A stretch of 32,791 bases of DNA from Hyphomicrobiales bacterium (GTDB lineage: Bacteria; Pseudomonadota; Alphaproteobacteria; Rhizobiales; JAJFHB01), in the NCBI GenBank assembly GCA_021775615.1, contig JAJFHL010000121.1, positions 1 through 32,791 of the forward strand, read 5' to 3'. Shown piece by piece: positions 1 through 32,791 of this stretch. The notes beneath the pieces were generated by a model that ran no database searches, had not been told where the DNA came from, and was given only the letters and a program-made list of their open reading frames with translations. Made by a program: the position numbers and the translations under genes. The first letter of the stretch is position 1; every line of letters starts with the position of its first letter.

Positions 1-11
1 GGAGAGGATGG

Positions 12-118
12 CCTTAGGTGAACGTGAAGCGCTCTAAGTTGATAAAACGCGATCGATTCCAATGTTTTAGAGTGGCGTCGGGCGGACAACCGGTCTCCAC
101 TTTTCCTGATCCTGCCCT
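12..118 (-). repeat. RIME/ABC-like mosaic repeat, copy 1
   Basis: Read on the minus strand, this stretch aligns with the larger repeat at 24441-24600. It has a block with the core CAGGAAAAGTGGA followed by CCGGTT (plus-strand 76-118), then a block containing GCGTTTTATC (about 32-71). It is diverged from the 24.4-kb copy but block order and orientation are kept. Such palindromic mosaics are typical of intergenic DNA in rhizobia. It lies just beyond the 3' end of the enamidase-like gene and may act as a transcript-end structure. The outer boundaries are approximate. Confidence 0.6.
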
Positions 119-173
119 AATGTCGTTCCAGGTATCTTTGACGACGGTGGATTGAGCTCGTCTCGCGTCCGCG

Positions 174-1346
174 TCAGTCGGCGACCTCCGGCAGTGTTGT
201 CGCCGGCGGTGTGTTGCGGCTGCGGGCCGAGCGGATGATGCCGTCTATGATCGTCATGCCGACACCCGGCAGATTACCCTGGTGAATACTCTCCAGCATG
301 TCCTTGCCCGGTGCGTGCTGCGCCTTGTCGATGAGGATGTAATCGGCCGATTTGCCGACTTCGATTGTGCCGCAGTCCAGCTCCCGCATCCGCGCCGTGT
401 TGCCGGTGGCAAAACAGAATGCAATCTCCGGGGGAACATCACCGAGGCTCGACAGCATTGCAATCATGCGCAGGATCCCAAGTGGCTGAACGCCCGACCC
501 CGCGGGCGAATCGGTTCCGAGTATGATGCGCTCGGACTGGCCGATTTCAAACGCCGTCCGCATGGCCAGCAGACCCGCTCTCTCGTTGCCGTTGTGCACG
601 ATTTCGATGCCCCGCTGACAGCTCTCGCACAAACAGGTGATTTGATCGTCCGGAAGGGCGGTATGGCCGCCATTGATATGCCCGATAATGTCGGCGTCGG
701 CTTCCAGCACCACATCCTTGTCGATCAATCCGGACCCGGGTATCGAGGGTCCTCCGGTGTGGATGGTCGACTGAATTCCGTACTTGCGTGCCCACTTCAC
801 CATCTGCTGGGCCGTCTCACCGGCTTTGACCGATCCGAGGCCAACTTCCCCCAGAAGGGTTACGCCTGCATCTGCCAGATCCTTGAAGTCCTGCTCCTCC
901 ATGCCTTCTTCAAGAACAGGGGCGCCGGCGAGGACCTTGACGCCCGACGGGCGGAAGTTTTCATACCAGCGTTGCGAAGCGATCGCCATCGCCTTCAGGC
1001 CGACGATGTCTTTCGGCCGGCCCGGCGCATGCACTTCGCCTGCGGAGATCATGCAGGTGACGCCGCCATGCAGGCAGGAATCGATCCAGTTCAGCTGTTG
1101 CTGCCGCGGCGTGTAATCGCCGATGACCGGATGCACATGACTGTCGATCAAGCCCGGCGACAGCGCCACGCCCTTGGCGTCCACCACGGTATCGGAATTT
1201 TCTGAATCAATGTCCTTTTCATATCCGACCGCCACCGTCTTGCCGTCGACCGCCACCACGCAGTCACCATCAAGAATCGGCTCCTCGAGTTTGCCGGACA
1301 AGATCAGCCCAATGTTCCGAATGACCAGTTTCGAGCCCTGCTCCAT
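174..1346 (-). CDS. Enamidase-like amidohydrolase
   Basis: A 390-residue metal-dependent amidohydrolase. It strongly resembles enamidase of Eubacterium barkeri, which hydrolyses 6-oxo-1,4,5,6-tetrahydronicotinate to 2-formylglutarate in reductive nicotinate breakdown. Visible metal-site residues fit the family: His70 and His72 in DSHVH, Glu167 in GEVGLG (a bridging carboxylate instead of carbamylated lysine), His196 in IHTGG, His223 in GHINGG and Asp279 in GTDSP. The C-terminal SRNTPPA also matches enamidase as I remember it. I chose the ATG at 1346 because GGAAAGG lies 8 bases upstream and the length then matches the roughly 385-residue family. An in-frame ATG at 1379 and a GTG at 1394 lack a ribosome binding site. 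A MarR gene diverges from it. The substrate is inferred; a related cyclic amide or enamide is possible. Confidence 0.8.
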   Translation of the reverse strand: MEQGSKLVIRNIGLILSGKLEEPILDGDCVVAVDGKTVAVGYEKDIDSENSDTVVDAKGVALSPGLIDSHVHPVIGDYTPRQQQLNWIDSCLHGGVTCMISAGEVHAPGRPKDIVGLKAMAIASQRWYENFRPSGVKVLAGAPVLEEGMEEQDFKDLADAGVTLLGEVGLGSVKAGETAQQMVKWARKYGIQSTIHTGGPSIPGSGLIDKDVVLEADADIIGHINGGHTALPDDQITCLCESCQRGIEIVHNGNERAGLLAMRTAFEIGQSERIILGTDSPAGSGVQPLGILRMIAMLSSLGDVPPEIAFCFATGNTARMRELDCGTIEVGKSADYILIDKAQHAPGKDMLESIHQGNLPGVGMTIIDGIIRSARSRNTPPATTLPEVAD

Positions 1347-1423
1347 GCGGTGCGCCTTTCCCTTTAACCCTTCGGACATACGTGCTGTAAACACTCAGTC
1401 ATTTTCGATAGTATGCTAACGAT

Positions 1424-2020
1424 ATGCAAGGCGAGTGGCAACCGAACGATGTGCCGCCCGATGTCGTCCTGAGTGTTATCTGCGTCGGCAAGATCACTGA
1501 ATTCTGCGATTCATCTGAAATGAAGCGATCATGTTCCAGGGTGAAAGATACGGAAACAAGCGATTTGACCGGCACCGTTGGAGATAGAAACATCACTCTC
1601 AAACAAATCAAGTCGTACCGTTTGGTCGATCAGATCGGTCACATCCTGCGGCGAGCCTCACAACGCCATTCGACAATTTTCGCCATGTCCATGGTGGAGG
1701 GCCTCACGCCCACTCAATTTGCCGCGTTGGCCATGTTGTTCGAGCGTGAGAGCGTCTCCCAGAACGAATTGGGAAGGTTGGCCGCAATGGATGTTGCGAC
1801 CATCAATGGTGTCGTTGATCGGCTGTTGAAGAGAAAGTTCATATCGCGGCGTCCAGATCCGGACGACGGCCGTCGAAAACTTCTCAGTTTGACTGAGACG
1901 GGGCTGAGCGTCGTCGAGCAGGCAATTCCAAAGGGCCTACAAATTTCGCAAACCACTCTTATGCCCTTGAGCGCCAAGGAGAAGCGCACGCTCATTGAGC
2001 TTTTGCTCAAGATCTCGTAG
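1424..2020 (+). CDS. MarR family transcriptional regulator (NicR-like candidate)
   Basis: A 198-residue protein with a MarR winged-helix domain over roughly residues 60-195. The recognition helix region reads AAMDVATINGVVDRLLKR and the wing reads RRPDPDDGRRKLLSLTETG. It is likely a dimeric repressor that responds to a small aromatic or related ligand. It diverges from the enamidase-like gene, so it probably controls that gene and itself. NicR, the MarR repressor of nicotinate genes in Pseudomonas putida, is a plausible analogue given this neighbour, but that is inference. The N-terminus is uncertain: residues 1-50 do not look like MarR sequence. An ATG at 1520 (166 residues) or a TTG at 1565 would give a more usual length and a longer intergenic control region. 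None of the starts has a convincing ribosome binding site. Confidence 0.8.
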   Translation: MQGEWQPNDVPPDVVLSVICVGKITEFCDSSEMKRSCSRVKDTETSDLTGTVGDRNITLKQIKSYRLVDQIGHILRRASQRHSTIFAMSMVEGLTPTQFAALAMLFERESVSQNELGRLAAMDVATINGVVDRLLKRKFISRRPDPDDGRRKLLSLTETGLSVVEQAIPKGLQISQTTLMPLSAKEKRTLIELLLKIS

Positions 2021-2481
2021 TGGCGCAGTTGAGAACAGGAGCCGCCGATGGAAGTTGCCCGGCTTGTCGCTTCAATACACGCACCTATCAGGCTGGCGTC
2101 AATGGCGTCACAAAGAGGGGCGAACTTTCTCCTACGGCCTACAGCGCATCCTTGCCCTTGCAAGAGCGCTTTGCGGATTGACAAGGTCCGCCATCGTTCT
2201 TGATGTGCCGGTCTTCCCGAAAGAAGGTTCGCAACCGATATCGATCAGTCGTTCAGTTTCAGCCGCCCATTCCGGTGCGGGGCTCTTCAATCGGAGTGTT
2301 CAGGACACATATTTGCCCTTGCGCCGGACTTGCGCCCTCCAACTTCCATTCTTCGTGCGAACGATGGTTGCCATAGCCGCGCCGTCCCTTCAATCCGTGC
2401 AAATTCCGTGCACCGGGAGATCAAAAGAGGTACAAACCCGTGCAATTTTGTCCATTTCGGTTCTGATTTGATCTCATTGGC
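2021..2481 (+). other. 461-bp stretch between marR and dusA
   Basis: No intact gene is supported here. It holds a decayed ABC-ATPase fragment (2121-2210) and, near its end, three direct copies of CCGTGCA (2395-2401, 2406-2412, 2438-2444). Presumably the dusA promoter lies in the last 100 bases, but I see no clear -35/-10 pair and no strong ribosome binding site for dusA. Confidence 0.5.
2121..2210 (+). pseudogene. ABC transporter ATPase remnant (LivG/LivF-type signature to Walker B)
   Basis: In the frame starting at 2121 the translation contains FSYGLQRILALARAL followed 9 residues later by IVLDVP. This matches the ABC signature (LSYGxQRxLALARAL) and Walker B (LLLDEP) of branched-chain amino-acid-type ABC ATPases, with the catalytic glutamate replaced by valine. 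No Walker A or other ATPase sequence is recognisable before or after it in this frame, so the rest appears deleted or scrambled. It may be a leftover from an uptake operon once linked to the enamidase/MarR genes. It is short, so chance resemblance cannot be excluded. Confidence 0.45.
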
Positions 2482-3510
2482 ATGCAGTATAAGTCGTTGA
2501 AATACAACGAGAAGAAATTCGCAGTCGCCCCCATGATGGACTGGACGGACCGCTATGACCGGTTCTTCCTGCGCCTGATATCGCGCCATGCGCTGCTTTA
2601 CACCGAAATGGTGACCTCCGGTGCGGTTCTGCATGGCGACCGTGAGCGCCTGCTCGGGTTCGAGCCCGAGCAGCATCCCGTTGCCCTGCAATTGGGCGGC
2701 AGCGATCCGCGCGATCTTGCGGAGGCGGCGCGGATCGGGGAGGGGTTCGGCTATGACGAGCTCAATCTCAATGTCGGCTGCCCGTCCGACCGGGTCCAGT
2801 CGGGCCGTTTCGGCGCTTGCCTCATGGCGGAGCCCGACACCGTGGCGGCGTGTGTCTCGGCCATGGCCGCCGCCGTCTCGGTCCCGGTCACCGTCAAGTG
2901 CCGTATCGGCATTGACGACCAGGATGAAGAAGAAGCGCTCGACCGGTTCGTGGAGTGCGTGCGCGCCACCGGCTGCTCCACCTTCATCGTGCATGCCCGC
3001 AAGGCCTGGCTGGAGGGGCTGAGCCCGAAGCAGAACCGGGATGTTCCGCCCCTGAACCATGACCGGGTCTACCGGCTCAAGCAGGCCCATCCCGACCTCA
3101 ACATCGTGATCAACGGCGGCGTTGTCGATCTGGCGGAGGCCGATGCCCATTTGCGCCACGTCGACGGCGTCATGCTCGGCCGCGCCGCCTATCAGGATCC
3201 CTATCTCTTGAGCGAGGTCGACAAGCGTTACTTTTCAAGCGTCGAGGCGGCATTGACGCGCGAACAGATTGTTGAGCGGCTGATCCCCTACGTGGAGCGC
3301 AAATTGGCGGAAGGGGTGCGGCTCAACCAGATCACCCGGCACATACTCGGTCTCTATCAGGGCGTTCCGGGCGCCAAACTCTGGCGCCGCCACCTGAGCC
3401 AGAACGCCCATTTGCCTGGCGCCGACGCAATGGTGATCCGTGGCGCGCTTGATCAGGTCGCTCAGGCCCGCCGTCAGCGCTCGGAACGGGCCACGGAACT
3501 CGCCGTCTAA
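2482..3510 (+). CDS. dusA: tRNA-dihydrouridine(20/20a) synthase DusA
   Basis: A 342-residue FMN-dependent enzyme that reduces uridine to dihydrouridine in the tRNA D-loop using NADPH. The N-terminal TIM-barrel motif FAVAPMMDWTD (residues 13-23) is present, as are LQLGGSDP, NVGCPSDRV (97-105) and the GACLM loop with the expected catalytic Cys113. The segments VKCRIGID, HARKAWLEGLSPKQNR and NGGV follow, which are diagnostic of the DusA subgroup rather than DusB or DusC. Length is normal. The ATG at 2482 is needed to keep the conserved N-terminus, although its ribosome binding site is weak. The gene converges with the VOC gene, and the two stop codons overlap by 4 bases (3507-3510). Confidence 0.95.
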   Translation: MQYKSLKYNEKKFAVAPMMDWTDRYDRFFLRLISRHALLYTEMVTSGAVLHGDRERLLGFEPEQHPVALQLGGSDPRDLAEAARIGEGFGYDELNLNVGCPSDRVQSGRFGACLMAEPDTVAACVSAMAAAVSVPVTVKCRIGIDDQDEEEALDRFVECVRATGCSTFIVHARKAWLEGLSPKQNRDVPPLNHDRVYRLKQAHPDLNIVINGGVVDLAEADAHLRHVDGVMLGRAAYQDPYLLSEVDKRYFSSVEAALTREQIVERLIPYVERKLAEGVRLNQITRHILGLYQGVPGAKLWRRHLSQNAHLPGADAMVIRGALDQVAQARRQRSERATELAV

Positions 3511-3887
3511 TCCCAGCTGTTGAAGCCGGTCTGGTCGCCACCCGCCTGAACACGTACCACGCAGAACCGCTGGCCGGTGGGCGCTTCCATGACGCACCAC
3601 GTCCTGACGTCTCCCACACGTTTGGCGCCGAGCGCCTCAAGACGAGCGACCTCGGCTTCGATATTGTCGGTCTCGATGTCGAGATGAACGCGGCTCTCGT
3701 GATCCACCTTCTGCACCTCCACATGGAGGTCGCCGCGGCCCGATTGCAGTCCCACATAGCTCGCATCCGCCGGATCGTCTGAGCGTTTGGGCTCGAAGCC
3801 GAGCGCGTTGCCCCAGAACGCCGCGGCCTGGTTCAGATCGTCGGTCCGACAATCGATGATGAAACCGGCAAGTCTGCTCTTGTGCAT
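3507..3887 (-). CDS. VOC (glyoxalase/bleomycin-resistance fold) protein
   Basis: A 126-residue small protein with two beta-alpha-beta-beta-beta modules typical of the vicinal oxygen chelate superfamily. The first module spans roughly residues 6-60 (FIIDCRTDDLNQAAAFWGNALGF), and the second contains HLDIETDNIEAEVARLEALGAKRV followed by MEAPTGQRFCVV. The actual substrate cannot be told; members include glyoxalases, dioxygenases and antibiotic-binding proteins. The start at 3887 is supported by AGGAG 7 bases upstream. A MarR gene lies upstream on the same strand after a 63-bp gap, so co-transcription and regulation by that MarR is plausible. Confidence 0.8.
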   Translation of the reverse strand: MHKSRLAGFIIDCRTDDLNQAAAFWGNALGFEPKRSDDPADASYVGLQSGRGDLHVEVQKVDHESRVHLDIETDNIEAEVARLEALGAKRVGDVRTWCVMEAPTGQRFCVVRVQAGGDQTGFNSWD

Positions 3888-3950
3888 GTGAGTCTCCTGC
3901 TGCGTGGATGTGCCGAGTGCCTGAATTTGTGTCGCCGATTGCGGGCCCCG

Positions 3951-4478
3951 TCAGTGGGCGCCGATGGCCGATGCTATCAGTTCGAGAGATGCCGCAAGCT
4001 GCTTTTGTTCTCGCACATTGAGTTCGTTGACGATCTGCAGCTGCGCGGCCTCCCAGCGGGGAAGGGCGGTCTCGACAGTCTCCTCGCCGGACGCGGTCAG
4101 GGCCGCGACCCGCGTGCGGCGGTCGCGGCCATGGTCCAGGCGCACAAGGCCGCGGCGTTCAAGCGGCTTGAGGGTCCGCGCCAAGGCGCTGCGCTCCATG
4201 GCCATCAGGTCGGCAAACCGGGTGACCGTCATCTCGCCCCTGACCCGCAGGTGGGCCAGCAGGGTGAACTGGGTCAGGCGCAGGTCGACCGGCCGCAGAG
4301 CATCGTCATAGACCTGGCTCAGCATGCGGGTCACCTTGCGCAGGTTTGCGCCGTAACAGTTTTCGACGACGTCGCGGCAGGTTGTCATTTTGCTCCATCC
4401 GTCAAGTTGCGCCCGGGCGGCGTTCGATACGTCTCCCGAATTATCGGACATCTCCATCAAAGGAACATATACAGTCAT
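3951..4478 (-). CDS. MarR family transcriptional regulator
   Basis: Up to 175 residues, with a MarR domain over roughly residues 37-170. The helix-turn-helix reads VTRFADLMAMERSALARTLKPLERRGLV, and the wing HGRDRRTRVAALTASGEE. It probably acts as a dimeric ligand-responsive repressor. The first ATG at 4478 lies inside the left arm of a perfect inverted repeat (4471-4506). An internal ATG at 4388, with GGAG 4 bases upstream and the conserved domain starting just after, would give 145 residues and leave the whole repeat in the 5' control region. I list the longer form but consider the shorter equally likely. The VOC gene follows downstream and is the likeliest co-regulated partner. Confidence 0.85.
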   Translation of the reverse strand: MTVYVPLMEMSDNSGDVSNAARAQLDGWSKMTTCRDVVENCYGANLRKVTRMLSQVYDDALRPVDLRLTQFTLLAHLRVRGEMTVTRFADLMAMERSALARTLKPLERRGLVRLDHGRDRRTRVAALTASGEETVETALPRWEAAQLQIVNELNVREQKQLAASLELIASAIGAH

Positions 4479-4506
4479 ATACCCCTAAATAAGGGCATAT
4501 GACTGT
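4471..4506. promoter_or_regulatory. Probable MarR operator (perfect 10-bp inverted repeat)
   Basis: ACAGTCATAT (4471-4480) and its exact reverse complement ATATGACTGT (4497-4506) flank a 16-bp centre that itself holds CCC and GGG arms around TAAATAA. The size, AT-rich symmetry and position at the start of the MarR gene fit an autoregulatory operator. That it is bound by this MarR protein is inferred. Confidence 0.6.
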
Positions 4507-4736
4507 AATACAGAGAAACTGGCGGAAAGCAAGGAGAAAATCGGGCGCCGCCTGAGAATGCCGTATGCGGACCTGTGGTTTTCGCCGGTCTGACGGCGAC
4601 CGACGGGCAGGGCGCGGCCGAAGCGAGGACGCGCGTGGATCTTGATTGGATTACGGCGAGGAGAGGACGGTGATCGAACCACGGCCATGTGCAGTGGTCC
4701 CAGGACCCTTCTTGAGCACGGGCGCTCGGGCAGAGT

Positions 4737-6236
4737 TCAGATTTTCTGGTTGTATTCACCGATCTCCGGATAATCGGAGAGATGCATGTCGATGTTCTTG
4801 AACATCGCTTTCATGTTGTCTTCAGACGTCGGGCTTTCGCACACGATCACAAGCTCGGGCTTGTTTGAAGAGGCGCGCACCAGGCCCCATGTGCCGTCCT
4901 GCAGGACGACGCGGACACCGTTCACCGTGATCAGCTCACGGATGGTCTGCCCGGCAACGGTTTCGCTTCGGGCCGCCAGTTGCTGAAAATGCGCCACCAC
5001 CTTGTCGACGACCCCGTACTTGGTCTCGTCGGCGCAATGCGGCGACATGGTGGGCGAGCCCCAGGTCTGCGGCAGCTTGCGCCGCAGGTCCGCCATCGAC
5101 GCGTCGCCGGCGCGCTCGAGCATGTCGCAGATCGCCATTGCCGAGACCAGGCCGTCATCATAGCCGCGGCCGATCGGGGCGTTGAAGAAGAAGTGCCCGC
5201 TTTTCTCGAAACCGACCAGGGCGCCAAGCTCATGGCTGCGCCGTTTGATATAGGAATGGCCGGTCTTCCAGTAATCGGTCTGGGCGCCGTTCGCCTTGAG
5301 CACCGGGTCGGTCAGAAACAAGCCGGTCGATTTGACGTCGCAGACAAACCTCGCATTGGGCGTGCGCGAAGAGATGTCGCGCGCCAGCATCACGCCAACC
5401 TTGTCGGCGAAAATCTCGACGCCCTCATTGTCGACCACACCGCAGCGGTCGCCGTCTCCGTCAAAGGCAAAACCGATATCCGCCCCGCTTTCCAGCACCT
5501 TGTCGCGCAACGCGTGCAGCATCTTGAGGTCTTCGGGATTGGGATTGTGGTTCGGGAAGGTGTGGTCGAGGTCGCAGTTGAGCGGCACCACCTCGCAGCC
5601 GTTCCCCTCAAGAACCGAAGGGGCGAAGGCGCCGGCCGTGCCATTGCCGCAGGCGGCGACGACCTTGAGCTTGCGCTGCAGCCTCGGCCGGTCCGTCAGG
5701 TCGGCCATATAGCGCTCGGCCATGTCGTCCAGGGTTATCAGCGAACCGCCGTTATCGAAGTCGAAATCGGCGCCAAGGACAAGCTCCTTGAGCGTGGACA
5801 TTTCGTCGGGCCCGAATGTCAGGGGCCGGTCCATGCCCATCTTGACCCCGGTCCAGCCATTGTCGTTGTGGCTTGCGGTCACCATCGCCACCGCCTTCAC
5901 ATCGAGCTCGAACTGCGCAAAGTAGGCCGTCGGCGTCAGGGACAGTCCGATGTCGTAGACGGTGCAACCGGTGGCCAGAAGCCCGGTAATCAGCGCGTTT
6001 TTGATGGCGCAGGAATAGGACCGGAAGTCATGGCCCACCACGATTTTCCGCTCCACGCCGCTGCGATGCAGCAGGGTGCCGAGCCCGAGGCCGAGGGCCC
6101 TGATGCCCATGAGGTTGATTTCGCTTTCAAACAGCCAGCGTGCGTCATATTCGCGAAACCCCGTCGGCTTGACCAGAGGCAGGCGCTCATAGTCCGCGGT
6201 ATTCGGCACCAGATCAGCGCGTGGTTTGGGAAACAT
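4737..6236 (-). CDS. Phosphomannomutase/phosphoglucomutase
   Basis: A 499-residue alpha-D-phosphohexomutase that interconverts hexose 6- and 1-phosphates, supplying sugar nucleotides for polysaccharide or LPS synthesis. The phosphoserine loop TASHNDNGWTGVK (Ser122) is present, as are the magnesium loop DGDGDR (259-264), the sugar-binding EKSGH loop (344-348) and a C-terminal phosphate-binding region around WGLVRASSNKPELVIVCE. It is slightly longer than the roughly 460-residue AlgC/ManB type. Whether mannose or glucose phosphates are preferred cannot be read from the sequence. The start at 6236 has AGGAG 5 bases upstream. It is the last gene of a same-strand series, 52 bp after the protease gene. 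Confidence 0.92.
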   Translation of the reverse strand: MFPKPRADLVPNTADYERLPLVKPTGFREYDARWLFESEINLMGIRALGLGLGTLLHRSGVERKIVVGHDFRSYSCAIKNALITGLLATGCTVYDIGLSLTPTAYFAQFELDVKAVAMVTASHNDNGWTGVKMGMDRPLTFGPDEMSTLKELVLGADFDFDNGGSLITLDDMAERYMADLTDRPRLQRKLKVVAACGNGTAGAFAPSVLEGNGCEVVPLNCDLDHTFPNHNPNPEDLKMLHALRDKVLESGADIGFAFDGDGDRCGVVDNEGVEIFADKVGVMLARDISSRTPNARFVCDVKSTGLFLTDPVLKANGAQTDYWKTGHSYIKRRSHELGALVGFEKSGHFFFNAPIGRGYDDGLVSAMAICDMLERAGDASMADLRRKLPQTWGSPTMSPHCADETKYGVVDKVVAHFQQLAARSETVAGQTIRELITVNGVRVVLQDGTWGLVRASSNKPELVIVCESPTSEDNMKAMFKNIDMHLSDYPEIGEYNQKI

Positions 6237-6288
6237 CTGTTCTCCTGAGGCCGCAAGGGCGTCGGCTGTATTGCCGGTGATGGAGGAG

Positions 6289-7005
6289 TTACTCGCGCAA
6301 GATCAACTGGTCGCCTGAAAGCTGGAACGAACCGATTTCGCGGAAATAGCTCATGCCCAGCAGGCTGAACGCAAGGACGTCGGCCTGAGACACGATGGCA
6401 CGCACTTTTCGCACCAGGATGCCGCCCACCTCCACTTCGTCGATGTCGATAATTGCTCCGTAGGCGACGCCATTCGCGGTGCGCAGCGGGACATCGTAGG
6501 TCAGTGCGTTGACATCGATCCCGATCCGCCGGGCGTCTTCATGGCTCAGGGTGACAAAAGTGGCGCCGGTGTCCGCCAGCATGCTGACATGGGTGCCGTT
6601 GACCAGCGTATCGACATCGAAATGCCCGTTTCTGCCGGCCCGGATGGCGACCATCCGTCGGTTGTTGTGGGTTTCGGTGGTTTGCGTCTCGTTGGCGACG
6701 GCGAGATTGGGCAGGTAATCCCCGGCCATCTTGCCTGCCAGCGAAAGCAGTTCGGCCCGGTAGGCATAGACGGATGCAGCGGTGAGAAAGATCACCATCC
6801 AAAGCGAAGCCAGTCTGAAGGCCAGCCCGGCACTTTGTTTCCGGCTGAACATCAGGGCCATGCAGATGCTGAATATGAGCGCGGCAATCTGAGCTACATC
6901 CGCGACACCGCCATCGGTCAGGCCGAACAGGTCGCGAGGAACGCCGAGCACGGCGATCACACCACCCGCGAGGCCGACCAGGGCCAATCCAATCCATGAC
7001 ATCAT
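6289..7005 (-). CDS. Membrane-anchored clan AA aspartic protease (TIGR02281 type)
   Basis: A 238-residue protein with about three N-terminal hydrophobic segments (roughly residues 3-22, 38-53, 64-82), followed by a single retropepsin-like domain. The active-site motif LADTGATFVTL puts the catalytic aspartate at Asp145. The later SLLGMSYF is the usual flap and C-terminal signature of this family. A single lobe implies that it works as a homodimer. The catalytic domain would lie outside the cytoplasmic membrane. It follows the DUF1289 gene after only 7 bases, an arrangement common in alphaproteobacteria. Substrates of this family are essentially unknown. Confidence 0.85.
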   Translation of the reverse strand: MMSWIGLALVGLAGGVIAVLGVPRDLFGLTDGGVADVAQIAALIFSICMALMFSRKQSAGLAFRLASLWMVIFLTAASVYAYRAELLSLAGKMAGDYLPNLAVANETQTTETHNNRRMVAIRAGRNGHFDVDTLVNGTHVSMLADTGATFVTLSHEDARRIGIDVNALTYDVPLRTANGVAYGAIIDIDEVEVGGILVRKVRAIVSQADVLAFSLLGMSYFREIGSFQLSGDQLILRE

Positions 7006-7012
7006 GGCGTTC

Positions 7013-7234
7013 TCAACTCCGGCGCGCCCTGCGCCCGCCTTTGCGCCGCCGTTTGGCGGTCATCTCGTTCAATCTTTGCGGCAGCCGTGCAACCACATCC
7101 CGCTTCTCATCGGGGGCGAGTGCAGGCCAACCGGCAATTTCCGGCCGGGTTCTGCCGCATCCAATGCAATATCCTGTGTCGAGATCTACCACACAGACCT
7201 TAATGCAAGGCGAATCAACGGGCTCATTTGTCAT
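7013..7234 (-). CDS. DUF1289 domain protein
   Basis: A 73-residue protein with the DUF1289 pattern SPCIKVCVVDLDTGYCIGCGRT near the N-terminus, giving four cysteines (C-x3-4-C and C-x2-C) that could bind a metal or Fe-S cluster. The C-terminus is very basic (KRRRKGGRRARRS), suggesting nucleic-acid contact. The function is unknown. It is followed 7 bases later by the aspartic protease gene and is likely translated from the same message. Confidence 0.85.
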   Translation of the reverse strand: MTNEPVDSPCIKVCVVDLDTGYCIGCGRTRPEIAGWPALAPDEKRDVVARLPQRLNEMTAKRRRKGGRRARRS

Positions 7235-7272
7235 GGTTCACGTCACTTCTGAACACTGGCGCCGGAGCGGGA

Positions 7273-8373
7273 TCATCGCTTTGCCAGGCGGCTCAATTGC
7301 GCGTTGGTTTCTGCAACCAGGAGCGCCGTGAGATCGGCCGCCGGCATTTCGCGGATGAGGGAGGCCGACTGCCCGGACCACAACGACATGACGTCGCCAA
7401 CTCTGCTTTCGCCAGCGCCTTTGCGCAGCGGTCCCGTCAAGGACAGTTGTGTCGGAAACGGTGCGGCGTCGGCTTCGAACGGCTCGAACGTGTCCATATA
7501 GGCGTTGCGGAATCCGCGGGCGGGCCTGCCTGAAAACAGCTGTGTCAGCCGCGTGCCATCGTCACGCGCCGATGCGAGCTCTTTGCGGTGTGCCGGATGC
7601 ACATACGCTTCCGGGCAGAGCAGGAAGGCGGTGCCGATCTGTACCGCGGAGGCGCCCAGCGCCAGAGCCGCGGCAATGGTCCGCCCATCGACGATGCCGC
7701 CGGCGGCAATGACCGGCAGGTCGACGGCGGACGTGATTTGCGGCAGCAGCGCGAAGAGGCCAGGCTGTGCCGTCGGATCGGCGCCCTGAAAGGTGCCGCG
7801 GTGGCCGCCGGCCTCAAGCCCCTGGGCGATGATTGCATCGACCCCTTGCGCTTCCAGCCAGCGCGCCTCGCTGACCGTGGTCGCACTGGCGAGTATGACC
7901 GCATCGGTTTCGCGAACCGCCTGATAGAGATCCGGTTCGGGCAACCCGAAGTGAAAGCTCACCACCTTCGGTGAGAGTGTCTTCAGCATGTCCACATGTT
8001 CGGCGCCGAAGGTGGTGAACGGTGCGTGTGGCAGCGGAACCTCGCCGAGCTCCATTTCATCGTACCAAGGCTGCAGCCTGGCCCGCATTGCGGCGCTGCG
8101 GTCTTCGGTTTGCTCCGGCTCGTCGTGGCAGAAGAAATTGGCGTTCAAAGAGCGGTTGCTCGACTTGACGTGCTCCGCGATCTGCGCCCTGGCGTCATCG
8201 ACGCTGCTGGTGCCCAGACCCAGCGACCCGAGACCTCCGGCATTACTGACCGCCGACGAAAGGGCCGGCGTGTTGCCGCCCGCCATGGGCGCCTGAATGA
8301 TCGCGACATCGATCCCGAGGCGGGAGGTCAGCTCGTTCGAAGGCCACATCTTGGAGTTCCCGGCTTGCAACAT
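7273..8373 (-). CDS. Nitronate monooxygenase (2-nitropropane dioxygenase family)
   Basis: A 366-residue FMN-dependent TIM-barrel enzyme that oxidises alkyl nitronates such as propionate 3-nitronate, a detoxification reaction. The N-terminal IIQAPMAGGNTPALSSAVSNAGGLGSLG is the family's FMN-binding start. The central QGLEAGGHRG includes the presumed catalytic His191, and AAGGIVDGRTIAAALALGASAVQIGTAFL is the phosphate-binding strand. It fits the class I bacterial NMO group. The start could instead be the ATG at 8349 (residue 9); neither has a clear ribosome binding site. The DUF1289 gene follows 38 bp downstream on the same strand. Confidence 0.88.
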   Translation of the reverse strand: MLQAGNSKMWPSNELTSRLGIDVAIIQAPMAGGNTPALSSAVSNAGGLGSLGLGTSSVDDARAQIAEHVKSSNRSLNANFFCHDEPEQTEDRSAAMRARLQPWYDEMELGEVPLPHAPFTTFGAEHVDMLKTLSPKVVSFHFGLPEPDLYQAVRETDAVILASATTVSEARWLEAQGVDAIIAQGLEAGGHRGTFQGADPTAQPGLFALLPQITSAVDLPVIAAGGIVDGRTIAAALALGASAVQIGTAFLLCPEAYVHPAHRKELASARDDGTRLTQLFSGRPARGFRNAYMDTFEPFEADAAPFPTQLSLTGPLRKGAGESRVGDVMSLWSGQSASLIREMPAADLTALLVAETNAQLSRLAKR

Positions 8374-8461
8374 TGAAGCGGCATTTGACTGCGGCGGAAC
8401 ATGTGTTGCGGAAAACCGAACTGCAAGCAGAATCTGAACGATGCTATCGGCAATGCGGGGT

Positions 8462-9949
8462 TCAGGCGTTGACCACCAGTGCCGCCGGCTCGGCGGAATA
8501 GATCACCCGGCTGCCGGGAAATTCCGCCACGCCCTCGGTCCCGATACCGACAGCGCTGCGCAACTCGAATGTCCCGTTGTGCAGTTCGACCAGGCCGCGC
8601 ACGATCGGCAGACCGAGACCGGCGCCCTCCTGTGCGGTTTCGTAAGAAAGCGATCCCTGGCCGAACGAGCTGAGCACCCGTGGGATTTCCTCCTGCGGAA
8701 TGCCCGGGCCGGTGTCGCGTACCGACATGTAAACCCCTCCGGCGCGCGTCCTGCCGACACTGAGCACGATCTTGCCTTCAGGCGGTGTGAACTTGATGGC
8801 GTTGGATATGAGGTTCAGCCAGATCTGCCGGATCGCCCGCTCGTCGGCGTGAACCATCGGCAGGTCGGGCTCGAAGTTTTCCAGCACCTCGATGCGTCCT
8901 TCTGCGATCTTCAGAGACAGCAGGCTTCGGCAATCCGAGGCGACGTATTGCAGAGCAACAGCCGTTTCGTGCAGCTGGAACTTGCCGGCTTCGACCCGCG
9001 AGTGATCGAGCACCTGGTTGATCAGCGTCAGGAGATGTTCGCCGGAACGGTGGATGTCGTCGGCATACTCCTTGTAGCAGGGCACCGCGTGCGTGCCCAT
9101 CAGCTCGTCCTTGAGAATCTCCGAAAACCCGAGGATCGCATTCAGCGGGGTCCGCAATTCGTGGCTCATGGTGGCCAGGAAGTGCGATTTCGAGGCGCTT
9201 GCCTGCTCGGCGCGCTTGCGGGCCTCGATGGAATTGACATTGGCCTGTTCGAGTTCCGCGATCAGCGCGTCCTTCTGGGCCCGGTAATCAAGCATCGAAC
9301 GCGCCGTGCTCTGCAGGTTGCTGGCGAGATGCAGGCAATAGACTTCCGCCGCCAGCGCGAAGACGGCCATGGCCCACAGGACGATTTCAGCGCGAATGAT
9401 GGCCTGCATCACGATTGCAAATGTGATCGGCGCCATGCAGGCATAGACAATCAGGGTATAGCTGCTGGCGATCGACATGCGGATCGCGGCGACGATGACC
9501 AGGACCCCGATCACGAAAATATGTTCCAGCGGCCCGCTCGGTCCTGGGGCGACATAGACCAGGGAGGCCCAGGTGGCCGCCATCAGGAATTCAGAGGCCG
9601 CGATCTTGCTGCCCCACTCCCTGACATTCATCTCATGCGGGTCGGCATTGCAGAACTGGCGACACAACGCCAATTGGATCGCCTGTGTCGTTGCAATCGT
9701 CGACAACCACAAGATGACACCCGTGGTTTCCGCCCAGAACATGCAGTAGGCGGCCACGACGAGGGCCAGGATCGGCAGTGCGAATGCGGATTTGAGCTGG
9801 CTGGAAACAAACAGATTGAGAAGTTCGTAGTCGAAGGAAATACCGCCGCTGACGCCGGTCAACCGGGCACGCGCCTCGCGGACATGCGTGCCCATGGTAC
9901 GCGCATCCTCGGCATGCTGCTTGCGTGCATCAAAAGTTGCACCTGTCAT
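8462..9949 (-). CDS. Membrane sensor histidine kinase (PleC/CckA-like architecture)
   Basis: A 495-residue hybrid-less kinase. About six hydrophobic segments lie between residues 52 and 207. A coiled-coil linker (about 220-250) leads to the HisKA domain with H-box FLATMSHELRTPLNAILGFSE, where His263 is the phosphoacceptor. The ATPase domain shows N-box NLISNAIKFTP (379-389), G1 DTGPGIP (412-418) and G2 GAGLGLPI (442-449). No receiver domain and no adjacent response regulator gene are present, so its partner is encoded elsewhere. The integral membrane sensor region resembles those of alphaproteobacterial cell-cycle or polarity kinases, but I cannot assign a specific name. The final 25 residues diverge from the usual end of the ATPase fold. 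Confidence 0.88.
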   Translation of the reverse strand: MTGATFDARKQHAEDARTMGTHVREARARLTGVSGGISFDYELLNLFVSSQLKSAFALPILALVVAAYCMFWAETTGVILWLSTIATTQAIQLALCRQFCNADPHEMNVREWGSKIAASEFLMAATWASLVYVAPGPSGPLEHIFVIGVLVIVAAIRMSIASSYTLIVYACMAPITFAIVMQAIIRAEIVLWAMAVFALAAEVYCLHLASNLQSTARSMLDYRAQKDALIAELEQANVNSIEARKRAEQASASKSHFLATMSHELRTPLNAILGFSEILKDELMGTHAVPCYKEYADDIHRSGEHLLTLINQVLDHSRVEAGKFQLHETAVALQYVASDCRSLLSLKIAEGRIEVLENFEPDLPMVHADERAIRQIWLNLISNAIKFTPPEGKIVLSVGRTRAGGVYMSVRDTGPGIPQEEIPRVLSSFGQGSLSYETAQEGAGLGLPIVRGLVELHNGTFELRSAVGIGTEGVAEFPGSRVIYSAEPAALVVNA

Positions 9950-10141
9950 CGGCGTGACGCCTCATCCCCTGCTGGCCGTGCGGTCGAACGGGAAGCTATC
10001 CCGGCCGTATCCAGTCACTGTGCCTTGTTCTTGGCGGAGACTATGCCTCACAATCTTTAATTTCAGCTTCGTAAAGCTGGTTAAATTTGATCGAAGAAGA
10101 CTGGTTAACTGACTGTTTCAGCGTGTAAAACAGGCTTGATA

Positions 10142-11041
10142 TCAGTCTTTCACGGCCATTTCGAAGAACTTGCCTGTCTGTTCGCCGCCCATGAAGTAGG
10201 CGCTGGCGCCGGACATGTCCGAAATCTCGTCCCAGTGCTTTGCGATATCTTCCGCACTGGGGTTTTCACCGAGAAACGCACCCCGCGCCTCGACGATTTC
10301 AGCCTTTGCGTAAACGCCGGCGCCGGCAGACACGATCACCCCGGTGGGCGCATCGGTGCCGGCCAGATAGATCACCGCCGGAGTAACCCGTTCGGGCGTC
10401 ATGAGCATTTCGGCCTCGGCAGGAAACAGGTCCGAGGTCATGCGCGTGTAGGCCACCGGCGCGACGGCATTGCAGTGAATGTTGTACTTCTGGCCCTCGA
10501 GCTTGAGCGTGTTCATAAGGCCGACAATCGCCAGCTTGGCGGCGCCGTAATTGGACTGGCCGAAGTTGCCGTAGAGCCCGCTTGACGATGTGGTGACGAC
10601 AACACGGCCGTAATTCTGATCGCGCATGATCGGCCAGACCGCCTTGGTCGGCTTCACGGTTCCCATGAGGTGAACATTGAGCACCGCTTCGAAGTCTTCG
10701 ATCGACATGTTCAGAATCGTGCGATCGCGCAGAATTCCGGCATTGTTGACCAGTATGTCGATCCGGCCATAGGCCTCCATGGCGGCGGCGACAAGGTTCT
10801 CCACGCCGGCATCATCGGTGACGCTGGCGCCGTTCGAAATGGCGTCTCCGCCGGAGTCCTTGATTTCCGCCACGACCTTCTCGGCGGCATCGGACGAACC
10901 GCCTGAGCCGTCCACCGCACCCCCCAGATCATTGACAACGACCTGTGCGCCGCGTTTTGCGAACTCCAGGGCGTGGGAGCGCCCAAGGCCGCCGCCTGCG
11001 CCGGTCACAATCGCCACCTTGCCGTCAAAACTGATCGCCAT
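10142..11041 (-). CDS. Short-chain dehydrogenase, MFE-2-like (3-hydroxyacyl-CoA type)
   Basis: A 299-residue NAD(P)-dependent oxidoreductase. The cofactor motif TGAGGGLG is at 13-20, NNAG at 99-102, and the catalytic Ser152, Tyr165 and Lys169 lie in TTSSSGLYGNFGQSNYGAAK. The segment NDLGGAVDGSGGSS after the second strand and the GLYGNFGQ stretch are typical of the dehydrogenase part of peroxisomal multifunctional enzyme type 2. Oxidation of a 3-hydroxyacyl-CoA in a beta-oxidation route is therefore the best guess. No hydratase or acyl-CoA gene is adjacent. The start at 11041 has GAGG 9 bases upstream. The MITE-like element lies in its 5' region (44 bp from the start), so its promoter may be inside or beyond that element. 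Confidence 0.85.
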   Translation of the reverse strand: MAISFDGKVAIVTGAGGGLGRSHALEFAKRGAQVVVNDLGGAVDGSGGSSDAAEKVVAEIKDSGGDAISNGASVTDDAGVENLVAAAMEAYGRIDILVNNAGILRDRTILNMSIEDFEAVLNVHLMGTVKPTKAVWPIMRDQNYGRVVVTTSSSGLYGNFGQSNYGAAKLAIVGLMNTLKLEGQKYNIHCNAVAPVAYTRMTSDLFPAEAEMLMTPERVTPAVIYLAGTDAPTGVIVSAGAGVYAKAEIVEARGAFLGENPSAEDIAKHWDEISDMSGASAYFMGGEQTGKFFEMAVKD

Positions 11042-11084
11042 CTTCTGTCACCTCATTGCTTCATCCCGGCGCGGAACATGAGGG

Positions 11085-11355
11085 TAGGGTCTGTAGTCAT
11101 TACCATGATGAGTTCTGCGTAGGGCGGATGTGGCCGCTGAGAAGGCGGGAAGGTGCAGGAAACCTGGCCGGTTTTCAAGCCTTTCCAACGCCCTCAGGGG
11201 CCACATCCGCCACGCCCTTCGGGTTCGCATAAACCGGCCCATCTGTGGCAAACCTGCCCCTCGAATAGGCGCCGGCCTGTCCTTCGTCGCAGCTTCACCG
11301 CATCTGGGCCGGTTTATTCGAACAGAAGACATCATGGTAATGACTACAGACCCTA
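11085..11355. mobile_element. MITE-like element with perfect 26-bp terminal inverted repeats
   Basis: The left end (11085-11110) begins TAGGGTCTGTAGTCATTACC, and the right end (11330-11355) is its exact 26-bp reverse complement. The outermost TA on each side could be a TA target duplication, as in IS630/Tc1-type insertion, leaving 24-bp ends. Inside are two strong hairpins: GGCGGATGTGGCC (11123-11135) pairs perfectly with 11199-11211, and an 18-of-19 stem pairs 11223-11241 with 11305-11323. No credible protein is encoded. It fits a non-autonomous miniature element and fills most of the 386-bp gap between the divergent SDR and MBL genes. Confidence 0.75.
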
Positions 11356-11427
11356 GTGCCTGTTCTGGTCAAGCGATCGGCGCTATGATTTGGCCGCGGC
11401 TGATCACACACCAGAGACACACGCTCC

Positions 11428-12162
11428 ATGAAAGTTACATTTGCGGGTACGGGCGACGCATTCGGCACCGGCGGACGGTTCAACACCTGCTTTCACGTCG
11501 AAACGGCGGCGCAGACGTTTCTGGTCGATTGCGGTGCGTCGTCACTCGTCGCGCTCAACCGGTTGAACATCGATCTGGCGACGATCCGAACGATATTCAT
11601 CACCCATCTGCATGGCGATCACTTTGGCGGCCTGCCGTTTTTTCTGCTCGACGCTCAGTTCGTTCACAGCCGCGAACTGCCGCTCACCATCGCCGGGCCC
11701 GAAGGCACCGGCGAACGCCTGCGGCAGGCCCAGGAAATTCTGTTTGCCGGCTCTTCAAAAAACAAATGGAAGTTCGATCTCGACATCGTGGAGATGCAAA
11801 CCGGGACTGAGATGGAGGTTCACGGTGTATCCGTAACGTCCTTTGAGATGGATCATTTCTCAGGTGCCCCGTCGCATGCACTGCGCTTTAAATACGACGG
11901 CAAGGTGCTGACCTATTCCGGCGACACCGAGTGGGTCGACGCGCTGGTGCCAGCATCGGCGAATGCCGACCTTTTCATTTGCGAATGCTATGGCCACACG
12001 GGCAGGGCGCCTTTCCATCTCGACCACGAAACCCTGGTGGCCAGGCGCCATCTGTTCACCGCGCGGCGCATCATCGTCACCCATATGGGCTCGACCATGC
12101 TGGAGAACCTGTCCCGGCTGGAGTTCGAGCCGGCCCATGACGGTATGGTTGTCGATGTCTGA
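11428..12162 (+). CDS. Metallo-beta-lactamase-fold hydrolase (RNase Z-like)
   Basis: A 244-residue MBL-fold enzyme. The N-terminal FAGTGDAFGTGGRFNTCF is close to that of RNase Z/ElaC-type proteins. Metal ligands are visible as His60, His62, Asp64 and His65 in THLHGDHFGG, Asp167 in YSGDTEW, and His220 in VTHMGS. It lacks the long exosite arm of true tRNase Z and is shorter than the roughly 300-residue family, so it may be a phosphodiesterase or other hydrolase rather than a tRNA-processing enzyme. It leads a three-gene plus-strand operon; its last 8 bases overlap the uracil-DNA glycosylase start. Confidence 0.85.
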   Translation: MKVTFAGTGDAFGTGGRFNTCFHVETAAQTFLVDCGASSLVALNRLNIDLATIRTIFITHLHGDHFGGLPFFLLDAQFVHSRELPLTIAGPEGTGERLRQAQEILFAGSSKNKWKFDLDIVEMQTGTEMEVHGVSVTSFEMDHFSGAPSHALRFKYDGKVLTYSGDTEWVDALVPASANADLFICECYGHTGRAPFHLDHETLVARRHLFTARRIIVTHMGSTMLENLSRLEFEPAHDGMVVDV

Positions 12163-12772
12163 CGATCTTGAACATCTCTTGCGCGAAATACGCGCCTGCC
12201 GGGCCTGTATCGAAAACCCCGAGCGCAGCCCATTGCCGCACGACCCTTTACCCGTGGTGCAGGCGAAGTCCCGCGCCAGGCTGGTGATCGCGGGACAGGC
12301 GCCTGGAACCCGGGTCCATCGTACCGGCATTCCCTTCAACGATCCGAGCGGCGACCGGCTTCGTGACTGGCTCGGCGTTGACCGCGAGGAATTCTACGAC
12401 GCCGACCGGATCGCCATTGTCCCGATGGGGTTCTGCTTTCCGGGCCTTGACGACAAAGGCGGCGACTTGCCGCCGCGCCGCGAATGCGCGCCCTTGTGGC
12501 GCGCCCGCCTGTTCGAACATCTGACACATGCTGACCTCATTTTGACCATAGGCCAGTATGCGCAGGCATGGCATCTGGGGCCGGCGCGCAAGCGCACAAT
12601 GACGGAAACGGTGCGGAACTGGCGTGAATACGCACAAGGAAGCTTTAATCCGAAAAGCCTACCCTTGCCGCATCCGTCCTGGCGCAACAACGGCTGGCTG
12701 CGGAAAAATCCTTGGTTCGAAGCGGAAGTGCTGCCATTTTTGCGTGACACCGTGAGACAGCTATTGTCCTGA
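12155..12772 (+). CDS. Uracil-DNA glycosylase superfamily protein with Fe-S cysteines
   Basis: A 205-residue protein of the family 4/5-like UDG group that removes uracil or damaged bases from DNA. Four cysteines are spaced like the 4Fe-4S ligands of that group: Cys15 and Cys18 (CRAC), then Cys94 (GFCFPG) and Cys111 (REC). Motif 1 is GQAPGTRVHRTGIPFNDPSG (48-67) and motif 2 is PHPSWRNN. Motif 1 has Gln where typical family 4 enzymes have Glu or Asp, so activity or specificity may differ. The ATG at 12155 overlaps the end of the MBL gene by 8 bases (ATGTCTGA), and its TGA shares one base with the next start, indicating translational coupling. Confidence 0.85.
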   Translation: MSDDLEHLLREIRACRACIENPERSPLPHDPLPVVQAKSRARLVIAGQAPGTRVHRTGIPFNDPSGDRLRDWLGVDREEFYDADRIAIVPMGFCFPGLDDKGGDLPPRRECAPLWRARLFEHLTHADLILTIGQYAQAWHLGPARKRTMTETVRNWREYAQGSFNPKSLPLPHPSWRNNGWLRKNPWFEAEVLPFLRDTVRQLLS

Positions 12773-13758
12773 TGCATCACTTACGCCGCATATTCCTTGT
12801 TGTGCTGTTGATCGGCACGGGACTTGCCGCCGGCTGTTCGCCGCGTCTGCAGGAACTCGGTGCCGCCGATGCCCAGATGACGCTGCGCGATGACGTGGCC
12901 ATCATGCCGGACGGCGTGCGGCTGCCGCTGAAGGTGTGGCGGGCCAAACGGCCGCGCGCAATCGTGCTCGGCGTACACGGCATGAACGACTATTCCAACG
13001 CGTTTGCCATGCCCGGTCCCTGGCTGGCGAAGCACGGCATCACCACTTATGCCTTCGACCAGCGCGGCTTCGGGGAAACCGAGCAGCGTGGGGTTTGGCC
13101 GGGCGCCGACATCATGGCGCAGGACCTGAAGGCGGTTGCGGCGCTGCTGCGCGGCAGGCACCCGCGGCTGCCGCTCTACATCATGGGCGTCAGCATGGGC
13201 GGCGGCGTCACCATGAAGGCCCTGGCAACAGGTCTGGAAGCGGACGGCGCGATCCTGGTCGCGCCCGCCATCTGGGGCTGGCAGGCCATGAACCCGCTCT
13301 ACAAGTCGGCGCTTTGGGTCAGTGCCCACACCATTCCCTGGAAGACCGCCACCGGCAGCGGTCTTGAGATCTGGCCGTCCGACAATATTGAAATGCTGCG
13401 CGCCTTTTCGAAGGATCCGCAGGTCATCAAGGGCACGCGCATCGATGCGGTCTATGGCGTGGTCAACCTGATGGACGATGCCTACAAGGCGGCGCCCGAA
13501 CTCGATACTCCGGTTCTTTATCTTTACGGCAAGGAAGACCAGATTGTGCCGGCCAAGCCGACCTATCAGGTGATGGCGGCCATCACCTCGCACAAGCGGC
13601 TCGCGGTCTATGAGAAGGGCTGGCACATGCTGCTTCGCGACAAACAGCGCGAGCGCGTCTGGCGCGATATCCTCACCTGGATCAGGGACCGCGATGCTCC
13701 CTTGCCATCCGGCGAGGAATACAAACCCGAAGACAAGGTCGCGCAGGCCAGCGAATAA
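12772..13758 (+). CDS. Lipoprotein alpha/beta hydrolase (lysophospholipase-like)
   Basis: A 328-residue serine hydrolase with a lipoprotein signal peptide: basic MHHLRR, a hydrophobic core, then lipobox LAAGC with Cys22 as the lipid-anchored residue. The hydrolase fold has the oxyanion motif GVHGMNDYS (67-75), DQRGFGETE, the nucleophile elbow GVSMGGG with Ser141, an acid in YGKEDQIVP and the histidine in KGWHMLL. It resembles monoglyceride lipase/lysophospholipase (PldB-type) proteins and would act in the periplasm or on a membrane face. The start overlaps the UDG stop (TGATG). It converges with the D-aminoacylase gene with only 3 bases between stops. Confidence 0.88.
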   Translation: MHHLRRIFLVVLLIGTGLAAGCSPRLQELGAADAQMTLRDDVAIMPDGVRLPLKVWRAKRPRAIVLGVHGMNDYSNAFAMPGPWLAKHGITTYAFDQRGFGETEQRGVWPGADIMAQDLKAVAALLRGRHPRLPLYIMGVSMGGGVTMKALATGLEADGAILVAPAIWGWQAMNPLYKSALWVSAHTIPWKTATGSGLEIWPSDNIEMLRAFSKDPQVIKGTRIDAVYGVVNLMDDAYKAAPELDTPVLYLYGKEDQIVPAKPTYQVMAAITSHKRLAVYEKGWHMLLRDKQRERVWRDILTWIRDRDAPLPSGEEYKPEDKVAQASE

Positions 13759-13761
13759 AAT

Positions 13762-15219
13762 TCAATGCGTCAGGAAACGTCCGGGCCGTTCGCCGGTCGG
13801 TTGCGTTCCGCCCCAAACCACAACGCCATTGACGAACACCGTGGAAATGCCATCGGCCGGCTGTTCCGGCTCTTCGAACGATGCGGTGTCCGTCACGGTT
13901 TCCGGATCGAAAAGCACCAGATCGGCATAGGCGCCAACGGCAATCTTGCCGCGATCGCGCAGACCGAATGTTTCCGCCGTGAGGCCGGTCATGCGATGTA
14001 TCGCGTCTTCAAGGTCGAGCAGCTTCTGCTGGCGGACATAACGGTCGAGCACGCGCGGGAAGGTGCCCCACAGACGCGGATGGGGTTTGGTGCCGCCGGG
14101 CAATCCGTCCGACCCCACCATGGCGCCGGGTGAGGAGAGAATGCGCTTCAGGTCGTCTTCGTCCATCTGGAAATAGATGGCCCCGGCCGGATAGAGCCGC
14201 TTCGCAGCCTCAAGCGGCTCGCAATCCCACTCATCCGCAATATCGGCGAGGCGACGCCCCGCCATGTCGGGATGCGGATCGGAATAGGTGATGAGTACGT
14301 CCTCGGACTCGCGGACATACTCCGGCAACAGCGACGTCGAGCTTGCGGTATAGGGATAAACATCGAGCCCGAGCCGCTGATGGGCCCGCGCCGCGGCGAT
14401 CGCCGCCAAGGTTTCGGTGCTGCGGCCGTAGTTCTTCGGGCCGGCGCACTTGTGATGCGATATGACCGTCTGGACACCTGCCGCGCGGCCCGTCTCGATG
14501 GTCTCTTCAACCGCCTCCAGAACATGGTCCCCTTCATCGCGCATGTGGGTGGCGTAGATCGAGCGGTCGAACTCTCGCAACACAGACGCCAGTGCGGTGA
14601 TTTCCTGCGACGGCGCCTCGCGGGCCGGCGGATAGCCAAGCCCGGTGCTCAATCCGATGGCGCCGTCGCGGAGCGCACCGCGCAGTCGTTCCTGCATGTC
14701 GGCCAGTTCGTCGGCGCTCGCGGCCCGCTCCAGATCGTCCTTCATGACATTGACGCGCAAGGAACTGTGGCCGGTGAGGAGCGCCAGATTGAGGGCAGGC
14801 GGTGTGCGCTCGAACCTGTCGCGGTAGGCGCTGACGGTGGGAAACGTGAAGTTCTCTTCGCGCCCCAGGAGCGGGAAGGGCGGTGGCAGCCCGTGTCCGG
14901 TTTCGAACGGCGCCAGGGAGATGCCGCAATTGCCGGCGACGACGGTGGTGACCCCTTGCGATACTTTCATGGCCATGTCGGGGGTGGCAAGTACCGCCCG
15001 GTCGTCATGGGTATGGCAGTCTATGAAGCCCGGCGCCAGCGCCAGTCCGGATCCGTCGATAACCTCGTCGGCCCGCCATCCGGTGCAATCGCCAACGCCG
15101 GTGATCCTGTCGCCGTCCACCGCCACGTCGCCGGCGGTGGATGGGCTGCCGGTGCCATCGACAATGCGTGCGTTTTTGACGAGGAGGCTGCAGCGCTGGT
15201 GAGCGGATGTCTCATTCAT
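13762..15219 (-). CDS. N-acyl-D-amino-acid deacylase (D-aminoacylase)
   Basis: A 485-residue amidohydrolase that hydrolyses N-acyl-D-amino acids. Family marks are GFIDCHTHDDR with metal ligands His69 and His71, the D-aminoacylase-type cysteine in GNCGIS (Cys98), TGLGYPP, YATHMRDEGD, ISHHKC, and the aspartate loop MVGSDGLPGGTKPHPRLWGTFPRVL. Length matches D-aminoacylases (about 480-500). Which D-amino acid is preferred is not readable. It is separated by 70 bp from the permease gene upstream of the D-aminoacylase start; both are on the minus strand, but the permease lies upstream in transcription order only as a neighbour of the arsenic-type operon and a functional link is not evident. Confidence 0.9.
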   Translation of the reverse strand: MNETSAHQRCSLLVKNARIVDGTGSPSTAGDVAVDGDRITGVGDCTGWRADEVIDGSGLALAPGFIDCHTHDDRAVLATPDMAMKVSQGVTTVVAGNCGISLAPFETGHGLPPPFPLLGREENFTFPTVSAYRDRFERTPPALNLALLTGHSSLRVNVMKDDLERAASADELADMQERLRGALRDGAIGLSTGLGYPPAREAPSQEITALASVLREFDRSIYATHMRDEGDHVLEAVEETIETGRAAGVQTVISHHKCAGPKNYGRSTETLAAIAAARAHQRLGLDVYPYTASSTSLLPEYVRESEDVLITYSDPHPDMAGRRLADIADEWDCEPLEAAKRLYPAGAIYFQMDEDDLKRILSSPGAMVGSDGLPGGTKPHPRLWGTFPRVLDRYVRQQKLLDLEDAIHRMTGLTAETFGLRDRGKIAVGAYADLVLFDPETVTDTASFEEPEQPADGISTVFVNGVVVWGGTQPTGERPGRFLTH

Positions 15220-15289
15220 GATGTTTGTCCGGCGTAGACTGCGGGGTATGCAAATCTACGCCGGACGCAAGCCGTGCGGCAACGTCCAA

Positions 15290-16336
15290 CTAGATGGACG
15301 TATAGATCTGATAGGCAAAGCCGGACGCGATGGCGCCGCTCACGCCCAGTAGCAGATATATCGAGAAGACGGTCCGGTTGACCGCGACATAGACCGCCAT
15401 GGCCGCCGGTATGCTGGTGACGCCGCCGGCGATCATGAAGGCCAGCCCGGCGCCCGGCAACCTGCCGATGTCCATCAGGCCGCGCACCAGCGGAATGGCG
15501 GCATAGCCGTTGAGATAGGCCGGAATGCCGATGCCCGAGGCCATCGGGATGACCCACCAGTCGGTGCCGCCGAGCCAGTCGGCGACAAGCTGAGGCGGCA
15601 CATAGGCGACCATCAGGCTCTCGATCAGGAACGCCAGGGCAAGCCATTTGAACAGGAACCAGCCGGTTTCGCGGGCCGAAGTCATGAATGTGCGGGCTCG
15701 GTCGCTGTCGCGCCAGAAGGTCCAGTTCACTGGTTCGGTTTCCGACGGCGCACCACACCCCGTACCGCACGCGCTGAGGCCCGCCTTGAGGGGGTCGCGC
15801 ACAGTCTGCAGATTGCGCAGGGCGTAGACCGTGAACCCGGCCGCCAGCCCGATCAGGGTTGCAGCCGCAAGCTTGGCGAGCGTGAATTCAAGGCCGATGC
15901 CGCCAACCAGCAGGATGAACATTTCCGGGTCCATCAGCGGGGAGGCGATCCAGAATGCCATCACCGGCGCCAAGGGCACGCCGGCCTGCAGCAGGCCGGC
16001 AATGATCGGAATGACACCGCAGGAGCAGAACGGCGACAGCGATCCCAGGAAGGCCGCCAGAATGATGGCGGTCACCTGGTTCTTGCGGAACACCGCGGCG
16101 ATCGGCTGGTCGAGGCCGCTCGCCTTTGCGCCGGCGGCAAAGGCCACCGACACGACGAGGAACGGCAGGATGGTGAAAAATGCCTCCACCACGAAGCCGG
16201 CGCTCGGCAGTGCTTGCGCCGGGGCAAGTATCACCAGCCCCGCAAATATCACCAGCACCGCAAGAATGACACGATCGAGTTTGAAACGCAGCCACGGCGC
16301 TGGCTGGGGGTCTTCACGATAGGCGAGTTCCGACAT
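15290..16336 (-). CDS. Permease, DUF318/ArsP-like
   Basis: A 348-residue integral membrane protein with about eight to ten hydrophobic segments. The conserved SPFCSCGVIPI motif (Cys103, Cys105) lies in the first half, a cytoplasmic loop carries CGTGC (190-194), and the second half has IGIPAYLNGYAAIPL, the repeat-related permease motif. Members export metals or organoarsenicals (ArsP, SO_0444-type Cu/Zn efflux). The ATG at 16336 was chosen because GGAG lies 6 bases upstream; a longer frame to 16444 would run into the ArsR gene. It follows arsR by 59 bp and is surely in its operon. Confidence 0.85.
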   Translation of the reverse strand: MSELAYREDPQPAPWLRFKLDRVILAVLVIFAGLVILAPAQALPSAGFVVEAFFTILPFLVVSVAFAAGAKASGLDQPIAAVFRKNQVTAIILAAFLGSLSPFCSCGVIPIIAGLLQAGVPLAPVMAFWIASPLMDPEMFILLVGGIGLEFTLAKLAAATLIGLAAGFTVYALRNLQTVRDPLKAGLSACGTGCGAPSETEPVNWTFWRDSDRARTFMTSARETGWFLFKWLALAFLIESLMVAYVPPQLVADWLGGTDWWVIPMASGIGIPAYLNGYAAIPLVRGLMDIGRLPGAGLAFMIAGGVTSIPAAMAVYVAVNRTVFSIYLLLGVSGAIASGFAYQIYTSI

Positions 16337-16395
16337 CGTCTGCTCCAGTGATTTGATTGTTCTGGTATTATCGAACTTTAAAGTCAAAAAAATTC

Positions 16396-16713
16396 CTATC
16401 CGGCGTGCTCGAGCTCCGTCGTTACCGTGACCCCTGCGCAGCACTCATCTGCCAGATAGCTCACCAGTTCGCCCATGAGATCGCAGTCGGCAAAGCACCG
16501 GATGGAGCGGCCTTCGCGCTGCTGGGTGATCAGTCCGACCTGGGCCAACCGGTCCAGGTGATGGCTGAATGTGGATTTCGGAACGCCGAGATGCTGCTGG
16601 ATTTCTCCGACGGTGAGGCCATCCGGACCCGCCTTGACCAGCAACCGGTAGGCTTCGAGCCGATGAATGTGGCCCAATTCGCCGAAACACCTGGCGGCGG
16701 TTTCAGTGATCAT
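16396..16713 (-). CDS. ArsR/SmtB family metal-sensing repressor
   Basis: A 105-residue winged-helix repressor. The DNA-binding region reads TVGEIQQHLGVPKSTFSHHLDRLAQVGLI (34-62), with wing REGRSIRC. Cysteines at 9, 73, 77, 91 and 92 are present; the C-terminal ADECCAG pair resembles the C-terminal Cys-Cys sensor site of arsenic-responsive ArsR from Acidithiobacillus. The start at 16713 has AAGGAG 9 bases upstream; a longer frame to 16767 would include its own promoter. It probably releases the operator at 16732-16755 on binding arsenite or an organoarsenical and then lets the permease be made. Confidence 0.9.
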   Translation of the reverse strand: MITETAARCFGELGHIHRLEAYRLLVKAGPDGLTVGEIQQHLGVPKSTFSHHLDRLAQVGLITQQREGRSIRCFADCDLMGELVSYLADECCAGVTVTTELEHAG

Positions 16714-16731
16714 AATCAGCAACTCCTTTAG

Positions 16732-16767
16732 TTCGATAAAACTAGTACTATCGAATAAGATTGTCAA
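16732..16767 (-). promoter_or_regulatory. arsR promoter with overlapping operator
   Basis: On the minus strand a perfect -35 TTGACA (16762-16767) is followed after 17 bases by TAGTTT (16739-16744). The inverted repeat TTCGATA/TATCGAA (16732-16738 and 16749-16755) covers the spacer and -10, so a bound ArsR would block polymerase. A half-site ATCGAA recurs near 16369-16374, before the permease. Confidence 0.65.
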
Positions 16768-16840
16768 GGGGATCCGGAACGACGGTGCCGGAGTGATCCA
16801 ATCGGCCGGTCAAGGCGTAAGGCTGACACACTGCACTTTA

Positions 16841-16857
16841 GTTCCGCAGAGCGGAAC
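16841..16857. promoter_or_regulatory. Probable IclR operator
   Basis: GTTCCGC and GCGGAAC form a perfect 7-bp inverted repeat around AGA. This 17-bp form fits operators of IclR regulators, and an IclR gene starts 206 bp downstream. A related half-site, TCTGCGGAA, lies at 16908-16916. Also in this 349-bp arsR-iclR gap is a 13-bp direct repeat, GGACGCCGCGACA at 17015-17027 and 17029-17041. Binding is inferred. Confidence 0.5.
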
Positions 16858-17062
16858 AGGGTTTCATTTTCTTGTAATGTTCGGTTCAAGAGGTAAAATC
16901 CGTCAACTCTGCGGAAAATTGGCGGATTGTAGAACTATATTGCCTGCCCAGTGCAACGGATAGGCGCAATTTACACGTATGCATGCGCTCAAAACGGGAA
17001 TGATGTGCGTCTGAGGACGCCGCGACAGGGACGCCGCGACAAGGATAATCGAGAGGACAATC

Positions 17063-17911
17063 ATGAGTGATGTGATGCCCATCAGGGCGCGTACCAAGCC
17101 AAATCTGGCGCCGGTCAGGGAAAACCCGCGCACGTCGGGTCAGGTGCAGTCATTGAGCCGCGCACTCTGGTTGATGAACGCGCTGGCCGACTGCCCTCAG
17201 GGTCTGTCCTTGAGCGAAGTGGCGCATCGCGTCCAGCTTCCGACATCGACGGCACACCGTCTGCTCACGACACTGCAGAATGAACGCTATGTACGATTTG
17301 ATTCCGAGCGCAGCGCCTGGCTTATCGGTGTCCAGGCCTTCCAGGTCGGCTCGACGTTTGTGCGCTCGCGCGATCTGGTTGCCATGGCGAGGCCTTATAT
17401 GCGGCGTCTGATGGAGGAATCCGGTGAGACCGTAAACCTCGCCATCAACGACCGCATGGAAGTCGTCTATCTTGCGCAGGTTGAATGTCACAAGATGATG
17501 CGGGCGATCGCCGGCCCGGGCGGCCGGGCCAGGATGCACTGCTCGGGCGTTGGCAAGGCACTCCTTGCCTATTCGGGTGATGCGGAACTGCATGATGCCG
17601 TCGAAAATCAGGAGCTGACTCGCGAGACCGCGAAAACCCTGTCCGATCCCAAGGCGCTGATGGCGGACCTGAAAAAGATCCGCGAAAGAGGATACGCCGT
17701 CGATGACGAAGAAAATGCCATCGGACTGCGATGCGTCGCCAGCATCGTCTTCGACGAGCATGGCGAGCCACTGGCGGGACTTTCGGTTTCCGGCCCGATG
17801 GCCCGCATGACCGACGCACGCTTGCCAGTGCTCGGCTCTGCGGTTACACAGATCGCGGCGGAAATCACCGGTGAGCTGGGCGGATATCTGCCGGACCTTC
17901 CGGCGAACTAG
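17063..17911 (+). CDS. IclR family transcriptional regulator
   Basis: A 282-residue regulator with an N-terminal winged helix-turn-helix (about 26-90: LSLSEVAHRVQLPTSTAHRLLTTL) and a C-terminal effector domain (about 100-270) holding the family motif MHCSGVGKALLAY and GLRCVASIVFDEHGEPLAGLSVSGP. Such proteins control small-acid catabolism, for example glyoxylate, gluconate or aromatic acids. No catabolic gene is adjacent, so its target is unclear; the divergent neighbour is the arsR operon. GAGAGG lies 6 bases before the ATG. The first 25 residues are a non-conserved basic extension. Confidence 0.9.
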   Translation: MSDVMPIRARTKPNLAPVRENPRTSGQVQSLSRALWLMNALADCPQGLSLSEVAHRVQLPTSTAHRLLTTLQNERYVRFDSERSAWLIGVQAFQVGSTFVRSRDLVAMARPYMRRLMEESGETVNLAINDRMEVVYLAQVECHKMMRAIAGPGGRARMHCSGVGKALLAYSGDAELHDAVENQELTRETAKTLSDPKALMADLKKIRERGYAVDDEENAIGLRCVASIVFDEHGEPLAGLSVSGPMARMTDARLPVLGSAVTQIAAEITGELGGYLPDLPAN

Positions 17912-17984
17912 GGCGCAGCCCATCCGCTTAAAGAGCTGGCGCGGCGAAGCCGCCGATCAATCAATCTGGTTTTCTGGAGAGCCC

Positions 17985-19157
17985 ATGGTCACGGAAACGG
18001 ACATTCTCGAACAGCTTGCAAAGGTCAAGGGACCCGACCTGGAAAGCAACGTCGTTGAGTTGGGAATGGTGTCGAAGATCGTCATTGACGATGCTGATAA
18101 CGTGATCTTTTCGCTCACCGTAGACGCCGGGCGCGCTCAGGAGCTCGAACCCCTTCGCGAGGCGGCGGAGAAGGCAGTGCAGCGTATCCAGGGCATTGGC
18201 CGCGTGCTCGTTGCCCTGACGGCGGAGAAGTCCAACGGCGCCGGCGGGCCGTCCTCGACACCGCCGTCCCGGCCACGCACCCCGCCGCCGGGAGATCTCG
18301 CGCCGCCCCCGCCCATGGGCGGTGCCCAGGCCGCCGCTCCCAAGGCCGCCGGAGTTCCGGGCGTAAAGGCCATTGTCGCCGTGGCGTCCGGCAAGGGCGG
18401 CGTCGGCAAGTCGACCACGGCCGTCAACATTGCGCTCGGCCTCGCCGCTCTTGGCCTCGATGTCGGCGTGCTCGATGCCGACATCTACGGCCCTTCCATG
18501 CCGAGGCTGCTGGGCATTACCGGCCGTCCCGAGCCGGTCCAGGGGAAGATCCTCAAGCCCATGCAGGGATACGGCCTCAAGGTCATGTCCATGGGGTTCC
18601 TTGTGGAAGAAGACACCCCGATGATCTGGCGCGGGCCGATGGTCATGTCGGCGCTCACCCAGATGCTGCGCGAGGTTGCCTGGGGCGATCTCGACATTCT
18701 AATCGTCGACATGCCGCCCGGCACCGGCGATGCCCAGCTCACCATGGCGCAACAGGTGCCGCTCGCCGGCGCGGTGATCGTGTCCACGCCACAGGATCTT
18801 GCTCTTATCGATGCCCGCAAGGGCCTCAACATGTTCCGCCGCGTCGACGTGCCGGTGCTCGGCATTGTCGAGAACATGAGCTACTTCATGTGCCCCAAAT
18901 GCGGTGAGCGCTCGGAGATCTTCGGCCACGGCGGCGCCCGCGAGGAAGCGGAGAAGCTGGGCGTCGAGTTCCTCGGCGAGGTGCCGCTCGAGATGGAAGT
19001 GCGCCTGACTTCCGATCAGGGCCAGCCGATCGTCGTCTCGTCGCCCAACTCGATGCACGCCCAGATCTACAAGGACATCGCCCAGAACGTCTGGGCCCAG
19101 ATCGAAAGCGGCGCCGGCGCATCGGCCACGCCTGCACCGAGCATCGTGTTCGAATAA
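17985..19157 (+). CDS. mrp: Fe-S cluster carrier ATPase Mrp/ApbC
   Basis: A 390-residue Mrp/NBP35-family protein that binds and transfers 4Fe-4S clusters in the cytoplasm. The N-terminal MIP18/DUF59 domain covers residues 1-80. A Pro-rich linker (about 89-115) joins it to the ATPase domain with deviant Walker A SGKGGVGKST (135-144), Switch II VDMPPGTGD (241-249) and the cluster-binding CPKC (303-306). The ATG at 17985 is preferred over an upstream in-frame start because GGAG lies 5 bases ahead and the domain begins there. It follows the IclR gene after 73 bp, but is probably a housekeeping gene with its own control. Confidence 0.95.
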   Translation: MVTETDILEQLAKVKGPDLESNVVELGMVSKIVIDDADNVIFSLTVDAGRAQELEPLREAAEKAVQRIQGIGRVLVALTAEKSNGAGGPSSTPPSRPRTPPPGDLAPPPPMGGAQAAAPKAAGVPGVKAIVAVASGKGGVGKSTTAVNIALGLAALGLDVGVLDADIYGPSMPRLLGITGRPEPVQGKILKPMQGYGLKVMSMGFLVEEDTPMIWRGPMVMSALTQMLREVAWGDLDILIVDMPPGTGDAQLTMAQQVPLAGAVIVSTPQDLALIDARKGLNMFRRVDVPVLGIVENMSYFMCPKCGERSEIFGHGGAREEAEKLGVEFLGEVPLEMEVRLTSDQGQPIVVSSPNSMHAQIYKDIAQNVWAQIESGAGASATPAPSIVFE

Positions 19158-19228
19158 TATCGGGCTTGCGCCCTGCATCTGCGGCGGTCAATACTTGATC
19201 ATTGTACTGATTCAGGGAAGGCCACTAT

Positions 19229-19708
19229 ATGCGCGTCGTCGTCGGTTTGTTTTTGCTGCTCATCTCCGCAGGCGCCGCCAGCGCCGAGAGTTTCACGATC
19301 AGATGGGCCGGGCATCCCAACCGCTGCATGGATGTCGACCATCGCGGCGTCGCGAACGGCACCAACGTGCACAGCTGGGAGTGCAATGGCACCATCGCGC
19401 AGGTCTGGCATCTGAAACAGGTCGGCGGCAATTACGAGATCCGCTGGGCCGGCCACCAGAACCGCTGTCTCGATGTCGATCACCGGGGAACCCAGAACGG
19501 CACCAACATCCACAGCTGGGAGTGCAACGGCACCATTGCTCAGTTCTGGAGCCTGCAACAGGTTGGCAACAACTACGAGATCCGCTGGGCCGGTCACGCC
19601 GACCGCTGCCTCGACGTCGATCATCGCGGCACTCAGAACGGAACCAACATCCACAGTTGGGACTGCAATGGCACGATCGCGCAGATGTGGGTGCTCGTTC
19701 CGAATTAA
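19229..19708 (+). CDS. Secreted ricin-type beta-trefoil lectin, highly symmetric
   Basis: A 159-residue protein with a signal peptide (cleavage probably after ASA at residue 19). The rest is three tandem repeats of 47 residues starting at Ile24, Ile71 and Ile118. Each unit has IRWAGH, RCLDVDHRG, NGTN, HSW, CNGTIAQ and W, including the ricin QxW motif (AQVW, AQFW, AQMW) and a pair of cysteines 19 apart (33/52, 80/99, 127/146) likely to form one disulfide per lobe. Units 1 and 2 share 38 of 47 residues; units 2 and 3 share 34 of the first 39. No catalytic domain is attached. It is likely a periplasmic or extracellular carbohydrate-binding protein. AGGGAAGG lies 7-8 bases before the ATG. Confidence 0.85.
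   Translation: MRVVVGLFLLLISAGAASAESFTIRWAGHPNRCMDVDHRGVANGTNVHSWECNGTIAQVWHLKQVGGNYEIRWAGHQNRCLDVDHRGTQNGTNIHSWECNGTIAQFWSLQQVGNNYEIRWAGHADRCLDVDHRGTQNGTNIHSWDCNGTIAQMWVLVPN
19298..19708 (+). repeat. Three tandem 141-bp coding repeats in the lectin gene
   Basis: Units start at 19298, 19439 and 19580, the last slightly shortened. DNA as well as protein is similar between units, for example CACAGCTGGGAGTGCAA in units 1 and 2, which suggests recent duplication or gene conversion. Confidence 0.8.
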
Positions 19709-19724
19709 GCGTTTGGATCAACAA

Positions 19725-19791
19725 CCGCTCTAAAGCGTTGGAACCGATCACGTTTTGTCGACTTGGGTGAGTCTATCTAAGTTGATCGTGA
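19725..19791 (+). repeat. RIME/ABC-like mosaic repeat, copy 2
   Basis: CCGCTCTA, then CGATCACGTTTT and a diverged palindrome ending GATCGTGA align with 24483-24551 in the larger copy. It lacks the GGAAAAGTGG block. It overlaps the last codons and the stop of the sigma-factor gene. Confidence 0.6.
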
Positions 19792-21032
19792 ACCAGACGG
19801 CGCTGCTTTTCCTGTAGAAACCGCCGGGCGGCGGCATCTTCGGTCAGGCCCACGGCACGGGTATAGGCCGCATCGGCTTCAATGTTCCGCCCCAACCTGG
19901 ACAGCAGCTCGCTGCGCACCGCCCAGTAGGGTTGATAGGTCGCAGTGTGGCGCGGCTCGATTGCGTCGAGGGCGCTCAGTCCTTCAGCATCACCGCGCTC
20001 TTCGGCGAGCGCCGCTGCGCGCCCGGTGCGCGCACCGATGGTCGGCGACAGATGCACCAGGGCGTCATAGAGCTGCACGATCAACGCCCAGTTCACCACC
20101 CGATCCCCCGAGAGCCTGGCCGCATGCATGGACTGGATTGCCGCTTCCAGCTGATAACGGCCGAGCTGTTGCAGGGCCGCCGCATTCGCCAGCGACCCCT
20201 TGGCGTCTTCGATCATCGGCCGGCACCACAGGTCGACATCCTGCTCCGACAGAGGAACATACACCCCGTCATTCGTGCGCCGTGCGGCGCGGCGCGATTC
20301 ACACAACAGCATGAGTGCCAGAAGCCCGTGTGCCTCGGCCGCATCCGGCAGCAGGCGAGTGGTCAGGCGGGCCAGCCAGATCGCTTCATCGGCCAGTCCG
20401 CGCCGCCGCGGATCTGCGCCGGCGGCATCTTCCCAGCCGGTGCCGTAGGCCGCATAGACGGCGTCGAGCACCGCATCGAGCCGCGCCGGCAGATCGCGGA
20501 CTTCGGGAACGTCGAAACCGATCCGGGCATTGCGGATCTTAGCCTTGGCCCTGAGAAGGCGTTTGCTCATCGTCGCCGGTGCGACCAGAAAGGCCGATGC
20601 GATACGCCCCGCATCAAGCCCAAGGATGGTCTGCAGCATCAAGGGTGTCCTGGCTGCCGCGTCGATCGCCGGATGAGCGCAGATGAACAGCAGCTTCAGG
20701 CGCTCGTCGGGAATGGGTGTCGCCGATGCGGCGCATTCGGCGGCCTCCTCGGACAGCATCTGCAAGGTTGCCTCGGCCCGATTGCGGACCGTGTGGTGCC
20801 GGGACAAATCGATAAGCCGGCGACGGGCCGATGTCAGCAGCCAGGCTTCCGGATTGTCCGGAACACCGCGTGCCGGCCAGATTTCCAGGGCCCGGCTGAA
20901 GGCCTCGGACAATGCGTCTTCCGCCGCCGCAACATCATATGTGCGGGTTGCAAGATAGGCGACGATCCGGCCGTAGGACGCCCGTGCCGCCAGCAACGCC
21001 CGGCGCCCCGCCTGTTCCTGCTGATCGCTCAT
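19773..21032 (-). CDS. ECF42-type RNA polymerase sigma factor with C-terminal extension
   Basis: A 419-residue sigma factor, much longer than plain ECF factors (about 180). Sigma region 2 is at about residues 20-85 (AAEDALSEAFSRALEIWPARGVPDNPEAWLLTSARRRLID) and region 4 at about 120-175. A 240-residue helical, TPR-like extension follows (DUF6596 type: LFICAHPAID, YGTGWEDA, EAHGLLALMLL). This layout and the DGPF gene just upstream mark group ECF42, in which the extension replaces an anti-sigma factor. The last residues (about HDQLR) are encoded by a mosaic repeat. The DGPF gene lies 41 bp upstream and is probably co-transcribed. Confidence 0.9.
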   Translation of the reverse strand: MSDQQEQAGRRALLAARASYGRIVAYLATRTYDVAAAEDALSEAFSRALEIWPARGVPDNPEAWLLTSARRRLIDLSRHHTVRNRAEATLQMLSEEAAECAASATPIPDERLKLLFICAHPAIDAAARTPLMLQTILGLDAGRIASAFLVAPATMSKRLLRAKAKIRNARIGFDVPEVRDLPARLDAVLDAVYAAYGTGWEDAAGADPRRRGLADEAIWLARLTTRLLPDAAEAHGLLALMLLCESRRAARRTNDGVYVPLSEQDVDLWCRPMIEDAKGSLANAAALQQLGRYQLEAAIQSMHAARLSGDRVVNWALIVQLYDALVHLSPTIGARTGRAAALAEERGDAEGLSALDAIEPRHTATYQPYWAVRSELLSRLGRNIEADAAYTRAVGLTEDAAARRFLQEKQRRLVHDQLR

Positions 21033-21073
21033 GTCCCCGTCGCCGGTTCGTCTTGTTCGCTTGCCGGGTTCAC

Positions 21074-21427
21074 CTATTCCATCTTGTGGACCGGCCGGAC
21101 TTCAACCGCGCCATATTCGGCGGCCGGGCAGCGCGCGGCCCAGTCGAGCGCCGTGTCGAGATCCGGTACGTCGAAGATCATGTAGCCGCCGAGCTGTTCC
21201 TTGGTGTCTGCATAGGGGCCGTCCTGCACCTGGCGTTCGCCGCCGCGAATCCGAAGCGTGGTTCCGGCATGGCCGGGCGCCAGGGATGAGCCGCCGGTGA
21301 TGACGCCGGCCTCGGCGAGGGCCGTGTGATAGGCGCCCCACGCGCTCCAATAGGCCTCATGCGCCTGCGCGTCCGAACGGGACTTGAGAGCGTCTTCGGT
21401 TTCGTAAATCAGCATCACGTAAGACAT
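21074..21427 (-). CDS. YCII-related DGPF-domain protein
   Basis: A 117-residue single-domain protein with the motif DGPYADTKEQLGGY (about residues 69-82 of this form) that defines the DGPF family associated with ECF42 sigma factors. Its biochemical role is unknown; it is usually a target of, or signalling partner for, the sigma factor. The ATG at 21427 has GAGGAG 6 bases upstream; a TTG two codons earlier is less likely. It immediately precedes the sigma gene. Upstream, TGTCTG 16 bases before CCGTCA might be an ECF promoter, but the match is weak. Confidence 0.85.
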   Translation of the reverse strand: MSYVMLIYETEDALKSRSDAQAHEAYWSAWGAYHTALAEAGVITGGSSLAPGHAGTTLRIRGGERQVQDGPYADTKEQLGGYMIFDVPDLDTALDWAARCPAAEYGAVEVRPVHKME

Positions 21428-21530
21428 GGTCAACTCCTCGTTACGGTAAGGAGGCGGGACGTTTCCGCGCCTTCACCCAAATGACGGGTCACCGCGGCTG
21501 ATTCAGACACGCTCGGCAAAATATACTTTC

Positions 21531-21548
21531 GTACCGCTCCACCGGTAC
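21531..21548 (-). terminator. Hairpin after the GNAT gene
   Basis: GTACCG and CGGTAC form a perfect 6-bp stem with a 6-base loop, 2 bases beyond the GNAT stop. On the minus strand GAAAGTATATTTT follows, so the T-tract is delayed. It may be a weak terminator separating the GNAT/EamA and DGPF/sigma units. Confidence 0.35.
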
Positions 21549-21549
21549 T

Positions 21550-22086
21550 TTAGGCATTATCGATGTTTTTAGGCAGCGTGCCTTCGCCATCGCCCAGGGT
21601 TCGCTGCATGATCACCGTGTCGACCCATCGCCCCGCCTTGAAGCCGACGCCGCGCAGCACGCCGGTATGTTCGAACCCGAGGGCGCGGTGCAGACCGATG
21701 GACGCCGCATTGCCACTGTCGCCGATGATCGCGATCATTTGGCGCAGTCCTTTCGCTTCGCAGGCGGTGATCAGATCTGACAGCAGGGCGCGGCCAATAC
21801 CGCGTCCGGCCATGTCCGGGTCGGCATAAACCGAATTCTCGACACTGTGTCTGTAAGCTCTGCGGTGTCGGTAGGGCGTTGCATAGGCATAGCCCGCGAC
21901 CCGGCCGTCGTCCTTGGCGACCAGATAGGGAAAGTCCTGCTCCACCAGCGTGCTCCAGCGCTGCCGCATCTCGTCCACGGACGGCGGCTCGATCTCAAAC
22001 GAGGCCAGGCCATGCAGCACATGATGGGCATAGATGCGGGCGATTGACGGGATGTCTGCGTCGCGGGCGGAACGGATGTTTACCAT
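21550..22086 (-). CDS. GNAT acetyltransferase (phosphinothricin acetyltransferase-like)
   Basis: A 178-residue GNAT-fold enzyme that moves acetyl from acetyl-CoA to an amine. The order of motifs matches the Pat/Bar/YncA group: IRSARDADIPSIARIYAHHVLHGLASFE at the start, YATPYRHRRAYRHSVENSVY in the middle, the acetyl-CoA loop AGRGIGRALLSDLI (93-106) and GFEHTGVLRGVGFKAGRWVDTVIMQ at the end. The substrate could be phosphinothricin, methionine sulfoximine or another amino-acid analogue. A much longer open frame upstream is antisense-free shadow of the EamA gene; the ATG at 22086 starts right at the domain. It follows EamA by 38 bp and is likely in its operon. Confidence 0.88.
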   Translation of the reverse strand: MVNIRSARDADIPSIARIYAHHVLHGLASFEIEPPSVDEMRQRWSTLVEQDFPYLVAKDDGRVAGYAYATPYRHRRAYRHSVENSVYADPDMAGRGIGRALLSDLITACEAKGLRQMIAIIGDSGNAASIGLHRALGFEHTGVLRGVGFKAGRWVDTVIMQRTLGDGEGTLPKNIDNA

Positions 22087-22124
22087 GACGGGGCAGGGCT
22101 GGTTGAGAGGGTGCTCACCGATTA

Positions 22125-23057
22125 TCACGGGGCGGCGGGTTTCGCCACCTTTCGGAACGGCTTGAACACCCGCCCGTCGATCAGCGCGAGCCCGAGACCG
22201 ATCAGAGCCATGCCGGCAAAATGCTTCGGCTCGAGCTCTTCGCCCAGCACCAGGCCCCCCAGCAAGATGGCGCTGACCGGGATCAGGAATGTGACCAGCA
22301 GCAGATTGGTCGCCCCCGCCGTGCTCAGGATGCGGAAATAGATGACGTAGGCCAATGCGGTGCTGAGCAGCGCCAGGCCGATGAGCGCGGCCCAGGTCGC
22401 CGCGCCCGCGTGCGCACCGGTCCACGGCTGATCGACGATCAGGGCAACCGGCAGGATCAGCACCGTGCTCGCGGTCACCTGGCCGGTGGCCGTGACGATT
22501 GGCGGGAGGTCCTTGAAGCGCCGCCCATAGATGCCCGCAAAGGCGTAGGAAACCGCGCCAGCCAGAACCAGAAGCTGCGCCGTCACATTGACCGTCAATC
22601 CTTCGAGCGCCTCCAGACCGATCATCACCGCGACGCCGGCAACGCCCGCAAGCACACCGGCCACGCGCCCGCCGGTCAACTTCTCGTCTGAGGTCAGCAC
22701 ATGCGCCAGCACGACGGTGAAAAGCGGTGTCGTTGCGTTGAGGATCGAGGCAAGGCCGCTGGCAATATGGACCTGACCCCACAGGATCAGGCTGAACGGA
22801 ATGAAGTTGTTGATTGCGCCCATAACGAAGAACGCGCCCCAGAGCCGCGGGGAGGCCGGCATCCTGAGGCCCAGTACATGCACCAGGATGAGCAGGGCCA
22901 GTGCGGCGAAGCCGACACGGCCCAAAACGACTGTGAAGGGGCGAAACTCCTGCAGCGCAACTTCTCCGAAGAAGAACGAACCGCCCCACAGCACCGAAAG
23001 CGTCAGCAGCAGGAACCATTCAAACGGTCCCATGGTCTTGTTGATCGTGTGCGCCAT
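22125..23057 (-). CDS. EamA/DMT family transporter
   Basis: A 310-residue inner-membrane transporter with ten hydrophobic segments in two EamA repeats (about 12-140 and 155-295). The N-terminal WFLLLTLSVLWGGSFFFGEVAL and the middle INNFIPFSLILWGQ are typical. It probably exports amino acids or small metabolites. The ATG at 23057 has AAGGA 9 bases upstream; a GTG at 23084 is in frame but unlikely. It is divergent from the MFS gene, with a shared 190-bp control region, and precedes the GNAT gene. Confidence 0.88.
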   Translation of the reverse strand: MAHTINKTMGPFEWFLLLTLSVLWGGSFFFGEVALQEFRPFTVVLGRVGFAALALLILVHVLGLRMPASPRLWGAFFVMGAINNFIPFSLILWGQVHIASGLASILNATTPLFTVVLAHVLTSDEKLTGGRVAGVLAGVAGVAVMIGLEALEGLTVNVTAQLLVLAGAVSYAFAGIYGRRFKDLPPIVTATGQVTASTVLILPVALIVDQPWTGAHAGAATWAALIGLALLSTALAYVIYFRILSTAGATNLLLVTFLIPVSAILLGGLVLGEELEPKHFAGMALIGLGLALIDGRVFKPFRKVAKPAAP

Positions 23058-23248
23058 CGTCCACTTTCCTTGTGATGAATGCACATTTGTCCAATCGGAT
23101 AGCGGATTTCGACCCGATTCTTGTTCCGTGGCGCGCAGGTATTATTGGCGGGTGGCGACAACTCGTCGCCTGGGGCGAATTACAACCTGATTCCGGTTGC
23201 CTCGGAACGCTTGAGGCGATAGGAGCCGGGGTCAGGAATGTGGCATCA

Positions 23249-24433
23249 ATGAACCGCTCCAGCACTATATCCGAGACGGCTCGGCAACCCGTACCCTGGC
23301 GAAGCCTGGTGGCGGCGATCGGCTGCCTGACCGTGTTTGATGTGACGCTCGGTTTCACCTTCCCGCTGCTGACGCTTCTGCTCGAAGCACGCAATGTCGA
23401 CGAAGCGCTCATCGCCTTCAACGCGGCGATGACACCGGTTGGCATTTTGGTGATGGGGCCCTTCATTCCCACCCTGACGAAGCGGTTTGGCGCCAAGCGG
23501 GTGGCCATTCTTTCTGCGGTTGCCGTCGCCGTGCTTCTTTTGCTGCTGAAGGTGTATCCGCAACTCCTGTCCTGGTTCGTGCTGCGCTTCGTGCTTGGCG
23601 CGACGGGCGGTGTCCTGTTCACCATCTCCGAAGCCTGGGTGGTGCGGTTCGCCGACGGTCCGCATCGCACCAAGATACTGGCGATCTATGCAAGTGCATT
23701 GTCGGCGGGTTTTTCGATCGGCCCCTTCCTGATACCGCTGACCGGTATTCACGGCTGGCTGCCGTTTCTGATCTCCGCCGGGTTCGCCGTCCTGGCGACG
23801 TTGCCCATAATGCTGATCTCCTCACCGGACGCTCCGCCGAAGGAGGGGCAGGGGACGACGTTCTTCTCGTTTCTGCCGAAGGCGCCGGTGCTGCTCTGCG
23901 CGGTTGGTCTGTTCGCCATATTTGACGCGGTCGCACTGACCTTCTTTCCGATTTACGCGATCCGGGTCGGTCTTGGGCTCGAGACCGGCTCTTATGCTCT
24001 GGGCGTTCTGATCGCCGGCAATATCTTCCTTCAGCCGGTGATCGGGATAATTGCCGACAGATGGTCGCGGATCGGAACCATGGTCGGCTGCGCCATGGTC
24101 GCCGCCTTCTTGCTGGTGCTGCTGCCATCGACGCTGCACACAATCTGGATGTGGCTGGTGCTGGTGGTTCTGGGCTCAAGCGGTTTCGGCGTCTACACCG
24201 TGGCCCTGGCGCTCCTGGGAGAGCGTTTCGACGGCGATGCACTGATGGCCGGCGCCGCGGCCTTCGCGACCATGTGGGGTCTCGGCGCCATCGTCGGTCC
24301 GCCGGCCGCATCGGCCGTCATCAAACTCTACGGCATCGAAAGCCTGCCATATTTCCTGGCGACGATCTACGCGATCTACAGTCTGGCATTCGTGGTGCGG
24401 CAGAAGACGCGCGAGGACTTCGGCGGAGAGTAG
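23249..24433 (+). CDS. MFS transporter
   Basis: A 394-residue major facilitator with about 12 hydrophobic segments. The A-like motif between TM2 and TM3 reads GPFIPTLTKRFGAKRV, and a related one in the second half reads GIIADRWSRIGTM. It is most like the YcaD/sugar-efflux type proton-coupled exporters; no substrate can be assigned. The frame stays open back to 23072, but the first 59 residues are not transporter-like, so I chose the ATG at 23249 (AGGA 11 bases upstream); a GTG at 23240 is an alternative. A mosaic repeat begins 8 bases after the stop and may serve as a transcript end. Confidence 0.85.
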   Translation: MNRSSTISETARQPVPWRSLVAAIGCLTVFDVTLGFTFPLLTLLLEARNVDEALIAFNAAMTPVGILVMGPFIPTLTKRFGAKRVAILSAVAVAVLLLLLKVYPQLLSWFVLRFVLGATGGVLFTISEAWVVRFADGPHRTKILAIYASALSAGFSIGPFLIPLTGIHGWLPFLISAGFAVLATLPIMLISSPDAPPKEGQGTTFFSFLPKAPVLLCAVGLFAIFDAVALTFFPIYAIRVGLGLETGSYALGVLIAGNIFLQPVIGIIADRWSRIGTMVGCAMVAAFLLVLLPSTLHTIWMWLVLVVLGSSGFGVYTVALALLGERFDGDALMAGAAAFATMWGLGAIVGPPAASAVIKLYGIESLPYFLATIYAIYSLAFVVRQKTREDFGGE

Positions 24434-24440
24434 GGCGTAA

Positions 24441-24600
24441 GAGCGGGATCAGGAAAAGTGGATACCGGTTTTCCGTCCGATCCCGCTCTACAATATTAGA
24501 AGCGATCACGTTTTATCGATTTAGGTGGTTCCACCTAAATCGATCGTGATCTTTAGCGGGATCAGGAAAAGTGGATACCGGTTTTCCGTCCGATCCCGCT
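24441..24600 (+). repeat. RIME/ABC-like mosaic repeat, copy 3 (largest)
   Basis: Two identical 46-bp palindromic blocks (24442-24487 and 24555-24600), each beginning AGCGGGATCAGGAAAAGTGG and ending with the reverse complement GATCCCGCT, flank another palindrome. The middle one has perfect 14-bp arms ATCGATTTAGGTGG (24515-24528) and CCACCTAAATCGAT (24531-24544), plus outer GATCACG/CGTGATC. The A-C-A order is mosaic. It lies between two convergent genes and forms the 3' end of the DM13 gene. Confidence 0.8.
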
Positions 24601-25105
24601 CCAACATCGTGATCAAAGACCCGAACGAAAGATCCGCCGGCGAAATCAGCACACCGAATTCGGCGCACCAGATCACCACGCTTGGATAGTCCTTCAGGTT
24701 CACGCCCGCCGGGATCGCGAATTTCTGGGAGCCCTTGAAGGCGCGCAGTTTTCCCAGATCGATGAACATCGCCACCTCGACATTTCCGCTCGACCGGATC
24801 TTTTCGCCGGGCACCAGATAGACATGAAACGCCGGGCCGGGCCCGACCTCGAAGTCGTCTTCCAGAAAGACGGTTTTCTCGTACACCGTCACCTTTCCCT
24901 TGCCCCAGTGGATCGGGTCGGACGGATTGGCGTGGACGAAGGTGCCGGTGGCAACGACCGACGTTTTCTCGTCGGCGGTCAGGCGGTCCATGGCTTCGGG
25001 CGGCGGAAACACATATGGGTAGGCGAAGAAGCCCACCGCGACGCCGAAGCCTGTACCGAAAATGCCGCCGACCAGAATGAACGCGAGTGCGCGCCAGAAG
25101 CTCAT
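24521..25105 (-). CDS. DM13-domain membrane protein with repeat-derived C-terminus
   Basis: A 194-residue protein with one N-terminal membrane segment (about 5-32) and a DM13 domain (about 50-160). It contains ATGTFVHANPSDPIHWGKGKVTVYE, HVYLVPG and VVIWCAEFGVLISPADL with the conserved Cys147. DM13 is proposed to be a cytochrome-like redox or electron-transfer module, which would sit outside the membrane here. The ATG at 25105 starts at the membrane segment. The domain ends near residue 162; the last 26 residues, from ERDRTENRYPLF on, are encoded entirely by the mosaic repeat at 24441-24600, so the original stop was probably lost. Confidence 0.85.
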   Translation of the reverse strand: MSFWRALAFILVGGIFGTGFGVAVGFFAYPYVFPPPEAMDRLTADEKTSVVATGTFVHANPSDPIHWGKGKVTVYEKTVFLEDDFEVGPGPAFHVYLVPGEKIRSSGNVEVAMFIDLGKLRAFKGSQKFAIPAGVNLKDYPSVVIWCAEFGVLISPADLSFGSLITMLERDRTENRYPLFLIPLKITIDLGGTT

Positions 25106-25192
25106 GACGGATTGTTCCTTCCGTTCCACGGTGCCCTTCAGGTCAGTGTAGGGAGCACCCATTCATCGGGCAATTCACAAGTTAACGCGGGT

Positions 25193-26338
25193 CTATGCCA
25201 GCGCCTGTTCGAGATCGTCGATGAGTTCTTCGGCGTTCTCGATGCCGACGGAAAGCCGCAGCAGGTTCCCCGGCACCTCGCTGTCCGGCCCTTCGACGGC
25301 GGCACGGTGCTCGATCAGGGATTCGACACCGCCCAGTGACGTCGCCGGCATCCAGAGCCGCACCCGGCCGGCGACCCGTTTGGCATCTTCGTTGCCGCCC
25401 TTTATCAAAAGCGACGCCATGCCGCCAAAGCCTCCGGTCATCTGGCGTTTCGCCATCTCGTGGCCGGGGTGACTTTCAAGGCCTGGATAGAGTACCCGTT
25501 CAATCTTCGGATGGTCCTCGAAATGCCGGGCGATCCGCATGGCGTTGGCGCAAGCCTTGTCGAACCGCACGCTAAGTGTGCGCAGGCCGCGCAGCAGGAG
25601 CCAGGCCTCGAACGGCGGCAGGATGGAGCCGAGGAGGCCGCGCACCTGGATGATCTCCTCCCACAGCGGCCCGTCCTGCCTCGCTGCGAGCACACCGCCA
25701 CCCACATCGCTGTGGCCGTTGAGATATTTGGTGGCCGAATGAAACACGAGGTCGGCGCCGAGCTCCAGCGGGCGCGTCGTCACCGGCGGGGCGACCGTGC
25801 TGTCGACCGCGATCAGGGCGCCGTTTGCACGGGAGATGCGCACCGCCTCGGCAATGTCGATCACGTCCCAGGTCGGATTGACCGGGCTTTCGATCCACAC
25901 CAGTGCGGTTGGCGCTTTCTCGACGGCTTCCCCCAGCGCGCCTTGCCTGGTCTGGTCGAACAGCACAAGCTCTATGTTGCGGCGTTGCGAAACGCGCCGC
26001 AGCCAGGCAAGGCCGCCGTGATACATGATGCGCGGCGCAACGATGCGCGCGCCGTCATCGATGGTTTCGATCACCGCGGCGAAGGCGGCCATGCCGGAGG
26101 CGAACACCAGGGCCCCATGCGCCCTTTCAAGTTTGGCCAGAACATTTTCGACATGGTCGATTGTTGGGCTGCCGTAGCGGCCGTAGATGTAGTCGCCGGG
26201 CAGCTCATAGTTTGCGTCGCGGGCGAAAGTCGTCGCCGGCTGGATCGCAGGAACGACGGCGCCGGTTGCCGGATCGACATAGTGATCCGCCTGGGCCAGC
26301 AGGGTTTCCAGGGAAGGTGAATTGGGTCGCCCGGACAT
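25193..26338 (-). CDS. Cys/Met metabolism PLP-dependent enzyme (cystathionine gamma-synthase/lyase family)
   Basis: A 381-residue fold-type I PLP enzyme. The family marks are IYGRYGSPTIDHVE (Tyr and Arg binding PLP phosphate of the partner subunit), FASGMAA, ESPVNPTWDVIDI, DST, the Schiff-base lysine in SATKYLNGHSDVGGG (Lys204) and SLGGVESLIEHRA near the end. It could be a gamma-synthase, beta- or gamma-lyase in transsulfuration or methionine use; the sequence does not decide. The ATG at 26338 has GAGGAG 6 bases upstream. It stands between the DM13 and universal stress protein genes with 77-87 bp gaps. Confidence 0.9.
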   Translation of the reverse strand: MSGRPNSPSLETLLAQADHYVDPATGAVVPAIQPATTFARDANYELPGDYIYGRYGSPTIDHVENVLAKLERAHGALVFASGMAAFAAVIETIDDGARIVAPRIMYHGGLAWLRRVSQRRNIELVLFDQTRQGALGEAVEKAPTALVWIESPVNPTWDVIDIAEAVRISRANGALIAVDSTVAPPVTTRPLELGADLVFHSATKYLNGHSDVGGGVLAARQDGPLWEEIIQVRGLLGSILPPFEAWLLLRGLRTLSVRFDKACANAMRIARHFEDHPKIERVLYPGLESHPGHEMAKRQMTGGFGGMASLLIKGGNEDAKRVAGRVRLWMPATSLGGVESLIEHRAAVEGPDSEVPGNLLRLSVGIENAEELIDDLEQALA

Positions 26339-26415
26339 GCGCGTCTCCTCAGTGTCAGCCACTGGCGTTACAGAGAGGGACGCTTGAGGGCAAGGGGCTT
26401 TTTTGCGCTGGGAAA

Positions 26416-27414
26416 CTAACGGACGTTCAGCACCGAATTCTTTGCGTTGCGCATCACGGAAAAGGCGACCGAGCCGGACACGGCGCGCTTCAGGCGACTC
26501 TTGCCGGAATCGTTCACCACAATCACTGCGTGGTTGGAGCCGTGTTTGATGATCTGTTCGACCGTGTCGCCAATGCCGATCTTCGTATTGTTGACGCGGA
26601 TCTTCATCTCTTTGAGCACATTGCTCGCATGCTCGATATTGGCCTCGGCGCGCTGCTTGTTCTGGCGTTCCTTGGCAACCGAGAACAGGGTGATCGGTTG
26701 CTTCATGTAGCGCGCCAGGACGGCGGCGCGGCGCACCGCGTCCTCACATCTCTCGGTGCCGTCGGTGCACAGGAAGAAACCGGTCTTGTTGAGGCTCTTG
26801 CGCGCCACAAGAACGGAGCAGGGCGAAAGGGTGGACACTTTCTGCACGACACCGACATCGAACACCGACTTGAACTCGCCGCGCCAGCGGCTTGGTTCGC
26901 CAAGGATCATCAGGTTGTAGGGGCCGAGTTCATACTGGTCGAGAATGCCGCTGGCCACATCCGGCGCGGTCTTCATCTTGAGAACGATTGTCTTGCCGCT
27001 TTCGTGCACATACTCGACCTTGTTGTCGCCGAGCGGATCGCCCCAGGTGTCCTGATGCGCTGATTTTGCGGCCCAGTCTTCCGGCGACTGACCTTCTTCG
27101 CGCAACACTTCCAGGCTGTCCTTGAGGTAGCGGACACCGGGAAGGTCGAGGCCCCAGTCGAGCATGTTCTGGCGCGCAATGCCGACCTGCAGGCCACCGG
27201 ACCTCAGTCCCTGGTCGACGGGGCGGACAAAGGCGATGATGATGTCGCATTCCTTGCCCCAGCCGATCTTCGCTGCAAAGCGCACAGACATGAGGGATTC
27301 TTCCGTGCCGTCGACGCAGGCCAGTATGCGGAACCGGTTGCGCCGTTGCTCGCGGAGTTTCTCATATTCCTGTTCGGCCTGATGGCGATAGTTGACTGGC
27401 TTTCTGCGCGCCAT
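26416..27414 (-). CDS. Tandem universal stress protein
   Basis: A 332-residue protein with two UspA-like domains, about 28-205 and 213-332. Domain 1 begins FRILACVDGTEESLMSVRFAA and contains NLMILGEPSRW and PCSVLVARK; domain 2 begins FFLCTDGTERCEDAVRRAAVLARYM and ends AVSGSVAFSVMRNAKNSVLNV, near the ATP-binding pattern of Usp proteins. The basic N-terminus (about 1-27) is extra. It starts 5 bases after the SLC13 transporter stop, with GAGGG 9 bases upstream, so the two are co-translated and the Usp protein may regulate the transporter. Confidence 0.85.
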   Translation of the reverse strand: MARRKPVNYRHQAEQEYEKLREQRRNRFRILACVDGTEESLMSVRFAAKIGWGKECDIIIAFVRPVDQGLRSGGLQVGIARQNMLDWGLDLPGVRYLKDSLEVLREEGQSPEDWAAKSAHQDTWGDPLGDNKVEYVHESGKTIVLKMKTAPDVASGILDQYELGPYNLMILGEPSRWRGEFKSVFDVGVVQKVSTLSPCSVLVARKSLNKTGFFLCTDGTERCEDAVRRAAVLARYMKQPITLFSVAKERQNKQRAEANIEHASNVLKEMKIRVNNTKIGIGDTVEQIIKHGSNHAVIVVNDSGKSRLKRAVSGSVAFSVMRNAKNSVLNVR

Positions 27415-27419
27415 CGAAC

Positions 27420-28958
27420 TCAGCCCTCCAACAGCGGCCAATAGGTGGAAGCGACAACCAGCAGCAGCGCCGTCGAGACGATCGCCATGCGCCAACCGAC
27501 CTTGAGGAAATCTGTCGTCTTGAGATACCCCGATGAGTAGACGATCGTACAGGCCGGCGTGCCGACAACCGTCAGGTAGGCAAATGCCGAGGACACCGCG
27601 GTGATGAAGCCGACCACGATCGGGTTTTCCCCGGCCACCACCGCCACCTTCAGAACGATGGGTCCGAGAACCGCAACCGCGGCGCCGTTCGACATGGTGT
27701 TGGTGACGCTTGTTGTCAGCACCGAAACGGCGGCCCAAAGGCCCACTCCGCTGTCGATGCCGATGGGAGAGAGCAATGCAAGAAAGCTCTCCGCGATCCA
27801 CTCCGCGGCGCCGGTGACCTTCATCTCAACGCCGAGCGAAATGGCCGCCGCGTAGAGCAACACGACCCCCCAGTTGACGCCCGAATTGATCTCCTCCCAG
27901 CGCACCAGGCCGGCAATGAGAAACGCTGCTGCCCCCAGGACCGCGACGGTTCCCATGCCCCATTCCGAAGACATCGTGATCCAGCCGGACAGGATCAGCA
28001 TGAAAAAGACGATCGACAGCCAGGCGCTGGGGCGCAGCGGACCCTGCATCAGGATCTGTGTCCGCAGTTTCGCGACCCCGCGCGACAGGTCCTTGTATTC
28101 GGGCTTGAACGTGAGGAAGAGAATGAGTGTGACGAACGGCAGTTGCACCAGAAACAGCGGATAGGCGTAAGTCATCCACTTCCAGTAATCCATCAGATAC
28201 TGATGTGTTTCCGGCGATGCCGGGTCGTAGAAAAATTCCTTCCAGTACCCCACCATGATGGCGTTGCGCGCACCGCCTGACGGGGTGCCGATGCCGGCGA
28301 CGGAGCAGCCGTAGCAGATCGAAAACAACAGCACGGCCGCCAGGTTGCGCACGCGCTTGGGATTGTCGGATGTCAGCGTGATCAGGGTGATGCCGACCGG
28401 CAGCATCATGGCGGCAACCGTGTGTTCGCCGACGAAAGACGCCAGAATGCCGCTCACCACGGTAATGCCGAAACATATCGAAACGGTTTTGGTTCCCGTC
28501 ATCTGAACGATGTACCAGGCGATCCGCTTGTCCAACTGCTGCTTTACCACGGCGACCGCGAGCATCAGCGAGCCCATGATGAACAGAACGGAATCGGTCA
28601 TCAGCGTCTTGGCGACCGTGGTCGAATCAAGATCGAGCAGCAGCACCTGGCCGACAATAATCAACAGGGCGACAGTGGGCAGCGGGATCGGCTCGGTGAT
28701 GAACAAAATGGTTGCCACCACCGACATCACCAGAACGATGTAGCCTTCGTGGCTGAGGTTCGGCGGTCCGTCAATGCTGATCAGCAGGGCGCCGATTGCC
28801 ATCGCCAGGAAGAACCAGCGCTTTTCCCAGAAATAGTAGAGGTTGACCTGCGAACGCATGACCAGCATCCGCTGGTAGCCGACGCGGCGGAAGCGCACCG
28901 ACCAGTCCGATGCATATTCGTTGGCCTGCAGGCTGTCGGTGATGATGTTGGCGTTCAT
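27420..28958 (-). CDS. SLC13/DASS family anion transporter
   Basis: A 512-residue membrane protein with about 12 hydrophobic segments, of the divalent anion:sodium symporter family (di- or tricarboxylates, sulfate). The conserved TEPIPLPTVALLI (88-100) is present, as are AAMMLPVGITLI (182-193) and the second sodium-site motif TNTMSN (419-424) followed by GAAVAVLGPI. Where the first SNT motif is expected, the sequence reads GEH (177-179), so the first sodium site may be altered. An extra soluble N-terminus (about 1-45) precedes the membrane part. It shares an operon with the Usp gene and diverges from the M20 gene. Confidence 0.88.
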   Translation of the reverse strand: MNANIITDSLQANEYASDWSVRFRRVGYQRMLVMRSQVNLYYFWEKRWFFLAMAIGALLISIDGPPNLSHEGYIVLVMSVVATILFITEPIPLPTVALLIIVGQVLLLDLDSTTVAKTLMTDSVLFIMGSLMLAVAVVKQQLDKRIAWYIVQMTGTKTVSICFGITVVSGILASFVGEHTVAAMMLPVGITLITLTSDNPKRVRNLAAVLLFSICYGCSVAGIGTPSGGARNAIMVGYWKEFFYDPASPETHQYLMDYWKWMTYAYPLFLVQLPFVTLILFLTFKPEYKDLSRGVAKLRTQILMQGPLRPSAWLSIVFFMLILSGWITMSSEWGMGTVAVLGAAAFLIAGLVRWEEINSGVNWGVVLLYAAAISLGVEMKVTGAAEWIAESFLALLSPIGIDSGVGLWAAVSVLTTSVTNTMSNGAAVAVLGPIVLKVAVVAGENPIVVGFITAVSSAFAYLTVVGTPACTIVYSSGYLKTTDFLKVGWRMAIVSTALLLVVASTYWPLLEG

Positions 28959-29162
28959 ACGACCCGGTTGCCCCGCAATGAGCGGAATTCCTCAATCGCA
29001 ACTATTTCACGGTGGCGCCGCATTGGGCAAGTCATACGACCGCGCAATCTTAATGGCGGGGCCCGCCGGAGACCTGAGGGAGGTCGTCCAATGCGTCTTG
29101 CAAATTCTCCGCCGCCATGGCTAGTGGGTCGCCTACGCCCGCCCCAACACATGAGCTCCAAC

Positions 29163-30554
29163 ATGGCGAACATCGACGAGGTCGTCTCCCATATTGACCG
29201 GAACATCGAGCAGAGCATCGAACGTCTGTTTGATCTCTTGCGCATTGAGAGCATCTCCACCGATCCCGCCTATGCCGCCGAGTGCCGCCGTGCAGCCGAC
29301 TGGCTGACGGAAGAACTGAACCGTCTCGGGTTCCAGGCCACGACCCGCGACACCATCGGTCATCCGATGGTGGTGGCGCATTACGAACCGCCCGATTGCG
29401 CCGGCGACGTGGCGCATGTGCTGTTCTATGGCCACTACGACGTCCAGCCCGTCGATCCCGTCGACCTGTGGGACACACCGCCGTTCGAGCCGCAGCGCGT
29501 CAGCTCCAACGGAACCGAGCGTATCGTTGCCCGCGGCTCCGCCGACGACAAGGGCCAGCTCATGACCTTTCTTGAGGCCAGCCGCGCCTGGCTCGATGTC
29601 ACCGGCGCGCTGCCGCTCAAGATCACCATCCTGTTCGAGGGGGAGGAGGAATCCGGCTCCAAGAGCCTTGGGCCCTTTCTCGATGAGTTCGGTGACGAGC
29701 TCAAGGCCGATGTGGCGCTGGTCTGCGACACCAACATGTGGGACGCGGAAACGCCGGGCATCACGACGCGGCTGCGCGGTCTTCTGATGGACGAGGTCGT
29801 CGTCACCGGACCCGCCATGGATCTCCATTCCGGCTATTACGGCGGGGTCGCGCACAATCCGATCCACATCCTGTCGCGCATTATCGCGAGCCTGCATGAC
29901 GATGACGGGCGTGTCGCCGTTTCAGGTTTCTACGATGGCGTCGACCCGGTTCCGGCCGATGTCGAGCGTCAGTGGTCGGCCCTCGACTTCGACGAGGATG
30001 CCTTCGTCAGCGACATCGGCCAGACCAGCCAGTCCGGTGAAACCGGGAGCGGTGCGCTCGAGAAGGTCTGGGCGAGGCCGACATGCGACGTGAACGGCAT
30101 CATCGGCGGCTACACGGGAGAGGGCACCAAGACGGTCATTCCGTCCATCGCCTCGGCCAAGATCTCGTTCCGTCTCGTTGGTCGCCAGGACCCCGAGACC
30201 ATTCGCGAGGCGTTCCGTGAGCACGTCCGGGGCCGACTGCCCGAGGGCTGTACGGTCGATTTCATCTCGCACAAGGGAAGTGCGGCGATCGAGATCCCGG
30301 TGGACAACGCCCATCTGTCGAAGGCGGCGGCTGCACTGGAAGCCGAATTCGGCACCGCGGCCGTGATGCTTGGCGGCGGGGGTTCGATCCCGATCGTGCG
30401 CAGCTTCAGGCATGTGCTCGGCATGGACAGCCTGCTGATCGGCTTTGGCCTCGGCGACGACCGGATCCACAGCCCAAATGAGAAGTACAACCTCTCAAGC
30501 TATCACCGCGGCGCCCGCAGCTGGGCGCGCATTATAGATTGCCTGTCCAGCTAG
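29163..30554 (+). CDS. M20 family dipeptidase
   Basis: A 463-residue zinc dipeptidase of the carnosinase-like M20 group. Metal and catalytic segments are visible: FYGHYDVQP (His91, Asp93), ARGSADDKGQ (about 123-132), EGEEESGS (159-166 with the catalytic and metal Glu pair), CDTNMW, and the C-terminal GGGSIPIV and IHSPNEKYNL. It cleaves dipeptides in the cytoplasm. The start is uncertain: MANIDEV at 29163 matches the family's usual N-terminus, but an ATG at 29091 has an excellent GGGAGG 7 bases upstream and would add 24 unusual Pro-rich residues. The frame open far to the left is a shadow of the transporter. Convergent with the ICMT gene, overlapping by 4 bases. Confidence 0.9.
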   Translation: MANIDEVVSHIDRNIEQSIERLFDLLRIESISTDPAYAAECRRAADWLTEELNRLGFQATTRDTIGHPMVVAHYEPPDCAGDVAHVLFYGHYDVQPVDPVDLWDTPPFEPQRVSSNGTERIVARGSADDKGQLMTFLEASRAWLDVTGALPLKITILFEGEEESGSKSLGPFLDEFGDELKADVALVCDTNMWDAETPGITTRLRGLLMDEVVVTGPAMDLHSGYYGGVAHNPIHILSRIIASLHDDDGRVAVSGFYDGVDPVPADVERQWSALDFDEDAFVSDIGQTSQSGETGSGALEKVWARPTCDVNGIIGGYTGEGTKTVIPSIASAKISFRLVGRQDPETIREAFREHVRGRLPEGCTVDFISHKGSAAIEIPVDNAHLSKAAAALEAEFGTAAVMLGGGGSIPIVRSFRHVLGMDSLLIGFGLGDDRIHSPNEKYNLSSYHRGARSWARIIDCLSS

Positions 30555-31051
30555 GTTTGTGTGGCGATGCTGGAAAGCGCCTTGTTCTCGGCGCTGATGC
30601 GCACGTAGAGCACGGCGGCGTTAAGCACGGTGAAAATCGCCGCATACGCCCACAGGCCGAAGATCGCCGGCGCGCAGGCAATCTCGCAAGCCACCAGAAC
30701 GTAGTTCGGATGGCTGAGGAACCGGTACGGCCCGCGCCGAACCAGAGGCGCGCCGGGCAGGATGATGATGCGGGTGGTCCAGCGCGATCCAAGGCTCGTC
30801 AGGATCCACACCCGGAAAAGCTGCAACACTCCATATAGGCCCGCGAACCACCAGTTGACCGGCTGATCCCAGATCAGCACCGCAAGGCCGGCAAGCCAGG
30901 AGACATGCAGGAGGACCATGAGCGGATAGTGGCCGGCGCCGGCCTCATAGGCGCCCTGCGCCAAAAGCCGTTCGGAGTTCCGCTTGGCAATGAACAGCTC
31001 GCTCAGGCGCTGGAGACAAAGGAAGCCGAGAAACGCAATGTGAAAGGTCAT
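30551..31051 (-). CDS. ICMT-family membrane methyltransferase
   Basis: A 166-residue protein with about four hydrophobic segments and the isoprenylcysteine carboxyl methyltransferase signature GPYRFLSHPNYVLVACEIA (about 107-125), the SAM-binding region in this family. In bacteria this family often O-methylates lipids. Its start overlaps the type III polyketide synthase stop by 4 bases (ATGA), a strong sign of coupling. By analogy with SrsB of Streptomyces and BpsB of Bacillus, it probably methylates the alkylpyrone or alkylresorcinol made by that synthase. Confidence 0.85.
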   Translation of the reverse strand: MTFHIAFLGFLCLQRLSELFIAKRNSERLLAQGAYEAGAGHYPLMVLLHVSWLAGLAVLIWDQPVNWWFAGLYGVLQLFRVWILTSLGSRWTTRIIILPGAPLVRRGPYRFLSHPNYVLVACEIACAPAIFGLWAYAAIFTVLNAAVLYVRISAENKALSSIATQT

Positions 31052-32118
31052 GCCGCCTTCAAGGTCAGAAAACTCGCCGAGAACCCGGGTCCAAGCGCTG
31101 AGAGCAGGGTCCGGCCCGACAGTCCGTTTGTCAGTGCCTGCTGCAACACGAACAGCACTGTGGGTGCCGACATATTACCAAAACTGCGCAGCACTTCACG
31201 TTCCTTGTTGAGCTCTCCTTGCGGCAATTCGAAGGCGGCTTCCAAGGCGTCAACCACCTTTGCCCCTCCCGGGTGAAACACGAAACCGTCGAGGTCGTCG
31301 CGCCCAAGCCCCTGTCGCGCCAGAAACGCATGTGCGGCCGCGCTGAGTTTGTCACGCACCAGATCAGGGATGCTCTTTGAAAAGATAGCGCCAAACCCGG
31401 TCGGGTCGATCCGCCAGCCCATGATATCAAGCGTGTCCGGCCAGGTATGCTCGCCGTGATGCTCGACGCCTGCAAGTCCGCCGGAGGCATCGCCGCAGAT
31501 CACCGCTGCGGCGGCGCCATCTCCGAACAGGGCGATGGCCACCATGTTCGACTTGGTGAACTCATCCTCGCGGAAGGCGAGGGTACAGGTTTCCAGCACG
31601 ACCAGCAGGACATGCTCGCGCGGTTCGGCCCGTGCCAGCCGGGCCGCCAGCGACAGGCCGCTTGCGCCGCCGGCGCATCCAAGTCCGAACACGGGCACAC
31701 GCTTCACGTCGGCACGGAAGCCCATGGCCGAAAGCTGATGGGTTTCTATGGTCGGGGTGGCGATCCCGGTGGAGCAGACCGTGACAATCGTATCGATCTC
31801 GTGTGCCGCCAGGCCGGCCTGTTCGAGCGCAGACTTTGCCGCCCGCCCGAACAGGTCCGCCGCGCCCGCGAGGAACGCGGCGCTGCGTTCGGGCCAGCCA
31901 TGCGGCGTTGCGGGCTCGGTGAACCATTCCAGCGGGCAGACCGAATAGCGCGTCGCGATCCCGCTGTTGGCGAAGACCGTACTCAGCCTGCCGAAATCCC
32001 TGTAGCGTTTGCCGAACATGCGGCCCGCCACTTCGGCGACGGCCGATTGATCGAAGGCATGTTCCGGCACCGCCGTGGCCAGGCTCATGATCTGCGGTTC
32101 TGCGGCTGCTGCCGGCAT
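31048..32118 (-). CDS. Type III polyketide synthase (chalcone synthase family)
   Basis: A 356-residue homodimeric ketosynthase. The catalytic triad is complete: Cys148 in FGLGCAGGASGL, His282 in FHPGGAKVVDAL and Asn315 in SFGNMSAPTVLFVL. The C-terminal GPGFSASFLTL is the family's cyclisation-pocket loop. It extends an acyl-CoA starter with malonyl-CoA units and cyclises the product. The ICMT partner and the absence of plant-type genes suggest a long-chain starter and alkylpyrone or alkylresorcinol products. The ATG at 32118 has GGGAG about 6 bases upstream. The first gene of a two-gene operon; the 124 bp upstream hold no clear promoter. Confidence 0.92.
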   Translation of the reverse strand: MPAAAAEPQIMSLATAVPEHAFDQSAVAEVAGRMFGKRYRDFGRLSTVFANSGIATRYSVCPLEWFTEPATPHGWPERSAAFLAGAADLFGRAAKSALEQAGLAAHEIDTIVTVCSTGIATPTIETHQLSAMGFRADVKRVPVFGLGCAGGASGLSLAARLARAEPREHVLLVVLETCTLAFREDEFTKSNMVAIALFGDGAAAAVICGDASGGLAGVEHHGEHTWPDTLDIMGWRIDPTGFGAIFSKSIPDLVRDKLSAAAHAFLARQGLGRDDLDGFVFHPGGAKVVDALEAAFELPQGELNKEREVLRSFGNMSAPTVLFVLQQALTNGLSGRTLLSALGPGFSASFLTLKAA

Positions 32119-32242
32119 ATGGTCTCCCGTGCATTACGTTGGCGCGCATCGAGCACCCCATATTGCGACGGGGGAAATCAATTGCTTCTGACAATTGCGT
32201 GTGAAGTTTGTGTCTCTCGATCACAAGGCTGGCCGGTTCAGA

Positions 32243-32626
32243 TCAGTCCGGGCTGCGATGACAGGTGGCCTGGAGTTTGTTGCCGTCCGGGTCCCGCACA
32301 TAAGCGCCATAGTAGTTTTTGTGATAGTGCGGCCGCGGGCCGGGCGCCCCTTCGTCCTTGCCGCCGTTTGCCAGCGCCGCGGCGTGAAACGCATCGACCG
32401 AGGCCCGGTCGCCGGCAAGAAACGCGACATGCGTGCCATTGCCCACCGTTGCCGCCTGACCGTCGAAGGGTTGCGTGACGAACGTCTGATCGCCCGTTGC
32501 CTCGCCATAACCGATGATGCTGTCACCGGTGTAGAAGCGCTCATGCCCGAGCGCCTTCATCACGGCATCGTAGAACACCTTCGAGCGCTCCAGATCGTTG
32601 GACCCTATGGTGACGTGGCTGAACAT
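32243..32626 (-). CDS. VOC (glyoxalase-like) protein
   Basis: A 127-residue VOC-fold protein. It begins FSHVTIGSNDLERSKVFYDAVMKALG, and its second half reads GTHVAFLAGDRASVDAFHAAALANGG, then NYYGAYVRDPDGNKLQA, the usual metal-site end of this family. The substrate is unknown. It is not closely related to the other VOC protein in this window. The ATG at 32626 has AAGGGAG 7 bases upstream; an in-frame TTG two codons earlier is less likely. An EamA transporter gene precedes it on the same strand after 30 bp and they may be co-transcribed. Confidence 0.85.
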   Translation of the reverse strand: MFSHVTIGSNDLERSKVFYDAVMKALGHERFYTGDSIIGYGEATGDQTFVTQPFDGQAATVGNGTHVAFLAGDRASVDAFHAAALANGGKDEGAPGPRPHYHKNYYGAYVRDPDGNKLQATCHRSPD

Positions 32627-32656
32627 GAACAAACTCCCTTAAATCTCCGGACGTCG

Positions 32657-32791
32657 TCAGATTTCCCGGCGCGTATCCGCCGCCAGCGGGCGCTCCTGGT
32701 TGGCGCGAATGCGTTCTCGGTGAAACGTGTAGGCGCCCATGGTCACAATAAGCCCGATGCCGGCCAGGGTGAAGAGATCGGGAGCCTCGTT
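32657..32791 (-). CDS. EamA/DMT transporter, C-terminal part (cut by window edge)
   Basis: The last 44 codons of a gene that enters from the right. The translation has EAPDLFTLAGIGLIVTMGAY, the last membrane helix of EamA proteins, followed by a basic cytoplasmic tail (FHRERIRANQERP) and a TGA at 32657-32659. It is too short to say more, but the helix-plus-tail pattern is typical. Confidence 0.7.
   Translation of the reverse strand, partial: NEAPDLFTLAGIGLIVTMGAYTFHRERIRANQERPLAADTRREI

Follow-up and report, generated by a model that had tools for sequence, protein, structure and literature searches.

The 271-bp element located between two divergent genes in the window, the whole stretch of 32,791 nucleotides that was analysed, is a MITE by mechanism, and the notable part of its family is a conserved structural core that exchanges its ends. 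The best explanation, which we consider likely, is a non-autonomous element that is moved in trans by IS5-family transposases and carries an old two-hairpin core, the ends of which have been exchanged. MITEs are usually regarded as remains of a single IS that do not last long. In the present case, one and the same folded core was found in roughly a quarter of the sampled Pseudomonadota genera with the ends of different transposases, its covariation is as strong as in functional RNAs, and it has no Rfam entry. If the fold is functional, it would provide a testable case of the long-term survival of non-autonomous elements, as well as a strong structural marker for the annotation of unlabelled repeats that break assemblies.

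Table 1. Parts of the element, in positions of the window.
Feature	Position	Strand	Remarks
Whole non-autonomous element	11085..11355	+	271 bp, includes both TA target copies
Left terminal inverted repeat	11085..11117	+	TAGGGTCTGTAGTCATTACCATGATG...; outer ~20 nt IS-like, inner part structural stem
Hairpin T1	11117..11215	+	Basal stem, loop AGG/ACG, variable 8-bp stem, loop GCAG/CAA, apical stem GGAAACC...GGTTTT
Central mini-hairpin CCTTCGG	11216..11222	+	Within GCCCTTCGGGTT; relatives keep CCCnnnGGG-type
Hairpin T2	11223..11323	-	Ancestral template as in T1, inverted; sense on the - strand
Right terminal inverted repeat	11323..11355	-	Arm pairing with the left repeat

The first-pass annotation had described perfect 26-bp ends and two internal hairpins, and the coordinates it gave for the element are exact (Table 1). 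The terminal match is perfect over the outer 26 nt, and the complete arms of 33 nt are 94% complementary; the arms of the two internal hairpins are 71% (11123-11164/11170-11211) and 80% (11223-11257/11289-11323) complementary. The strong fold that had been proposed was clearly recovered: the minimum free energy of the 271-nt element is -171.6 kcal/mol, compared with -95.1 +/- 5.1 for dinucleotide shuffles, none of which was as good (n = 200, z = -15.05). The predicted fold is a cross, a four-way junction with zero unpaired bases at the junction, which consists of an end stem of 32-33 bp, two hairpins of 99 and 101 nt and, between them, a mini-hairpin of 7 nt, the last of which was absent from the earlier list.

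As had been noted, the element has a TA at both ends (target G-TA-G) and lies between divergent genes, an SDR gene (10142-11041, minus strand) and a gene for a metallo-beta-lactamase-fold (MBL) protein (11428-12162, plus strand), upstream of both, at a distance of 43 bp from the SDR start and 72 bp from the MBL start. A location between the two divergent starts is what a conserved cis-regulatory region of the SDR/MBL pair would show, but the chance of this reading being right is close to nil: in the closest relative with the divergent pair, a member of the same family (G002), the genes are separated by a 251-bp gap and the element is absent, which is absence at the orthologous place rather than a base-exact empty site. 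In addition, the corresponding locus of another genome (G003) contains a GST gene, other genomes have no element there, and copies of the element adjoin many unrelated genes. Conservation of the region as a promoter of the pair was not seen, and the proposal that the element supplies promoters to the flanking genes gained no support, since a consensus scan detected none; a scan for intrinsic terminators was likewise negative. The MBL-fold protein itself has a sub-threshold match to Apyc1 (anti-Pycsar family; 38.9 bits, cut-off 50).

The host genome (G000, 6.26 Mb in 392 contigs) contains one other full copy of the window subfamily (A), which lies on contig C234 in the opposite orientation and is 87% identical, and a decayed copy on C160. 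A sister subfamily (B) is present in about 22 copies (43 ends) of 268 bp with the ends TAGGTCATGRACTCATAAAT, many of them located where contigs terminate, the place in which assembly-breaking repeats are expected. Together with the relatives in many genera and the SDR/MBL pair that lacks the element in the genome of the same family, these copies bear out the earlier classification as MITE-like. Recent activity, which the exact ends had been taken to suggest, is not supported: identity to the nearest copy is 87%, and most members retain a long matched end stem that includes bases 21-33, a part that the IS do not share. A 42-bp near-perfect palindrome in the host genome (L057, G000:C161:28238-28279), in which two element ends abut with no core between them (TAGGTTCTGCGGTCATCATCATGAT... 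and its reverse), is a minimal remnant or a deletion product.

That IS5-type transposases are the driver of mobility is well supported. A paired-end scan of 397 genomes of the order yielded pairs that were nearly all spaced at 265-272 bp, and a scan of named genomes located this end in Rhodospirillales, Rhizobiales, Rhodobacterales, Sphingopyxis and Hyphomonadaceae and also detected two autonomous IS, one from Aminobacter sp. HY435 and one from a Kiloniellaceae MAG. The Aminobacter IS (830 bp, L103:649-1478) has the end TAGGGTCAGGACCTATTAAT, which is near-identical to the commonest alphaproteobacterial element end, and an IS of the host (840 bp, L223:4-843) has the ends TAGGTCGTAGACCCATAAAC/TAGGTCATGGACTCATTAAA, matching the subfamily-B element end TAGGTCATGGACTCATAAAT. 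All three IS encode IS5-family transposases with DUF4096 and DDE_Tnp_1 domains (PF13340 and PF01609/PF13586; NCBIfam NF033580, transpos_IS5_3). The elements of one genome (G793) bear the ends of the canonical E. coli IS5, GGAAGGTGCGAACAAGTC. The search for an IS with the same ends, proposed in the first-pass annotation, was therefore successful for the sister subfamily and for the commonest alphaproteobacterial end and negative for the end subtype of the window copy (TAGGGTCTGTAGTCATTACC); the host genome contained subfamily-A ends as solo or decayed ends and in no IS, and several other end types (e.g. TATACCCAAGTNACTTCAAGATGC) were found without any linked transposase. As expected for MITEs, the elements are short, contain no transposase gene, have terminal inverted repeats (TIRs) and a target duplication and occur in several copies, and through subfamily B and the commonest alphaproteobacterial end their TIRs match an autonomous IS in the host or its relatives. 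The IS5-family transposases would recognise the outer ~20 bp of the ends, insert at YTAR and duplicate the TA, and thereby mobilise the element in trans, as we infer.

From the TA flanks an IS630/Tc1-type transposase had been suspected. A TA duplication is common to IS630/Tc1 and the TA-duplicating IS5 groups; however, the IS with matching ends belong to the IS5 family and 57 of 61 copies had a YTAR target (GTAG in the case of the window copy), which together indicate an IS5-type driver and not IS630/Tc1. In six genomes a search for the IS630 domain DDE_3 gave few matches, one in the host and none in the element-bearing genomes G032 and G023, counted as domain matches irrespective of their ends. 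Judged by the IS with matching ends that were found, a MITE driven by IS630/Tc1 is very improbable. An origin as an internal-deletion derivative of an IS was also considered and rejected: the core sequence is not visible in the IS at L103, L110 or L223, and the core is common to elements with unrelated ends. The Aminobacter IS is located exactly at the stop codon of an adjoining gag-asp_proteas gene (PF13975, L103:7-651), and the window gene at 6289-7005 encodes a member of the same protein family.

The architecture is shared by members of diverged sequence. In a non-redundant set (<85% identity) of 33 members with a median pairwise identity of 61%, 27 fold with zero unpaired bases at the junction and one further member has two hairpins only; the lengths of the end stem and of the hairpins (mostly 93-102 nt) are nearly constant. 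Alignment of T1 with the reverse complement of T2 revealed one common template, with a basal stem, a loop AAGG/AACG, a variable 8-bp stem, a loop GCAG/CAA and an apical stem GGAA...TTTC. With both hairpins built on this template, every element amounts to a unit of end and hairpin that has been duplicated in inverted orientation, and the distance (33 bp) and orientation of the hairpin are identical at the two ends. Variants of 303-308 bp (L104, L189, L191) have one hairpin of 131-136 nt instead of ~96, ~36-40 nt longer, and deletion derivatives of ~165-215 bp (L050, L147, L213, L062, L086, L260, L278) have retained one hairpin and both ends.

To follow the core separately from its ends, a covariance model (R1) was built from T1, independent of the end sequences; it scores 94 bits on the T1 of the window (11120-11215). 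With matches called at E <= 1e-4 in genomes at least 90% complete, a sample and not a census, R1 was found in 20 of 219 genera of the class and, at the level of the phylum Pseudomonadota, in 54 of the 232 genera that were sampled. The matches that were examined are mostly complete elements of 262-270 bp with an end stem of ~33 bp and about ten different end sequences; the end types seen with R1 hairpins include the AGGGYCTGTT-type, TATACCCAAGTNACTTCAAGATGC, AGGCTGTAGTTTCCATTTA, TAGTGTGGTGCGCGG, AAGGCAACACGGACTAAG, AGAGCACCATATAGTTTA, AGGGCGTGTTTATC and the E. coli IS5 end GGAAGGTGCGAACAAGTC. Some matches gave no end pair in a simple search, and some are deletion forms. Where R1 found both hairpins of a locus, they were convergent in 22 of 22 cases and 7-12 nt apart. 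The presence of the same core with many different ends across genera means that the core is separable from the ends, and its age probably exceeds that of any single set of ends. A large part of the Pseudomonadota has thus retained the fold of the core, although both the letters of the core and the ends that it borrows have changed.

The stems have changed in a manner that preserved pairing. In a T1 alignment of 30 sequences, two-sided changes were seen at 34 of 37 pairs, with a covariation of 0.641 compared with 0.202 after shuffling and at most 0.136 after sliding. A phylum-wide alignment of 102 hairpins, which was fitted to the covariance model and thus leans towards the structure, gave 0.845 (0.196 shuffled) with two-sided changes at all 37 pairs, and in this alignment the internal-loop letters (A, G, G / A, C, G) are 89-95% conserved while the flanking stems change. 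It might also be that the element is an ordinary MITE in which the palindromes are maintained by mutation, through template switching in quasi-palindromes, so that the fold exists without selection. Long inverted repeats are prone to quasi-palindrome correction, and this correction does give two-sided changes. However, it would erase mismatches, whereas the internal loops remain mismatched with fixed letters next to varying stems, and it would not prefer G-T over A-C. Mutational upkeep is therefore disfavoured and appears improbable.

Such a preference is present in the stems, where G-T exceeds A-C 66:28 in a structure defined without G-U pairs (20 versus 2 when counted per element). In the phylum-wide hairpin set, gathered with a model that favours G-U, the ratio is 99:41 with the fixed G-T pair excluded. 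Among isolated mismatches within helices it is 13:12 for T1 and 24:13 for T2, so that the strand bias is only moderate. An unoriented comparison of the arms gives nearly equal numbers of G-T and A-C, as follows from the opposite senses of the two hairpins. The excess of G-T speaks for the sense strand of the hairpin being selected in its folded, single-stranded form, and a folded single strand, be it RNA or single-stranded DNA, is probably under selection.

The placement of the copies bears on a possible function of this strand. Stop codons were hit, in the TA of TAA or TAG, by 23 of 43 non-ORF insertions, compared with 44 of the 195 YTAR sites that the flanks of these insertions contain (Fisher p = 1.2e-4), and five insertions are located at the shared stop of two convergent genes, compared with one of the 195 sites (p = 8e-4); both p-values are indicative, since the ORFs were mechanically predicted and related copies are non-independent. 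The element starts with TAG and ends with CTA, thus its insertion restores the stop whichever strand the gene is on. The window copy deviates from this placement, being located in a divergent promoter region and not on a stop codon. Because many copies sit on stop codons, they would belong to 3´ untranslated regions whichever way they are oriented, and since a hairpin in sense orientation lies inside each end, a transcript arriving from either side would meet a conserved hairpin first. This layout and the stop-codon placement favour a role at the RNA level in 3´ untranslated regions, a reading that we prefer but hold tentatively.

In the best explanation, the core is an independent old module, two copies of one hairpin arranged head-to-head around the mini-hairpin, so that reading inward from either end the same folded hairpin comes first. 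The module has been retained across the Pseudomonadota while its ends were swapped for those of different transposases. Its fold would be selected as a single strand, most likely as RNA from read-through of neighbouring genes, and might limit harm to neighbouring genes, or else help to stabilise or process the ends of transcripts, allowing the element to persist. That the folded strand has a function we infer from sequence comparison. Alternatively, the structure may act as DNA, with extruded or single-stranded hairpins (on the lagging strand or in an excision intermediate) binding a host protein or helping to pair the ends, as the same subterminal site at both ends. The symmetrical layout, with identical hairpins 33 bp inside either end and equally oriented towards it, and the nearly constant arm lengths are in line with such a role, and G-T is the more stable mismatch in single-stranded DNA as well. 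We nevertheless regard it as the less likely of the two, next after the RNA-level role, since the hairpins persist while the ends switch between transposases, so that no single transposase can be the partner, and double-stranded ends are generally considered sufficient for IS5-family transposition. In a wider reading, we see not quite an even chance that the core is a phylum-wide selfish or functional structured nucleic-acid module that outlives its transposases by repeated exchange of TIRs, the inherited unit being the fold and not a sequence or a gene, probably via recognition of the loops by a factor of the host.

Rfam scans of the window, 12 alphaproteobacterial loci and 15 other loci gave nothing above the gathering threshold, only miRNA-like chance matches. 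Searches of open papers gave RIME/ABC, Bru-RS, MITEPye1, REP and general reviews of MITEs, and no description of the family; ISfinder and subscription journals were outside this scope, thus single subfamilies may already have been named. The family resembles IS5-family MITEs in its IS5-like TIRs, TA duplication, lack of a coding gene, intergenic location and multiple copies. A typical internally deleted IS5 MITE retains inner IS sequence, whereas the core found here is not IS-derived and a single structure occurs over the phylum with many end types. An example of the former, and a useful control, is a 265-bp element of Inquilinus limosus (L129:2802-3066), which has related ends, resembles a classical internally deleted IS5-type IS and does not adopt the cross-shaped, cloverleaf-like fold.

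Several other families of short repeats are comparable. RIME and the A/B/C palindromes of Sinorhizobium and Bru-RS1/Bru-RS2 of Brucella are likewise intergenic palindromic repeats of Alphaproteobacteria, and published accounts attribute to them a secondary structure that is shared and conserved (PMC2573895) or class them as palindromic elements of repetitive type (PMC10800456); compared by description only, the Brucella units differ in their length of about 100 bp, and no exchange of ends is part of the RIME/ABC and Bru-RS descriptions that were consulted. MITEPye1 of Paracoccus yeei is an alphaproteobacterial MITE with long stem-loops (PMC11578231), but its ends correspond to those of the IS1182 family, whose transposase differs from the IS5-type of the window family. 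REP units are 20-40 bp long, and RUP, NEMIS/Correia, ERIC, YPAL and Nezha MITEs are listed in the same work (PMC3733652). REP/BIME with RAYT also show paired hairpins, conserved unpaired letters and a wide distribution; however, they depend on a single-strand HUH enzyme and have no TIR or TA duplication, whereas the hairpins of the window family are ~97 nt long and part of TIR-bounded units. RUP, NEMIS/Correia, ERIC, YPAL and Nezha are, like the window family, mobile, structured, TIR-bearing short repeats able to affect transcripts. To our knowledge, the paired hairpin template is not known from any of these five.

A plasmid search with the window element and an E. coli search with one gammaproteobacterial element gave no match. 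Copies of the family are present in Azotobacter chroococcum pAcX50f and in a Pseudomonas aeruginosa plasmid, where they are unannotated in a gene table that lists protein genes only. The end was also found in five viral contigs, and one contained the full element: in L220 (IMGVR_UViG_3300027790_000529), a contig classed as viral, a complete element is located at 8315-8584.
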